From Paraburkholderia largidicola (GTDB taxonomy: Bacteria > Pseudomonadota > Gammaproteobacteria > Burkholderiales > Burkholderiaceae): DNA of 64,000 nucleotides. This document shows, piece by piece, positions 1-64,000 of this stretch. The stretch lies in the NCBI RefSeq assembly GCF_013426895.1, contig NZ_AP023174.1, forward strand, positions 1 to 64,000, written 5' to 3'. Positions within the stretch are counted from its first letter, which is position 1; every line of letters starts with the position of its first letter. The notes beneath the pieces were generated by a model. That model had not been told where the DNA came from and searched no databases. It saw only the letters and a list, made by a program, of their open reading frames with translations. A program made the position numbers and the translations under genes.

Positions 1-100
1 AGCGTCTGGGGCTTTTCCGCCTGGCTGCTTCGGGCCTCGTCGCGTATCCCGCGATCAGAGCGCCGGCGGGTCGCGTCGCAACCATAACGACAGCAACTTG

Positions 101-1675
101 ATGAACGAATTCTGGCAACACTGTTCCGCATTGCTGGAGCGTGAATTGACGCCCCAGCAGTACGTGACGTGGATCAAACCGTTGGCCCCGGTCGCCTTCG
201 ACGCCGATGCGAATACCCTGAGCATCGCGGCGCCGAACCGTTTCAAGCTGGATTGGGTCAAGAGCCAGTTTTCCGGCCGTATCACCGATCTCGCGCGTGA
301 CTTCTGGCATTCGCCCGTCGACGTCCAGTTCGTCCTCGATCCTAAAGCTGGCGTGCGCTCGGCGCCTGCCGCGCCGTCGCGGCCAGCGCCGATGGGCGCG
401 CGCAGCGCGGCCGCAGCCGTCGACGCGGCAGTCGGCGCCGTACAGGCGGCTCACGCGTCGCGCGCGGGCGGTTCGAGCGCTGGCGGCGCGCTGGCGGGCC
501 TCGGCGCGCACACGCACGCCGCGCAACTGACCGACGATGCAGCCGACCTCGATCTCCCCAGCCTCGACGCGAACGAAGCTGCCGCCGCGCGCCGCACGTG
601 GCGTCCAGGCGCGGCTGCGACGGCCGCGAACGGCGAAAGCGACTCGATGTACGAGCGTTCGAAGCTGAACCCCGTGCTCACCTTCGACAATTTCGTGACC
701 GGTAAGGCAAACCAGCTGGCGCGGGCCGCCGCGATTCAGGTCGCCGACAATCCCGGCATCTCGTACAACCCGCTGTTCCTGTACGGCGGCGTGGGCCTCG
801 GCAAGACTCACCTGATTCACGCCATCGGCAACCAGCTGCTGATGGACAAGGCTGGCGCGCGCATCCGCTACATCCATGCGGAACAGTACGTGTCGGACGT
901 GGTGAAGGCGTATCAGCGCAAGGCATTCGACGACTTCAAGCGCTACTACCATTCGCTCGACCTGCTGCTGATCGACGATATTCAGTTCTTCTCGGGCAAA
1001 TCCCGTACGCAGGAAGAATTCTTTTACGCGTTCGAGGCGCTGGTTGCGAACAAGGCGCAGGTGATCATCACCAGCGATACCTATCCGAAAGAAATCTCAG
1101 GTATCGACGACCGTCTGATCTCGCGGTTCGATTCCGGCCTGACCGTCGCAATCGAACCGCCCGAGCTTGAGATGCGCGTCGCGATTCTGATGCGCAAGGC
1201 GCAGTCGGAAGGCGTGAATCTGAATGAGGACGTCGCGTTTTTCGTCGCGAAGCACCTGCGTTCGAACGTTCGCGAACTGGAAGGCGCGCTGCGCAAGATT
1301 CTCGCGTACTCGAAATTCCACGGCCGCGAAATCACCATCGAACTGACCAAGGAAGCGCTGAAAGACCTGTTGACGGTGCAGAACCGGCAGATTTCGGTGG
1401 AAAACATCCAGAAAACGGTGGCCGACTTCTACAGCATCAAGGTCGCCGACATGTATTCGAAGAAGCGCCCGGCCAATATCGCGCGTCCACGTCAGATCGC
1501 GATGTATCTGGCCAAGGAACTGACGCAGAAGAGCCTGCCGGAGATCGGCGAGCTGTTCGGCGGGCGCGACCACACGACGGTGCTGCACGCGGTGCGCAAG
1601 ATCGCCGACGAGCGCGGCAAGGACGCACAGCTCAATCACGAGCTTCACGTGCTGGAGCAGACGCTGAAGGGTTGA
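101..1675 (+). CDS. dnaA: Chromosomal replication initiator DnaA
   Basis: DnaA binds DnaA boxes at the origin and, as an ATP-bound oligomer, melts DNA to load the replicative helicase. The 524-residue product has an N-terminal helicase-interaction domain (starts NEFWQHC), a long Ala/Gly-rich linker at about residues 85-185, and an AAA+ domain with Walker [10 protein letters not shown] near residue 229 and Walker [11 protein letters not shown] near 287. The C-terminal DNA-binding signature [14 protein letters not shown] is near 488. The ATG at 101 is preferred over an in-frame TTG at 98; the ribosome site is weak. The linker makes it longer than the E. coli protein (467). It is followed by dnaN and gyrB in the usual order. 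Confidence 0.98.
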
Positions 1676-1933
1676 GACAGGGTTAGGGGGCCCGATCAGG
1701 TCGAAGGTTTCCTCGAAACGGTCGGAAAATTCGATCTGTTTATTGCGCAAGCCACCCCCAATTTAGGGAAGTGCTTCCATTTTCAGGCACAATACAGGTT
1801 TAACCGCCCGGCAAAAGCGGGCGGGATTCAAACGCCGTGACTGGCGCAGTACCGCGCCGGCGGGGGGCCGGGGCCGCGCGCTTCAATACTGCCGGGCAAG
1901 GCGCGCAGGCCGTCACATCAACGAAGGAACTCT
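1676..1933. other. dnaA-dnaN intergenic region
   Basis: This gap has no credible gene. It contains a perfect 7-bp inverted repeat, CCGCCCG at 1804-1810 and CGGGCGG at 1818-1824, without a T-run after it. I found no consensus DnaA box here. The dnaN ribosome site AAGGAA lies just before position 1934. The dnaN promoter is probably in this gap, but I cannot place it. Confidence 0.4.
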
Positions 1934-3037
1934 ATGCAACTGGTCAAGACCGAACGCGATAACCTCCTCAGGCCGCTGCAAACCGTGAGCGGCATTGTCG
2001 AACGCCGTCATACGTTGCCGATCCTCGCCAATTTGCTGATTACCAAGAACGGCCCGGACGTCTCGTTCCTGTCCACCGACCTCGAACTGCAAATCACCAC
2101 GCGCGCCGACTTCGGTGTCGGCGGTGACTCGGTGGCCACGACGGTGGCGGCACGCAAGCTGCTCGACATTCTGCGCGCGATGCCCGACGGGCAAGTCACG
2201 CTCACCCTGAACGACAAGCGCCTGACGGTCCAGTCCGGCAAAAGCCGTTTCGCATTGCAGACGCTGGCGGCCGACGAGTTCCCGACCGTCGCTCAAGCTA
2301 AAGACTTCGGCGCGAACCTCGCGGTTCCCCAAAAAACGTTCCGCCAGCTGCTCGGCATGGTCCACTTCGCGATGGCGCAGCAGGACATCCGTTACTACCT
2401 GAACGGCATGCTGCTGGTGGTCGACGGCGATCAGTTGATGGCTGTCGCCACGGACGGTCACCGCCTCGCGTTTTCGTCGATGAAGATCGAAGGCTCGTTT
2501 GCGCGCCAGGAAGTGATCATCCCGCGTAAGACGATTCTCGAACTTCAACGTCTGCTCGAAGACATCGACGATGTCCTCAAGATCGACATCGCGCCGACGC
2601 AGGTCAAGTTCACGTTCGGCGGCGTCGAACTGGTGTCGAAGCTGGTCGAAGGCAAGTTCCCCGACTTCCAGCGCGTGATTCCGAAGTCGCACAAGAACAC
2701 CTTCGTGATCGGCCGCGAAGAGCTGCAACGTTCGCTGCAACGCGCGGCCATTCTCACCTCGGACAAGTTCAAGGGCGTGCGCTGCATCGTCGAGCCCGGC
2801 CAGCTGAAGATCATGTCCACCAACGCGGACCAGGAAGAAGCGCAGGAAGAACTCGAAATCCCCTACCAGGGCGACAGCATCGACATCGGTTTCAACGTCA
2901 CGTACCTGCTCGACGTGCTCGCGAACCTGAAGGTCGACATGCTGGAAATCAGCCTCGGCGACGCGAGTTCCAGCGCGTTGATCACGATTCCCGAGAACGA
3001 CGAGTTCAAATACGTGGTGATGCCGATGCGCATCTGA
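1934..3037 (+). CDS. dnaN: DNA polymerase III sliding clamp (beta subunit)
   Basis: The beta clamp encircles DNA as a dimer and tethers polymerase III and repair proteins. The 367-residue product has the normal length and the three-fold clamp-domain layout, beginning MQLVKTERDNLLRPLQTV and ending with the family C-terminal motif VVMPMRI. AAGGAA sits 6 nt before the ATG. It lies between dnaA and gyrB on the same strand, as in most bacteria. A strong hairpin terminator after it separates it at least partly from gyrB. Confidence 0.98.
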   Translation: MQLVKTERDNLLRPLQTVSGIVERRHTLPILANLLITKNGPDVSFLSTDLELQITTRADFGVGGDSVATTVAARKLLDILRAMPDGQVTLTLNDKRLTVQSGKSRFALQTLAADEFPTVAQAKDFGANLAVPQKTFRQLLGMVHFAMAQQDIRYYLNGMLLVVDGDQLMAVATDGHRLAFSSMKIEGSFARQEVIIPRKTILELQRLLEDIDDVLKIDIAPTQVKFTFGGVELVSKLVEGKFPDFQRVIPKSHKNTFVIGREELQRSLQRAAILTSDKFKGVRCIVEPGQLKIMSTNADQEEAQEELEIPYQGDSIDIGFNVTYLLDVLANLKVDMLEISLGDASSSALITIPENDEFKYVVMPMRI

Positions 3038-3056
3038 CGCGTCCAACACGAAGAAC

Positions 3057-3090
3057 ACACCAAGGGGCGCAGCGCCCCTTTGGTGTTTTT
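3057..3090 (+). terminator. Terminator after dnaN
   Basis: A GC-rich stem (ACACCAAGGGGCGC against GCGCCCCTTTGGTGT, one bulged T) is followed by TTTTT. It lies 20 nt after the dnaN stop and before gyrB, so gyrB probably also has its own promoter. Confidence 0.85.
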
Positions 3091-3102
3091 ATGGTGTTTT
3101 GA

Positions 3103-5622
<2,520 letters not shown>

Positions 5623-5666
5623 GTGTCGTCATCATCACCACGCACCAAATCAGCCAGGCACCAACA

Positions 5667-5697
5667 AAAACTCCAACCGTCACCGGTTGGAGTTTTC
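5667..5697. terminator. Bidirectional terminator between gyrB and the small minus-strand gene
   Basis: A perfect inverted repeat, AAAACTCCAACCG / CGGTTGGAGTTTT with a 4-nt loop (tcac), has T-runs on both strands. It fits the end of gyrB on the plus strand and of the gene at 5715-5987 on the minus strand. Confidence 0.9.
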
Positions 5698-5714
5698 TTA
5701 TGGTCTAAGAAAAC

Positions 5715-5987
5715 TCAAGACCACTTGCGCGCGTACCGCTCTTTCACCACCCGCGAGATAAAAGTCGACAAACCTTGCCCTGCGACGGCAAGCCGCTTCA
5801 TCTCCTCGACTTCCCGCCGTCCCGTGGTCGCGTAGTCGTATAGATACACGTCACCGTCACGAAACTTCACGGTGATCGCGTCATCCGATACCTCGTAAGC
5901 CACGACACCCGACTGGCCGCTCAAATCCCGATACCGCTTCATGCTCGCACCCACGTCCGACAGCAGCAGAACATCGCAATCGAGCAC
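5715..5987 (-). CDS. Small conserved protein, possibly KTSC-like
   Basis: A 90-residue soluble protein of unknown function. The core VVAYEVSDDAITVKFRDGD followed by VYLYDY and a helical end resembles the small beta-rich KTSC-type fold, but this is recognition by eye. The GTG at 5987 has AGGA 8 nt upstream, inside the end of the upstream regulator gene, which suggests translational coupling. An ATG at 5942 would give 75 residues beginning MKRYRDLSGQ and could be the true start. It lies 9 nt after the AraC/GyrI regulator stop and is probably cotranscribed with it. It converges on gyrB. Confidence 0.7.
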   Translation of the reverse strand: MLDCDVLLLSDVGASMKRYRDLSGQSGVVAYEVSDDAITVKFRDGDVYLYDYATTGRREVEEMKRLAVAGQGLSTFISRVVKERYARKWS

Positions 5988-5996
5988 GATCCATTC

Positions 5997-6872
5997 CTAA
6001 ACCACCGGCAAGCAGATATCCGTCAGCAGATTCGCCGGCGCGGTTTCCTTCGGATTGTTCAAATACTCCTCGAACACAGGCGCGTCGGCGGCCTCATGTT
6101 CCGAATTAACCAGCCACTCGCCGTAAAGCCACTGATACGCCGACGCCATATCCGCGTAGGGCCCCTTATGCCGCAACACGGCATGCCTGCCGCCGGCGAT
6201 CGACGTGACGCTGACCAGCCCATCGCCCGACACATCCACAGCACGCGGCAGCCACACGCCCGCTTTCGACCGCAACTCGCCCTCGGCCACCGCCGTCGGA
6301 TCATCGTAGTAAATGCCGATCATCCGCATCTCGTTCGACAGCAGCCCACGGGAAGCCAGCCATCCCATCAGCGTATCGAACGCCTTGCCGATCTGCATAT
6401 ACGGCCCGACGTGATCGACGCTCACCACGTCGAAACCCTCGATATCGCGTATCACCACATCTCTCATCGTCATTTGGCACACTCCTGAATCCGCAAGAGA
6501 CGGCCGGAACCGGATATGGGTTCCGGCCTTCCGATACAGTGCGGGCGGCACGCCGAAGACGGCGCTGAACGTCCGCGTGAACGACTGCAAACTGCTATAT
6601 CCGGACCGCTCGGCGATCTCGGCAATCGGCATCGACCCATTCGCGAGATAGCCGGCCGCGCGATGCAAACGCAGCCGGCGCACGGTCGTCGCGAGGGTTT
6701 CGCCGTACATGGCCTGATAGATCCGATGCCAGTGATACGGCGACAGACACGCAATCCCGGCGAGCCGGTCGATATCGAGCGGCTCGTCGAGGTGATCGTA
6801 GATATGGTCGAGCACGCGCGCGAGCCGCGCGGCGTAGCGCGCGCGATAACCGATATCGTTCATGGCAAGCAT
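5997..6872 (-). CDS. AraC-family regulator with GyrI-like ligand-binding domain
   Basis: This one-component regulator has the reversed AraC layout. An N-terminal double helix-turn-helix (about residues 10-115, with LAGIACLSPYHWHRIYQ and IAERSGYSSLQSFTRTF) is followed by a GyrI/BmrR-type effector-binding domain (about 140-290, VVSVDHVGPYMQIGKAFDTL). Such proteins typically sense small hydrophobic or cationic compounds. The start could also be the ATG at 6863 (MNDIGYRAR); neither has a clear ribosome site. Its only close partner is the small gene downstream. The GyrI name is a domain label and does not imply action on gyrase. Confidence 0.9.
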   Translation of the reverse strand: MLAMNDIGYRARYAARLARVLDHIYDHLDEPLDIDRLAGIACLSPYHWHRIYQAMYGETLATTVRRLRLHRAAGYLANGSMPIAEIAERSGYSSLQSFTRTFSAVFGVPPALYRKAGTHIRFRPSLADSGVCQMTMRDVVIRDIEGFDVVSVDHVGPYMQIGKAFDTLMGWLASRGLLSNEMRMIGIYYDDPTAVAEGELRSKAGVWLPRAVDVSGDGLVSVTSIAGGRHAVLRHKGPYADMASAYQWLYGEWLVNSEHEAADAPVFEEYLNNPKETAPANLLTDICLPVV

Positions 6873-7149
6873 TGGAAAGGGATCGATAAAAACACGATAG
6901 CACGCGGCGATTTACCAAATCCTGCGGATTTTTCGCGGCTGCTGCCCGCCAATCGCCGCGCATATTCAGCATCGACTTAACCCGGCACTCGACGAAACAA
7001 AATAAACAATCCAATCTAACTTTTGCCGATTTTCGATAACACCTCGATTAATGGCTTCCTACCATCGCCAGATGCCGCCGCCAAAAGGACCATTCCGTGG
7101 GTCAGCCACGCGGGCCGATCAGCCGGCAACTTCAACAAGGGAGCCTCAG

Positions 7150-8553
7150 ATGAAATCAGAGTCGACAACCCAACACAAAGGCGCCGTGACGCATCACGAA
7201 CTGAAGCAGACGCTCGGCACCTGGCAGCTTTGGGGCATCGCCGTCGGCCTCGTGATCTCCGGCGAGTATTTCGGCTGGAGCTACGGCTGGGCGAGCGCCG
7301 GCACGCTCGGTTTCGTGATCACCGCGCTGTTCATTGCCGCGATGTACACGACGTTCATTTTCAGCTTCACCGAACTCACCACGTCGATTCCGCACGCGGG
7401 AGGCCCCTTCGCCTATGCGCGCCACGCGTTCGGCCCGACGGGCGGCTACATCGCGGGCGCCGCGACACTCGTCGAGTTCGTGTTTGCGCCACCGGCGATC
7501 GCGCTCGCGATCGGCGCGTATCTGCATGTGCAGTTTCCTGGCCTCGAGCCGAAGCACGCGGCGATGGGCGCGTATCTCGTGTTCATGGCGCTGAATATCG
7601 TCGGCGTGCAGATCGCGGCGGCGTTCGAGCTGTGCGTGACGCTGCTCGCGATCTTCGAACTGCTGGTGTTCATGGGCGTGGTCTCGCCGGGCTTCCAGTG
7701 GTCGAACTTCACGAAGGGCGGCTGGGCCGGCTCCGATACGTTCAGCATGGGCTCGTTCCACGGCATGTTTGCCGCAATTCCGTTCGCGATCTGGTTTTTC
7801 CTCGCGATCGAAGGTGTCGCGATGGCCGCCGAAGAAGCGAAGAACCCGAAGCGCTCGATCCCGATCGCCTACGTGACGGGCATCCTGACGCTCGTCGTGC
7901 TGGCCATCGGCGTGATGGTGTTCGCGGGCGCGGCGGGCGACTGGACGAAGCTCTCCAACATCAACGACCCGCTGCCGCAAGCGATGAAATACATCGTCGG
8001 TGAAAACAGTGGCTGGATGCACATGCTGGTCTGGCTCGGACTGTTCGGCCTGGTCGCGTCGTTCCACGGCATCATCCTCGGCTACTCGCGGCAAATCTTC
8101 GCGCTGGCGCGCGCCGGATACCTGCCCGAGTGGCTGTCGAAAGTGCATCCGCGCTTCAAGACCCCGCATCGCGCGATCCTCGCAGGCGGCGTGGTCGGCA
8201 TCGCGGCGATCTATAGCGACGAGCTGATCCAGTTCGGCGGCCAGACGTTGACTGCGAACATCGTGACGATGTCGGTATTTGGCGCTATCGTGATGTACAT
8301 CATCAGCATGCTGTCGCTCTTCAAGTTGCGCCGCAGCGACCCGAATATGGAGCGTCCGTTCCGCGCGCCGCTGTTTCCGTACTTTCCGGCGTTCGCGCTG
8401 GTGGCCGCAGTGATTTCGCTGGCGACGATGATCTACTTCAATCTGCTCGTCGCGCTGGTGTTCGCCGCGTTCATCGCGCTCGGCTACGGCTACTTCCTGA
8501 TGACGCGCCATCAACGCGAGGTCGCCCCCGCCGATGCCTTGCTCGAAGAATGA
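7150..8553 (+). CDS. eat: Ethanolamine permease
   Basis: A 467-residue APC-superfamily transporter with about 12 hydrophobic segments. The N-terminal part (LGTWQLWGIAVGLVISGEYF, then GWSYGWASAGTLG) is typical of bacterial ethanolamine permeases. The ATG at 7150 (MKSESTTQHK) is chosen because AAGGGAG lies just upstream; earlier in-frame starts give an unlikely Pro-rich leader. It should import ethanolamine across the inner membrane for the EutBC lyase encoded 68 nt downstream. The 277-nt region before it shows no cobalamin riboswitch motif. Confidence 0.92.
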   Translation: MKSESTTQHKGAVTHHELKQTLGTWQLWGIAVGLVISGEYFGWSYGWASAGTLGFVITALFIAAMYTTFIFSFTELTTSIPHAGGPFAYARHAFGPTGGYIAGAATLVEFVFAPPAIALAIGAYLHVQFPGLEPKHAAMGAYLVFMALNIVGVQIAAAFELCVTLLAIFELLVFMGVVSPGFQWSNFTKGGWAGSDTFSMGSFHGMFAAIPFAIWFFLAIEGVAMAAEEAKNPKRSIPIAYVTGILTLVVLAIGVMVFAGAAGDWTKLSNINDPLPQAMKYIVGENSGWMHMLVWLGLFGLVASFHGIILGYSRQIFALARAGYLPEWLSKVHPRFKTPHRAILAGGVVGIAAIYSDELIQFGGQTLTANIVTMSVFGAIVMYIISMLSLFKLRRSDPNMERPFRAPLFPYFPAFALVAAVISLATMIYFNLLVALVFAAFIALGYGYFLMTRHQREVAPADALLEE

Positions 8554-8621
8554 CCACGCTGTAGACGCACTGGCGTACCTGCAACAAGCCGCGCAGTCGC
8601 TGCGGCGCTGGAGTACACGAC

Positions 8622-10016
8622 ATGAGCTACACGGAGACAATCGGCAGCCGCACGTATCGTTTTGCCGATCTGAAGACGCTAATGGCGAAGGCGAGCCCGC
8701 TGCGTTCCGGCGACCAGCTCGCCGGCATCGCGGCGGCGAGCGAGGAAGAGCGTGTCGCCGCGAAGATGGCGCTCGCGGACGTGCCGCTGCGCACGTTCCT
8801 GAACGAAGCGCTGGTTCCGTACGAGAGCGACGAAGTCACGCGCCTCGTCGTCGATACGCATTCGCCTGAAGCGTTCGCCGAGATTTCGCATCTGACGGTG
8901 GGCGAGTTTCGCAACTGGCTGTTGTCGAGCGCGACGGATACAGCGGCGCTCACGCGCATCACGAAAGGGCTCACGCCCGAGATGGTCGCGGCCGTATCGA
9001 AGCTGATGCGCAACCAGGATCTGATTCTCGCGGCGCGCAAGCGGCCCGTCGTCACGCGTTTTCGCAACACCATTGGCTTGCCGGGCCACATGTCGGTGCG
9101 GCTGCAACCGAATCATCCAACGGATGACGTGAAGGGCATCGCCGCATCGATGATCGACGGCTTGATGTACGGTTGCGGCGACGCGATGGTCGGCATCAAT
9201 CCCGCGTCGGATAGTCTCTCCGCAATCACGAAGCTGCTCATGATGATCGACGACTTCCGCACGCGCTATCAGGTGCCGACGCAATCCTGCGTGCTCACGC
9301 ACGTCACCAACACGATTGCGGCGATAGAGAAGGGCGCACCCGTCGATCTCGTATTCCAGTCGATCGCAGGCACGGAGAAGGCGAACGCGGGCTTCGGCAT
9401 CTCGCTTGCGCTGTTGCAGGAAGCGTATGAAGCGGCCTTGTCGCTCGAGCGCGGCACGGTCGGCAACAACGTGATGTACTTCGAGACGGGGCAGGGCAGT
9501 GCGCTGTCGGCGGATGCCCACCATGGCGTCGATCAGCAGACCTGCGAGGTGCGGGCGTACGCCGTCGCGCGTCAGTTCAATCCGTTTCTGGTGAACACCG
9601 TAGTCGGCTTTATCGGCCCCGAGTATCTGTACGACGGCAAGCAGATCACGCGCGCGGGCCTCGAAGATCACTTCTGCGGCAAGCTGCTCGGCGTGCCGAT
9701 GGGCTGCGACATCTGCTACACGAATCATGCGGAAGCCGATCAGGACGACATGGACAATCTGCTGACGCTGCTCGGCGTGGCGGGCATTAATTTCATCATG
9801 GGCATTCCCGGCGCGGATGACGTGATGCTGAATTACCAGAGCACGTCGTTCCATGACGCACTGTATGTGCGCGACGTGCTGGGTTTGCGTCGCGCGCCCG
9901 AGTTCGAAGAGTGGCTGGAGTCGATGCAGATCACCGATCCGCGCGGTGCGCTGCTCAATGCGCCGACGCGTCAGCCGTTGCTCGAAGGCGCGAGCGAATG
10001 GATGGGCATTGCATGA
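8622..10016 (+). CDS. eutB: Ethanolamine ammonia-lyase large subunit
   Basis: EutB with EutC forms the adenosylcobalamin-dependent lyase that splits ethanolamine into acetaldehyde and ammonia. The 464-residue product is close to the usual family length and carries segments typical of EutB, such as RNTIGLPGHMSVRLQPNHPT and YFETGQGSALSADAHHGVDQ. GGAG precedes the ATG. The stop overlaps the eutC start in an ATGA, so the two subunits are translationally coupled. No EutA reactivase or microcompartment shell gene is nearby, so the enzyme probably works free in the cytoplasm. Confidence 0.97.
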   Translation: MSYTETIGSRTYRFADLKTLMAKASPLRSGDQLAGIAAASEEERVAAKMALADVPLRTFLNEALVPYESDEVTRLVVDTHSPEAFAEISHLTVGEFRNWLLSSATDTAALTRITKGLTPEMVAAVSKLMRNQDLILAARKRPVVTRFRNTIGLPGHMSVRLQPNHPTDDVKGIAASMIDGLMYGCGDAMVGINPASDSLSAITKLLMMIDDFRTRYQVPTQSCVLTHVTNTIAAIEKGAPVDLVFQSIAGTEKANAGFGISLALLQEAYEAALSLERGTVGNNVMYFETGQGSALSADAHHGVDQQTCEVRAYAVARQFNPFLVNTVVGFIGPEYLYDGKQITRAGLEDHFCGKLLGVPMGCDICYTNHAEADQDDMDNLLTLLGVAGINFIMGIPGADDVMLNYQSTSFHDALYVRDVLGLRRAPEFEEWLESMQITDPRGALLNAPTRQPLLEGASEWMGIA

Positions 10017-10804
10017 GCGACTCGATCGAAAAAAATGCGTGGCAGGCATTGCGTGCGTTCACGAATGCGCGCATCGCATTGGGCCGCGCGGGCAATAGCC
10101 TGCCGACTGCACCGCTGCTCGCGTTCAATCTGTCACACGCGCAGGCGCGCGATGCTGTGCACCATCCGCTCGACGCCGACGTGTTGCACGAACAGTTGCG
10201 CGCGCACGGCTTCACGTCGCTGGATGTGCATAGTGCCGCGCCGGATCGCGCGCATTACTTGCGGCGTCCGGATATGGGGCGGCGCCTGTCCGATGATAGC
10301 CGCGACGCGCTAAGCCAGGCGGCGGCCAATGATGCGCCCGACGTTGTCTTCGTCATCGCCGACGGCTTATCCGCGTTCGCCGCTTCGAAGCAATCGATTC
10401 CATTCCTGCAAGCGATCACGAAGCGTCTCACCGACTGGAAGATCGGACCCGTCGTGGTGGCGCGTCAATCGCGTGTCGCGTTGGGCGATGAGATCGGCGA
10501 GTTGTTGAAGACGAAACTCGTCGTGATGTTGATCGGCGAAAGGCCGGGGCTGAGTTCGCCGGATAGCCTCGGCATCTATCTGACGTATGCGCCGAAAGTG
10601 GGATGCAGTGACGCGCAGCGCAATTGCATTTCAAACGTGCGGCCGGAAGGACTGGATTACGAAGCGGCCGCGCATAAGCTGCACTATCTGCTGACGCACG
10701 CGCGACGTCTGGGGTTGACGGGCGTCGGCTTGAAGGACGACAGCGACGCGCTGCTTCAGGCCGAAGAAGCTGCGTCCGCTATTCCTGACGGCTCGAAGAA
10801 ATAG
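10013..10804 (+). CDS. eutC: Ethanolamine ammonia-lyase small subunit
   Basis: The 263-residue small subunit completes the cobalamin-binding site of the lyase. Recognisable parts are ARIALGRAGNSLPTAPLL near the N-terminus, DVVFVIADGLSAFAASKQSI in the middle, and GERPGLSSPDSLGIYLTYAP toward the C-terminal half. The ATG at 10013 overlaps the eutB stop by 4 nt. It is somewhat shorter than the enteric EutC because it lacks an N-terminal extension. A hairpin follows the gene, and the acetaldehyde-oxidising genes converge from the other side. Confidence 0.96.
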   Translation: MSDSIEKNAWQALRAFTNARIALGRAGNSLPTAPLLAFNLSHAQARDAVHHPLDADVLHEQLRAHGFTSLDVHSAAPDRAHYLRRPDMGRRLSDDSRDALSQAAANDAPDVVFVIADGLSAFAASKQSIPFLQAITKRLTDWKIGPVVVARQSRVALGDEIGELLKTKLVVMLIGERPGLSSPDSLGIYLTYAPKVGCSDAQRNCISNVRPEGLDYEAAAHKLHYLLTHARRLGLTGVGLKDDSDALLQAEEAASAIPDGSKK

Positions 10805-10807
10805 AAA

Positions 10808-10838
10808 AGTGCCCAGACGCACACAGCGTTTGGGCACT
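10808..10838 (-). terminator. Terminator for the minus-strand aldehyde dehydrogenase unit
   Basis: AGTGCCCAGACGC (10808-10820) pairs with GCGTTTGGGCACT (10826-10838) with one G-T wobble. Only the minus strand has a following T-run (TTTTC). It ends the DUF779/aldehyde dehydrogenase transcript; eutC ends immediately before it. Confidence 0.75.
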
Positions 10839-10851
10839 CGAAACATCGACA

Positions 10852-11247
10852 TCAAACAGCGTCGGCTTTACTCACCGGATGCTTCTCGAGCCACGCGTTC
10901 TCTTCATCGCTGTACAGGCGCGAGCGCGTCAGAAAGCGCAGACCCGTCGGCCGCTCCAGTGAAAACATGCCGCCGTTGCCCGGCACGGCATCGATGATCA
11001 ACTGCGTGTGCTGCCAGTACTCAAATTGCGATTCGCTCATATAAAACGGCACACCCGCGATCTCGCCGAGCCTCACATCCGATCCGCCGACCATGAATTC
11101 ATTCGACGGAAAGCACATCGGCGCGCTGCCGTCGCAACATCCGCCCGACTGATGAAAAATAATCGGGCCGTGCTCGGCGCTCAACTGCTGGATCAGCTTG
11201 ACCGCCGCATCCGTTGCCACGACACGCGCAACGCCTTCTTCGCTCAT
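10852..11247 (-). CDS. DUF779 protein, aldehyde dehydrogenase partner
   Basis: A 131-residue protein of the DUF779 family, which is often encoded beside class-3-like aldehyde dehydrogenases. The function is unproven. It has a cysteine-rich stretch HQSGGCCDGSAPMCFP near residues 30-45 that could bind metal or undergo redox chemistry, and a conserved Phe-Tyr-Met-Ser segment. The ATG at 11247 has AGAGGAAG 5 nt upstream; longer in-frame starts lack a site. It follows the dehydrogenase by 80 nt on the same strand and is probably cotranscribed with it. Confidence 0.85.
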   Translation of the reverse strand: MSEEGVARVVATDAAVKLIQQLSAEHGPIIFHQSGGCCDGSAPMCFPSNEFMVGGSDVRLGEIAGVPFYMSESQFEYWQHTQLIIDAVPGNGGMFSLERPTGLRFLTRSRLYSDEENAWLEKHPVSKADAV

Positions 11248-11327
11248 CGCGCTTCCTCTTTTGGCTTGATCCGCTGGGAAAAAAGGGCGAACCGCATCGC
11301 GCGATCCGCCCAACAGGAGCACTACGC

Positions 11328-12848
11328 TCAGAAGAAGCCCAACGGTTTGTCGCTATAGCTGACCAGCAGATTCTTCGTTTGCTGATAGTGATCGAGCATC
11401 ATCTTGTGATTTTCACGTCCGATGCCCGACTGCTTGTAGCCGCCGAACGCCGCATGCGCCGGGTACGCGTGATAGCAATTCGTCCACACGCGGCCCGCCT
11501 GGATCTCGCGGCCGAAGCGATAAGCGCGCGTGCCGTCGCGCGTCCAGACGCCGGCACCGAGGCCATAGAGCGTGTCATTGGCGATCTCCAGCGCTTCTTC
11601 TTCGTTCTTGAACGTCGTCACGGAAACGACCGGTCCGAAGATTTCTTCCTGGAAGATGCGCATCTTGTTGTGACCGCGGAACACGGTCGGCTTCACGTAA
11701 TAGCCCTTTGAGAGTTCGCCGTCGAGCTTGTTCTGCTCGCCGCCGATCAGGCATTGCGCGCCTTCCTGCTTGCCGAGATCGATGTACGACAGGATCTTTT
11801 CGAGTTGCTCCTGCGAAGCCTGTGCGCCGATCATCGTCTTCGAGTCGAGCGGGTGTCCCTGCTGGATCGCGGCGACGCGCTTCACCGCGCGCTCCATGAA
11901 GCGGTCGTAAATCGATTCTTCGATCAGCACGCGCGACGGGCAGGTACACACTTCGCCCTGATTCAGCGCGAACATCGCGAATCCTTCGAGCGCCTTGTCG
12001 AAGAAGCTGTCGTCCTTGTCGAGCACGTCGGCGAAGAAGATGTTCGGGCTCTTGCCGCCAAGCTCCAGCGTCACGGGGATGATGTTCTGGCTCGCGTACT
12101 GCATGATCAGGCGGCCCGTTGTCGTTTCGCCCGTGAAGGCAATCTTCGCGATGCGCTTGTTCGACGCGAGCGGTTTGCCCGCTTCGAGACCGAAACCATT
12201 GACGACATTCAGCACGCCCGCGGGCAGCAGATCCTGAATCAGTTCGAGCAGCACGAGGATCGAAGCGGGCGTCTGTTCAGCCGGCTTCAGCACGACGCAA
12301 TTGCCTGCCGCGAGCGCGGGCGCGAGCTTCCATGTGGCCATCAGGATCGGGAAGTTCCACGGAATGATCTGACCGACCACGCCGAGCGGCTCATGAAAGT
12401 GATACGCGACCGTATCGTGATCGATCTCCGAAATGCCGCCTTCCTGCGCGCGCACGGTGCCTGCGAAATAGCGGAAGTGATCGATTGCGAGGGGAATGTC
12501 GGCCGCCATCGTTTCGCGCAGCGGCTTGCCGTTGTCGATCGTCTCCGCGACCGCGAGGCGCTGCAGGTTCGCTTCCATGCGGTCGGCGATCCTGTTGAGG
12601 ATGTTGGCGCGCTCGGTGGTCGATGTCTTGCCCCAGGCGGCCTTCGCGCGATGTGCGGCGTCCAGCGCGAGTTCGATGTCGGCTTCACGCGAACGCGGAA
12701 TCGACGTGAACGGCTCGCCCGTAATCGGCGAGATGTTGTCGAAGTACTCACCGCCAACCGGCTTCACCCACTCTCCGCCGATGAAATTTGCGTACTGCTT
12801 CTTGAACGGGAACTCGGTTGTCAGAAACTTCATCTCTGCGTGATTCAT
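11328..12848 (-). CDS. NAD-dependent (acet)aldehyde dehydrogenase
   Basis: A 506-residue aldehyde dehydrogenase of the AldB/ExaC/AcoD type. It has the cofactor-binding region [20 protein letters not shown] (about 157-176), the general-base segment [10 protein letters not shown] near 263, and the catalytic cysteine within GEVCTCP near 300, where two cysteines lie two apart. The ATG at 12848 has GAGGAG 8 nt before it. Next to eutBC, its likely job is to oxidise acetaldehyde from ethanolamine to acetate in the cytoplasm, in place of the CoA-acylating EutE of gut bacteria. It is divergent from an AraC regulator. Confidence 0.93.
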
Positions 12849-13182
12849 CTGTGTGCTCCTCACATGATCGGACGTCGATGTATTCGATTGGATATATCAC
12901 CCGGCTTGGCGCTATTCCGCTGCCGGGTGTCCTTATCGCCAGAAGCGTGCCAACGGGCGTGCGACTTTGGACAATGCCGGTGCACGCAGCACTGTCGCGA
13001 TGCACGTCGTTTTTCGGGCGCGGGTGGGCATCGGGATGACGTTGCATCCATGAGCAGTTCGAAACACGAGTGTTCATCGAATGAACAGGGCGGCGCGTTG
13101 CATCGGCGCACTATGTGGCGATCCCATCGGCATGGGACTTGCGTCGCTTTACGCCCGTTAGTTCAATGTCGCATGCAGGTGC
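12849..13182. promoter_or_regulatory. Divergent control region between aldehyde dehydrogenase and AraC regulator
   Basis: This 334-nt gap has no credible gene. It holds two clean inverted repeats. One is CACCCGGC (12898-12905) with GCCGGGTG (12922-12929), spacer 16 nt, about 50 nt upstream of the dehydrogenase start. The other is the palindrome at 13071-13087, listed separately. Either could bind the divergent AraC protein. I found no sigma-54 match with correct spacing. Confidence 0.55.
13071..13087. promoter_or_regulatory. Perfect 17-bp palindrome, candidate operator
   Basis: TGTTCAT-CGA-ATGAACA is perfectly symmetrical (7-3-7) and lies about 110 bp upstream of the AraC gene. Its left 11 bases, TGTTCATCGAA, recur at 14441-14451 on the other side of that gene. 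The binding protein is not known from sequence. Confidence 0.5.
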
Positions 13183-14211
13183 ATGTTCATCATCGACGCC
13201 CATATGACGACCGATCTTTCTTCGCCGTTGCCGCCAGCGGCCGCGTGCCGATTCGAAACGAGCGTCGCGCACGACGCCGATGAGCAGGCGCGCAATCTTC
13301 ACGGCTGGACCCAGACCTACGATCAGCTCACGGCGGGCCGCTTCGTCGGGAGGCTGACGGGCTTGCATCTCGACGACATGCACGTGTTCTGCGAGACGAC
13401 CAGCCAGACGTTGCGGCAGACGTGCGAAGTCCCGCCCGACGCCTGCTGGTTCGGCATTCCCGCCGACGATCAGAGTGTCGGCCGCATCGGCCCGCAACCG
13501 ATTAGCCGCGACTCGCTCGCCTTTCAGCGCGGCGGCGTCGAGTTCGAACTGCTGACGCCTGGCGGTTACGCGATTTTCGGCGTGGTCGTGCGCGGCGACG
13601 TGCTGCATCGGCATGCGGAATTCGTCGAGCACGCCGATTTGATCGACCAGGCCGCGCAAACCGGCGTCATTCCCATCGACACGCAAAGCAAGGCGCGCTT
13701 CTGCGCGCTCCTCGCCGGCATGCTCGACGACGCGGCCAACGCCGCGCTGTCGGAGCGCGCGCGGCGCAATCTGCAAGCGTCGGTGCTTTCTTCGCTGTTC
13801 GATCTGTGCGCAACGACATCGCTTGAACCTATCGCGATTCCCGCACGTCCGCGCAGGCAGTGGATCGTCTCCGAGGCGCGCGATTACGTGCTCGCGAATC
13901 GCGACCGTCCTGTCGGCGTGCCGGAACTGTGCGAGCATCTGCACGTCAGCCGCCGCACGCTGCAATACTGCTTTCAGGACGTGCTGAGCCTTGCGCCCGC
14001 GAGCTATCTGCGCGCGATCCGCCTGAACGGCGCGCGCCGCGACCTGTGTGGCGCAGCGCCCGGCGAGCGCACGGTGCAGGACGTCGCGGCTGCGTGGGGC
14101 TTCTGGCATTTGAGCCAGTTCGCCACCGACTATCGCAAGCTTTTCGGCGTTCGTCCCTCTGAAACCCTGAAAACGGTCCACTCTCCGACCAGCGCGCTAC
14201 TGGCTCACTAA
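13183..14211 (+). CDS. AraC-family regulator, probable ethanolamine regulator
   Basis: A 342-residue AraC-type activator with an N-terminal sensor region (about 1-215) and a C-terminal double helix-turn-helix (about 230-340). The first HTH includes LCEHLHVSRRTLQYCFQDVL and the second VAAAWGFWHLSQFATDYRKLF. The layout is like EutR, which activates eut genes on ethanolamine plus cobalamin. Its position beside the dehydrogenase and near eutBC makes it the likely regulator of this unit, which is inference. The start is uncertain: ATG at 13204 (MTTDLSS) would give 335 residues. Confidence 0.85.
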   Translation: MFIIDAHMTTDLSSPLPPAAACRFETSVAHDADEQARNLHGWTQTYDQLTAGRFVGRLTGLHLDDMHVFCETTSQTLRQTCEVPPDACWFGIPADDQSVGRIGPQPISRDSLAFQRGGVEFELLTPGGYAIFGVVVRGDVLHRHAEFVEHADLIDQAAQTGVIPIDTQSKARFCALLAGMLDDAANAALSERARRNLQASVLSSLFDLCATTSLEPIAIPARPRRQWIVSEARDYVLANRDRPVGVPELCEHLHVSRRTLQYCFQDVLSLAPASYLRAIRLNGARRDLCGAAPGERTVQDVAAAWGFWHLSQFATDYRKLFGVRPSETLKTVHSPTSALLAH

Positions 14212-14648
14212 CGGCTGATCGCCTGGCTGGATTGGCGCATCCGCTAGAATTGCGGCATGCGCGGCCCTGTCTCGCCGCCCGACCCACCATCCTCATCGAC
14301 GAAACGACACGCGTTCCGGCCTGTCTGAAGGTGTCCACAGCGACCTGTGGATAACCGGAAGGACAGCGGGGTGAAACGCGTGTGGACTCGATGTGGACGT
14401 AAACGGGGTAACTCGACGCTCGCGCACGAGCGGAAAAAGTTGTTCATCGAACTTCATCCGGTACGCACACTGACCCCATGCGGTTATGCGTCCGGCAAAA
14501 CGCTGATTCGTTTCGGTAAACCTGTGTTATCCACAGAAAAGCAGTTCGCTTGTTAACTGTTACTACGTATACATACAGGTAAACCTATTATCAAAAGGCC
14601 TCTGCGCGTACGGAGATGTCGCGCGGATGACTCAAGCTGGAGATCACC
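14212..14648. other. Gap with two perfect DnaA boxes and an AT-richer end
   Basis: This 437-nt gap holds no credible gene. CTGTGGATAAC at 14345-14355 and GTTATCCACAG at 14526-14536 are exact, oppositely oriented 11-base DnaA-box sequences. GGTAAACCT occurs twice as a direct repeat (14515-14523 and 14578-14586). TGTGGAC half-matches lie at 14381 and 14392, and a relatively AT-rich stretch covers about 14548-14600. The arrangement resembles DnaA-binding control DNA or part of an origin. The zinc-ribbon/dbpA promoter may also lie here. Confidence 0.6.
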
Positions 14649-14834
14649 GTGTTTACTTGCATCAACCAGAGCTGCGGCGCGCAGTGGGAACTGTCCGACG
14701 TCGTCATCAAGAACGAAGGGCAGGGTTTGCTGTTTCGCTGCCCGATGTGCGGCGCGCGCAACTATGTCGAACGATTCGACGCCGATGACGGCACGATCGT
14801 CTACGAGCAGATCGAAGGTCGCCCGTACAACTAA
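14649..14834 (+). CDS. Zinc-ribbon mini-protein
   Basis: A 61-residue protein with four cysteines arranged as a zinc ribbon: C4 and C9 (CINQSC), then C31 and C34 (CPMC). The GTG start at 14649 has GGAG about 9 nt upstream. The function is unknown. Such short ribbons often bind nucleic acid or a protein partner. It lies 17 nt before dbpA on the same strand, so cotranscription with that ribosome-assembly helicase is likely. It follows a gap with DnaA boxes. Confidence 0.8.
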   Translation: MFTCINQSCGAQWELSDVVIKNEGQGLLFRCPMCGARNYVERFDADDGTIVYEQIEGRPYN

Positions 14835-14851
14835 GCCCACATCGAAATCAC

Positions 14852-16243
14852 ATGACAAACAAGGTTCGTCCTTTTAGCGAGTTGCCGCTTTCCGAAGCGG
14901 TGCTCGCCAATCTCACGCAACTCGGCTACGCCGAGATGACGCCCATTCAGGCCGCCAGCCTGCCGATCGCGCTCGCCGGCCAGGATCTGATCGCGCAGGC
15001 CAAAACGGGCAGCGGCAAGACGGCAGCGTTTTCACTCGCGCTGCTGTCGCGGCTCGACACGCGCCGTTTCGACGTGCAAGCCATGGTGCTGTGCCCGACG
15101 CGCGAACTCGCCGATCAGGTGACGCAGGAAATCCGGCGTCTCGCGCGCGCGGAAGAGAACATCAAGGTGCTGACGCTGTGCGGCGGTACGCCGATGCGTC
15201 CGCAAACAGCGAGTCTCGAGCATGGCGCGCATATCGTCGTCGGCACGCCCGGGCGCATCATGGACCATCTTGAGCGCGGCAGCCTGTCGCTCGACGCGCT
15301 CAACACGCTCGTGCTCGACGAAGCCGACCGCATGCTTGACATGGGCTTTTTCGACGATATCGCCAAGGTCGCACGTCAATGTCCGAAAGAGCGGCAGACG
15401 CTGCTGTTCTCGGCGACGTACCCCGAGGGCATCGCGAAGCTGAGCCAGCAGTTCTTGCGCAACCCGAAGGACGTGAAGCTCGAAGAGCGGCACGACGACA
15501 GCAAGATCCGCCAGCGCTTCTACGAAGTGACGGAAGACGAGCGTCTGCATGCCGTCGGCCTGTTGCTGAATCACTACCGCCCCGTGAGCACGATCGCGTT
15601 CTGCAACACGAAGAACCAGTGCCGCGATCTGCTCGACGTGTTGCGCGCGCAAGGTTTCCACGCGCTCGCGCTGCATGGCGAACTCGATCAGCGTGAGCGC
15701 GATCAGGTGCTGATCCAGTTTGCGAATCGCAGCTGCTCAGTGCTCGTCGCAACCGACGTCGCCGCGCGCGGCTTGGACATTGCGCAACTCGAAGCCGTGA
15801 TCAACGTCGACGTAACGCCGGACCCGGAAGTGCACGTGCACCGGATCGGCCGCACGGGCCGCGCGGATCAGGAGGGCTGGGCGCTGAGTCTCTCGAGCAT
15901 GAACGAAATGGGACGCGTGGGGGGCATCGAAGAGGCGCAAGGGCGCGATGTCGAATGGCGTCCGCTGGCCGAACTGAAGGCGGCGAGCGACGAGCCGCTG
16001 CTGCCGCCTATGGAAACGCTGCAGATTCTCGGCGGCCGCAAGGAAAAGATCCGTCCCGGCGATGTGCTGGGCGCACTGACGGGTGAAGCCGGTTTCAACG
16101 GCGCGCAGATCGGCAAGATCAACGTGACGGAGTTTTCGACTTATGTTGCCGTCGAGCGTGGTATTGCGCGTGACGCATTGCGCAAGCTCAGTGCGGGCAA
16201 GGTGAAAGGCAAGAAGGTGAAAGTGCGGCTGATGGACGAGTGA
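14852..16243 (+). CDS. dbpA: ATP-dependent RNA helicase DbpA
   Basis: A 463-residue DEAD-box helicase. It has the Q motif (MTPIQAASLPIAL), motif I AKTGSGKT near residue 50, DEAD in LDEADRMLDMGFF near 155, SAT near 190, and motif VI HRIGRTGRADQEG near 330. The C-terminal 70-odd residues form the DbpA RNA-binding domain (VLGALTGEAGFNGAQIGKIN), which in E. coli recognises 23S rRNA hairpin 92. The role is late assembly of the large ribosomal subunit. Confidence 0.95.
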   Translation: MTNKVRPFSELPLSEAVLANLTQLGYAEMTPIQAASLPIALAGQDLIAQAKTGSGKTAAFSLALLSRLDTRRFDVQAMVLCPTRELADQVTQEIRRLARAEENIKVLTLCGGTPMRPQTASLEHGAHIVVGTPGRIMDHLERGSLSLDALNTLVLDEADRMLDMGFFDDIAKVARQCPKERQTLLFSATYPEGIAKLSQQFLRNPKDVKLEERHDDSKIRQRFYEVTEDERLHAVGLLLNHYRPVSTIAFCNTKNQCRDLLDVLRAQGFHALALHGELDQRERDQVLIQFANRSCSVLVATDVAARGLDIAQLEAVINVDVTPDPEVHVHRIGRTGRADQEGWALSLSSMNEMGRVGGIEEAQGRDVEWRPLAELKAASDEPLLPPMETLQILGGRKEKIRPGDVLGALTGEAGFNGAQIGKINVTEFSTYVAVERGIARDALRKLSAGKVKGKKVKVRLMDE

Positions 16244-16580
16244 GCGCGGCGGGCGCGAGGCGGCGCGCGCGTGCTGCCGTCGCCTTCGCTTTCTGCGTAA
16301 AACGTCATACGAATGCCCTCAAACCATGAGGCATCACTCCTGTTCATGCCTGCGGGATTACCCTGCCGGCATCTGCATTTCACATTGGTGCTGAAGAGCA
16401 AGCCGGTTTGCGCCAATCGTGCGCGTGGCCTCCCATTGCCGCGCGCATGAGCGAAACGCATGCCGCGCATGACAAACTTTCGATTGTTCTCATGCGTGCG
16501 TTGTTGCCTAATCGTTCAAACTGAACGGGACCGACGCCTGACGCGTGGCCCGCCGATTTGCAGCGAGAAGGAGGAATCTC
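16244..16580. other. dbpA-aminotransferase gap
   Basis: A 337-nt stretch without a credible gene. I see no hairpin with a T-run and no riboswitch motif I recognise. It ends with the strong ribosome site AAGGAGGAA in front of the aminotransferase. A promoter for the three-gene run downstream is expected but was not located. Confidence 0.4.
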
Positions 16581-17735
16581 ATGCAGAGCGCTTTGCAAGC
16601 CCGCTCGAAATTGCCGGACGTCGGCACGACGATTTTCACGGTGATCGGCCAACTGGCCGCCGAACACAATGCGCTGAACCTGTCACAGGGCGCGCCGAAT
16701 TTTTCGCCCGACGAAGCGCTCGTCGATGGCGTGACCAAAGCCATGCGCGCCGGTCACAACCAGTACGCGCCGATGGCCGGTATCGGCGCATTGCGCGCGG
16801 CGCTCGCGGCGAAGGTCGAAACGCTGTATGGCGTGCATTACGATCCGTCGACGGAAGTGACCGTGATCGCCAGCGCCAGCGAAGGCCTGTATTCGACGAT
16901 CAGCGCGCTCGTGCATCCCGGCGACGAAGTGATCTACTTCGAGCCGTCGTTCGACAGCTATGCGCCCATCGTGCGTCTGCAAGGCGCGACGCCTATCCCG
17001 ATCAAGCTGTCTTCCACCGATTTCCGCGTCGACTGGGACGAAGTGTCCGCGGCCATCACGCCGAAAACGCGGATGATCATCGTCAACACGCCGCACAACC
17101 CGACGGCGACGATTTTCAGCGATGCCGATATCGAGCGCCTGAAGGCCGTCACGCGCAACACGGATATCGTGATTCTTTCCGATGAAGTGTATGAGCACGT
17201 CGTGTTCGACGGCGCGAAGCATCACAGCATGGCGTGTCATCGCGAACTCGCGGAACGCAGCGTGATCGTGTCGTCGTTCGGCAAGTCGTATCACGTGACG
17301 GGCTGGCGCGTCGGTTATTGCCTCGCGCCCGCTGCGCTGATGGACGAGATCCGCAAGGTCCATCAATTCATGGTGTTTTCCGCCGATACGCCGATGCAGT
17401 ATGCGTTCGTCGAAGCATTGTCGAATCCGCAAAGCTATCTGGGCTTGTCCGCGTTCTATCAGCACAAGCGCGATCTGCTGGCACGCGAACTGAGCGAGTC
17501 GCGCTTCGAGTTGCTGCCGAGCGAAGGCAGCTTCTTCATGCTCGCGCGTTTTCGCGGCTTCTCGGATGAGAGCGACAGCGACTTCGTGTTGCGCCTGATC
17601 CGCGATGCGAAGGTCGCGACCATTCCGCTGTCGGCGTTCTACACGGACGGCACGGATTCCGGCCTGATCCGCCTGAGCTTTTCGAAGGACGACGAGACGC
17701 TGATCGAAGGCGCGCGTCGTTTGCGTTCAATCTGA
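16581..17735 (+). CDS. ybdL: PLP-dependent aminotransferase, methionine/glutamine type (YbdL-like)
   Basis: A 384-residue class I aminotransferase closest to E. coli YbdL and kynurenine/glutamine transaminase K. It has NTPHNPTATIFS (about 169-180), DEVYEHVVFDG (201-211), and the PLP lysine K235 in SSFGKSYHVTGWRVG. The ATG at 16581 is fixed by the strong AGGAGG just upstream. Such enzymes transaminate methionine or glutamine with a 2-oxo acid such as ketomethylthiobutyrate. The adjacent nitrilase-family amidase would remove alpha-ketoglutaramate, making the reaction irreversible. Substrate choice is inference. Confidence 0.85.
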   Translation: MQSALQARSKLPDVGTTIFTVIGQLAAEHNALNLSQGAPNFSPDEALVDGVTKAMRAGHNQYAPMAGIGALRAALAAKVETLYGVHYDPSTEVTVIASASEGLYSTISALVHPGDEVIYFEPSFDSYAPIVRLQGATPIPIKLSSTDFRVDWDEVSAAITPKTRMIIVNTPHNPTATIFSDADIERLKAVTRNTDIVILSDEVYEHVVFDGAKHHSMACHRELAERSVIVSSFGKSYHVTGWRVGYCLAPAALMDEIRKVHQFMVFSADTPMQYAFVEALSNPQSYLGLSAFYQHKRDLLARELSESRFELLPSEGSFFMLARFRGFSDESDSDFVLRLIRDAKVATIPLSAFYTDGTDSGLIRLSFSKDDETLIEGARRLRSI

Positions 17736-17745
17736 GGGACACGCG

Positions 17746-18588
17746 ATGATGCAGGAATCGATCAAGGCAGCCGTCGTGCAGATGAGCAGCAGCGCGGACG
17801 TCCAGCAGAATCTGGGCGAAGCGCGTCGGTGGGTACATCAGGCCGCGCGCGACGGCGCCACGCTCATCTGTTTGCCCGAATACTTCTGCTGGATCGGCGA
17901 CGACGAAATGCAGCGCGTGGCCCTTGCCGAAGCATTCGGCGATGGTCCGATTCAGCAGGCGCTCTCCGACCTTGCGCGCGAGACGGGCGCGTGGCTGATC
18001 GGCGGTACGGTGCCGATCCGGCCGTCGCATGGGCCGCAGGCCGGCACGCATGCGTACAACACGTCGCTCGTGTTCGATCCCTCGGGGCAGTGCTCGGCGC
18101 GCTACGACAAGATCCATCTGTTCAGCTTCAACCAGGGCGCGGAGCAGCACGCGGAAGGCGACACGATGGTCGGCGGCGACAGCATCGGCACGGCGCAAGG
18201 TCCGTTCGGCACGCTGCGCCTGTCGGTGTGCTACGACTTGCGCTTTCCCGAGTTGTATCGCGCGGGACCCAGCGCCGATGTGATCGCCGTGCCCGCCGCA
18301 TTCACCTACACCACAGGCCTCGCGCATTGGGAGCTGCTGCTCCGTGCGCGAGCCGTCGAGAACCAGGCTTTCGTGCTCGCGTCCGGCCAGTGCGGCACGC
18401 ATTCGAACGGCTGGCGGACTTTTGGCCACAGTATGATCGTCGGGCCGTGGGGCGAAGTGCTCGCGCGGCATGACGACGAACCCGGCATCGCACTCGCGAC
18501 GCTGACACAAAGCGCGCTCGATGAAGCGCGCAACCGTCTGCCGGTGCTCACGCATCGGCGCATCGCCACGCCGTCTGACGTGCGTTGA
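17746..18588 (+). CDS. Nitrilase-superfamily amidase (Nit1/omega-amidase type)
   Basis: A 280-residue carbon-nitrogen hydrolase with the Glu-Lys-Cys triad: E45 in CLPEYF, K122 in YDKIHLF and C162 in SVCYDLRFPEL. YDKIHLF and CYDLRFPELYR are typical of Nit1/Nit2-type amidases acting on deaminated glutathione or alpha-keto amides. It starts 10 nt after the aminotransferase stop. A glutamine transaminase with omega-amidase is a known salvage pair, so alpha-ketoglutaramate or alpha-ketosuccinamate is the likeliest substrate, but deaminated glutathione is equally possible from the motifs. Confidence 0.85.
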   Translation: MMQESIKAAVVQMSSSADVQQNLGEARRWVHQAARDGATLICLPEYFCWIGDDEMQRVALAEAFGDGPIQQALSDLARETGAWLIGGTVPIRPSHGPQAGTHAYNTSLVFDPSGQCSARYDKIHLFSFNQGAEQHAEGDTMVGGDSIGTAQGPFGTLRLSVCYDLRFPELYRAGPSADVIAVPAAFTYTTGLAHWELLLRARAVENQAFVLASGQCGTHSNGWRTFGHSMIVGPWGEVLARHDDEPGIALATLTQSALDEARNRLPVLTHRRIATPSDVR

Positions 18589-18619
18589 ACCGCATTGAAC
18601 ATAGGGGAAGGAGATCGAT

Positions 18620-19411
18620 ATGAAGCTTGTGAAGAATCTGCTGATGCTGGCGTGCGCGTTCGCATCGGTGGCGACGGCGTCGGCGATGGCTGCCGATGCG
18701 ACGTCGCTGCGCTATGGCCTCGAGGCGCAATATCCGCCGTTCGAATCGAAAGGTTCGAATGGCGAGTTGCAGGGCTTCGATATCGATATCGGCAACGCTG
18801 TCTGCAAGACGGCGAACCTGAAATGCAGCTGGGTCGAAACGTCGTTCGACGGTTTGATCCCGGCGCTGCAGGGCCGCAAGTTCGACGCGATCAACTCGGC
18901 GATGAACGCAACGGAAAAGCGCCGTCAGGCAATCGACTTCACCAACGTGATCTACCGCGTACCGACGCAACTGATCGCGCGTAAGGACAGCGGACTGCAG
19001 CCGACGCCGGAGTCGCTGAAGGGCAAGCGCGTCGGCGTGTTGCAGGCGTCGATCCAGGAAACGTATGCGAAGGCGCATTGGGAGAACGCTGGCGTCAACG
19101 TCGTGCCGTATCAGGATCAGAACCAGGTCTATGCCGATCTCGTCGCGGGCCGGCTCGATGCGACCCTCGTGCTGGCGCCGGCGGGCCAGACGGGCTTCCT
19201 GTCGCGTCCTGACGGCAAAGACTTCGCATTCGTCGGTCAGGCAGTGCGCGACGACAAGATTCTCGGCAGCGGCGTCGCGTTCGGCATTCGCAAAGGCGAC
19301 ACCGCGCTGCGCAATCAGCTGAACGCGGCGATCACCAAAGTGCAGGCGGACGGCACGGTCAAGACGCTCGCGGAAAAATACTTCGGCAATATCGACGTTT
19401 CGCCGAAGTAA
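18620..19411 (+). CDS. Periplasmic amino-acid-binding protein, orphan ABC transporter component
   Basis: A 263-residue polar amino-acid-binding protein (SBP family 3). It has a Sec signal peptide with cleavage near ASAMAADA (about residue 24), then LRYGLEAQYPPFESKGSNGE and FDIDIGNAVC, typical of the HisJ/ArgT group. GGGGAAGGAG precedes the ATG. No permease or ATPase gene is adjacent, so it must use a transporter encoded elsewhere. It follows the transaminase and amidase genes by 31 nt and ends at a strong terminator, making it the last gene of that unit. Confidence 0.9.
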   Translation: MKLVKNLLMLACAFASVATASAMAADATSLRYGLEAQYPPFESKGSNGELQGFDIDIGNAVCKTANLKCSWVETSFDGLIPALQGRKFDAINSAMNATEKRRQAIDFTNVIYRVPTQLIARKDSGLQPTPESLKGKRVGVLQASIQETYAKAHWENAGVNVVPYQDQNQVYADLVAGRLDATLVLAPAGQTGFLSRPDGKDFAFVGQAVRDDKILGSGVAFGIRKGDTALRNQLNAAITKVQADGTVKTLAEKYFGNIDVSPK

Positions 19412-19432
19412 CGTCCCTTCGCTGCATCGCGC

Positions 19433-19472
19433 AACGCGCCGCATGGCTTTCGTCATGCGGCGCGTTTCTTTT
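19433..19472 (+). terminator. Terminator after the binding-protein gene
   Basis: A perfect 13-bp stem, AACGCGCCGCATG (19433-19445) with CATGCGGCGCGTT (19454-19466), 8-nt loop, then TCTTTTT. Confidence 0.92.
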
Positions 19473-19509
19473 TGCTTAACATCTGATGAATGAATCGTCG
19501 AAAGCGGAT

Positions 19510-19536
19510 GGAATAAAGGCTGCAAAGCGCCTGTTA
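19510..19536 (+). promoter_or_regulatory. Candidate ECF-type promoter A
   Basis: GGAATAAA at 19510-19517, then 18 nt after GGAAT to GTTA at 19533-19536. It lies 37 nt before the first anti-sigma-like gene. The same GGAAT-N17/18-GTT pattern precedes the sigma gene and the small secreted-protein gene, which suggests one ECF sigma controls all three. Confidence 0.6.
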
Positions 19537-19573
19537 GCGCAGCAAGAGCCCGATATTTGCACGACCGACGATC

Positions 19574-20311
19574 ATGTCCCGCACCCACCCACCGTCCGAC
19601 ACGCCGCTTACCGAAGCGGACATGCAGGCCTTCGCCGATGGCAATCTGCCGCCGGATCGGGCGGCGCGCGTGCGGAAGTATCTCGGCGCGCGACCCGGCG
19701 AGGCCGAACGGATTGCGTTCTACCGGCAGTTGAACATGCAGATGCGCGGCGCATTTGAAGGCGCGTTGCCGCAACGCAGTCGGGCGCCGGCTGGTGATCG
19801 AAAACGGACCGTCGATATCAAATCGGCGATGCGCAGGTTCATCGTGCGGCGCATCGGCGTCGCGCTGCTCGGCTTGGTGCTCGTGGTTCTGTCCGCGAGC
19901 GGCTGGTTTTTCGCGTCGCGCGTGTCGCCGGACATGCTCGACGCCGCAGCCGTCATGGCGCTGATGCGCGAGTCGGGGCAGCAAACTGCTGCTGTGCCGC
20001 AGGCTGCGCCTGCTGACCCGAACGCTGTCGATCTGGCGCCTTTAGGGCTGAAGCTGGTTGCGACAAAGACGCGTCATCCGAATGCGTTGGCGAGCATCGA
20101 CATACTCGATTACCGGAATGCCGATGGCGAAGCTGTCGTGCTGCTTTCGGCGCGAGCGCCATTTGCGACGGACCAGCCGCACTGGGCGGCGCAGCGCATC
20201 GGCGAGGTACGGTTGCTGTCGTGGACGGTGAAAGGGCGGCGCTACGTGCTCGCCGGAAAGGCGACGACACACGGTCTGATGCGTGCCGCCGATGCATTGA
20301 CGATCCGTTAG
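19574..20311 (+). CDS. Anti-sigma-factor-like membrane protein
   Basis: A 245-residue protein with an N-terminal cytosolic region like anti-sigma factors (ADMQAFADGNLPPDRAARVR, about residues 15-55), one transmembrane helix (about 95-115, VALLGLVLVVLSASGWFF) and a 130-residue periplasmic domain. That domain matches the one in the second anti-sigma protein by eye: LGLKLVATKTRH and DYRNADGEAVVLLSAR parallel its FELAGGRIL and MYHNANGERVTLCISHRK. No zinc-binding cysteines are present. It precedes the ECF sigma gene by 145 nt and has its own ECF-type promoter. Confidence 0.75.
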   Translation: MSRTHPPSDTPLTEADMQAFADGNLPPDRAARVRKYLGARPGEAERIAFYRQLNMQMRGAFEGALPQRSRAPAGDRKRTVDIKSAMRRFIVRRIGVALLGLVLVVLSASGWFFASRVSPDMLDAAAVMALMRESGQQTAAVPQAAPADPNAVDLAPLGLKLVATKTRHPNALASIDILDYRNADGEAVVLLSARAPFATDQPHWAAQRIGEVRLLSWTVKGRRYVLAGKATTHGLMRAADALTIR

Positions 20312-20366
20312 CAAATGCACGGCTTGTCTATTTGCACGCCGTTGCCCGGTTGCGGCGAAATAAAGC

Positions 20367-20392
20367 GGAATAAAATACAGCAGGTTGTGTTC
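20367..20392 (+). promoter_or_regulatory. Candidate ECF-type promoter B
   Basis: GGAAT at 20367-20371, a 17-nt spacer, then GTTC at 20389-20392, 64 nt before the ECF sigma gene. The upstream half GGAATAAAA matches promoter A closely, which fits autoregulation of the sigma gene. Confidence 0.6.
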
Positions 20393-20456
20393 TCTGCTTC
20401 AAGAGGCGACGCGCGCGCCGAAATGCGCGCCACGCGATATCTGATGGGTAGAGCAA

Positions 20457-20975
20457 ATGGACATCCGTAACGAGTTGATGGATCACGTGCCGCGATTGCG
20501 CCGCTATGCGCGCGCGCTGATCAGCAATCGCGATCTCGCGGACGATCTCGTGCAGGACACGCTCGAACGCGCGCTCACCCGCACGAAGATGTTCCAGGCG
20601 GGAACCGATCTGCGCGCATGGCTTTTCACGATCATGCACAACGTGTTCGTCAATCAGGTGCGCAAGTCGTCGACGCGCGCCGTTCACGTTTCGGTGGACG
20701 ACGAGAGCATTGTCGAAAGCGAATTTGCGGTGTCGGGCGAGCAGACGCGTTCGCTCGAAGTGCGCGACCTCGATTACGCGTTGCAGCGTCTGCCCGCCGA
20801 TCAGCGCGAAGTCGTCCTGCTGGTTGGGCTAGAGGAAATGAGTTACGCCGAGGTTGCGATTGCGCTCGACATCCCCGTTGGTACTGTGATGTCGAGGCTC
20901 TCGCGTGGACGGGAGCGCTTGCGCGCATTGATGGCGGGCGCGCAGCCCGGCGCGAAACTGAAGGTGGTGCGATGA
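20457..20975 (+). CDS. ECF-family RNA polymerase sigma factor
   Basis: A 172-residue group 4 sigma factor. Region 2 spans about residues 10-75 (ISNRDLADDLVQDTLERAL, then LRAWLFTIMHNVFVNQVR) and region 4 about 105-160 (LQRLPADQREVVLLVGLEEM, then VAIALDIPVGTVMSRLSRGR). It has no region 3, as expected. The stop overlaps the downstream anti-sigma gene in ATGA, so sigma and anti-sigma are coupled. It should direct RNA polymerase to envelope-stress-type promoters; the GGAAT-N17/18-GTT sites here are its candidate targets. The signal is unknown. Confidence 0.93.
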   Translation: MDIRNELMDHVPRLRRYARALISNRDLADDLVQDTLERALTRTKMFQAGTDLRAWLFTIMHNVFVNQVRKSSTRAVHVSVDDESIVESEFAVSGEQTRSLEVRDLDYALQRLPADQREVVLLVGLEEMSYAEVAIALDIPVGTVMSRLSRGRERLRALMAGAQPGAKLKVVR

Positions 20976-21805
20976 GCGATCAACTGACTCCCATCAGCGA
21001 AGAAGACGTTCATGCGTACGTGGACGGCACGCTGTCCGACGAGCGCCGTGAAGAGGTCGAGCGCGCGATCGAACTGAATCCCGCGCTGGCAGCGCGCGTC
21101 AGCGATTACTTTTCGCTGAACAACATGTTTCATGAGCGCTATGACCGGGTGTTGAGCGAGCCTGTGCCGGCGCGCTTGCGGATGCCCGAAAAGCGTCGCT
21201 GGCTCAGCGCCGCGAACTGGCCGCAGTACGCGGGCATGGCGGCGGCGCTGGTGCTGGGCATCGGCATTGGCGTCGGTACGAACATGGGCAAGGACGTTGC
21301 TGCGCCGTGGGCGAGTGCGCCGTCGGTCACGTCGAGTACGCGGCCCGTGAGCGCGGACGCTTCGGAAGTGTTCGCGCGGAAGGCGGCGTTGGCGCATGTC
21401 GTGTACATGCCTGCTGTCGATCGTCCCGCGCAGATCGGCGAGGACCACGAGCAGGATTTCGTGCAGTACCTCGCGAACAAGCTCGGCACCGACGTGCATC
21501 CGCCGATGCTTACCAAAACCGGATTCGAGCTTGCGGGCGGCCGCATCTTGCCCGGCGACGACGGTCCCGTTGCGCAGTTCATGTATCACAACGCGAACGG
21601 CGAGCGCGTGACGCTTTGCATTTCTCATCGCAAGGTGAATGCGAATACGACGGCGTTCAAGCTCTATCAGGAAGGGCCTGTGAACGTTTTCTATTGGGTC
21701 GATGGCGATTTTGGCTATGCGGTGTCGGGTGGTATTGACCGCAAGGTGATGTTGCAGATTGCGCATGATGTGTATGCGCAGTTGACTGGGGCGACGCCGG
21801 GTTGA
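20972..21805 (+). CDS. Membrane anti-sigma factor, partner of the ECF sigma
   Basis: A 277-residue anti-sigma factor. The cytosolic sigma-binding region (about 1-70, ISEEDVHAYVDGTLSDERRE) lacks the zinc-binding HxxxCxxC motif. A transmembrane helix follows (about 85-105, GMAAALVLGIGIGVGTNMG), then a long periplasmic domain. That domain has an unusual VNVFYWVDGDFGYAVSGGID segment near the end and a single cysteine near LCISHR. The ATG at 20972 overlaps the sigma stop. It is homologous by eye to the protein encoded upstream of the sigma factor, so two related inhibitors flank one sigma. Confidence 0.88.
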   Translation: MSDQLTPISEEDVHAYVDGTLSDERREEVERAIELNPALAARVSDYFSLNNMFHERYDRVLSEPVPARLRMPEKRRWLSAANWPQYAGMAAALVLGIGIGVGTNMGKDVAAPWASAPSVTSSTRPVSADASEVFARKAALAHVVYMPAVDRPAQIGEDHEQDFVQYLANKLGTDVHPPMLTKTGFELAGGRILPGDDGPVAQFMYHNANGERVTLCISHRKVNANTTAFKLYQEGPVNVFYWVDGDFGYAVSGGIDRKVMLQIAHDVYAQLTGATPG

Positions 21806-21911
21806 TATTGCTGAGGCTGTGACGTTGAGCGGCTGCATCTTCGGATGTGGCCGCTTTTGTTTTGCGCCTGAATAGTTAGATATCCATATTTATTTTTTAG
21901 TGTGGCGAGTG

Positions 21912-21938
21912 GGAATAGATTGCAACGTCGCGTGGTTC
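21912..21938 (+). promoter_or_regulatory. Candidate ECF-type promoter C
   Basis: GGAAT at 21912-21916, an 18-nt spacer, then GTTC at 21935-21938, 39 nt before the small secreted-protein gene. It shares the pattern of promoters A and B, although the bases after GGAAT differ (AGAT). Confidence 0.5.
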
Positions 21939-21976
21939 GTCACTATGCGTACCGCACGTTTTCAAAGGAGTTGGAA

Positions 21977-22246
21977 ATGAAGATGCTCGCATTGCTGGCT
22001 GTCTCCGTCGCTGCACTCGGTTCGACGAATGTCTTCGCGCAGGGCAAGACGCGCGCAGAGGTGTATCAGGAGTTGATCGAAGCTCAGCAGAATGGATTGA
22101 ACTTCGTCACGGATGCTTCGTATCCCGATGTGAGTCCGGCCTTTCAAGGCACGGTCGAATATCTGAAGAAGCAGGCGCTTGCCAAAGCGGAACGTGCGAA
22201 CAAGATGGCCAAGGCGGCTTCGGATGCGGCCGTGTCGGGGAATTGA
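21977..22246 (+). CDS. Small secreted protein, DUF4148-like
   Basis: An 89-residue protein with an N-terminal signal peptide (MKMLALLAVSVAALGS, cleavage after NVFAQ near residue 22) and a mature part beginning GKTRAEVYQELIEAQ. The latter resembles the DUF4148 family common in Burkholderiaceae. The ATG at 21977 has AAGGAG 7 nt upstream; an in-frame ATG 6 nt later is possible. The function is unknown. Its promoter region shares the element found upstream of the ECF sigma gene, so it may be a regulon member released under envelope stress. Confidence 0.8.
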   Translation: MKMLALLAVSVAALGSTNVFAQGKTRAEVYQELIEAQQNGLNFVTDASYPDVSPAFQGTVEYLKKQALAKAERANKMAKAASDAAVSGN

Positions 22247-22270
22247 AGTTGTGTTCGGCGCGCTGCGCCA

Positions 22271-22308
22271 AAACAAAAAGGCCGGTCAGCTTTCGCTTGA
22301 CCGGCCTT
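22271..22308 (-). terminator. Terminator of the tRNA-Lys transcript
   Basis: AAGGCCGGTCA (22279-22289) pairs perfectly with TGACCGGCCTT (22298-22308). On the minus strand the stem is followed by TTTTTGTTTT, so it ends the tRNA-Lys transcript. On the plus strand it may also stop the DUF4148 gene, with a weaker tail. Confidence 0.88.
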
Positions 22309-22317
22309 CGAATTCTT

Positions 22318-22393
22318 TGGTGGGGCGTGAGTGACTCGAACACTCGACCTACGGATTAAGAGTCCGCTGCTCTACCAACTGAGCTAACGCCCC
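22318..22393 (-). tRNA. tRNA-Lys (anticodon CTT)
   Basis: A 76-nt cloverleaf. The acceptor GGGGCGT pairs with ACGCCCC, the D-arm is GCTCAGTTGGTAGAGC, the anticodon loop CTCTTAA gives CTT, and the T-loop is TTCGAGT. The discriminator A is followed by an encoded CCA. All stems pair, with one G-T in the anticodon stem. Confidence 0.97.
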
Positions 22394-22405
22394 AACAGAA
22401 GCGAA

Positions 22406-22434
22406 ATTATGCAGGAGTTTTTCTTGCTTGGCAA
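22406..22434 (-). promoter_or_regulatory. Promoter of tRNA-Lys
   Basis: On the minus strand, TTGCCA (22434-22429), exactly 17 nt, then CATAAT (22411-22406). The -10 lies 12 nt before the mature 5' end of the tRNA. Confidence 0.8.
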
Positions 22435-22599
22435 GAGCTCCTCGCAAATTTCTTAAAAAAAGATGCGGCAGCACACCACCCCAGAAGGACTGCCGCGCCA
22501 GCATCCACCGAAAGCACCATCGAAGCGCACGGGCGTTCGTCCCGGTATCATGTCGCGAACCATGCCGCGCGGCCTTCCGCGCGGCTTCAACGGGAAATC

Positions 22600-23007
22600 A
22601 TGATGGACGAAACCGAAGTCCGGGAACTGCTCGATCGCGTGCTCGCGCCATGGGTGCGCGCGCTGTCGCTCACGCCCGTCAAGGTCGACGATGAAAGCGC
22701 GACGCTGCGGTTGCCGTTTTCCGGCGAGTTGCGGCACAGCGGCGGCGTGATCTGCGGCCAGGTCTTCATGGCAGCCGCCGATACGGCGATGGTCGTCGCG
22801 ATTTCAGCCGCGCTCGGCGGGTTCAAGCCGATGACCACCGTCTCGCTGAACATCAGCTTCATGCGCGCCGTTCGCAAGGGCGACGTGGTCATCACGGCGC
22901 GCGTACTGCGCATGGGCCGCAATCTCGTGTTCGGCGAAGTCGAGCTGACCGACGACGACGGCAAGATGGCCGTCCACGCCACCACCACCTACGCGCTGCT
23001 CAACTGA
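22600..23007 (+). CDS. PaaI-type hotdog thioesterase
   Basis: A 135-residue single hotdog-fold protein. It has the signature GGVICGQVFMAAADTAMVVA (about residues 48-67), whose acidic residue in AADT is the expected catalytic position, and LNISFMRAVRKGDVVI later on. Proteins of this type hydrolyse acyl- or phenylacetyl-CoA thioesters in the cytoplasm; the substrate here is not predictable. Two adjacent ATGs (22600 and 22603) are possible starts. It precedes the patatin gene by 53 nt, so a shared role in acyl-lipid turnover is possible. Confidence 0.85.
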   Translation: MMDETEVRELLDRVLAPWVRALSLTPVKVDDESATLRLPFSGELRHSGGVICGQVFMAAADTAMVVAISAALGGFKPMTTVSLNISFMRAVRKGDVVITARVLRMGRNLVFGEVELTDDDGKMAVHATTTYALLN

Positions 23008-23060
23008 GCGCGCCCGTCGACGGCGCGAACCCGCACCGCGGCAATCGAAGGAAGCAACGG

Positions 23061-23927
23061 ATGTTCGATCAGGTCGTATTCGCCGGCGGCGGCAATCGCT
23101 GCTGGTGGCAAGCAGGATTCTGGGACGTGGTCCAGCCGGAACTGGCTATCAAGCCGCGCGTGATCACGGGCATCTCGGCGGGCGCGGCCACGGCCTGCAT
23201 GCTCTATACGCGCGACGCCGACTGGGTGATGCGCTATTACGAAACCGCGCTGCGCAACAACACGAAGAACGCCTACTGGGGCAATCTGCTGCGCGGCGAA
23301 TCGGTGTTTCCGCATTACCGGATCTACCGGCAGGCGCTGCTCGACATCTATGGCGAAAAGTTCGCGCAACTGGCGAAGGCACCGGAGATCCGCATCGGCG
23401 TGTCGCATGTACCGCGCTGGCTCGGCGCGCGCAGCGCGGTTGCCGCAGGATTGATCGCCTACAACATCGAAAAATACATCCGCAAGACGCTGCATCCGAC
23501 GCTCGGGCAGTCGCTCGGCTTCCATCCGGAATTCGTTCGCGCGCAGGATTGCGCGAGCGTCGAGGAACTCGCGGACCTGATTCTGCAGTCATCGTGTACG
23601 CCGCCGTTCACGCCGGTTCTGCGACGCAATGGGCGTCCCGTGCTGGATGGCGGGATGGTCGACAATGTGCCCGTCGGCGCGCTCGATCCGGCGCCCGGCA
23701 ATGTGCTGGTGATGGTGACGCGTATCTATCCGCGTCCGCAGATGTTCGTCGTACCGCATGGCACACAACAGCGGTTGTACGTGCAGCCGTCCCGCAAGGT
23801 GCCGATTTCGAGCTGGGACTACACGAGTCCGTCGCAGATGCAGCACGCGTACAACCTCGGCCGTGTGGACGGCGAGCAGTTTCTACAACGCGTGCCTGAA
23901 CTGCTCGACGCCGCTGCGCACGACTGA
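23061..23927 (+). CDS. Patatin-like phospholipase/acyl hydrolase
   Basis: A 288-residue patatin-domain protein. The glycine-rich oxyanion segment FAGGGNRCWWQAGF is at residues 7-20, the nucleophile motif GISAG at 37-41 (S39), and the DGG motif with D196 in VLDGGMVDNVPVG. Together S39 and D196 form the Ser-Asp dyad. There is no signal peptide, so it acts in the cytoplasm or at the inner membrane. The likely activity is release of fatty acids from phospholipids or acyl esters. It converges with a minus-strand dehydrogenase gene. Confidence 0.92.
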   Translation: MFDQVVFAGGGNRCWWQAGFWDVVQPELAIKPRVITGISAGAATACMLYTRDADWVMRYYETALRNNTKNAYWGNLLRGESVFPHYRIYRQALLDIYGEKFAQLAKAPEIRIGVSHVPRWLGARSAVAAGLIAYNIEKYIRKTLHPTLGQSLGFHPEFVRAQDCASVEELADLILQSSCTPPFTPVLRRNGRPVLDGGMVDNVPVGALDPAPGNVLVMVTRIYPRPQMFVVPHGTQQRLYVQPSRKVPISSWDYTSPSQMQHAYNLGRVDGEQFLQRVPELLDAAAHD

Positions 23928-23976
23928 AATGCGTACTTAAAGGCGCTGCGGCCCGCGCGGGGCCGCATGCATTCGC

Positions 23977-24990
23977 CTAGCGGCGGCGTCCGCCCTGCAG
24001 CGCTTCCGGATTCGCAACGCTCGACGTATCGCCCTGATCGAACGCAAGAATGTTCTTGAACGCCGCGCTGAAATAAAGCTCGTAGCTTTCCTTCTCGACA
24101 TAACCGATGTGCGGCGAGCAGATCACGTTTTCCATTCGCAGCAGGCTGTAGCCCTGCAGGATCGGCTCGCTTTCGTAGACGTCGATCGCCACCATGCCCG
24201 GCCGGTTGTGCGACAGCGCGCCGATCAGCGCGTTCTCTTCCAGCAGTTCGGCGCGGCTCGTGTTGACGAAGAGTGCAGTCGGCTTCATGCGCATCAGATC
24301 GTCCTGCTTGACGATGCCGCGCGTGTCGTCGTGCATGCGCAGATGCAGCGACAGCACGTCGCTCTGCTCGAACAGCGCTTCGCGGCTTTCCGCGACCTGA
24401 TAGCCGTCGGCGAGCGCCGCTTCGCGCGTGTGGTCGCGGCCCCAGATCAACACGTTCATCCCGAACGCCTTGCCGTAACCCGCCACCAGCCGGCCGATCT
24501 TGCCGTAGCCCCAGATGCCGAGCGTCTGTCCGCGCAGCACCTGGCCGAGACCGAAGTTCGGCGGCAGCGCCGAAGTCTTCAGGCCAGACTGTTGCCACGC
24601 GCCTTGCTTAAGGTTTGCCACGTATTGCGGAATGCGCCGTTGCGCGGCCATGATGAGGGCCCACGTCAGTTCGGCGGGAGCGATCGGGGAGCCGACGCCT
24701 TCCAGCACGGCAATGCCGCGCTCGGTACAGGCGGCGATGTCGATATGGTTTCCTGCACGGCCTGTCTGGCTGATCATGCGCAGATGCGGCAATTTGTCGA
24801 GCAGTTGCGAGCTGATGCGTGTGCGTTCGCGAATCAGGACCAGTGCGTCGACTTCCGACAGGCGGCTGGCCAGCTGGCCCAGACCGCGGACGGTGTTGTT
24901 GAAAACCTTGACCTCGTGGTCAGCGAGCATTTGGAAACAGTCGAGCTTGCGGACAGCGTCTTGATAATCGTCAAGGATGGCAATCTTCAT
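23977..24990 (-). CDS. D-2-hydroxyacid dehydrogenase family protein
   Basis: A 337-residue NAD-dependent dehydrogenase of the SerA/2-hydroxyacid family. It has the Rossmann motif GIWGYGKIG (158-166), the catalytic Arg in NTSRAE (about R245), Glu in ESEP (about 273-276) and His in CSPHIGY (H294). It would interconvert a 2-keto acid and the D-2-hydroxy acid. The true substrate is unknown, because paralogues act on phosphoglycerate, glyoxylate or hydroxypyruvate. It is transcribed away from pckG across a gap with a 26-bp dyad. A GC-rich inverted repeat without a T-run (23947-23967) lies at its 3' end. Confidence 0.9.
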   Translation of the reverse strand: MKIAILDDYQDAVRKLDCFQMLADHEVKVFNNTVRGLGQLASRLSEVDALVLIRERTRISSQLLDKLPHLRMISQTGRAGNHIDIAACTERGIAVLEGVGSPIAPAELTWALIMAAQRRIPQYVANLKQGAWQQSGLKTSALPPNFGLGQVLRGQTLGIWGYGKIGRLVAGYGKAFGMNVLIWGRDHTREAALADGYQVAESREALFEQSDVLSLHLRMHDDTRGIVKQDDLMRMKPTALFVNTSRAELLEENALIGALSHNRPGMVAIDVYESEPILQGYSLLRMENVICSPHIGYVEKESYELYFSAAFKNILAFDQGDTSSVANPEALQGGRRR

Positions 24991-25338
24991 GGCGTATATG
25001 TTTTGCGACGCACCATGCGGGTGCGGAACGGAGAGTCTTGTTCGGGTGTCCCATCATGTGACCTGGACCACATGATGCTTATTGTGAATGCCTTACCGTA
25101 CAAGGAACCGCTATGACGGAGCCACGACGGCGGGGCAAGTTCCCTCGTTTTTAACAGTTTGTTGCATGTCCACGCAAGCCGCTTTACAGACGGTTTCAAC
25201 GTGTCGGCGACAGGCTGGAAGGCCCTTACGACTGCTGGATCGTGCGCCTTAAAACACTTCGCGCCGATTATCGCCTCTCGCATGCAGCGTCGCTGGGCTA
25301 GCACCGTTTTTCTTTTCTACCAAAACGGAGACAGCTCG
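24991..25338. promoter_or_regulatory. Divergent region between dehydrogenase and pckG, with dyad
   Basis: A 348-nt gap without a credible gene. CATCATGTG (25052-25060) and CACATGATG (25069-25077) form a perfect 9-bp inverted repeat with an 8-nt spacer, about 60 nt before the dehydrogenase start and 260 nt before pckG. The half-site layout resembles operators of GntR-type regulators, but no regulator is encoded beside it. I recognise no riboswitch. Confidence 0.5.
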
Positions 25339-27195
25339 ATGAATCATCCCGCATTTGCAGGCCATTCGACCCTCGAAGCGCCTGCCTGGGTCAAACATCA
25401 AAAACTGATCGAGTGGGTGCAGCGCGTGGCCGCGCTGGCAAAGCCAGAGCGGATCGTCTGGTGCGATGGTTCGCAGGAGGAATACGACCGTCTGAACGCG
25501 CAGATGGTTGCAGCCGGCACCCTCAAGAAGCTCAACCCGGCCAAACGGCCCAATTCATATCTCGCATGGTCCGATCCGTCCGATGTCGCGCGTGTCGAGG
25601 ATCGCACGTTCATCTGCTCCGAGCATCGCGAGGACGCCGGCCCGACCAACAACTGGATCGCGCCTGCCGAGATGCGCTCGACGCTCGACGGTCTCTTCGA
25701 CGGTGCAATGCGCGGCCGCACGATGTACGTCGTGCCGTTCTCGATGGGCCCGCTCGGTTCGCCGATCGCGCATATCGGCGTCGAGTTGAGCGACAGCCCA
25801 TACGTCGTCACGAATATGCGGATCATGACGCGCATGGGCCGCCAGGTGTACGACGTGCTCGGCGAGGACGGCGAATTCGTGCCGTGCGTGCATTCAGTCG
25901 GCGCGCCGCTCGCAGCGGGTCAGAAAGACGTCGCGTGGCCGTGCAATGACACGAAGTACATCGTCCATTTCCCCGAATCGCGTGAAATCTGGAGTTACGG
26001 CTCGGGCTACGGCGGCAATGCGCTGCTCGGCAAGAAGTGCTTCGCGCTGCGCATCGCATCGACGATGGGCCGCGACGAAGGCTGGCTCGCCGAGCACATG
26101 CTGGTGCTGGGCGTCACGTCGCCGGAAGGCAAGAAGCATCACGTCGCGGCCGCGTTTCCGTCTGCGTGCGGCAAGACCAACTTCGCGATGCTGATCCCGC
26201 CGCAAGGCATGGACGGCTGGAAGATCACGACGATCGGCGACGACATTGCGTGGATCAAGCCCGGCAAGGACGGGCGGCTCTACGCGATCAACCCGGAGGC
26301 GGGCTATTTCGGCGTCGCGCCGGGCACGAGCGAAAAGACCAACTTCAACGCGATGGCGACGCTGAAGGAGAACGTGATCTTCACGAACGTCGCGCTGACC
26401 GACGACGGCGATGTCTGGTGGGAAGGCATGACGGACGAGCCGCCTGCGCATCTGATCGACTGGCAGGGCAAGGACTGGACGCCCGCCATCGCGAAGGAAA
26501 CGGGGCGCAAGGCCGCGCACCCGAACGCGCGCTTCACGGCGCCCGCATCGCAATGCCCGTCGATCGACGCCGATTGGGAGAATCCGGCCGGTGTGCCCAT
26601 CGACGCGTTCGTCTTCGGCGGCCGCCGTTCGACGACCGTGCCGCTCGTTACGGAAGCGCGCGACTGGGTCGAGGGCGTCTACATGGCGGCGACGATGGGC
26701 TCGGAAACGACGGCAGCCGCGGCGGGCCAGCAGGGCGTCGTGCGGCGCGATCCGTTCGCGATGCTGCCGTTCTGCGGCTACAACATGAGCGACTACTTCG
26801 GCCACTGGCTGAAGACGGGCGCGAAACTGGAGCAGATGAGCGCGCGTACGCCGAAGATTTTCTGCGTCAACTGGTTCCGCAAGGGCGACGACGGCAAGTT
26901 CGTGTGGCCGGGCTTCGGTGAAAACATGCGCGTGCTGCGCTGGATGATCGACCGGATCGAAGGCAAGGCGCAGGGCGAGGAGCACGCATTCGGCGTCTCG
27001 CCGCGTTATGAGGATATCGACTGGAGCGGGCTCGATTTCACCCGCGAGCAGTTCGAGCAGGTGATCTCCGTCGATGATGCCGCGTGGCGCAAGGAACTCG
27101 CATTGCACAGCGAATTGTTCGACACGCTGAAGCAAGGCCTGCCTGCCGCACTGCAAGATACGCGAAACGCGCTGGAGAAAAAGCTGGTCGCGTGA
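25339..27195 (+). CDS. pckG: Phosphoenolpyruvate carboxykinase (GTP)
   Basis: A 618-residue GTP-type PEP carboxykinase that converts oxaloacetate to PEP plus CO2 in gluconeogenesis. Visible elements are the substrate-binding stretch [13 protein letters not shown], the mobile kinase-1 loop FPSACGKTN (reactive Cys followed by GKTN), the metal-binding region [10 protein letters not shown] and the guanine-pocket segment [19 protein letters not shown]. The ATG at 25339 ([10 protein letters not shown]) has GGAG nearby and gives the usual family length. Together with ethanolamine and acetate use, it fits growth on two-carbon compounds. A terminator follows. Confidence 0.97.
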
Positions 27196-27216
27196 CGTGG
27201 TGAGCGTTCACTAACG

Positions 27217-27254
27217 AATGACGAAGCCGCCTCCGGGCGGCTTTCCCGTCATTT
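27217..27254 (+). terminator. Terminator after pckG
   Basis: The inner stem AAGCCGCC / GGCGGCTT with a 4-nt loop (27224-27243) is enclosed by an outer AATGACG / CGTCATT. The T-run is short (TTT). Confidence 0.7.
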
Positions 27255-27527
27255 CGGCCATTTTCGCGTCACCTTTCGACCCCCATTCTGCCGCCGACGC
27301 ACCGCTTTCGCTGTTCGAGCTACCAAAGCGATTCCGACGCGATGCAGCAAATTGTTTCGACAATGGGAACAATAGGGGGTGGTCTATTCCGTCCCTTAAG
27401 ATATTGACTCAAATTTTCATAAAATTTCTGCTTTCTTAGGCAACTTCTGCAGGATTTCCCTAGTCGTAGGAAAATCCCAAATGTGCTTCCTGTTCGCGGG
27501 GGAGCGGTAATACGGCAGGAGTTGTCC
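27255..27527. promoter_or_regulatory. LysR upstream region with a 26-bp dyad
   Basis: AT-richer than its surroundings, without a credible gene. GGATTTCCCTA (27452-27462), gtcg, then TAGGAAAATCC (27467-27477) form an inverted repeat of 11-bp arms with one mismatch, ending 50 nt before the LysR start. This is where LysR-type proteins usually bind to repress their own gene. A TTGACT at about 27404 could be a -35, but no good -10 is spaced correctly. Confidence 0.5.
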
Positions 27528-28619
27528 ATGGATCATTTGCAGTCGATGCGAGTTTTCGTCAAAGTGGCGGATCTCGGAAGTTTCGCCCGCGCGGCTAGCG
27601 CGATGGATATTTCAAACGCAGTCGCCACCCGTCACGTTGCCGATCTGGAAGGTCGCCTCGGTACCCGACTGCTTAACCGCACCACACGTAGTCTTTCGCT
27701 GACGGAATCCGGTCAGGTTTATCTGGAACGCGCCCGCCAGATTCTCGACGAGCTCGAGGACGTCGAGCAAATGGTCGTCGCGCGCAATCACGAACCGGTC
27801 GGCACGCTACGGATCGTCGCGCCTGTCGTGTTCGGGTTGCATAATCTCGCGCCCGTGCTGCAGACGTACGCGGAGCGCTATCCCAAGGTGATTCCCGATG
27901 TGACGCTGGTCGACCGGCAAGTCGATCTCGTCGAAGAAGGCTTCGACGTCGGCGTCGTGATTGCGCGGCATATGCGCAGCGCGAGCATCGTCACCCGGCG
28001 GCTCACAACGGGCTGTATGACCGTCTGCGCGACGCCGGCATATCTGGAGAAGCACGGCACGCCGACCCGGCCTGAGCAGCTTCTGGAGCATCCCTGCCTG
28101 TCGTTGCCATCCGAATACTGGGGCGACGAGCGCGTGTTCACCGGCCCGGACGGCGAAGTGCGCGTACGTCCGACGAACGTCATCGTCGCGAACAATACGG
28201 AAATGCTGCGTCAATTCGCGTTGCTCGGCATGGGCATCGCGATCCTGCCGAGCTATCTGATCGGGCGCGACACGACGCGCGGCAAGCTGGTGCGCCTGTT
28301 GAGCGATTACCGTCTGCCGCAGGTCGAGATCAACATCGCGTACCCGAGCCGTCGGCATTTGCCGGCGAAGGTGCGCACGTTCATCGATCACCTCGTCGAG
28401 CATTTCAACCAGACGCCGAACAGCAAGCTTGGCGAACAGTGGGTGAAGGACGGTGTGGAACGGGCGCCGTCGATGCTCGAATCGACGGCCATGTCGATGC
28501 CGCCAGAGGCGTTCGACGGGGCCGAACCGCTGTCCAGCCTGCTGGATGGCGAAATCCCGGCCAAGCCTGCGACGCGCACGCTCAACCGTTCACGCGGCAT
28601 CGTTTCGCCGACGCATTGA
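27528..28619 (+). CDS. LysR-family transcriptional regulator
   Basis: A 363-residue LysR regulator. The N-terminal winged HTH spans residues 1-60 (FARAASAMDISNAVATRHVA, then LLNRTTRSLSLTE), followed by a substrate-binding domain to about residue 300. The CrgA/AaeR-like subgroup has this pattern of HTH residues. The ATG at 27528 has AGGAG 7 nt upstream. An extra C-terminal tail of about 60 residues after the ligand domain is longer than the family norm. No divergent target gene is adjacent, so its regulon cannot be inferred. Confidence 0.92.
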   Translation: MDHLQSMRVFVKVADLGSFARAASAMDISNAVATRHVADLEGRLGTRLLNRTTRSLSLTESGQVYLERARQILDELEDVEQMVVARNHEPVGTLRIVAPVVFGLHNLAPVLQTYAERYPKVIPDVTLVDRQVDLVEEGFDVGVVIARHMRSASIVTRRLTTGCMTVCATPAYLEKHGTPTRPEQLLEHPCLSLPSEYWGDERVFTGPDGEVRVRPTNVIVANNTEMLRQFALLGMGIAILPSYLIGRDTTRGKLVRLLSDYRLPQVEINIAYPSRRHLPAKVRTFIDHLVEHFNQTPNSKLGEQWVKDGVERAPSMLESTAMSMPPEAFDGAEPLSSLLDGEIPAKPATRTLNRSRGIVSPTH

Positions 28620-28646
28620 TACGCGGCGGCGTTTCCGATAGACGAT

Positions 28647-28685
28647 AAAAAAGCGCAGTCACCTTTGACGGTGACTGCGCTTTTT
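28647..28685. terminator. Bidirectional terminator between LysR gene and topB
   Basis: AAAAAAGCGCAGTCACC (28647-28663) with GGTGACTGCGCTTTTT (28670-28685), 6-nt loop. A-run and T-run flanks serve both converging genes. Confidence 0.93.
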
Positions 28686-28740
28686 GTTGTGCGCTCGGAT
28701 GCGCGACTGAGTGCTTTCGGCGGCGCGCGCCAAACAGGTT

Positions 28741-31398
28741 TTACGAACCGGTCTTGCGCGCTGCGGTTTTCGCTGCCGATGTCTTGGCGGCTGCCTTCTT
28801 TGCGGGCGCTTTCTTGGCCGCAGCCGTCTTCGTTGCGACCTTCTTCGCCGGAGCTTCGCTCGCGGCGTCGTCGTTCGCGGACTCGGGCGAGGCCTTGGCT
28901 GCGGACTTCGCGGCCGTCTTCTTCGCTGCGCCTTCCTTCGGCTCCTTCTTTTCGAACTCGAAGCCGATCTTGCCGTCGCTCTGCTTGACGAGGAACGCCT
29001 TGAAGTTGCGGCCCGTGCGCGACGACTTGAAGTTCGTCAGCAGGTCGGTGCGCCCGTCCTCCAGCAATTTCGCCATCTGCTCGCGCGCGATCTCTTGCTG
29101 CAGGATCACCTTGCCCGAACGGAAGTCGCACGTCTTCGGATTCGCGACCGAGTTCTCGCAGACATAGCTCATGCCGTGCTCGAACACCTTGCCGCCGCAC
29201 TTCGGACATGCGCCGACGGGCGTTTGCTCGGAGAAGTCCGGCGCCTCGCCGTCTTCGCCGCCCTGGTCCTGGCCGAAGTCGAACTCGAGCTTGTAGTTCT
29301 TCGTTTCGTCGTCGAACGAGAGCTTGAGAATCGCCGAAAACGGACGGCCCATCTTGCTGCGGAAACCGGAAAGCGGACCGATTTGCTTCTTCTGCAACAG
29401 CTCTTCGACTTCTTCGATCTCGAACTGCCGGCCGCCCGGAATCTTCGAAATCGAGAACTCACACTTCGTGCAGGCGAAGCGCCGGTAGTTTTCCTTCACC
29501 TGGCCGCCGCAGTTGGGGCAGGGCGTTTGCAGCGTCGCGTAGTCGCCGGGAATCGTGTCGGAGTCGTACTCCTTCGCGCGCTTGACGATGGTCTGCGTCA
29601 TGCGGGCGATTTCCTGCATGAACGCGTCACGCGGCAGCTTGCCGCGTTCCATCTGCGACAGCTTGTATTCCCATTCGCCCGTCAGTTCTGGCGCGGTCAG
29701 TTCCTTCACGTCGAGGCCGCGCAGCAGCGTCATCAGCTGGAAAGCCTTTGCGGTCGGAATCAGTTCGCGGCCTTCGCGGACCAGATACTTTTCGCCGAGC
29801 AGACCTTCGATGATGGCGGCGCGCGTGGCCGGCGTACCCAGACCCTTTGCAGCCATGGCTTCGCGCAGTTCGTCGTCTTCGACGAGCTTGCCCGCGCCTT
29901 CCATCGCCGACAACAGCGTTGCTTCGTTGTAGCGTGCGGGCGGCTTCGTCACGAGTTGCTGCGCGGCGATCTTGTCGGTCTTGACCTTCTCGCCCTTCTG
30001 AACGGGGACGAGATTGGCATCCTCGCCGGCCGTCTCGCGGCCATAGATCTGCAGCCAGCCCGGCTCGACGAGCACCTTGCCTTCAGTCTTGAAATGATGG
30101 CCGACGACTTCCGTGATACGCGTGGTCACGCGGAACTCGGCAGCCGGGAAGAACACCGCCAGGAAGCGCTTGACGACGAGGTCGTAGAGCTTCTGCTCGG
30201 GCTCGGAGAGCGCCTTCGGCGCCTGCAGCGTCGGGATGATTGCGAAGTGATCGCTGATCTTCGAATTGTCGAAGATGCGCTTGTTCGGCTTCACCCAGCC
30301 CTTGTCGAGCACCTGCTTCGCGTACGGCAGATAGTTGTTGCTCTCCTTGAGCATCTCCAGCGTGTGCTTGACCGTCTCCTGGTAGTCTTCCGGCAGCGCG
30401 CGCGCGTCGGTACGGGGATAGGTCAGCACCTTGTGCTTTTCGTACAGCGCCTGGGCGAGGCCGAGCGTGTTCTTGGCCGAAAAGCCGAACCGTCCGTTGG
30501 CTTCGCGCTGCAGGCTGGTGAGGTCGAAGAGCGCCGGCGACAGTTGCGTCGACGGCTTCGACTCTTCCGTCACGATGCCCGTCTGGCCGCGACAGGCAGC
30601 GACGATCGTTTCGGCAGCCGGCAGGCTCCAGAGGCGCGAATCGCGCTTTTCCGGATCGAACTCGTCCTTCTTGAACTTCGGGTCGTACCAGCGGCCTTCG
30701 TAGAAACCCGCTGCGCAGACGAATTCCGCCTTCACTTCCCAATAGTCGCGCGGGATGAAGCGGCGAATCTTCTCTTCGCGTTCGACCACGATCGACAGCG
30801 TCGGCGTCTGAACGCGGCCGACGGTGGTCAGGAAGAAGCCGCCGCCCTTGCTGTTGAACGCGGTCATCGCGCGCGTGCCGTTGATACCGACCAGCCAGTC
30901 CGCTTCCGAACGGCAGCGTGCGGCGTCCGCGAGCGGTTGCATGTCGTTGTCGCTGCGCAGTTGCGCGAAGCCGTCGCGGATCGCGGCGGGCGTCATCGAC
31001 TGCAGCCACAGGCGCTGCACCGGCTGCTTCGCTTTTGCGTGCTGCGCGATCAGGCGGAAAATGAGTTCGCCCTCGCGCCCCGCGTCACATGCGTTGATCA
31101 GGCGATCGACGTCTTTGCGCTTGATCAGCCGGTTCAGGACTTTCAGCCGCGACTCGCTTTTCGCAATGGGATGCAGATCGAAATGCGGCGGAATAACGGG
31201 GAGATTGGCGAAACTCCATTTTCCCCGTTTGACTTCATATTCTTCCGGCGCAGCGATCTCCACGAGATGGCCGACAGCCGACGAAAGGACGAAATCGTCG
31301 CTTTCAAAGTACTCGTCATGCTTGGTAAAACCGCCCAAAGCCCGCGCGATGTCGTTCGCGACGGATGGCTTTTCGGCGATGATCAGTGCTTTGGACAT
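28741..31398 (-). CDS. topB: DNA topoisomerase III
   Basis: An 885-residue type IA topoisomerase that passes single strands and decatenates DNA. The TOPRIM domain begins SKALIIAEKPSVA and holds CDAGREGE near residue 105. The active tyrosine is in LTYPRTDARALPEDY. Two C-terminal four-cysteine zinc ribbons follow (CPNC...CTKC and CPKC...C...C). The last 60 or so residues are a Lys/Ala-rich histone H1-like tail. The ATG at 31398 (MSKAL) is chosen by family alignment, although no clear ribosome site is seen. It is longer than E. coli TopB (653). Confidence 0.95.
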   Translation of the reverse strand: MSKALIIAEKPSVANDIARALGGFTKHDEYFESDDFVLSSAVGHLVEIAAPEEYEVKRGKWSFANLPVIPPHFDLHPIAKSESRLKVLNRLIKRKDVDRLINACDAGREGELIFRLIAQHAKAKQPVQRLWLQSMTPAAIRDGFAQLRSDNDMQPLADAARCRSEADWLVGINGTRAMTAFNSKGGGFFLTTVGRVQTPTLSIVVEREEKIRRFIPRDYWEVKAEFVCAAGFYEGRWYDPKFKKDEFDPEKRDSRLWSLPAAETIVAACRGQTGIVTEESKPSTQLSPALFDLTSLQREANGRFGFSAKNTLGLAQALYEKHKVLTYPRTDARALPEDYQETVKHTLEMLKESNNYLPYAKQVLDKGWVKPNKRIFDNSKISDHFAIIPTLQAPKALSEPEQKLYDLVVKRFLAVFFPAAEFRVTTRITEVVGHHFKTEGKVLVEPGWLQIYGRETAGEDANLVPVQKGEKVKTDKIAAQQLVTKPPARYNEATLLSAMEGAGKLVEDDELREAMAAKGLGTPATRAAIIEGLLGEKYLVREGRELIPTAKAFQLMTLLRGLDVKELTAPELTGEWEYKLSQMERGKLPRDAFMQEIARMTQTIVKRAKEYDSDTIPGDYATLQTPCPNCGGQVKENYRRFACTKCEFSISKIPGGRQFEIEEVEELLQKKQIGPLSGFRSKMGRPFSAILKLSFDDETKNYKLEFDFGQDQGGEDGEAPDFSEQTPVGACPKCGGKVFEHGMSYVCENSVANPKTCDFRSGKVILQQEIAREQMAKLLEDGRTDLLTNFKSSRTGRNFKAFLVKQSDGKIGFEFEKKEPKEGAAKKTAAKSAAKASPESANDDAASEAPAKKVATKTAAAKKAPAKKAAAKTSAAKTAARKTGS

Positions 31399-31663
31399 GA
31401 CTGAAAATAAATTGGTGGATTCGGGCGGGGACCACGGGTTTTCCAACCCGGGTTTGGCACCCATTAACGACCGCTTTATAGCACACGCCGCCGCAACGGC
31501 AACCGGTGGGCCCAAAAAAGCGGGTCATCTTAATTGCGCGCAGATCAGTTGGGCAAGCGTGTGACGGACGCTCCTGACGGCGGTTTAGCATCCGTCCCGA
31601 GCCGTTTTTTCCCGTATCGCGCAACGATTTCGGCAAAATGCCTTGTCGCACTCGCCCACAAAT
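31399..31663. other. Gap between topB and the thioredoxin-like gene
   Basis: Most of this stretch carries nothing I can assign. It holds short GC-rich inverted repeats (for example around GGGTTTTCCAACCC) and several T-runs. The topB promoter should be here on the minus strand. Confidence 0.35.
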
Positions 31664-31691
31664 GTAAAAACGGGGCCGGGACAATCCCGGC
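31664..31691 (-). terminator. Terminator after the thioredoxin-like gene
   Basis: GCCGGGA (31675-31681) pairs with TCCCGGC (31685-31691) over a 3-nt loop. On the minus strand the stem is followed by CCCGTTTTTAC. Confidence 0.7.
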
Positions 31692-31705
31692 GTGTCACAG
31701 CCGAC

Positions 31706-32083
31706 TCAGGCTTCCAACAGCGTTGGACGCATTTTCGGCGCGCCCTTGACGCCGGGCAGCGCGGTCAGATCGACCAGCATCCGCTCGACAATCGATGCCT
31801 GCGGCAAGACCGTTCCGAAGAAACGGGTGGTCACGCTGTCTTCTATAAGAATTGTGGGGAAATTCTCAACGTCAAGATCGTCGAAACGGTCGGCGTGAGT
31901 CTCGATATCGATCCATGCGAAGCAGATATCCGGATGCCTTTCCGCGAGCGCGTCGAACGCGATGCGGTACTCGCGGCAGGTCCCACACCATTCCGCGCAC
32001 AAACACGCAACGAAAAGCGTCTCGCTATCAGCGACGAGCTCAGCGATCCGTTTCGCGTCGGTGTCCAGGTTCAGCGCGGGCAT
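31706..32083 (-). CDS. Thioredoxin-family protein with CGTC active site
   Basis: A 125-residue thioredoxin fold. The redox site is CGTC in CAEWCGTCREY (about residues 33-36), not the canonical CGPC, with an extra cysteine a few residues before it. The cis-proline segment is VENFPTILI near 78. No signal peptide is seen, so it is cytoplasmic. The ATG at 32083 has AAGGAAA upstream. It follows dprA by 54 nt on the same strand. The substrate is unknown; a disulfide reductase role is likely. Confidence 0.85.
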   Translation of the reverse strand: MPALNLDTDAKRIAELVADSETLFVACLCAEWCGTCREYRIAFDALAERHPDICFAWIDIETHADRFDDLDVENFPTILIEDSVTTRFFGTVLPQASIVERMLVDLTALPGVKGAPKMRPTLLEA

Positions 32084-32137
32084 GGCGGTTTCCTTCGGTA
32101 TTGCATGGGTTATTTGGCGCGAATGTAGCACGAGGCG

Positions 32138-33319
32138 TTACCCGCTGTGCGCTGCGCGGACGTACCGACCGCCGGGCAGCGCACAGAGTTCGCCCGCCAG
32201 TTCGAGCCGTAGCAGCGTGCTTTGCAGCAGCGTGTCGTCCATGTCGGTGCGTTCTGCCAGGATTTCAAGCGTGGCGGGCGCGTGGCCGAGCGCGTCGAGC
32301 AGGCGTCTGGCCTCCGCGGGCACTGGCGCCCCGTTTTCTGGCGGGGTGCCGGCTTCGCCCTGAGGCGTCTTCGCGACTGCCCGAAGCCGTGGCGCCTGAG
32401 CGGGCGCGGGTGGCTGCGGCCCAGCGGCGAATCCCAGTTCTTCGAGCACGTCTTCCGGCGTTTCGACGAGTTTCGCGCCCTGTTTGATCATGCGATGGCA
32501 GCCGCGCGCGAGCGGCGCGTGGATGGAACCCGGAATTGCGAACACGTCGCGCCCCATCTCGTTCGCGAACCGTGCCGTGATCAGCGAGCCGGAGCGCATC
32601 GCCGCCTCGACGACCAGCACGCCGCCGACGAGCCCCGCGATCAGCCGGTTACGCTGCGGAAAATTGGCGGACCGGGCGGGCGTGCCGAGCGGCCATTCCG
32701 ACACGAGCGCGCCGTGCCCGGCAATCTGGTGCGCCAGCGCGTGATGCGAGCTGGGGTAGACGAGATCCGCTCCCGTGCCAATGACGGCCACCGTGCTGCC
32801 GCGCCCTTGAAGGGCGCCGCGATGCGCCGCGCCGTCGACGCCCGACGCAAGCCCCGACACCACGGTCAAACCCGCGTCCGCAAAGGCGCGGGCGAAGCGC
32901 GTCGCGTCTTCGATGCCTTGTGGCGTCGCGCTGCGACTGCCGACCACCGCGATGCTGCGCGCGTGCAGCAGTTCGACCCGGCCCTTTACATATAGCAGCG
33001 GCGGTGGATCGGGCATTGTCAGCAAGAGGGGCGGATAGGCAGGATCGTCGAGCGTGACGAGCACGTTGCCGGGCGACTCGCGCCAGCACCGCACTGCGTC
33101 GAGCTGCACGGGAAAGTCCGCAGGCGGCGGCGCGAGCGCAGCCCGGGCGATGGCTTCGCCGGCGACTTCGGCGAGTGCGGCGAAAGTCTGCGACAGCACG
33201 GCTTCGGGCAGCCCGAAGGCTGCGAGCAGGCGGCGCAGGGCGGCCGGGTTCAGGCCCGGCGCTGTCGAAAGCTGCAACCAGGCGGCGAGTTCCTGGTCTG
33301 TCAGGGGAAGCGTCTGCAT
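32138..33319 (-). CDS. dprA: DNA processing protein DprA
   Basis: A 393-residue DprA/Smf that binds incoming single-stranded DNA and loads RecA during natural transformation. The central Rossmann-like fold carries VVGSRSATPQGIEDATRFA, GLASGVDGAAHRGALQG and NFPQRNRLIAGLVGGVLVVE. The N-terminal SAM-like helices and the C-terminal winged-helix segment (about 325-390, after an Ala/Pro linker) are present. The ATG at 33319 gives MQTLPLTDQE. It is divergent from def-fmt, the usual order in this group. Confidence 0.95.
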   Translation of the reverse strand: MQTLPLTDQELAAWLQLSTAPGLNPAALRRLLAAFGLPEAVLSQTFAALAEVAGEAIARAALAPPPADFPVQLDAVRCWRESPGNVLVTLDDPAYPPLLLTMPDPPPLLYVKGRVELLHARSIAVVGSRSATPQGIEDATRFARAFADAGLTVVSGLASGVDGAAHRGALQGRGSTVAVIGTGADLVYPSSHHALAHQIAGHGALVSEWPLGTPARSANFPQRNRLIAGLVGGVLVVEAAMRSGSLITARFANEMGRDVFAIPGSIHAPLARGCHRMIKQGAKLVETPEDVLEELGFAAGPQPPAPAQAPRLRAVAKTPQGEAGTPPENGAPVPAEARRLLDALGHAPATLEILAERTDMDDTLLQSTLLRLELAGELCALPGGRYVRAAHSG

Positions 33320-33495
33320 GGCTGGCGTCCTCGTGCACGGCAACCGGCCTTTCAGTCGCCATGCTAAAATTTTCATCATCCGAAATATTCCGAAACCACT
33401 GCTGCGCCGCGCCCGCGCGAGCCTGCGGACATGTGCTCGAGCGTCGAACTGGCGTTGAATCAACACGGTTCGGCCACTATCTATCCTGTGCGTGT

Positions 33496-33533
33496 CGCGC
33501 CTGGCGAACAACCTGGCCGAATGGCCAGGCGCG
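33496..33533 (+). promoter_or_regulatory. Alternative hairpins in the def leader
   Basis: CGCGCCTGGC (33496-33505) is a perfect complement of GCCAGGCGCG (33524-33533). The overlapping GGCCAGG (33523-33529) also pairs with the nearer CCTGGCC (33512-33518). The two hairpins exclude each other. They end 43 nt before the def start and have no T-run. Confidence 0.4.
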
Positions 33534-33575
33534 CGACTGGTTCAACCGCGTCGGCGCCCAATCAATTTCAGGACC

Positions 33576-34079
33576 ATGGCTTTACTCAACATCCTCAACT
33601 ACCCGGACAAGCGTCTGCACAAGATCGCGAAGCCGGTCGAAAAGGTCGATGACCGTATCCGCAAGCTCGTCGCCGACATGGCCGAGACGATGTATGCCGC
33701 GCCCGGCGTGGGCCTCGCCGCGACGCAGGTGGACGTGCACGAGCGCGTGATCGTGATCGACGTATCCGATGCGCATGACGAACTGCGCGCCTTCATCAAC
33801 CCGGAAATCATCTGGTCGAGCGACGAGAGGGAGATCCACGAGGAAGGCTGCCTGTCGGTGCCCGGGATCTACGACAACGTCGAGCGCGCCGAGAAAGTGC
33901 GCGTGCGCGCGCTGAACGAGAAGGGCGAAACGTTCGAACTGGATTGCGAAGGGCTACTCGCCGTCTGCATCCAGCATGAAATGGATCACCTGATGGGCAA
34001 AGTGTTCGTCGAGTATCTGTCGCCGCTCAAGCAGACGCGTATCAAGAGCAAGATGAAAAAGCTCGCGCACGCGATGTGA
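33576..34079 (+). CDS. def: Peptide deformylase
   Basis: A 167-residue metalloenzyme that removes the formyl group from nascent proteins. All three motifs are present: GVGLAATQ (44-51), EGCLSVP with metal ligand C92, and QHEMDHL with H134, E135 and H138. The ATG at 33576 follows AGGA. It pairs with fmt 31 nt downstream, the enzyme that adds the formyl group. Confidence 0.97.
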
Positions 34080-34110
34080 TGCGCTTCCCGACCGCTTTCG
34101 CTATCAGCAC

Positions 34111-35094
34111 ATGAGTCATTCGTTGCGCGTCATCTTCGCCGGCACGCCGGAATTCGCCGCTGCGGCGCTTGCCGCGATCCACGAGGCCGGCTTCCCGGTG
34201 CCGCTCGTCCTGACCCAGCCGGACCGGCCAGCGGGCCGCGGCATGAAGTTGCAGGCGAGCCCGGTCAAGCGTTACGCGCAGGAGCACGGCATCGAGGTCG
34301 CGCAGCCGCCTTCGCTGCGCCGTAACGGCAAATTCCCGGCCGAAGCCACGGCCGCCATCGACCAGCTGCGCGCCACGCCGCACGATGTCATGGTGGTGGC
34401 CGCCTACGGCCTGCTGCTGCCGCAGGAAGTGCTCGACATCGCGCCGCACGGCTGCATCAACATTCACGCTTCGTTGCTGCCGCGCTGGCGCGGCGCGGCG
34501 CCGATTCACCGCGCAATCGAAGCGGGCGACGCCGAAACGGGCATCACGCTGATGCAGATGGACGCTGGCCTCGACACGGGCGCGATGATCTCCGAGGTTC
34601 GTACGCCGATCCACGACGCCGACACGACGGCGACACTGCACGACCGTCTCGCCGAAGCGGGCGCAAAACTGATCGTCGACGCGCTGATCGAACTGGAGCG
34701 CAGCGGCAAGCTTGCCGCGACGCCCCAGCCCGCGGAGGGCGCAACGTATGCCGAGAAGATCGGCAAACACGAAGCGGCGCTCGACTGGCGGCGGCCAGCA
34801 GCGGAGCTGGCGCGCCAGGTTCGCGCGTTCGATCCGTTCCCCGGCGGCGCGGCGACGCTCGACGGCACGGTGCTGAAAATCTGGTCCGCTGCGGCGATCG
34901 ACGCGGCGCGCCAGGCCGAACCCGGCTCGATCGTCGACGTATCGCCCGAAGGTGTTGTCGTGGCGTGCGGCGAGGGTGCATTGCGCATCACGCAACTGCA
35001 AAAACCGGGCGGTAAACGGCTGCCGGTGCGCGATTTCCTCGCCGGCTCGACGCTTGCCGCTGGCCAGCGTTTCGACCTCGCGCAGTCACAATAA
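34111..35094 (+). CDS. fmt: Methionyl-tRNA formyltransferase
   Basis: A 327-residue enzyme that formylates Met-tRNAfMet using 10-formyltetrahydrofolate. The N-terminal transferase domain has [20 protein letters not shown], the folate-site motif [20 protein letters not shown] and [13 protein letters not shown] with the catalytic Asp region near 147. The C-terminal tRNA-binding domain starts near 210. Next to def, it completes the initiation-methionine cycle. Confidence 0.97.
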
Positions 35095-35134
35095 CGGCGC
35101 GCGTTCCGTCGCACCATATGCCGTTCGGCCAGGG

Positions 35135-35156
35135 CGCGCCGCGTTTGCGCGGCGCG
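35135..35156 (+). other. GC-rich hairpin between fmt and the LysE-type gene
   Basis: A perfect 9-bp stem, CGCGCCGCG / CGCGGCGCG, with loop TTTG, followed by TTAAAATCTT. It could be a weak terminator for fmt. The TAAAAT after it could equally be a -10 for the next gene. Confidence 0.45.
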
Positions 35157-35194
35157 TTAAAATCTTCGGTGCAACTCCGCCTGAAGAGGATTTC

Positions 35195-35836
35195 ATGTTC
35201 GGCATCACCCATTTCGAGTTTTTCGTCGTCGCTGTCTTTCTGCTCAACGTCACGCCCGGTCCCGACACCGCTTATATCGTCGGTCGAAGCGTCGCGCAGG
35301 GGCGCGGCGCGGGGCTGATGTCGGCGCTCGGTATTTCGGCCGGGTGCTGCGTGCACTCGCTCGCGTGCGCGTTCGGGCTGACTGCGCTGCTGGCTGCATC
35401 GGCCACGGCTTTCACGGTGATCAAGTTCGTCGGCGCGATTTATCTCGTCTATCTCGGCGTGCGCCTTATTCTGGTGAAGCCGGAGGGCGGTCAAACCACA
35501 GGCGAGGCGCGCTCACCCGGCGCACCGAAGTCGTTGCGCCAGCTTTTCATGCAGGGCTTCTGGACCAATGTGCTGAATCCGAAGGTCGTGCTGTTCTTCG
35601 TATCCTTTTTTCCGCAATTCGTCACCGCGGACAGCAGCAACAAGATCCTGGCGTTTCTCACGCTTGGCGTCGTATTCGTCGTGATGAGCATGGCGTGGAA
35701 CAGCTTTGTCGCGTGGATTGCAGGCAGCGTCACGCGCCGGTTTTCCGGCAAGCCCGGCGTCAAGAAGTGGCTGGACCGCACTGTCGGCAGCGCATTCGTC
35801 GGACTGGGAATCAGGCTGGCCACTGCAACGCGGTGA
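35195..35836 (+). CDS. LysE/RhtB-family amino-acid exporter
   Basis: A 213-residue inner-membrane protein with about six hydrophobic segments. The LysE/RhtB signature lies at the start (FFVVAVFLLNVTPGPDTAYI), and the mid-protein segment FWTNVLNPKVVLFFVSFFPQ is typical of the family. It exports an amino acid or homoserine lactone-like compound; the substrate cannot be read from sequence. GAGGA precedes the ATG. It lies inside a housekeeping run without an obvious functional link to its neighbours. Confidence 0.93.
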   Translation: MFGITHFEFFVVAVFLLNVTPGPDTAYIVGRSVAQGRGAGLMSALGISAGCCVHSLACAFGLTALLAASATAFTVIKFVGAIYLVYLGVRLILVKPEGGQTTGEARSPGAPKSLRQLFMQGFWTNVLNPKVVLFFVSFFPQFVTADSSNKILAFLTLGVVFVVMSMAWNSFVAWIAGSVTRRFSGKPGVKKWLDRTVGSAFVGLGIRLATATR

Positions 35837-35940
35837 TTGAATTTTTCGCGCTCGCCCATATCTAACAGATTGCTTACAATCATTCGCCGCAAATTGGCGG
35901 CACGGATAGAGAACCGCGTGGCGGGCAAGGAGTCTTTGAA

Positions 35941-36798
35941 ATGTTCAACTGGGTGAAAACCGCGATGCTGATGGCCGCGATCACGGCACTCTTCATCGTG
36001 ATCGGCGGCATGATCGGCGGCCAGCGCGGCATGATGCTCGCGTTGCTGATCGCGCTCGGGATGAATTTCTTCTCGTACTGGTTTTCCGACAAGATGGTCC
36101 TGCGCATGTACAACGCGCAGGAAGTCGACGAAACGAGCGCGCCGCAGTTCTACCGGATGGTGCGCGAACTCTCCACGCGCGCCAATCTGCCGATGCCGCG
36201 CGTCTACCTGATCGACGAAGACCAGCCGAATGCCTTTGCGACGGGCCGGAATCCCGAACACGCGGCCGTCGCCGCGACGACGGGCATTCTGCGGGTGCTG
36301 TCCGAGCGCGAAATGCGCGGCGTGATGGCGCACGAACTGGCGCACGTGAAGCACCGCGACATTCTGATCTCGACCATTTCGGCGACGATGGCGGGCGCAA
36401 TCTCGGCCCTCGCGAACTTTGCGATGTTCTTCGGCGGACGCGACGAGAACGGCCGTCCGTCGAATCCGATCGCCAGTATCGCCGTCGCGCTGCTCGCGCC
36501 TATCGCGGGCGCGCTGATCCAGATGGCGATTTCCCGCGCGCGTGAATTCGAAGCGGACCGTGGCGGCGCGCAGATTTCGGGCGATCCGCAAGCGCTTGCA
36601 TCGGCGCTGGACAAGATCCATCGCTATGCGAACGGCATCCCGTTCCCGACGGCCGAAGCGCACCCTGCCACGGCGCAGATGATGATCATGAATCCGTTGT
36701 CGGGTGGCGGCATCGCGAACCTGTTCTCGACGCACCCGGCCACCGAGGAACGCATTGCGCGCCTGATGGAGATGGCACGCACGGGACGCCTCGACTAA
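35941..36798 (+). CDS. htpX: Membrane zinc protease HtpX
   Basis: A 285-residue M48B protease that degrades misfolded inner-membrane proteins. Two N-terminal transmembrane segments come first (about 8-55). The zinc site [10 protein letters not shown] starts at H131 (H131, E132, H135) and the third ligand is in [10 protein letters not shown] near residue 203. The ATG follows AAGGAG. The length is as expected for the family. A strong terminator separates it from rsmB. Confidence 0.96.
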
Positions 36799-36840
36799 GT
36801 GAACCGGCCGGTCCCGGCCGGATTTTCGCGACAGCAGTGC

Positions 36841-36871
36841 AAAGGGGCGAGTTGGACTCGCCCCTTTTTCT
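36841..36871 (+). terminator. Terminator after htpX
   Basis: AAAGGGGCGAG, a 5-nt loop, CTCGCCCC, then TTTTTCTTTC, 42 nt after the htpX stop. Confidence 0.92.
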
Positions 36872-36978
36872 TTCAAATTGGCATCGCACGGCCTTGTGCC
36901 ACAGGGCTGCGACCCGCATCACGCTACAATGTGGCGTTTGCGCGACACTTTCCGTGCGCGCGCGTTTTCCGCTTCTTC

Positions 36979-38400
36979 ATGATCCGAAAGCCTTCCAAGC
37001 CCGCTTCGCCACAGCGTTCGCGCGACGCCCGTCTGCCGGCGCTGCATCTGGCGCCCGAATCCCTCGGCTTCGCGCTCGACTGCGCAGCGCAAGCCGTTGG
37101 CGCCGTGCGCCAGGGCGCGGCGCTGCCTGCTGCGTTGCAGTCGGTCTTCATGTCGTTGCCGGAGAGCGCCGCGACGGCGTCGCGCGGCGCCGTGCAGGAC
37201 ATCGCGTACCGGACGATGCGCCGGCTCGGCACGGCCGAATGGCTGGTCGCGAAACTCGTGCGCAAGGCGCCGCCCCCGCATATTGCGCACGTGCTCGCGT
37301 GCGCGCTCGCCTTGCTGACCGATGAAGCGAGTAGCGCGGCCTACGCGCCCTTCACAGTCGTCGATCAGGCTGTCGACGCGATTGGCGCGCGGCGCGAGTT
37401 CGCGTTTGCGAAAGGGCTCGTGAACGCAGTGCTGCGCAACTTCTTGCGTGAGCGCGAGGCGTTGCTGTCCGATGCAAAGAACAACGCTGTCGCTCACTGG
37501 AACTATCCGGTCTGGTGGATCGACGCCGTCCGCAACGCGTGGCCCGATACATGGCAGGACATGCTTGACGCAGGCAACAGCCAGGGTCCGCTGACGCTGC
37601 GCGTGAACGCGCGCCGCTCCACCGTCGAAGCCTACCTGCAAACGTTGCGCGAGCATCAGATTGCCGCGACTCAGGCAGGCGACCACGCCGTGCGTCTCGA
37701 CACGCCGATGCCCGTCGACCGCATTCCCGGTTTCAGCGAGGGCGTCGTCTCGGTGCAGGACGCAGGCGCGCAACTGGCCGCGCAGTGGCTCGGCGTGCGC
37801 GACGGCATGCGCGTGCTGGATGCGTGCGCGGCGCCCGGCGGCAAGACGGGCCATCTGCTCGAAATCGCGGACATCGAACTGATCGCGCTGGAAAGCGACG
37901 CGACGCGCGCGCGACGCATTGGCGAGAACCTGCAGCGTCTGGGCCTGAAGGCGAACGTGCGGGTCGGCGATGCAGGCGATCCGGCACAATGGCACGACAC
38001 CGCCGACCAGCCTTTCGATCGGATTCTCGCCGACGTGCCCTGCTCGGCGTCGGGCATCGTGCGCCGTCATCCCGACATTCGCTGGCTGCGCCGCGCGTCG
38101 GATATTCCCGCGCTCGTCGAAGAACAGCGCCGCATTCTCGAAGCGCTGTGGCCGCTCGTCGAAACGGGCGGCGAGTTGCTGTACGTTACGTGCTCGATCT
38201 TTCCGGAAGAAGGCGAGTTACAGGCTCAGTGGTTTGGAAACCAGCACGCGGATGCGGTACGATTGGACGCGCCGGGGCAACTGCTCCCAGCAGTCGCCCG
38301 CGCGCCCGCCGACGTATCGGCTGGTTCCCGCGCCGGACAAAGCACTGGTTCGAGCTTAGACCACGACGGATTCTTCTACGCGCGCTTTCAGAAACGGTGA
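36979..38400 (+). CDS. rsmB: 16S rRNA m5C967 methyltransferase RsmB
   Basis: A 473-residue enzyme with an N-terminal NusB-like RNA-binding domain (about 25-175) and a C-terminal SAM-dependent m5C methyltransferase domain. Visible motifs are VLDACAAPGGKTGHLLEIAD (SAM site), DVPCSASGIVRRHPDIRW (first cysteine) and YVTCSIFPEEGELQ (nucleophile cysteine). The start used is the ATG at 36979 (MIRKPSKPAS). Its stop overlaps the next gene in GTGA. It modifies C967 of 16S rRNA during 30S maturation. Confidence 0.94.
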   Translation: MIRKPSKPASPQRSRDARLPALHLAPESLGFALDCAAQAVGAVRQGAALPAALQSVFMSLPESAATASRGAVQDIAYRTMRRLGTAEWLVAKLVRKAPPPHIAHVLACALALLTDEASSAAYAPFTVVDQAVDAIGARREFAFAKGLVNAVLRNFLREREALLSDAKNNAVAHWNYPVWWIDAVRNAWPDTWQDMLDAGNSQGPLTLRVNARRSTVEAYLQTLREHQIAATQAGDHAVRLDTPMPVDRIPGFSEGVVSVQDAGAQLAAQWLGVRDGMRVLDACAAPGGKTGHLLEIADIELIALESDATRARRIGENLQRLGLKANVRVGDAGDPAQWHDTADQPFDRILADVPCSASGIVRRHPDIRWLRRASDIPALVEEQRRILEALWPLVETGGELLYVTCSIFPEEGELQAQWFGNQHADAVRLDAPGQLLPAVARAPADVSAGSRAGQSTGSSLDHDGFFYARFQKR

Positions 38401-38987
38401 TCATCAAACGCTTTCTTCCGCTACGGCTCGTGGCCGCGCTCTGGATTGCGCTGGCCCTTTGCCTCACGGCAGCCGGGCCGGCGCGAGCCGAATCGATCGC
38501 CGTGCAGCGCGCGTCCCTGCAATCCGACGGCAGCGGCTGGAGCCTGGATGCGCGTTTCGAATTCGAGCTGAACAGCAATCTCGAAGACGCCGTCAACAAA
38601 GGCATACCGGTTTACTTCACAACGGACTTCGAACTGAGCCGGCCCCGCTGGTACTGGTTCGACGAACAGCCGGTGAGCGTCTCGCAAAGCATTCGGCTTT
38701 CCTTTCAGCCACTGACACGCGAGTACCGCGTGTCGACGGGCGGTCTGCAGCTCGGCTTCGCTTCGCTGAACGAGGCGCTGTCCGTCATCAAGCATGTCAC
38801 GTCATGGCATGTGATCGATCGCAATCAGGTTCATGCGGGAGAAACGTACACTGCATCGGTGCGCATGCAGCTGGATATCGCACTGATGCCCAAGCCGTTC
38901 CAGATCGACGCGGTCAACAACCGCGACTGGAATCTCGCTTCCGACTGGAAGCGCTTTACCTTCACGGTGACCGAACGTGCTAAATAA
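38397..38987 (+). CDS. Secreted DUF4390 protein
   Basis: A 196-residue protein with an N-terminal signal peptide (LRLVAALWIALALCLTAAG, cleavage after PARA near residue 31) and a beta-rich mature domain of the DUF4390 family. The function is unknown. It is conserved between rsmB and an NtrY-type kinase in Burkholderiaceae, so a link to envelope sensing by that kinase is plausible. The GTG start at 38397 overlaps the rsmB stop, and its own end overlaps the kinase start by 11 nt, so three genes are coupled. Confidence 0.85.
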   Translation: MIIKRFLPLRLVAALWIALALCLTAAGPARAESIAVQRASLQSDGSGWSLDARFEFELNSNLEDAVNKGIPVYFTTDFELSRPRWYWFDEQPVSVSQSIRLSFQPLTREYRVSTGGLQLGFASLNEALSVIKHVTSWHVIDRNQVHAGETYTASVRMQLDIALMPKPFQIDAVNNRDWNLASDWKRFTFTVTERAK

Positions 38988-41400
38988 AGTGCGCCGCGCC
39001 ACCAGTGTCGGCAGTCTCGTTCTCCGGCTGCTGGTGTCGACGGTGGCCGTCACGGCCGTCCTGCTGCTCGTGCTGCTCGCAGCCGCGAGCGCGAATACCG
39101 AGTTCTTCGATCGCTACTACGGCTGGCTCTATGCGGCCAACGTCGCTGTCGCGCTGATCTTCATGCTGATCGTCGCGGTGCTCGTCGTCATCATCGTCAC
39201 ACGCTTACGCAAGGGCAAGTTCGGCACACGGCTGCTGGCAAAGCTTGCGTTCTTCTTCGCGCTGGTCGGCGTGGTGCCGGGCGGCATCATCTACATCGTG
39301 TCGTATCAGTTCGTGTCGCGCAGTATCGAGTCGTGGTTCGACGTGAATGTCGAAACCGCGTTGACCTCCGGGCTGAACCTCGGACGCGGCATGCTCGACG
39401 CGTCGCTGTCCGATCTGCAAACCAAAGGCCGCCTGATGGCCGAGCAGCTCGCGAGCGCGGATTCCGCGGGCACGACGCTCACGCTTTTGCGTTTGCGCGA
39501 CCAGTTCGGCGTGCAGGATGCGACGATTGTCGAACCGTCGCGCAGTATGTCGGGCCCGACGCCGGATATGCACGTGGTGGCGCAGGCGACCAGCAATTAC
39601 GCGTCGCTGGTGCCGAGCGATCTGCCCACGCCGATCATGATCGAACAGGCGCGTGGTCGCGGCTTCGCGTCGATCGAAGGCGAAGTGGACGGCGATCCGA
39701 AAGCGCGCGGCGCAAAGGGCGCATTGCGTCTGCGCATCGTGCAGCGCATTCCCGACGCCAACGCCTCGCAGTTGCAGCCAACCGAGCGCTTCCTGCAACT
39801 CACGCAGCCCGTGTCGCAATCATTGGCGCGCAACGCGGATGCGGTGCAGCGCGCGTATCGCGAATATCAGGAAAAAGCGATCGGGCGCACGGGCTTGCGC
39901 AAGATGTACATCGGCACGCTGACGCTTGCGCTGTTCCTCGCGACCTTCATCGCGATGATGCTTGCGCTCGCGCTCGGCAATCAGCTCGCGCGGCCGCTGT
40001 TCCTGCTCGCGCAAGGCACGAAGGAAGTGACGGAAGGCGACTACACGCCGAAGCGCGAAATCAAGTCGCGCGACGAACTCGGCTTCCTCACGCAGTCGTT
40101 CAATGCGATGACGCGGCAGTTGTCGGAAGCGCGCGCAGCTGTCGAAGCGAACCGCGTTGCACTCGAACATTCGAAGGCGTACCTCGAAAGCATTCTTGCT
40201 AATCTGACCGCGGGCGTGTTCGTATTCGACCGGCAGTTCCGCCTGACGACGGCCAATCGCGGTGCGGAACGCATCTTCCGTCAGCCGTTCGCGTCGTTGT
40301 TCGGTTCGTCGCTGGATCGCATCAGCGTGTTGAGCGAGTTCGGCGCGATGGTGCGCAAGGCGTTCGCGGATCTCGAAGCGGCAGGCGGCGGCGAACAGGA
40401 CGACACAGGGCACTGGCAGCAGCAGATGGCGCTGCAGGTTCCGGGCGAAGCCGATCCGCTGACACTGCTCGTGCGCGGCGCACGGCTCGTGTCGGCAGCG
40501 GGCAGCGACAGCGACGATGAAGAGACGTCCGGTTACGTCGTCGTGTTCGACGATATTTCCGACGTGATCTCCGCGCAGCGTTCGATCGCATGGGGCGAAG
40601 TCGCGCGGCGTCTCGCGCATGAGATCAAGAATCCGCTTACGCCGATCCAGCTTTCGGCGGAGCGCTTGCAGATGAAGCTCACCGACAAGCTCTCGCCATC
40701 GGATGCAGACGTATTGAAGCGCGGTGCCACTACAATCGTGAATCAGGTCGCCGCGATGAAGCAGATGGTCGACGATTTCCGCGACTATGCGCGCACGCCG
40801 CCTGCCGTGCTTTCGAATCTGCAACTGAACGAACTCGTCAGCGAAGTGCTGACGTTGTATGGAATCGAAGAAGGCAAGAGTCCGATTGTCGTCGAATTGG
40901 CGGACTTGCCCGTTATACGTGGTGACGCGACGCAATTGCGTCAGGTGATCCATAACCTGCTGCAGAACGCGCAGGACGCTGTTGCCGATATCGGGCAACC
41001 CCGTGTGTTGCTCGAAACGAGGACAGTAGAATATGGCGATCCCGACGCAGAGGGCAAAGTGAGCGTTGCGGTGCGATTGACCGTGTCGGACAACGGTCCG
41101 GGCTTCCCCGCGCGCATCCTCACGCGTGCGTTCGAACCTTACGTGACGACCAAGGCCAAAGGAACAGGTCTTGGACTCGCCATGGTCAAGAAGATCGTCG
41201 ATGAACACGGCGCACGAATCGACATTCGCAATCGTCTGAAAGCGGGCGATGTGATTGAGGGCGCGCAAATTTCGATCCTCTTCCTACAACTCGCAGACAA
41301 CAAGGCTGCGGCGCCTGGAAGCGGGCCGCAGGCGGTGCACGGCAGTGGCGGTGCATCGCAGGGAAAGACAAAAGCAACAGTGCAGACAAGGGCAGCTTAA
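38977..41400 (+). CDS. ntrY: NtrY-type membrane histidine kinase
   Basis: An 807-residue sensor kinase. Two or three N-terminal transmembrane helices (about 15-40, 50-75 and 88-110) are followed by a periplasmic region, another helix near 310-335 and a HAMP segment (NQLARPLFLLAQGTKEV). A PAS domain spans about 390-510. The HisKA motif LAHEIKNPLTPIQLSAERL contains phosphoacceptor H548, and the ATPase has NLLQNAQDAV, DNGPGFP and TKAKGTGLGLAMVKKI. This is the NtrY layout for nitrogen or envelope/redox signals. The GTG start overlaps the DUF4390 gene. The response-regulator gene begins immediately after its stop. Confidence 0.93.
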   Translation: MLNKVRRATSVGSLVLRLLVSTVAVTAVLLLVLLAAASANTEFFDRYYGWLYAANVAVALIFMLIVAVLVVIIVTRLRKGKFGTRLLAKLAFFFALVGVVPGGIIYIVSYQFVSRSIESWFDVNVETALTSGLNLGRGMLDASLSDLQTKGRLMAEQLASADSAGTTLTLLRLRDQFGVQDATIVEPSRSMSGPTPDMHVVAQATSNYASLVPSDLPTPIMIEQARGRGFASIEGEVDGDPKARGAKGALRLRIVQRIPDANASQLQPTERFLQLTQPVSQSLARNADAVQRAYREYQEKAIGRTGLRKMYIGTLTLALFLATFIAMMLALALGNQLARPLFLLAQGTKEVTEGDYTPKREIKSRDELGFLTQSFNAMTRQLSEARAAVEANRVALEHSKAYLESILANLTAGVFVFDRQFRLTTANRGAERIFRQPFASLFGSSLDRISVLSEFGAMVRKAFADLEAAGGGEQDDTGHWQQQMALQVPGEADPLTLLVRGARLVSAAGSDSDDEETSGYVVVFDDISDVISAQRSIAWGEVARRLAHEIKNPLTPIQLSAERLQMKLTDKLSPSDADVLKRGATTIVNQVAAMKQMVDDFRDYARTPPAVLSNLQLNELVSEVLTLYGIEEGKSPIVVELADLPVIRGDATQLRQVIHNLLQNAQDAVADIGQPRVLLETRTVEYGDPDAEGKVSVAVRLTVSDNGPGFPARILTRAFEPYVTTKAKGTGLGLAMVKKIVDEHGARIDIRNRLKAGDVIEGAQISILFLQLADNKAAAPGSGPQAVHGSGGASQGKTKATVQTRAA

Positions 41401-42090
41401 ATGGCAACCATCCTGGTGGTAGATGATGAAATGGGCATCCGGGAATTGCTCTCGGAGATCCTGAGCGACGAAGGGCATGTCGTGGAGGTCGCGGAGAACG
41501 CGCAGGAGGCGCGCGACTACCGGCAACGCCTGGCACCCGATCTGGTGCTGCTCGACATCTGGATGCCCGATACCGACGGCGTCACCTTGCTCAAGGAATG
41601 GGCCGCGCAAGCGCTGCTCACGATGCCCGTCATCATGATGTCGGGTCACGCGACCATCGATACTGCGGTCGAAGCGACAAAGATCGGCGCGCTCAATTTC
41701 CTTGAAAAGCCGATCGCGCTGCAGAAGCTGCTGAAGGCCGTCGAGCAGGGACTCGCGCGCGGCAGCGCGGCGCCCGCGGCGGGCGGCATGGCAGCGAAGC
41801 CGGCGATCGCGACGAATGCGTCGGCGGTGGCATCGGCGGCTGCATTGCCGATGATGTCGGCGGACAGTCTGAGCGGCGGCATGCTGTCCGCGCAGACGGC
41901 GTCGATTTCATTCGACATTCCTCTGCGCGACGCCCGCGATGCATTCGAGCGCGCGTACTTCGAGTATCACCTTGCGCGCGAGAACGGCAGCATGACGCGC
42001 GTCGCGGAAAAGACCGGGCTGGAGCGAACGCATTTGTATCGCAAGCTCAAGCAGCTGGGCGTCGATCTCGGCAAGAACAAGGGCGAATAA
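41401..42090 (+). CDS. NtrX-like response regulator without AAA+ domain
   Basis: A 229-residue regulator. The receiver domain (1-120) has the acidic pocket VVDDE, phosphoacceptor D52 in LLDIWMPD and K103 in FLEKPIAL, all close to NtrX. An Ala/Met-rich linker follows (about 120-175), then a Fis-type HTH (about 178-225, ENGSMTRVAEKTGLERTHLY). The central sigma-54-activating AAA+ domain of classical NtrX (about 240 residues) is absent, so it cannot activate sigma-54 promoters; it may bind DNA directly. The DNA reads through without a frameshift. Confidence 0.88.
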   Translation: MATILVVDDEMGIRELLSEILSDEGHVVEVAENAQEARDYRQRLAPDLVLLDIWMPDTDGVTLLKEWAAQALLTMPVIMMSGHATIDTAVEATKIGALNFLEKPIALQKLLKAVEQGLARGSAAPAAGGMAAKPAIATNASAVASAAALPMMSADSLSGGMLSAQTASISFDIPLRDARDAFERAYFEYHLARENGSMTRVAEKTGLERTHLYRKLKQLGVDLGKNKGE

Positions 42091-42119
42091 ACGCGCCTCA
42101 AGTTTTTTTCGGGAGGGGC

Positions 42120-42148
42120 TTGAGAAACGCAAAAGTGCTTGCTATACT
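42120..42148 (+). promoter_or_regulatory. Promoter of tRNA-Phe
   Basis: TTGAGA (42120-42125), exactly 17 nt, then TATACT (42143-42148), 14 nt before the mature tRNA 5' end. Confidence 0.88.
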
Positions 42149-42162
42149 CTCGCTTCTTCGTT

Positions 42163-42238
42163 GGCCCGGTAGCTCAGTTGGTAGAGCAGCGGATTGAAAA
42201 TCCGCGTGTCGGTGGTTCGATTCCGCCCCAGGCCACCA
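42163..42238 (+). tRNA. tRNA-Phe (anticodon GAA)
   Basis: A 76-nt cloverleaf. The anticodon stem GCGGA / TCCGC encloses loop TTGAAAA (anticodon GAA). The T-stem is GGTGG / CCGCC, the discriminator is A and CCA is encoded. The acceptor GGCCCGG / CCAGGCC has one mismatch, C5 opposite A68 (42167 and 42230). All other pairs are normal. Confidence 0.96.
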
Positions 42239-42244
42239 GGATTC

Positions 42245-42279
42245 AGCCCCAGGAAATCGCAAGATTCCTGGGGCTTTTC
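42245..42279 (+). terminator. Terminator after tRNA-Phe
   Basis: AGCCCCAGGAA (42245-42255) pairs with TTCCTGGGGCT (42265-42275), followed by TTTTCC. Confidence 0.9.
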
Positions 42280-42480
42280 CTATTTGCGGGCAACATACCG
42301 GTTCGTTGCGACGCATGAGCGGTGCAGCGGCCGCGAGCGAGCCTCGGCTGCGCATGATAAAATCCCGCTGTATCAAGGACTTGCCACGTGTTCTTCGCAA
42401 GTCCTTTTTCGTTTCAGGTCCAAGGCATCGTGTAGCGTGAAACGCTCTGGCGGACGATCAACGGTATAAGCCACAGCAGA
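42280..42480. other. Inter-terminator segment before queC
   Basis: No gene is seen here. A second terminator-like hairpin lies at 42375-42411, and a TAAAAT (42358-42363) just before it could be a -10 box. Nothing else was recognised up to the queC promoter candidate. Confidence 0.4.
42375..42411 (+). terminator. Second hairpin terminator downstream of tRNA-Phe
   Basis: AAGGACTTGC (42375-42384) pairs with GCAAGTCCTT (42397-42406), followed by TTTC. It does not follow any gene directly, so it either backs up the tRNA terminator or ends a short transcript. Confidence 0.75.
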
Positions 42481-42508
42481 TTGGCGCGCGAAAGCCGCCG
42501 CCTATACT
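42481..42508 (+). promoter_or_regulatory. Candidate queC promoter
   Basis: TTGGCG (42481-42486), 16 nt, then TATACT (42503-42508), about 120 nt before the queC GTG. No preQ1 riboswitch motif was recognised in between. Confidence 0.55.
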
Positions 42509-42630
42509 GCTTGAGCCAATGTCCGTGCCGGCCAGCGCCGAAGGGTCTCAAACAGGTCGCGAGGCCGGCCGCGAGCCGCCGCTCGCGCAAGGCCGCTGGC
42601 GCACGCAATCAACCTACACGGAGTTTCACG

Positions 42631-43362
42631 GTGACCCGCAAAGACGCCAAGAGTAGCGCGCTCGTGCTGTTTTCCGGTGGCCAGGATTCGGCCACGTGCC
42701 TCGCCTGGGCGCTGGATCGATATGAAACGGTCGAAACGCTGGGTTTCGACTATGGCCAGCGGCATCGCGTCGAACTCGAATGCCGCGAGGGATTTCGCAG
42801 CGCAGTGGCGCGCACGTTCCCCGAGTGGGGCAAACGGCTCGGCGACGATCACATGATCGATCTGTCGGTGCTAGGCTCGATCAGCGATACCGCCATGACG
42901 CGTGAGATCGAGATCCACGCCGCATCGAATGGCCTGCCGAATACGTTTGTGCCCGGCCGCAACCTGATGTTCATGACGATCGCCGCGGCCATTGCGTATC
43001 GGCGTGGATTGCGCGTGCTGGTCGGCGGCATGTGCGAGACGGATTTCTCCGGCTACCCGGATTGCCGCGACGACACGATGAAAGCGCTGCAAGTCGCGCT
43101 GAACCTCGGCATGGACAGCCGCTTCGTGCTGGAGACGCCGCTGATGTGGATCGACAAGGCCGATACGTGGCGCCTCGCGCATGAGCTGGGCGGCGAAGAA
43201 CTGGTCGAACTGATTCGCGTCGAGACGCACACGTGCTATCTCGGCGAGCGCGCGGAACTGCATGCGTGGGGTTTCGGCTGTGGCGAGTGCCCTGCCTGCC
43301 GTTTGCGCAAGCGCGGTTACGAGGCGTATCTGAACGGCGAGCAGGTCACGGAACCCGCTTGA
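42631..43362 (+). CDS. queC: 7-cyano-7-deazaguanine synthase
   Basis: A 243-residue ATP-dependent enzyme that turns 7-carboxy-7-deazaguanine into preQ0 for queuosine. The PP-loop is [13 protein letters not shown] near residue 12. The C-terminal zinc cysteines are in [14 protein letters not shown], preceded by ETHTCYLGE. The GTG at 42631 (VTRKDAK) has ACGGAG 7 nt before it and gives the usual family length. With queE and queD it forms a biosynthetic run. Confidence 0.95.
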
Positions 43363-43438
43363 GCGGCGTAGGCAACAAAGAGCACGCGGCACAAGCGCAC
43401 ATCAACAGAGCTTCACGGAGCATCGGGCAGAAAGCAGC

Positions 43439-44071
43439 ATGACGTACGCGGTCAAGGAAATCTTCTACACGTTGCAGGGCGAGGGCGCGAACGCCGGGCG
43501 CCCGGCTGTGTTTTGCCGGTTCGCCGGATGCAATCTGTGGTCGGGCCGCGAAGAAGATCGCGGCGACGCAGTGTGCAAGTTCTGCGACACCGATTTCGTC
43601 GGCACCGACGGCGAGAACGGCGGCAAGTTCCGCACGCCCGAAGAACTCGCGGCGAAGATTGCGTCGTTGTGGCCGGAAGGCGAAGGCCAGCGTTTTGTCG
43701 TGTGCACGGGCGGCGAGCCGATGTTGCAGATCGACCAGCCGCTCGTCGATGCATTGCACGCTCAAGGCTTTGAAATCGCGATCGAAACGAATGGTTCGCT
43801 CCCGGTGCTCGACACGATCGACTGGATCTGTGTGAGCCCGAAGGCCGACGCGCCGCTCGTGCAGACCAGAGGCAACGAACTGAAAGTAGTCGTGCCGCAA
43901 GAAAACCAGCGCCTCGCCGAGTACGCGAAGCTCGACTTCGAGTATTTTCTCGTCCAGCCGATGGACGGCCCGTCGCGCGATATCAATACGAAGCTCGCCA
44001 TCGACTGGTGCAAGCGTCATCCTCAATGGCGGCTGTCGATGCAGACTCACAAGTACCTGAACATTCCCTGA
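43439..44071 (+). CDS. queE: 7-carboxy-7-deazaguanine synthase
   Basis: A 210-residue radical SAM enzyme converting 6-carboxytetrahydropterin to 7-carboxy-7-deazaguanine. The iron-sulfur cluster cysteines are spaced as the expanded Cx14Cx2C form (C31, C46, C49). The pterin substrate region is FYTLQGEGANAGRP (9-22), and the SAM-binding segment is CTGGEPMLQ near 92. It lies between queC and queD. Confidence 0.94.
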   Translation: MTYAVKEIFYTLQGEGANAGRPAVFCRFAGCNLWSGREEDRGDAVCKFCDTDFVGTDGENGGKFRTPEELAAKIASLWPEGEGQRFVVCTGGEPMLQIDQPLVDALHAQGFEIAIETNGSLPVLDTIDWICVSPKADAPLVQTRGNELKVVVPQENQRLAEYAKLDFEYFLVQPMDGPSRDINTKLAIDWCKRHPQWRLSMQTHKYLNIP

Positions 44072-44077
44072 TTTGCC

Positions 44078-44524
44078 GTGCTGACGATTACACGAAAACT
44101 CGAATTCGACGCGGGCCACCGCATTCCCGATCACCGCAGCCAGTGCCGTAACCTGCACGGCCATCGCTACGTGCTCGAAATCACGCTGCAAGGCGATCTC
44201 GTCGAAACGGAAGGCGCGCCGGATCGCGGCATGGTCATGGATTTCGCCGACGTGAAGGCGCTCGCGAACGAGCATCTCGTCGACAAGTGGGATCACGCGT
44301 TTCTCGTCTATGAAGGCGATACGCAGGTGCGCGGCTTTCTCGAATCGATGGCCGGCCACAAGACGATCGTGCTCGACCGCATTCCGACCGTCGAGAACCT
44401 CGCGGCCGTTGCGTTCGACATTCTCGCGAACGTCTACGACGCGCACTACGGCGTCAATCTGCGGCTGCACAAGGTGCGTCTGTATGAGACGCCAAATTGC
44501 TGGGCTGACGTCGTCCGCGACTAA
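44078..44524 (+). CDS. queD: 6-carboxytetrahydropterin synthase
   Basis: A 148-residue enzyme of the 6-pyruvoyl-tetrahydropterin synthase fold that makes 6-carboxytetrahydropterin from dihydroneopterin triphosphate. The zinc histidines are H14, H27 and H29 (FDAGHR and NLHGHRY), and the catalytic cysteine is C23. The GTG start is 6 nt after the queE stop. It is the last gene of the queuosine precursor run; the preQ0 reductase gene queF is not in this window. Confidence 0.95.
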   Translation: MLTITRKLEFDAGHRIPDHRSQCRNLHGHRYVLEITLQGDLVETEGAPDRGMVMDFADVKALANEHLVDKWDHAFLVYEGDTQVRGFLESMAGHKTIVLDRIPTVENLAAVAFDILANVYDAHYGVNLRLHKVRLYETPNCWADVVRD

Positions 44525-44708
44525 ACGGGTTATTGTCACGGTATGATCGTTTCGATAACCACACGGAGCGAGACATGCCGGTCACCGCGCTACGCTGCGG
44601 GCTCGACGCCCGCCACCATCCTCTAGTTGTTGACGTCGGCCTTTCGGGCCGCGTCGTCTTTTGCTCCAGCCTGTCTGCGGCTGTGCGTCCCGTCGAAGGA
44701 GACGCGCG

Positions 44709-45491
44709 ATGAGCACCTTCACGAATCCACTCAAGCTGCGCCTCAAGGATCCGGACCCGCTGTTCGGCTTGTGGCTGTCGCTGGGCAGCGATAGCGCGGC
44801 GGAAGCGCTCGCGCACGCCGGCTTCGACTGGCTGCTGATCGACATGGAGCATGCGCCCAACGACAGCAGCGACGTCACCGGGCAATTGCGCGCGATTGCT
44901 GCGGCGCATCTGCCGACCGAACCCGTCGTGCGTCTGCCTGCCGTTGAGCAGTGGCTCGTCAAGCGCGTGCTCGATGCGGGCGCACGCACGCTGATGTTTC
45001 CGAACATCGAGACGGCTGACGAAGCGGCTCATGCCGTCCGCCTGACGCAATACGCGACCGTCGACGCACCGGACGGTCTGCGTGGCGTCGCAGGCGCGGT
45101 GCGCGCTGCCGCTTACGGCATGCGGCGCGATTATCTGCAGAACGCGAACGCGCAGATCGCGAACATCGTGCAGATCGAATCGCAACGCGCGCTCGCGAAT
45201 CTGGAGCAGATCGCGGCGACGCCGGGCGTCGATTGCCTGTTCGTCGGACCGGCTGATCTCGCGGCGAGCCTTGGTCATCTTGGCGATTCGAAACACCCTG
45301 AAGTTCAGGACGCGATGAAGCATATTCTGGACGTCGCGCATCGTGCGCGTGTCGCGACGGGCATCTTTGCGATGGACGTCGCGAGTGCGCGGCAATACAG
45401 GTCGGAAGGCTTCCGCTTCATCGCGCTGGCCGCCGATGTGATGTGGCTGTTGCGCACCACGCGACAGGCACTGCAGGAGGCTCGGTCATGA
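44709..45491 (+). CDS. HpcH/HpaI-family aldolase
   Basis: A 260-residue class II pyruvate-dependent aldolase fold. Typical segments are FGLWLSLGSDSAAEALAHAG (about 19-38), FDWLLIDMEHAP and the metal/pyruvate region VGPADLAASLGHLGD near 180. The family cleaves 2-keto-3-deoxy sugar acids or hydroxy-oxo-heptanedioate to pyruvate plus an aldehyde; the substrate here is not known. The ATG at 44709 has AAGGAG upstream. The stop overlaps the Sel1 gene in ATGA. Confidence 0.9.
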   Translation: MSTFTNPLKLRLKDPDPLFGLWLSLGSDSAAEALAHAGFDWLLIDMEHAPNDSSDVTGQLRAIAAAHLPTEPVVRLPAVEQWLVKRVLDAGARTLMFPNIETADEAAHAVRLTQYATVDAPDGLRGVAGAVRAAAYGMRRDYLQNANAQIANIVQIESQRALANLEQIAATPGVDCLFVGPADLAASLGHLGDSKHPEVQDAMKHILDVAHRARVATGIFAMDVASARQYRSEGFRFIALAADVMWLLRTTRQALQEARS

Positions 45492-46198
45492 AGCTGTTGT
45501 CGTTGCGCGCAATGCGCATTGCAAGCCGTGCCGTCATGCTGACGGCGTTGGCAGCCAGTGCTGCGGCGCATGCGCAAAGCAAGACGCCACCCGCGTCGGA
45601 TATGGAAACGCAAACGGCCGTCGCCGATTACAACGCAGGCAACTTCACGTCCGCGCTCGCCGAGTTTCGCAAGGCCGCGCAGCGTGGCAGTCGCCTCGCC
45701 GAGTTCAACTACGCGATGATGCTGCTCAACGGCGAGGGTGGTCCTGCGAATGTCGAAGAGGGCAAGAAGTGGCTGCGTAAAGCCGCCGACGCGAATATGT
45801 CCCACGCGCAATACGTGTACGGCAAGATGTACGACGATGGCGAGTTCGTGGCGCGGGACCCTGCGGAAGCGCATCAATGGTTTCTGAAGGCTGCGCAGCA
45901 AGGGCACATTCAGGCTGAACTCGCGCTGGCGAACCAGTTTCTCGATGGGCGCGGCACCGCGCGTGATAACCAGCAGGCGTTCTTCTGGTACAAGAAGGCG
46001 GCCGAGGGCGGCGACATGACCGCGCAGTACGTGACGGGATCGTTTTACGAGCGCGGCGGCGACGGCGTGACGCAGAACCTGAACGTCGCGCGAGCCTATT
46101 ACGCCGCGGCGGCCGCGCAGGGCGATCCGGCGGCGCGGCTCAAGTATCAGCAGCTCAGCACTCAACTACGCGAATCGCACGAAGCGAAGCCGCAATAA
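45488..46198 (+). CDS. Secreted Sel1-repeat protein
   Basis: A 236-residue protein with a signal peptide (cleavage after AAHAQ near residue 31) and four to five Sel1-like/TPR repeats, recognisable from AEFNYAMMLLNGEGGP, AQYVYGKMYDDGEFVA, AELALANQFLDGRGTA and AQYVTGSFYERGGDG. Such repeats make helical scaffolds for protein contacts in the periplasm. The partner is unknown. It is coupled to the aldolase gene, but a shared function is not evident. A terminator follows. Confidence 0.9.
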   Translation: MKLLSLRAMRIASRAVMLTALAASAAAHAQSKTPPASDMETQTAVADYNAGNFTSALAEFRKAAQRGSRLAEFNYAMMLLNGEGGPANVEEGKKWLRKAADANMSHAQYVYGKMYDDGEFVARDPAEAHQWFLKAAQQGHIQAELALANQFLDGRGTARDNQQAFFWYKKAAEGGDMTAQYVTGSFYERGGDGVTQNLNVARAYYAAAAAQGDPAARLKYQQLSTQLRESHEAKPQ

Positions 46199-46236
46199 AA
46201 AACGGCGCCTGAAACTCAGGCGCCGTTTTGTTTTTG
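46199..46236. terminator. Bidirectional terminator between Sel1 gene and rodA
   Basis: AACGGCGCCTGA (46201-46212) pairs perfectly with TCAGGCGCCGTT (46216-46227) over a 3-nt loop. T-runs on both strands serve the two converging genes. Confidence 0.93.
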
Positions 46237-46262
46237 CCGGTCATGCTGCTGGTGCGGTCGGG

Positions 46263-47411
46263 TCAGCTCTGCATCAAACGCTTCTGTCGCGCGACGCTCA
46301 TGATGAGTCCGATCGCGAAACCGAGCGTCGTCAACGCGGTGCCGCCGTAGCTCATGAACGGCAACGGCACGCCGACCACAGGAAGAATCCCGCTCACCAT
46401 GCCGATGTTCACGAACGCATAGGTGAAGAACGCCATCGTCAGCGAGCCGGCCAGTAATCGGCCGAATAGCGTCGCGCCGTTCGCCGCGATGTACAGCCCG
46501 CGCGCGATCAGCGCCATATAGAGCGTCAGCAACACGATACCGCCTGCCAGGCCGAACTCTTCGGAGAACACCGCGAAGATGAAGTCGGTGTGCTTCTCGG
46601 GAATGAACTCGAGGTGCGCCTGCGTGCCCTTCAACCAGCCCTTGCCGAGCGGACCGCCCGAGCCAATCGCGATGACGGCCTGAATGGTGTGGAAGCCTTT
46701 GCCCAACGGGTCGGATGTCGGATCGAGCAGCGTGCAGATGCGGTGCTTCTGGTAGTCATGCATCAGCGGCCATTGCACTTCAGGCTGGCAGATCTTGTCC
46801 TGGAACGTCGCGATAGCGCCGACGGCAATCACGCCCGCAATCAGCACAGGGACGATCAGCTTGAAGCTCAGCCCCGCGAAATAGATGACGAAGAAGCCCG
46901 CTGCGAACACGAGCACGGCTGTGCCGAGGTCGGGCTGCTTCGCGATGAGCCCGACGGGCACCGCGAGAATCAGCACGCCGACGATGTAGTCCCACCAGCG
47001 GATGTTGCCTTCGCGACGCTGGTAGTACCACGCGAGCATCAGCGGCGTCGCGATCTTGAGGATCTCCGACGGCTGGATCACCACGCCGACGTTGATCCAG
47101 CGTTTGGCGCCCTTGCGCGTGAGGCCGAATAACGCCACGGCGACCAGTAACGCGACCCCGAATGTGTAGAGCGGGACGGCGAAGCGCATCAGCGTCGTAG
47201 GTGGGATGTTGGCCAGCACCCACATCAGCGCGAACGTCAGGATGATGTTGCGCAGCTGGTCTTCGACGCGGCCGGGCACGTCGAGGCTCGCGCTGTACAG
47301 CGTCACAATGCCGACGCACAGCAGCAGAAACACGATCAGTGCGAGCGGGCGGTCGAAGCCCGCGAACATCTTCTTGAAGCGTTCGAGCCAGGCGCGCTTG
47401 TCGATTTGCAT
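46263..47411 (-). CDS. rodA: Rod-shape peptidoglycan glycosyltransferase RodA
   Basis: A 382-residue SEDS-family polymerase with about ten membrane helices. It pairs with PBP2 in the elongasome and extends lateral-wall glycan strands. Diagnostic parts are WINVGVVIQPSEILKIATP, IAKQPDLGTAVLVF with the catalytic Asp, and the C-terminal GVPLPFMSYGGTALTTLG. The ATG at 47411 has AAGGAG upstream and gives MQIDKRAWLE. It starts 10 nt after the mrdA stop on the same strand. Confidence 0.96.
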   Translation of the reverse strand: MQIDKRAWLERFKKMFAGFDRPLALIVFLLLCVGIVTLYSASLDVPGRVEDQLRNIILTFALMWVLANIPPTTLMRFAVPLYTFGVALLVAVALFGLTRKGAKRWINVGVVIQPSEILKIATPLMLAWYYQRREGNIRWWDYIVGVLILAVPVGLIAKQPDLGTAVLVFAAGFFVIYFAGLSFKLIVPVLIAGVIAVGAIATFQDKICQPEVQWPLMHDYQKHRICTLLDPTSDPLGKGFHTIQAVIAIGSGGPLGKGWLKGTQAHLEFIPEKHTDFIFAVFSEEFGLAGGIVLLTLYMALIARGLYIAANGATLFGRLLAGSLTMAFFTYAFVNIGMVSGILPVVGVPLPFMSYGGTALTTLGFAIGLIMSVARQKRLMQS

Positions 47412-47421
47412 GCCTTTCTCC

Positions 47422-49824
47422 TTACTCGTCGATGCCGCCGGAAACGGGACCACGCGGCACGGCCTGCGAGTCCTCGTTGCGCGACGGCGCGGCGGCGACC
47501 GGCCGCGCATCGCTGGCCGGACGGGGTTTTCGTGGGGACTTGCGGGCGTCGGACGCCTTGACGGGTGCCGCAGCCGTGGTGGCTGTCGCGTCAGATGCAG
47601 CGGGTGGCTGCGCGACCGTGGCCGACGCGACGCGCGGCGCCTTGGCCGGCTTCGACGCCGAAGCGGCTCGCGGCGCTGCGGCTGACGCAGCGACAGGCGC
47701 CGAAGCCGAGGCTGCGCCCGACGCCGCGACAGCGCCAGATGCATCCGATGGAGGCGCCGCATGCGGCGTTGATGCGCCCGCTGGCATCGGCAGCGGCTTG
47801 AAGCCGGCCGCGACGGCGACAGGCTGAATGTCGCCGGTAGGCGCCGCCGGCGCGCTGCCGATGACGGGCGCCGACGTTTCTTCCGTCGCCGACGCGGCCG
47901 CCACGACGGCTGCCTGCTCGACGCCCGGCTTCAGTCGGTCGACGAGGTAATAGTCGAGCACGCGCCGTGCGATCGGGCCCGCGGCTTGCGCGCCCCAGCC
48001 GCCGTTTTCGACGATCAGCGCGATCGCGATTTTCGGGTTGTCGGCGGGGGCGAACGCAATGAAGAGCGCGTGGTCGCGCAGATGTTCAGCGAGCGCGTGG
48101 CCGTGGTACTTCGCGCCTTGCAGCGAGAACACCTGCGCCGTCCCCGTCTTGCCCGCCGACACATACGCGGCATTGCGGAACACCTGATACGCAGTGCCCG
48201 ACGGGTTCATCGTCACGTTTTCCATGCCGCGCTTCACGACGTCGATATCGGACTGCTTCACGTCGATGCGTCCGTCGTCCTTCGGCACGGTTGCGCGCAA
48301 TGCCCGGGTGATCGGATTCTCGATCTCCTTCACAAGGTGCGGCTTCATCACCGTGCCGTTGTTCGCGAGTGTCGCCGTCGCGTGTGCGAGCTGAAGAATC
48401 GTGTACGAGTTGTAACCCTGGCCGATGCCGAGGCTGATCGTCTCGCCTTCGTACCAGCGTTGCTGCTCGGGCTTGCGATACGCCTTGTGCTTCCAGTCCG
48501 TCGAGGGCAGGATGCCGCGCGCTTCGCCGGCGATATCGATGCCCGTAATCTGGCCGAAGCCCCACGGTTTCATGAAGCCGGCGATCGCGTTGACGCCGAG
48601 ATCGTGCGCGAGCATGTAGAAGTAGGTGTCGTTCGACACCATGATCGCGCGGTTCATGTCGATCCAGCCCTGACCCTGCGGCACGTCGTTGCGGAACGTG
48701 TGGCCGCCGAACGTGTACGAGCCCGGATCCTGGAAGCCCCACTGCGGCGTGCGCTTATGCAGGGTCAGCGCGGCGAGCGCCATGAACGGCTTGTACGTCG
48801 AGCCGGGCGGATACGTGCCGTGCAGCGGACGGTTCAGCAGCGGGTGATCGGGCGAGTTGTTCAATTCGTCCCACGTCTGCTGGTCGATGCCGTCGACAAA
48901 CGAATTCGGATCGAAGCTCGGTGCGGACACGAACGCGAGCACGTCGCCTGTCGACGGTTCGATCGCGACGAGCGCGCCGCGGCGGCCGGCGAATGCCTGC
49001 TCGGCGACCTGCTGCAAACCAATATCGAGCGACAGCACGAGGTTGTTGCCCGGCGTCGCCTGCGTGCGCGACAGCGTGCGCACCGGGCGTCCGCCTGCCG
49101 TCACTTCGACTTCCTCGAAGCCCGTCAGACCGTGCAGTTCCGTCTCGTAGCTCTGCTCGACGCCGATCTTGCCGATGTAGTCGGTGCCCTTGTAGTTGTT
49201 CGCGTCGAGGCGCGCATCGTAGTGCTCGGGATCGCTGTCGTTCTGATCGCTGGCGTCGTCGATCTTGTCCTGGTCGCGCTGCGAAATGCGCCCGATATAG
49301 CCGATCACGTGCGCCGCCGTCGGTCCGAGCGGATATTGGCGGAACAGGCGCGCGCGCACTTCGACGCCCGGGAAGCGGAAACGCTGCGCGGTGAAGCGCG
49401 CGACTTCGTCGTCGGTGAGTCGTGTGCGGATCGGCAGGCTTTCGAAGTTCTTCGAGTCTTCCTGCAGCTTGCGGAAACGGCGACGATCGCGCGCGTCGAT
49501 ACTGATGACGGTCGCGAGATTGTCGATCACGTTGTCGAGCGTGTCGTTCAGCTTCGACGGCGTGATTTCGAGCGTGTAGGCCGAGTAGTTCTTGGCCAGC
49601 ACGACGCCGTTGCGGTCGGTGATGATGCCGCGGTTCGGCACGATCGGCGCGACCGAGATGCGGTTTTCATCGGCCTGCAGCGAATACTTGCTGTAGTGCC
49701 AGACCTGCAGGAACAGGAAGCGGAACGCGATCAGCCCGAAGCAGACGAACACGAACAGCCCCGCCGCCGCGACGCGCAGGCGGAATTTCGTGAGCTGCTG
49801 CTGGGTGTCCTTGAATTCGGTCAT
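47422..49824 (-). CDS. mrdA: Penicillin-binding protein 2 with long C-terminal tail
   Basis: An 800-residue transpeptidase. It has one N-terminal membrane helix (about 18-42), a pedestal domain and a transpeptidase domain with STYK (nucleophile S342), SND in MVSNDTYF and KTGTAQ (K559). It crosslinks lateral-wall peptidoglycan with RodA. After about residue 635 there is an Ala/Pro/Ser-rich tail of about 160 residues that is absent from typical PBP2 proteins. Such tails may reach into the periplasm, but this is inference. It lies between mreD and rodA in the elongasome cluster. Confidence 0.95.
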   Translation of the reverse strand: MTEFKDTQQQLTKFRLRVAAAGLFVFVCFGLIAFRFLFLQVWHYSKYSLQADENRISVAPIVPNRGIITDRNGVVLAKNYSAYTLEITPSKLNDTLDNVIDNLATVISIDARDRRRFRKLQEDSKNFESLPIRTRLTDDEVARFTAQRFRFPGVEVRARLFRQYPLGPTAAHVIGYIGRISQRDQDKIDDASDQNDSDPEHYDARLDANNYKGTDYIGKIGVEQSYETELHGLTGFEEVEVTAGGRPVRTLSRTQATPGNNLVLSLDIGLQQVAEQAFAGRRGALVAIEPSTGDVLAFVSAPSFDPNSFVDGIDQQTWDELNNSPDHPLLNRPLHGTYPPGSTYKPFMALAALTLHKRTPQWGFQDPGSYTFGGHTFRNDVPQGQGWIDMNRAIMVSNDTYFYMLAHDLGVNAIAGFMKPWGFGQITGIDIAGEARGILPSTDWKHKAYRKPEQQRWYEGETISLGIGQGYNSYTILQLAHATATLANNGTVMKPHLVKEIENPITRALRATVPKDDGRIDVKQSDIDVVKRGMENVTMNPSGTAYQVFRNAAYVSAGKTGTAQVFSLQGAKYHGHALAEHLRDHALFIAFAPADNPKIAIALIVENGGWGAQAAGPIARRVLDYYLVDRLKPGVEQAAVVAAASATEETSAPVIGSAPAAPTGDIQPVAVAAGFKPLPMPAGASTPHAAPPSDASGAVAASGAASASAPVAASAAAPRAASASKPAKAPRVASATVAQPPAASDATATTAAAPVKASDARKSPRKPRPASDARPVAAAPSRNEDSQAVPRGPVSGGIDE

Positions 49825-49999
49825 GCAGTTGGGCAGGAACTGCCGGTTATGCGGTTTGAATCAATTCGGCGGCGAGGCGTCGGTGCGTTGCCGGGTTCTG
49901 CGCTGCGTCGTCCGGTTGCGCAGCGCATTGTGTCGTCGAGCGCTTGTGAAGGCGGCGAAAAATCTGGCGCGTTCATGAGCGGACGGGCGGCGCAGGCGG

Positions 50000-50512
50000 T
50001 CAGATAGGCCGCGTATCGTCCGGATCGGCCGGACGGCGCTGCGGCATCAAAAGCAGAATGCTCGCGATCGGCCAGAGCGCCGCTTCGACGAACCCGTCGA
50101 TCAGATAACCCCAGCCCGGAAACGCCGCGCCCGTCAGCAGGCGGATCACGAACGGCACGAGTTGCGCGACGACGAGCAGCGGCATTACCGCGAAAACCTG
50201 CACGCCGATCGACATCCACAGCACGCGGCGATGGATCGTGATCGCGCCATACGACAGCAGCGTGTAGGCGAGCGCGTGTTCGCCGAGCAGGCTGGCGTTG
50301 TGCACGTCCATCAACAGGCCGAGCATGAACGCGATGCCCATGCCGACCTTGCGCGGCTGATGTACGTTCCAGAACAGCAACACGAGCGCGACGAAATCGG
50401 GCACGCCGACCAGACGGCCCCACGGCATCATGTTCAGCAGGAAAGCGGCGGCGAGGCTGAACGCGATGAAATAAGGATTGACGGGCTGCAGGATGTACTG
50501 CGGGCGATTCAT
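50000..50512 (-). CDS. mreD: Rod-shape protein MreD
   Basis: A 170-residue membrane protein with about five helices (starting PYFIAFSLAAAFLLNMMPWG and LVALVLLFW-like segments). It belongs to the elongasome with MreB, MreC, RodA and PBP2. The ATG at 50512 overlaps the mreC stop in ATGA. A 175-nt gap without recognised signals separates it from mrdA. Confidence 0.93.
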   Translation of the reverse strand: MNRPQYILQPVNPYFIAFSLAAAFLLNMMPWGRLVGVPDFVALVLLFWNVHQPRKVGMGIAFMLGLLMDVHNASLLGEHALAYTLLSYGAITIHRRVLWMSIGVQVFAVMPLLVVAQLVPFVIRLLTGAAFPGWGYLIDGFVEAALWPIASILLLMPQRRPADPDDTRPI

Positions 50513-51636
50513 TGCTTGGCCCCCTGATTTGCCCCTTGTGCGGCTTGAGGCTTCGCGCTCTTTTCAGCGGCCGGCTTCTTGTCGGTCGATGCTTTGCCGG
50601 CAGCCTTGCCCGACGATGCGGCGACCGGCGCAGCCGGTTTTGCCGGAGCCGTAGCTGCTGCAGGCGCCGATGCAGATGCCGTCGGAGCAGCCTTCGCGTC
50701 CTTCTCGCCTGGCTTGCCCTTGTCCTGCGCTTTCGCGTTCTTCTTCTTCGCTTCCTTCGCGGCTGCGGCGGGATCGGGTTCGTCGGCGGGGCGCGGCGGC
50801 ACGTTGTTCTCGTAGTGTAGGACAAGCAGATCGCGAGCACCGCGCACAGGTGCGATGGGCTGGCAGATCACGCGCGCGAACGCCGTATCCGCCTGCTTGT
50901 CGACGCGCACCACCTTCGCGACAGGCAGCCCCGGCGGATAGATACCGTCGAGACCGCTCGTCACGAGTTCGTCGCCGGCCAGCACATCGGCGCTGATCGG
51001 CACGAAACGCAGGTCGAGCGCGTCGCCCTTCGGCGTGCCGTAGATCACGCTGCGCAGACCCGTGCGGACGATCTGCACGGGGACGGCCTGATCCTTGTCG
51101 GTGAGCAACGTCACTTCCGACTGCATCGGGAACACGCGCGTCACCTGGCCGATCACGCCGTCTTCGTTGACGACAGGCGAACCGTCCCTGATGCCTTGCT
51201 GCGATCCGCGGCCGATCACGACCTTTTGCGTGAACGGATCACGCGTGTCGTACTGGATTTCCGCGGGGATCGACTGCGTTGTCATCCGTTGCGACAGTTG
51301 CAGCAGATTACGCAGATGCGCGTTTTCCGCGTCGAGCTGGGCCGCCTGGTTGGCCTGCTGCGACAACTGCAGATTGCGTGTGCGCAACTTGTCGTTCTCG
51401 CCACGCAGCGTCGCGCCGGTGACGGCGAGATCGGCGGCGCCCATGAAGATGTCGCGCGGCACCAGCGCCGCGCGCTGCAACGGATACAAGCCCGCGCCGA
51501 GCACGCCGCGAACGATTTCGAGCGTCCGGAAGCGGGCGTCGGAGATGAGCAGGGCGAGCGCCACCAGCACGAAGAAAATCAGTCGTGCGAGAGCCGAGGG
51601 GCCTTGCTTGAACAGGGGCGGCGGACTGTATTCCAT
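50509..51636 (-). CDS. mreC: Rod-shape protein MreC with Lys/Ala-rich tail
   Basis: A 375-residue protein with one N-terminal helix (about 15-35), a coiled coil (about 70-110, LRGENDKLRTRNLQLSQQ) and the beta-barrel core (about 115-280) that links MreB and PBP2. After residue 290 there is an 85-residue Lys/Ala/Pro-rich extension. The ATG at 51636 gives MEYSPPPLFK. A hairpin lies in the 127-nt gap to mreB, so mreCD may be less expressed than mreB. Confidence 0.94.
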   Translation of the reverse strand: MEYSPPPLFKQGPSALARLIFFVLVALALLISDARFRTLEIVRGVLGAGLYPLQRAALVPRDIFMGAADLAVTGATLRGENDKLRTRNLQLSQQANQAAQLDAENAHLRNLLQLSQRMTTQSIPAEIQYDTRDPFTQKVVIGRGSQQGIRDGSPVVNEDGVIGQVTRVFPMQSEVTLLTDKDQAVPVQIVRTGLRSVIYGTPKGDALDLRFVPISADVLAGDELVTSGLDGIYPPGLPVAKVVRVDKQADTAFARVICQPIAPVRGARDLLVLHYENNVPPRPADEPDPAAAAKEAKKKNAKAQDKGKPGEKDAKAAPTASASAPAAATAPAKPAAPVAASSGKAAGKASTDKKPAAEKSAKPQAAQGANQGAKQ

Positions 51637-51701
51637 GGTCGCCGGGAGCGTGAGCGAATGGGTGAAACGGCGGCGCGCTAGGCGCGCGCGCAATGCACAA
51701 A

Positions 51702-51738
51702 GCGCACAAAGGCTGGCGGAGCCAGCCTTTCAGTGCGC
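51702..51738 (-). terminator. Hairpin between mreB and mreC
   Basis: AAAGGCTGGC (51708-51717) pairs perfectly with GCCAGCCTTT (51721-51730), extended by an outer GCGCAC / GTGCGC after a 2-nt bulge. On the minus strand the inner stem ends in TTT. It probably terminates a fraction of the mreB transcript. Confidence 0.7.
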
Positions 51739-51763
51739 GCTGCAGACATGGAGACTGGCAACC

Positions 51764-53185
<1,422 letters not shown>

Positions 53186-53485
53186 ATGGCCCTGACTCTG
53201 ACCGATGTGAAACGCATCGCCCACCTCGCGCGGCTCGAATTGCCCGATGCCGACGCCGAGCACACGCTGACCCAGCTCAACGACTTCTTCGGCCTTGTCG
53301 AACAGATGCAGGCGGTGGATACAACGGGCATCGCGCCGCTCGCGCATCCCATCGAGCAGATCGAAGACGTGGCGCTGCGTCTGCGCAACGACGCCGTGAC
53401 CGAAAACGTGAATCGCGACGACTACCAGCGTCCGGCGCCCGCCGTGCAGGACGGCCTGTATCTGGTGCCGAAGGTGATCGAGTAA
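53186..53485 (+). CDS. gatC: Asp/Glu-tRNA amidotransferase subunit C
   Basis: A 99-residue subunit that stabilises GatA in the GatCAB complex. The family pattern [20 protein letters not shown] at the start and the C-terminal [18 protein letters not shown] are clear. It is the first gene of gatCAB. The 168-nt gap to gatA shows no terminator. Confidence 0.95.
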
Positions 53486-53653
53486 GCGCCGCGTCGATGA
53501 TTAAGCACAGGGTTGTGTGTCACGCGTGCGACTTGTCCGCGCGCAACACGGCCCGCTTTGTTCGGCACGGCCAGTCTGGCCCGGCCTGCCGGCGGGCGGC
53601 CGGATGCCTTCACGGCGGCGCATCGCGCCGTCGCGCTTTCCAGGAAAAACGCA

Positions 53654-55147
53654 ATGCATGAGAAAAGCTTGACCGAACTGCGCGCCGCGCTCGACGCGAA
53701 GCAATGCTCCGCGGTCGAACTGGCGCAGACGTATCTGAAACGGATCGACGACCACAAGGCGCTGAACGCGTTCGTTCACGTCGATGCGCAACAGACGCTC
53801 GCGCAGGCGCAAGCCGCCGACGCGCTGATCGTCGCCGGCAACGCCGGTCCGCTGACGGGTCTGCCCATCGCGCATAAGGACGTGTTCGTCACGCGCAACT
53901 GGCGCTCCACGGCCGGCTCGAAAATGCTCGAAAACTATACGAGCCCGTTCGATGCAACGGTCGTCGAGCGTATCGCGCGCGCGGGCATGGTGTGCGTCGG
54001 CAAGACCAATATGGACGAATTCGCGATGGGTTCGTCGAACGAGAACTCGTACTTCGGCCCGGTGCAGAATCCGTGGGATCGCAAGGCCGTGCCGGGCGGT
54101 TCGTCGGGTGGTTCGGCGGCGGCTGTCGCCGCGCGCCTCGCGCCCGCCGCGACTGGCACCGACACGGGCGGCTCGATCCGCCAGCCGGCGTCGTTCTCGG
54201 GCATCACGGGCATCAAGCCGACGTACGGCCGCGTGTCGCGCTACGGCATGATCGCGTTCGCGTCGTCCCTCGATCAGGGCGGTCCGATGGCGCAGACGGC
54301 CGCCGACTGCGCGCTGCTGCTCAACGCAATGGGTGGCTTCGACGAGCGCGACTCGACGAGCCTCACGCACGATCACGAAAACTACACGCGCTATCTCGGC
54401 CAGACATGGTCGGGCGCAGGCAACGCCGCTGACAAGCCGCTCGCGGGCCTGCGTATCGGCCTGCCGAAGGAATACTTCGGCGCGGGCCTCGCCGACGACG
54501 TGCGCGCATCGATCGATGCCGCGTTGAAGCAATACGAAGCGCTCGGCGCGACGCTCGTCGAAGTGTCGCTGCCGAAAACAGAACTGTCGATTCCCGTCTA
54601 CTACGTGATCGCGCCGGCGGAAGCGTCGTCGAACCTGTCGCGTTTCGATGGCGTGCGTTACGGCCATCGCGCGGCCGAGTATCGCGATCTGCTCGACATG
54701 TACAAGAAGTCGCGTGCCGAAGGCTTCGGCCCTGAAGTGAAGCGCCGCATTCTGGTGGGCACGTATGTGCTGTCGCACGGCTACTACGATGCGTACTACC
54801 TGCAGGCGCAGAAGATCCGCCGCATCATCGCGCAGGATTTCCAGGAAGCGTTCAAGCAGTGCGACGTGATCATGGGCCCGGTGGCGCCGTCTGTCGCGTG
54901 GGATATCGGCGCGAAGGGCGACGATCCCGTGCAGATGTATCTCGCGGACATCTACACGCTGTCGGTGAGCCTCGCCGGTTTGCCGGGCATGAGCGTGCCG
55001 TGCGGCTTCGGCGCGGGCGCGAATGCGCAGCGCCCGGTCGGCTTGCAGATCATCGGCAACTATTTCAACGAAGCACGCATGCTGCAAGTGGCGGACGCGT
55101 TCCAGCGCGTCACGGACTGGCATCGCAAGGCGCCGGCGGGAGTTTAA
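53654..55147 (+). CDS. gatA: Asp/Glu-tRNA amidotransferase subunit A
   Basis: A 497-residue amidase that frees ammonia from glutamine for conversion of misacylated Asp-tRNAAsn or Glu-tRNAGln. The Lys-Ser-Ser triad is K75 (PIAHKDVF), S150 ([13 protein letters not shown]) and S174 ([10 protein letters not shown]). The ATG at 53654 gives [10 protein letters not shown]. It ends 2 nt before gatB. Confidence 0.97.
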
Positions 55148-55149
55148 GC

Positions 55150-56625
55150 ATGGCAACACAATGGGAAGTCGTTATCGGTCTCGAGACCCACGCGCAGTTG
55201 TCGACGGTCTCGAAGATTTTCTCGGGCGCGGCCACGCAGTTCGGCGCCGCGCCGAACACGCAGGCCTGCCCCGTCGATCTGGCGTTGCCGGGCGTGCTGC
55301 CCGTGATGAACCGCGGCGCTGTCGAGCGCGCGATCCAGTTCGGTCTGGCAATCGACGCGACGATCGCGCCGCGCAGCATCTTCGCGCGCAAGAATTACTT
55401 CTACCCTGATCTGCCGAAGGGCTATCAGATCAGCCAGTACGAAATCCCTGTCGTGCAGGGTGGCCAGATCACCATTCAGGTTCCGGCCAACGAAAAGGCT
55501 GGCAAGGAAGCGTACGAAAAGACGGTGAACCTGACGCGCGCCCACCTCGAAGAGGATGCGGGCAAGTCGCTCCACGAAGACTTCGCGGGCATGACGGGCA
55601 TCGACCTGAATCGCGCGGGCACGCCGCTGCTCGAGATCGTCACCGAGCCGGAAATGCGCAGTGCGGCCGAAGCAGTCGCCTATGCGAAGGCGTTGCATGG
55701 TCTCGTCGTGTGGCTCGGCATTTGCGACGGCAACATGCAGGAAGGCTCGTTCCGCTGCGATGCGAACGTGTCGGTGCGGCCGGTCGGTCAGAAGGAATTC
55801 GGCACGCGCGCCGAGATCAAGAACCTGAACTCGTTCCGCTTCCTCGAAGAAGCGATCCAGTACGAAGTGCGTCGCCAGATCGAACTGATCGAAGACGGCG
55901 GCACGGTGGTGCAGGAAACGCGTCTGTACGATCCGGACAAGCGCGAAACGCGTTCGATGCGCAGCAAGGAAGACGCGCACGATTACCGCTATTTCCCCGA
56001 TCCCGATCTGATGCCGCTCGTGATCGATTCCTCGTGGGTCGAGCGTGTGCGAGGCGAACTGCCGGAACTGCCGGCGGCGATGCAGCAGCGCTTCGTCGAG
56101 CAATACGGTCTGACGCCGTACGATGCAGGCGTCGTCACGTCGAGCAAGGCGATGGCCGCATACTACGAAGCCGTCGTCGCGAAGGTCGGCGCAGCGCAAG
56201 CGAAGGTCGCGGCGAACTGGCTGATGGGCGAAGTGTCGTCGCAACTGAACCGCGAAGACCTCGACATCGCGAACAGCCCGGTGTCTGCCGCGCAGCTCGC
56301 GCTCGTACTGCAACGCATCGCTGACGGCACGATCTCGAACAAGATCGCGAAGGAAATTTTCCTCGCGATCTGGGAAGAGAAGGCCACGGACGAAGCCGCC
56401 GCCGACCGCATCATCGAAGCGAAGGGCCTGAAGCAGATTTCGGATACGGGCGCGCTCGAAGCGATCATCGACGAAGTGCTCGCCGCGAACCAGAAGTCGG
56501 TCGAGGAATTCCGCGCGGGCAAGGAAAAGGCGTTCAACGCGCTGATCGGCCAGGCGATGAAGGCGACCAAGGGCAAGGCGAATCCGCAGCAGGTCAACGA
56601 GCTGTTGAAGAAGAAGCTGGGCTGA
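55150..56625 (+). CDS. gatB: Asp/Glu-tRNA amidotransferase subunit B
   Basis: A 491-residue kinase-like subunit that activates the misacylated tRNA and amidates it. It begins [20 protein letters not shown], has the cradle motif [18 protein letters not shown] near 155 and a C-terminal YqeY-like tail domain (about 330-490) ending in [14 protein letters not shown]. It directly follows gatA and is followed by a terminator. Confidence 0.97.
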
Positions 56626-56678
56626 GTGTCGTAGTGGGACCGGCCTTCGCGTGCGGCATGTCGCATGCAAAGGCCAGG

Positions 56679-56727
56679 ACGGGCTGTTGTCGCATCGAAA
56701 GTCGCGCAACGGCCCGTTTGCTTTTCC
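56679..56727 (+). terminator. Terminator after gatB
   Basis: ACGGGCTGTTG (56679-56689) pairs with CAACGGCCCGT (56707-56717) with one T-G wobble and a 17-nt loop, followed by TTGCTTTT. Confidence 0.75.
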
Positions 56728-56764
56728 ATTCGACGTGACAGCCCGCCGCACAGGAGGAACAACG

Positions 56765-57601
56765 ATGGCAAAGAAGAACGGTCTCGACGAATATCGCGTG
56801 CCTCTTTTCGACGAAGGCAGCAAGTCCAAGTTTTCCCTCGCTGATGTCGATCCGTCCTTGAAGCCGTTTTCGACGGGTTCGAAAGATACCGACCGCGAAC
56901 GGCTCGCCGAGATCGGCGCGGCGCTCGATGCACAGCAGGAACGCCTGCACGCGCAGCGCGTGCAGCGTGTTTTGCTCGTGCTGCAAGGCATGGACACGAG
57001 CGGCAAGGACGGCACGATCCGCGCGGTGTTTCATGAAGTCGATCCGCTTGGCCTGCGCATCGTCCCATTCAAGGCGCCGACGCCCGTCGAGCTCGCGCAC
57101 GATTTCCTGTGGCGCATCCACTCGCAGGCGCCCGCCGCCGGCGAACTGACGATCTTCAACCGCAGCCATTACGAAGACGTGCTCGTGCCCGTCGTGCTCG
57201 GCTCGATGGACAAGGACGCGCGCCAGGCCCGATACCGGCACATTCGCGATTTCGAGCGGATGCTGGCGGAGAACGGCACGACGATCATCAAATGCATGCT
57301 GCACATTTCGAAGGACGAGCAGCGCGAGCGTCTGCAGGCGCGCATCGACGATCCGACCAAGCACTGGAAATTCGACGTCTCCGATCTCGACGCGCGCAAG
57401 CTGTGGGACAAGTATCAGGAGGCGTACGACGATGCGCTCGCCGCGACGTCGACGGATTACGCGCCGTGGTACGTGATTCCCGCAAACTCGAAGACGCATC
57501 GCAATGTGATGGTTGGCGAATTGCTGCTGCGCGCGTTCGAGTCGCTCAAGCTCGAATTCCCGCCCGCGAAAGAATCGCTGAAGGGCGTGATAGTCGAATG
57601 A
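56765..57601 (+). CDS. ppk2: PPK2-family polyphosphate kinase
   Basis: A 278-residue PPK2 enzyme that transfers phosphate between polyphosphate and nucleotides. The Walker A loop is LQGMDTSGKDGTIRAV (near 73-88). The Walker B-type segment FNRSHYEDVLVPVV and the lid arginines (ARYRHIRDFERM) follow. The ATG at 56765 has AGGAGG 8 nt before it. Single-domain members usually make ADP/GDP triphosphates from polyphosphate, or the reverse; the direction cannot be read here. It stands alone between gatB and xth. Confidence 0.92.
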   Translation: MAKKNGLDEYRVPLFDEGSKSKFSLADVDPSLKPFSTGSKDTDRERLAEIGAALDAQQERLHAQRVQRVLLVLQGMDTSGKDGTIRAVFHEVDPLGLRIVPFKAPTPVELAHDFLWRIHSQAPAAGELTIFNRSHYEDVLVPVVLGSMDKDARQARYRHIRDFERMLAENGTTIIKCMLHISKDEQRERLQARIDDPTKHWKFDVSDLDARKLWDKYQEAYDDALAATSTDYAPWYVIPANSKTHRNVMVGELLLRAFESLKLEFPPAKESLKGVIVE

Positions 57602-57644
57602 TCTTCACCTTTTCGAATAGACGAAAACATAACGAAGGAAAAAC

Positions 57645-58427
57645 ATGTTGCGTGTGATCACCGCCAACCTGAACGGCATCCGTTCGGCGGCCAAGAAGGG
57701 ATTTTTCGAGTGGTTCGGCGAGCAGAAGGCCGACGTCGTGTGCGTGCAGGAAATCAAATGCTCGCAGGACGACATGACGCCTGAATTTCTCGCGCCGCAC
57801 GGTTTCACCGGCTATTTCCAGCATGCGGTGAAGAAGGGTTATAGCGGCGCGGGTCTCTATACGCGTCACGAACCGGATGAAGTCGTGATCGGTTTCGGCA
57901 GCGAAGAGTTCGATCCCGAAGGGCGTTACGTGGAAGCGCGTTTCGGCAATCTCTCGGTGATTTCGGTGTATGTGCCGTCGGGTTCGAGCGGCGACGAACG
58001 CCAGCAGGCGAAGTACCGCTTCATGGACGAGTTCATGCCGCATCTCGCGGAGTTGTCGAAAGAGCGCGAAGTGATCGTGTGCGGCGACGTGAACATCGTG
58101 CACAAGGAAATCGACATCAAGAACTGGAAGGGCAACCAGAAGAACTCGGGCTGCCTGCCGGAAGAGCGCGCGTGGCTCACGAAGCTGTTCGACGACGTTG
58201 GCTACGTGGACGTGTTCCGCACGCTCGATCAGCGGCCCGAGCAATATACGTGGTGGAGCAATCGCGGCCAGGCGTATGCGAAGAACGTGGGGTGGCGTAT
58301 CGACTACCAGATCGCGACGCAGGGCATTGCGGCGACGGCGAAGCGTGTGGATGTGTTCCGCGACATCAAGTTCAGCGATCACGCGCCCGTGACCGTCGAC
58401 TACGCGCACAAGATCGCGAAGAAATAA
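57645..58427 (+). CDS. xth: Exodeoxyribonuclease III
   Basis: A 260-residue ExoIII/Ape1-type AP endonuclease for base excision repair. Metal and catalytic motifs are ANLNGIRSAAKKG at the start, QEIKC near 35, GDVNIVHKEIDI near 147, and SDHAPVTVDY at the end with the catalytic His. AAGGAAA precedes the ATG. It converges with the M48 protease gene after only 12 nt. Confidence 0.95.
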   Translation: MLRVITANLNGIRSAAKKGFFEWFGEQKADVVCVQEIKCSQDDMTPEFLAPHGFTGYFQHAVKKGYSGAGLYTRHEPDEVVIGFGSEEFDPEGRYVEARFGNLSVISVYVPSGSSGDERQQAKYRFMDEFMPHLAELSKEREVIVCGDVNIVHKEIDIKNWKGNQKNSGCLPEERAWLTKLFDDVGYVDVFRTLDQRPEQYTWWSNRGQAYAKNVGWRIDYQIATQGIAATAKRVDVFRDIKFSDHAPVTVDYAHKIAKK

Positions 58428-58439
58428 GCGAAAGCGGCG

Positions 58440-59615
58440 TCAGTCGCTCGCGGTCGTACGACGCGGGCGGCCGATGCCCGCGTAGTCCGGCAGTGCATCG
58501 ACGTTCTTGCCGATGGCTTTCGCGTACAGCGGCAGCATGTCGGCCAGTCGCTTCATGATGTCCGCGCGGCGTTCCGCGTTGTACGGGTGCACGTAGATAA
58601 AGCCCTGATCGCGGTTGTTGCGCGTCGCGACGGCGAGCTTGTCCCAAAGCGTGATGGCCGCGCGCGGATCGTACCCGGCACGCGATGCAATATCGCTGCC
58701 GATCACATCGGCTTCCGTTTCGTCCGCGCGTTCATACTTCATTTCCAGCAACTGGGTGCCGATGCCGAGCGGCGCTTCGCCGAGATCGGCGAGGCCGAAG
58801 AGTTGCGGAATCGTCCCCGATCCGAGTTGCGCGGCCTGCTGTTCGCCGAGACGCTCGCGCGCATGCTCACGCAGCGCGTGCGCGATTTCATGGCCGAGCA
58901 GCATACCGAGTTCGTTGTCGTTGGGCTTGACCTTGTCGAGCATGCCGCCGTACACGACGATCTTGCCGCCAGGCAAACAGTACACACGAATGTCCGGCGA
59001 ACGCAGCACCGCGATGTCCCACTTCCAGTTCTTCGCGCGGTCGTTCCATTTCAGCGAATACGGAATCAGCTTGTCGACGATCGCCTGCACGCGCTTCACA
59101 TGCGCGTCCGATGTCGGATAGAGCCGGCTCATATGCTCAGCGCCGCGCGCGATCTGATCGAATTCCTCAGCCGATTGCGCTTCGAGCATCGGCGACGGAA
59201 TCAGATTGCGGAAGACTGCGTAGCCGCCGTAGCGCAATTGCGGATTCGGCATGAAAGGCGGCGGGGGCGTTGGCGCTGGCGTGCGAGCCGTCACGGGTGC
59301 TGGCGGCGTCGCTATCGCTGTGCCCGCAGATGCGCCGGACGTGGCGGCCGGCGCTGATTCGGACTTCGGCGCCGATGGCGCGGAAGGCGTCGAAGGCGCG
59401 GCAGCAGGCGGGTTCGCAGCGGGCGGCGCGCTGACGCTCGACGTCGCTTCGGCAGCACATGCCTGTATCGACGGCGTCACGCCGAACACCGCGCACGCGG
59501 CGAGCACAGCCAGATGCAGCGCACGCGTACGGGCGCGCATGCGATATGCAGGCGATCGACGAAAAGCGGCGCGCGAAGGCGGACCCATGTCGGCGCGCCG
59601 CGACGCAAACACCAT
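58440..59615 (-). CDS. Secreted M48-family metalloprotease (LoiP/BepA-like)
   Basis: A 391-residue zinc protease. The site HEIAHAL has H242, E243 and H246, with the third ligand in ADETEADVIG. An Ala/Pro-rich linker (about 55-115) precedes the catalytic domain. The ATG at 59615 overlaps the upstream transporter stop as TGATG and has GGAG upstream. A later ATG at 59540 would start directly at the signal peptide (MRARTRALHLAVLAACAVFG) and may be the real start. The likely role is periplasmic or outer-membrane protein quality control. Confidence 0.88.
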   Translation of the reverse strand: MVFASRRADMGPPSRAAFRRSPAYRMRARTRALHLAVLAACAVFGVTPSIQACAAEATSSVSAPPAANPPAAAPSTPSAPSAPKSESAPAATSGASAGTAIATPPAPVTARTPAPTPPPPFMPNPQLRYGGYAVFRNLIPSPMLEAQSAEEFDQIARGAEHMSRLYPTSDAHVKRVQAIVDKLIPYSLKWNDRAKNWKWDIAVLRSPDIRVYCLPGGKIVVYGGMLDKVKPNDNELGMLLGHEIAHALREHARERLGEQQAAQLGSGTIPQLFGLADLGEAPLGIGTQLLEMKYERADETEADVIGSDIASRAGYDPRAAITLWDKLAVATRNNRDQGFIYVHPYNAERRADIMKRLADMLPLYAKAIGKNVDALPDYAGIGRPRRTTASD

Positions 59616-61009
59616 CACGACTGCTTTCTCCAAGGGGCGATCCGGAACAACAGTAGCATGCCCGGTATAGCAAGCGCTGTGCAGACCAGGAAGTAGTTGA
59701 ACCAGCCGATCTGCGCAACGACGAAACCGCTTGCTGCCGACGCCAGCGTGCGCGGCACCGAAGCCAGCGACGTGAAGAGCGCGAACTGTGTCGCTGTATA
59801 GCGCGGATCGGTCGTGCTGGCGATATACGCGGTGAACGCAGCCAGCGTGAGACCTGTCGTGAAAGTCTCGAAGCCGTACACGAGCGCGAGCGCCACCGAC
59901 ATCGGATCGAGCTGTACCGTCCAGCCAACGCCGAGCAGCGACAGCAGTTTGGTCGTGCCCGCGCTGAGCGCGACGGCGATGTCGTACACGACTGTGAGTC
60001 CCGGCGAAGTGGGCCCGACATGCGCGAGCCACGCGAAGCCGAGCGTCGACACCATCTGCAGGATGCCGAAGATCCACAACCCGCGGCCAATGCCGATGCG
60101 CATCAGCGCAATCCCGCCGATGATGCCGCCCGCCAGACTCGCCCCGAACGCCGTCGTCTTCGCGATCACGCCGATCTGCGTGCGCGAAAAGCCGATGTCG
60201 AGAAAGAACGACGTGGACAGCGTGGTCGCCATCGTATCGCCGAGCTTGTACAGGAAGATGAAGCCAAGTACGAACAGCGCGCCGCGCCAGCCGTCACGCA
60301 GAATGAACTCGCGGAACGGCTCGACGATCGCTTCGCGCAGGTTCTTCGGCGGCGTGCCGTGCACTTCGGGCTCGCGCACGACGAGCGTCATCACCATGCC
60401 CGGCAGCATGAACGCGGCCGTCACGATGAACACGGTCGCCCACGGCAGATGGTCCGAGAGAATCAGCGCGAGCGAACCGGGCACGAGCGCCGCGATCTTG
60501 TAGGCGTTCACGTGCACCGCATTGCCGAGGCCCTGCTCGGTGTCATGCAGCAGTTCGCGTCGATACGCGTCGATCACGATATCCGAACTCGCGCCGAAGA
60601 ACGCGACGAGCGCGGTCAACGCGGCCACCGTCCAGATCGAATCGCGCGGCGAGACGATGCCGAGCGATGCGATCGCGCCGGCGACCAGAATCTGCGTGAA
60701 GAGCATCCAGCCGCGCCGGCGACCCGGCCGCCAGCCGGGCAGACGCGGCACGTAACGGTCCATCAGCGGCGCCCAGAGGAATTTCCACGTGTAGGGAAAC
60801 TGGATCAGCGCGAACAGGCCGATTTCCTTCAGGTTCACGCCTTCGGAGCGCAGCCAGGCCTGGACGAGATAGACGAGGGTGAACAGCGGCAACCCCGACG
60901 TGAAGCCGAGGAAAACGCAGATCAGCATGCGCGCGTTGAGAAACGCGCGCCAGCCGGGATGTTCTTCGTGAGCGGTTAGTGCAGGCGCCTCGTGTGGCGG
61001 GTTCGACAT
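59615..61009 (-). CDS. ampG: AmpG-type MFS transporter (muropeptide permease)
   Basis: A 464-residue inner-membrane transporter with about 12-14 helices. The N-terminal FLGFTSGLPLFTLVYLVQAW and WKFLWAPLMDRY match AmpG, which imports anhydro-muropeptides for cell-wall recycling and beta-lactamase signalling. Siderophore-type relatives exist, so the substrate is likely but not certain. It starts 12 nt after the metW stop and overlaps the M48 gene, forming one minus-strand run from metX. Confidence 0.88.
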   Translation of the reverse strand: MSNPPHEAPALTAHEEHPGWRAFLNARMLICVFLGFTSGLPLFTLVYLVQAWLRSEGVNLKEIGLFALIQFPYTWKFLWAPLMDRYVPRLPGWRPGRRRGWMLFTQILVAGAIASLGIVSPRDSIWTVAALTALVAFFGASSDIVIDAYRRELLHDTEQGLGNAVHVNAYKIAALVPGSLALILSDHLPWATVFIVTAAFMLPGMVMTLVVREPEVHGTPPKNLREAIVEPFREFILRDGWRGALFVLGFIFLYKLGDTMATTLSTSFFLDIGFSRTQIGVIAKTTAFGASLAGGIIGGIALMRIGIGRGLWIFGILQMVSTLGFAWLAHVGPTSPGLTVVYDIAVALSAGTTKLLSLLGVGWTVQLDPMSVALALVYGFETFTTGLTLAAFTAYIASTTDPRYTATQFALFTSLASVPRTLASAASGFVVAQIGWFNYFLVCTALAIPGMLLLFRIAPWRKQS

Positions 61010-61021
61010 GAGATAGTGACG

Positions 61022-61630
61022 TTAGCTTTTCTTGACGCGATAGACCGCAAGACTACCACGCCAGTTCACGCCCCATCGCACCTGCTGGCCGCCATGCAGC
61101 ACGACGCGGTCGAGAATCTCGATACCGACTTCCGGCGCGAGCGCCTCGAAATCCTTGATGGTCAACACACGCACATTCGGGGTGTTGTGCCACTGATAAG
61201 GCAGCGACTTCGACACGGGCATGCGTCCCTGCAAAACCGACAGGCGGTGCGCCCAATACCCGAAATTTGGGAACGAAACGATGCATTCCTTACCGACCCG
61301 CACCGTCTCGCGCAGGATCGCGGCCGTCTGGTGAATGGTCTGCAGCGTTTGAGAAAGGATCGCAAAATCGAAGCTGCCGTCTTCGAACAGGCGCAGGCCG
61401 TCTTCCAGATTCTGCTGGATCACGTTGATGCCGTTCTTCGTCGAAGCGAGCACGCCGACGTCGTTGATCTCGATGCCGTAGCCCGTCACTTCGAGTTCTT
61501 CCATCAGCAGTGACAACAGCGAGCCGTCGCCGCAGCCCAGATCGAGCACTGTCCCGCGCGGCTCGACCCAACGGGCGATCGCGCGGAAATCCGGCCGCGT
61601 CGCAAGATAATCGAGAGCGCGCTGGTTCAT
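61022..61630 (-). CDS. metW: Methionine biosynthesis protein MetW
   Basis: A 202-residue class I methyltransferase-like protein with the SAM motif [20 protein letters not shown] (about 27-46). In bacteria with MetX, MetW is required for or stimulates homoserine acylation. Its own methyl acceptor is unknown. The ATG overlaps the metX stop in ATGA. Confidence 0.94.
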
Positions 61631-62772
61631 GCGTTCACCTCTGCAGCAATGCGTTCGTAGTAGGCGCGCATCAGGTTGTGGTAGCGCGCGTCGTCGAGGA
61701 GAAAGGCGTCGTGGCCGTGTGGCGCATCGATTTCGCCGTACGTGACCTGGCGCTTGTGATCGAGCAGCGCCTTCACCAGTTCGCGCGAGCGCGCGGGCGC
61801 GAAACGCCAGTCGGTCGTGAAGCTCGCGATCAGATACTTCGCCTTGGTATGCGCGAGCGCGGCCGTGAGGTCGCCGTCGTACGCTTTGGCGGGATCGAAG
61901 TAATCGAGTGCGCGCGTGATCAGCAGATACGTGTTCGCGTCGAAGTAATCGGCGAACTTGTCGCCCTGATAGCGCAGATACGATTCCACTTCGAACTCGA
62001 CGTCGAAGTTGAAGTTGTAGGCATCCTCCGCGCCTTCCGCGCGGCGCAGCGCACGGCCGAACTTCGCGGCCATGTCGTCATCCGACAGATACGTGATGTG
62101 GCCGATCATCCGCGCGACGCGCAAGCCGCGCTTCGGCTTCACGTTATGCGCGTAGTAGTTGCCGCCGTGGAAGTCGGGGTCCGACAGGATCGACGAGCGT
62201 GCCACTTCATTGAACGCGATGTTCTGTGCCGAGAGCTTCGGCGTCGATGCCACGACGATGCAATGCGCGAGCCGCTCGGGATACATCATGCTCCACGCGA
62301 GCGCCTGCATGCCGCCCAGGCTCCCGCCCATCACGGCCGCGAATTTCTCGATGCCGAACGTGTCGGCGACGAGCGCCTGCGCGTTCACCCAGTCTTCGAC
62401 CGTCACGACGGGGAAGCGCGCGCCGTAGGGGACGCCTGTCGACGGATCGATGCTCATCGGGCCGGTCGAACCGAAGCACGAACCGAGGTTGTTCACGCCG
62501 ATCACGAAGAAGCGGTTGGTGTCGAGCGGTTTGCCGGGGCCGACCATGTTGTCCCACCAGCCGACGTTCTTCGGATCATCCGCGTAGACGCCCGCCACGT
62601 GATGCGACGCATTGAGTGCGTGGCACACGAGCACGGCATTGCTGCGCGCGGCGTTGAGCGTGCCGTACGTTTCGACGACGAGGTCGTAGTTCGCGAGCGA
62701 GCTGCCGTTCTGCAGACGCAGCGGCTCGGAGAAATGCATTGTTTGTGGAGTGACGATCCCGATCGATTCCAT
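61627..62772 (-). CDS. metX: Homoserine O-acyltransferase MetX
   Basis: A 381-residue alpha/beta hydrolase-fold enzyme that acylates homoserine (acetyl or succinyl form), the first step of methionine synthesis. The nucleophile is S151 in [11 protein letters not shown]. The late Asp is near residue 312, and the His is in [11 protein letters not shown]. The start [12 protein letters not shown] matches the family. Its leader carries a SAM-II-type riboswitch, so SAM should repress it. Confidence 0.95.
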
Positions 62773-62845
62773 TCATTCCGCCTTCTGACATGGGGCGGCT
62801 AAATGGTGTCGGCGATGGCGCGGAAGGAGCATGTGCGCGGCTGAC
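62773..62845 (-). promoter_or_regulatory. Expression platform of the metX riboswitch
   Basis: UUUAGCCGC (62803-62795) is perfectly complementary to the aptamer's GCGGCUAAA (62860-62852). CCGCC (62798-62794) also complements GGCGG (62782-62778), which overlaps the metX ribosome site AAGG 8 nt before the ATG. These two pairings exclude each other: with SAM bound, CCGCC is free to mask the ribosome site. Confidence 0.7.
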
Positions 62846-62935
62846 GACCTCTTTAGCCGCATTTATAGTGAACCGGAATGGATGAACTCCATCCGCTGGT
62901 TCGCGCGCCCGCAATCGAGTCAGCAAATCGGCGCG
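62846..62935 (-). promoter_or_regulatory. SAM-II-type riboswitch aptamer in the metX leader
   Basis: On the minus-strand RNA, P1 is CGCGCC (62935-62930) with GGCGCG (62909-62904). The loop begins GAUUUG and ends UUGCGG, near-identical to the GAUUUG and UUGCAG elements I recall for SAM-II. Downstream, AUAAAUGCGGCUAAAGAGG (62867-62849 or so) matches the conserved 3' element ending GCUAAA. Pseudoknot pairs: UUGC (62914-62911) with GCGG (62860-62857), and GACUC (62921-62917) with GAGGUC (62851-62846, one bulge). Unusual: an extra two-part hairpin (62902-62870) is inserted in the linker loop. Confidence 0.8.
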
Positions 62936-63010
62936 TTGTGCAATTCTGGACCGTCAAGAACGGTCAAGCGCAGAGTATAGCGGAAAATGCGCCGCGCCTG
63001 CGTTGGCCGG
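62936..63010 (-). promoter_or_regulatory. Probable metX promoter region
   Basis: On the minus strand, a TATACT at 62979-62974 upstream of the aptamer could be a -10, with no good -35. TTGACC at about 62967 and TTGACG nearby lie between it and the aptamer. Confidence 0.35.
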
Positions 63011-63676
63011 CTACTGCAGGATGAGGCGCAGTTGCGCGTCGGCCTGTTCGATCGGTGCACGCGAGAAGCCGCTGCGCACGAAACGATGCCAGCGTCCGAT
63101 GATGTAGCTGAGCAAAAGACTCGCGCGCGCCACGGGATCGTAGTCGGCGGGCAGGGGGATTGGATTGTGTTCGGCGTGGCTCGACGCGTCCATCAATCCG
63201 AGTCGCAGACACTGCTTGAGCGACGCCTCGACGCGCTCGAGCAGCTGATTCACGCGCTCGGTCAGCCGTTCGTGTTCGCCGACGAGCGCTTCGCAGGTCA
63301 GCACGCGCGTCATGCCGGGATTCTTCGCTGAAAAATTGAGCAACATGAGCGCGATTGCGCGTGCCTGCAGCACGCCGTTCGGCTCTTTCGCGATGATCTG
63401 GTTGATGAGCCCGAAAAGCGTCTGCTCGATGAATTCGATCAGCCCTTCGAACATCTGCGCCTTGCTCGCGAAATGGCGATACAGCGCCGCTTCCGATACG
63501 CCGATGCGCGCGGCCAAAGCCGCCGTGGTGATCTTTTCGTTCTTCGGGGCCTCCAGCATCGCGGCCAGCGTCTGGAGGATATGCACGCGCCGTTCGCCCG
63601 GTTTCAGGCGCGTCGCGCGCGGTGCGGTTGACTGTTCTTCGGTTACGTCCTCGTCATGCTTGCGGATAGGCTGCAT
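63011..63676 (-). CDS. slmA: TetR-type nucleoid occlusion factor SlmA
   Basis: A 221-residue TetR-fold protein. The N-terminal HTH is ITTAALAARIGVSEAALYRH (about 50-69), followed by FASKAQMFEGLIEFIEQTLF and a helical dimer domain. This HTH and length match SlmA, which binds DNA and blocks FtsZ assembly over the chromosome. The ATG at 63676 gives MQPIRKHDED with GGGAC upstream. It follows a nucleotidase gene by 14 nt, as in other Burkholderiaceae. A general TetR repressor cannot be excluded without its binding sites. Confidence 0.87.
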   Translation of the reverse strand: MQPIRKHDEDVTEEQSTAPRATRLKPGERRVHILQTLAAMLEAPKNEKITTAALAARIGVSEAALYRHFASKAQMFEGLIEFIEQTLFGLINQIIAKEPNGVLQARAIALMLLNFSAKNPGMTRVLTCEALVGEHERLTERVNQLLERVEASLKQCLRLGLMDASSHAEHNPIPLPADYDPVARASLLLSYIIGRWHRFVRSGFSRAPIEQADAQLRLILQ

Positions 63677-63690
63677 GTCTGTCGTCCCTG

Positions 63691-64000
63691 TTATCGCCAG
63701 GCCGGATGCTCCGTGAGTGGTTCGATCGGCCTGCCCGGGCGGGTGCCCAGTCTCAACGATTTTAGCGAACGAATGCAGCGGTCGACATAGTGCGGGCGAC
63801 CGGTGCCCGGCAATCGCGCAAGCGAACCGTCCGGGCGGACATGCTGCGGCAGGTGGCCGGTGATCCACACCGTGCGGATGCCGAGCCGCCGGTAATTCTT
63901 CAAATGGCTGCGCGTGTCTTCGACAAGTACCGCGTCGGCGAGACGCACATGCGCGTCTCGCATCGCACGGCGCAGCATCCCGTGATCCGGCTTGGCGCGC
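63691..64000 (-). CDS. HAD-superfamily pyrimidine 5'-nucleotidase (partial)
   Basis: Only the C-terminal ~102 residues are in the window; the 5' part lies beyond position 64000. The reading frame runs through the edge as KPDHGMLRRAMRDA, the HAD motif III lysine region, then VLVEDTRSHLKNYRRLGIRT with the motif IV acidic pair (ED). This resembles pyrimidine 5'-nucleotidases (SDT1/PynA-like) that release inorganic phosphate from UMP or CMP. The stop is 14 nt before slmA, so the two are probably cotranscribed. Confidence 0.85.
   Translation of the reverse strand, partial: RAKPDHGMLRRAMRDAHVRLADAVLVEDTRSHLKNYRRLGIRTVWITGHLPQHVRPDGSLARLPGTGRPHYVDRCIRSLKSLRLGTRPGRPIEPLTEHPAWR

Follow-up and report, generated by a model that had tools for sequence, protein, structure and literature searches.

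The window analyzed here, a stretch of 64,000 nucleotides of Paraburkholderia largidicola, carries on its minus strand the genes metX (positions 61627 to 62772; NCBIfam homoserine O-succinyltransferase MetX, 689 bits) and metW (61022 to 61630; TIGR02081 of NCBIfam). The gene upstream of the metX leader is slmA, as identified by a family search. In the sequence, the metX AUG lies at position 62772 and is preceded by the ribosome binding site AAGGCGG (62778 to 62784, minus strand), within which GGCGG occupies 62782 to 62778. Farther upstream, TATACT (62974 to 62979, minus strand) is a possible −10 box; the same hexamer occurs in 86 of the 94 leaders of sufficient length, at most 120 nt before GAUUUG. 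There is no clear −35 box for it, and a promoter scan of positions 62700 to 63100 gave no site on the minus strand. The sole promoter-like and the sole terminator-like site found in that interval lie on the strand opposite to metX.

A sequence-only reading of the window had placed the elements of a SAM-II aptamer, including P1 and the pseudoknot strands, in the metX leader. We find all of them there on the minus strand, and the strands are conserved in relatives. The 5′ strand of P1, CGCGCC (62930 to 62935), forms six base pairs with the 3′ strand GGCGCG (62909 to 62904), and P1 covaries in relatives. It is directly followed by GAUUUG (62924 to 62929), the third strand of the SAM-II triplex, which is invariant in our alignment A4 of 49 elements (the parser required GAUUU or GAUCU, and L131 was omitted). 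The 5′ strand of P2b, AUUGC (62915 to 62911), is extended by G62910, which pairs with C62859. The 3′ strand of the SAM site, GCGGCUAAA (62852 to 62860), is conserved in relatives and doubles as one arm of a putative switching helix. Spacing in relatives also suggests a P2a, with the probable 5′ strand GACU (62918 to 62921) and the probable partner GGUC (62849 to 62846). The window thus has both ligand-site strands of SAM-II, (A/C)UUGC and GCUAAA, with their pseudoknot, and methionine genes, metX and metW, downstream. The pseudoknot element is present in 110 of 110 metX loci (L005 to L114; window included, some genomes represented twice), and the named relatives compared were Paraburkholderia, Caballeronia, Trinickia and strains that are listed under Burkholderia sp.

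An inserted hairpin of 33 nt (62870 to 62902, minus strand; GAACC..GGUUC), which the sequence-only reading had also described, sits in the linker that joins P1 to the 3′ strand. Its fold is stronger than that of most shuffled sequences (z = −3.40; 1 of 200 shuffles as good), and it is kept in relatives with pairs that vary among standard types. Among parsed leaders in the window's group, 103 of 106 have all five outer pairs (the two outermost pairs were fixed by the search pattern, and L253 was unparsed in this count). Pairs 3 to 5 vary among standard pairs; at pair 5, for example, we counted C-G in 67 leaders, U-G in 20, U-A in 16, G-C in one and no pairing in two. Two-sided changes occur at two hairpin pairs in an 18-leader alignment. 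The stretch from P1 to GCGGCUAAA measures 26 to 58 nt in the window's group, and long linkers are found in other families too. In a single-sequence fold the inserted hairpin paired with the metX start, but this pairing was set aside, the hairpin sequence being variable in relatives.

At Rfam's own cut-offs, the 64-kb window gives two tRNAs and nothing else. With relaxed filters, RF00521 (SAM-II) scores the element at 14.0 bits against a gathering cut-off of 36, in an alignment that wrongly places the 3′ half in the inserted hairpin. At E values up to 10, the element is the third of four weak RF00521 matches in the whole genome, matches at this level are also given by all 14 control genomes, and RF01726 (SAM-II long loops) yields nothing in 62600 to 63100. 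The outcome is different with R3, a model built without the window's family from 49 SAM-II elements (35 of the order, 14 from other classes), which ranks the element first in the window (30.4 bits, E = 2e−5; runner-up 11.1 bits). For RF00521 at Rfam's cut-off, the result is literally the one that the sequence-only reading had named as speaking against it, no covariance-model hit. Across the whole genome, R3 gives E = 0.003 for this element and 43.9 bits (E = 2.7e−6) for another before metZ, E values of such custom models being rough by the tool's own statement. The third genomic R3 match (G000:C1:769436, 28 bits, E = 0.01), with long open frames and without GAUUUG, was taken as a probable false positive. 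The R3 alignment puts two P1 pairs in the window's hairpin, as the insert cannot be accommodated by the model.

The performance of RF00521 in related leaders follows the length of the linker. The R1 model, made from 25 Paraburkholderia-group leaders, matched 61 of 300 genomes of the order at E = 0.1, and in the 28 loci fetched from its matches (L117 to L144) the gene beside the element is metX in 22, metZ in four and neither in two. RF00521, run on 20 of these 28 Burkholderiales loci, exceeds its cut-off at the element in seven (best score, 52.0 bits). At E < 0.01 it matches all 11 loci with linkers of 12 to 15 nt and none of the nine with linkers of at least 26 nt. Because it fails on the long-linker loci, the insert, and not missing kinship, accounts for the absent Rfam match: the inserted hairpin hides the window element from RF00521. 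An exception to the linker rule is the metZ element of this genome, whose linker is 16 nt and whose RF00521 score is only 20.7 bits.

Elements of this type are widespread in the order. R2, a broader model with the window in its training set, finds them in 286 of 399 genomes of the order at E = 0.05 and in 141 of 141 genomes of the genus at E = 1. Among the 88 Burkholderiales elements that could be parsed (L120 was lost, as was L152 from outside the class), the next gene is metX in 37, metZ in 37 and another gene in 14. The latter include four genes for a MetH N-terminus (L136, L213, L227 and L228; L136 also by family search) and one metK (L189). Four elements (L196, L197, L217 and L218) precede small look-alike proteins that start with MFDCL or MYDCL and may represent a further member of the SAM-II regulon. 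The genus also has a further SAM-II element (L233, G054:C352; RF00521, 40.1 bits), the next gene of which is neither metX nor metZ.

To the extent that the helices vary, they vary as SAM-II helices would. Across 49 elements, 97.8% of the cells of P1 and P2b are paired (versus 89.7% in shuffled and at most 46.9% in slid alignments), 41 cells have a two-sided change (versus 11.1 shuffled) and the covariation score is 0.275 (versus 0.131 shuffled). There is no excess in the number of pairs with a two-sided change (4 versus 3.7 shuffled) or of further pair types (8 versus 8.9 shuffled) in these elements, and the P2b pairs are invariant, fixed by the parser. P1, directly before GAUUUG, has standard pairs at positions 1 to 5 in 88 of 88 elements (the parser demanded four of the five) and, in several pair types, at position 6 in 75 of 88. 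In P2a, pair 1 is standard in 81 of 81 elements but likewise in every shuffle, and pair 2 (63 of 81 versus a shuffle mean of 55.0, P = 0.003) is the sole P2a pair that beats shuffling, pairs 3 and 4 being no better than shuffled. The pair adjoining P2b, which joins the base that follows UUGC to the one two positions ahead of GCUAAA, is G-C in 88 of 88 Burkholderiales elements and, among 29 elements from outside the class but within the same phylum, which we took to be alphaproteobacterial, A-U in 23 and G-C in six; it was added to the covariation structure after this change had been seen. The prediction of Barrick and Breaker for SAM-II includes a pair that joins the last nucleotide of the loop to a position downstream (PMC2258182).

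Judged by this comparison of sequences, which supports the aptamer architecture, the homology with SAM-II and the conservation of both pairings that would compete in the leader, the metX leader is very probably a SAM-sensing switch of a known type. The SAM-II identity, the extra hairpin and the competing pairing that the sequence-only reading proposed are all supported when relatives are compared. The ligand we infer is SAM itself. The same fold could instead sense a different metabolite from the same pathway, such as SAH; our search brought up no binding measurements on long-linker elements of this clade, and the methionine effect on a metX reporter, as described in PMC8814607, leaves the ligand unnamed. 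Nevertheless, all of the SAM-contacting strands of SAM-V and SAM-II (the U's of the third strand, AUUGC and GCUAAA; described in PMC6061858, the mapping onto our element being ours) are present in the window, and we regard a different ligand as quite improbable.

The second SAM-II-like element of the genome (L175:1536-1675, G000:C2) lies before metZ, with a purF-like frame, named by eye, on its other side. It reads GCGUC-GAUUUG-AUCUCAG-CUUGC-G-GACGC..GCUAAA, has U-A instead of C-G at P1 pair 2 and is equipped with an 11-pair terminator-like stem. The same place is matched, on the strand opposite to metZ, by the Rfam family RF02424 (Bp2_287; L175:1501-1675, G000:C2:2062486-2062660; 127.6 bits). 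Khoo 2012 suggested Bp2_287 to be a cis-acting element for methionine metabolism (PMC3521395), and a table in a review pairs it with the expressed Burkholderia cenocepacia RNA RIT77 (PMC10987360). RF02424 exceeds its cut-off in seven of seven metZ leaders from the genus (L175 and six others) and matches L233 weakly. That Rfam lists a Burkholderia sRNA family at the metZ place could mean that the elements are not metabolite switches at all and represent a conserved sRNA, a protein site or a chance resemblance, and the full 181-nt metX leader indeed folds no better than many shuffles (z = −1.40; 16 of 200 as good). Yet RF02424 lies on the strand opposite to the SAM-II element in eight of eight loci (seven of them above the cut-off), as do all nine that we checked of its ten weak matches in the run on the fetched Burkholderiales loci, and the covariation and gene context are those of SAM-II, which makes such an explanation highly improbable. 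RF02424 marks the metZ leader of this group but is modelled on the opposite strand, and this suggests that Rfam built the sRNA family from the wrong strand of a leader that contains a riboswitch.

The part of the metX leader downstream of the aptamer contains the strand UUUAGCCGC (62795 to 62803, minus strand), a 9-bp complement of the 3′ strand of the SAM site that overlaps CCGCC (62798 to 62794). The sequence-only reading had proposed a two-state switch from this pairing and a masking of the ribosome site by CCGCC. We examined the strand in 107 unique leaders from 132 loci, window included, for which the exact 21-nt string GAUUUG..UUGCGG was required; L119 and L207, two members of the window's family without this string, are outside these counts and do not have this metX platform. 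The UAGCCG core is present in 107 of 107 leaders, the full 9-nt complement in 71 of 107. In 29 others the strand reads UCUAGCCGC, with one pair broken and no compensation.

Pairing of the two strands would form a 66-nt anti-aptamer hairpin (62795 to 62860, minus strand) with a 9-bp stem, which we designate the ON state. This hairpin is more stable than expected (z = −3.84; 0 of 200 shuffles as good), less so in the relative L069 (z = −1.91; 5 of 200), and appears in the consensus fold of 18 leaders with most pairs invariant. Because the switching helix hardly varies, covariation cannot test it. A local competitor (GCGGCU/AGCCGC, 62837 to 62860, minus strand; −8.8 kcal/mol, z = −1.95) is also predicted.

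The predicted OFF-state hairpin extends over the ribosome site and the AUG (62769 to 62806, minus strand; −14.6 kcal/mol), with z values of −2.98 in the window, −2.54 in L066, −2.02 in L069 and −1.75 in L093. In the sequence-only reading, CCGCC was to mask the ribosome site by pairing with GGCGG. A pairing is indeed predicted at this place, but the modelled stem is longer, has two parts and covers the AUG (62806 to 62769); the outer stem over the AUG is our addition. When the aptamer strand is omitted and three pairs are enforced, CC(A/G)U(U/C)UAGCCGCC is predicted to fold on the ribosome site and start, which leaves the ribosome site fully paired in 106 of 107 leaders and the AUG in 100 of 107. 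With the aptamer strand off and no pairs enforced, the ribosome site is on average 0.9% unpaired.

Folding predictions for the choice between the two states depend on the stretch that is folded, since they differ between 6 and 15 nt of coding sequence. With 6 nt, the ON fold is lower in energy than the OFF fold in 105 of 107 leaders (mean difference, −4.0 kcal/mol). With 15 nt and the switching strand present, ensemble folds show no clean ON state: the ribosome site is unpaired at 11% in the window and at 18% in the mean of the 107 leaders, and the mean pair probability of the ON helix in the window is 0.22. The difference in exposure between ON and OFF is above 0.3 in 26 of 107 leaders and below in 81; it is 0.11 in the window, a value equaled by 16 of 300 shuffles. 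The order of transcription could favor the ON hairpin, which would be complete before the ribosome site is made.

Our reading of the leader, to which we assign a probability of about three in four, is that a SAM-II riboswitch shuts metXW off at the translation step. With SAM bound, P1 and the P2 pseudoknot would hold the 3′ strand GCGGCUAAAGAGGUC, and the freed downstream strand CCAUUUAGCCGCC would fold onto GGCGGAAUGAAUGG, hiding the ribosome site and the AUG. Without SAM, the 3′ strand would pair with UUUAGCCGC, which would then be unable to mask the start. As with the ligand, the direction of switching and the translational step are what we infer.

The same aptamer could alternatively act in the metX leader mainly through premature termination of transcription, intrinsic or Rho-dependent, with the start-codon hairpin in a secondary role. 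Leyn 2014 describes terminators downstream of metXZ elements and proposes terminator/antiterminator control (PMC4239095). A terminator-like stem lies within 170 nt of 74 of the 88 Burkholderiales elements, among them the metZ element of this genome; of the rest, seven have a GAGGU ribosome site at the end of the aptamer with the AUG right behind it, and seven have neither by rule, although four of these (L124, L180, L189 and L207) look like terminators by eye. In the metX leaders of the window's group, five or six T within 8 nt directly follow UAGCCGNC in 34 of 107. Against termination in this group, however, only five of its 107 metX leaders have a terminator-like stem, the window has none on the minus strand, and a terminator built from the ON hairpin would regulate a biosynthesis gene with the wrong sign. 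We therefore consider termination an unlikely main mechanism for metX and prefer translational control.

The metX platform of the window's group nonetheless looks like one form of a wider habit. In a set of 80 leaders, a Watson-Crick complement of at least 7 nt to either SAM-binding strand precedes the T-run in 33, versus 3.6 expected from dinucleotide shuffles, a count that was chosen after a weaker one had been seen. The earlier count of the 80, in which G-U pairs were allowed, only the GCUAAA strand was considered and the overlap rule was loosened from 5 to 4, gave 38 versus 38.7 expected for complements of at least 5 nt, 23 versus 11.3 for at least 7 and 11 versus 2.0 for at least 9. The set includes L138, where the ribosome site is direct, L118, which is of the same type as the leader in the window, three leaders shortened by the T-run rule (L130, L204 and L230) and related, non-independent leaders. 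Perfect complements of 13 nt in L200 and 12 nt in L184 link the 5′ ligand strand of the aptamer with the 3′ part of the terminator stretch. On balance we lean toward the view that beta-proteobacterial SAM-II elements work by strand exchange on their SAM-binding strands, in which a platform complement of UCAGCUUGC or GCUAAA would reside in a terminator in most lineages and in a hairpin over the ribosome site and start codon in Paraburkholderia and its allies, and that the metXZ RNA and the place of Bp2_287 belong to the same system.

The window element has been published as the metXZ RNA of beta-proteobacteria, with its ligand left open (Leyn 2014, PMC4239095). It shares with that RNA the gene, the clade (eight of eight Burkholderia by our reading of the table in that paper) and a pseudoknot with an alternative conformation. 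The same paper reports SAM_alpha only in Rhizobiales and Rhodobacterales, and among open-licence PMC papers we found none in which metXZ is identified with SAM-II. The occurrence of SAM-II in beta-proteobacteria is already known (PMC2258182, PMC1273637); a figure legend in Corbino 2005 includes Bordetella bronchiseptica among its abbreviated organisms (PMC1273637). For the Burkholderia thailandensis metX 5′ untranslated region, a lux construct is described that 0.05 mM methionine kept OFF, and the paper refers to unpublished data as confirming the regulation (PMC8814607).

Compared with SAM-II of RF00521, the window element has the same six-pair P1, GAUUUG, (A/C)UUGC, GCUAAA, pseudoknot and downstream methionine genes, but differs in its 33-nt linker hairpin, in the lack of a match by the Rfam model and in the anti-aptamer strand predicted to alternate with a hairpin over the ribosome site and start codon. 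RF01726, the long-loop variant listed for Bacteroidetes and marine sequences, and SAM-V are likewise pseudoknotted SAM-II-like aptamers, although SAM-V probably has its ribosome site within P2a (PMC6061858). A similar arrangement occurs at metA and metZ of Sinorhizobium meliloti, where a genome also has two SAM-II elements, the one at metZ with a terminator and the other translational; there, however, the GAGG ribosome site is in the riboswitch's own platform (PMC9373788), whereas the window would use a separate, partner-swapping strand.

If our reading holds, an RNA element whose ligand has been open since 2014 is given a probable one, and the failure of database scans to find SAM-II in Burkholderia and its kin is accounted for by the inserted hairpin. 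With one aptamer class on two predicted platforms within a single genome, this Paraburkholderia would also offer a clean case for studies of platform exchange.
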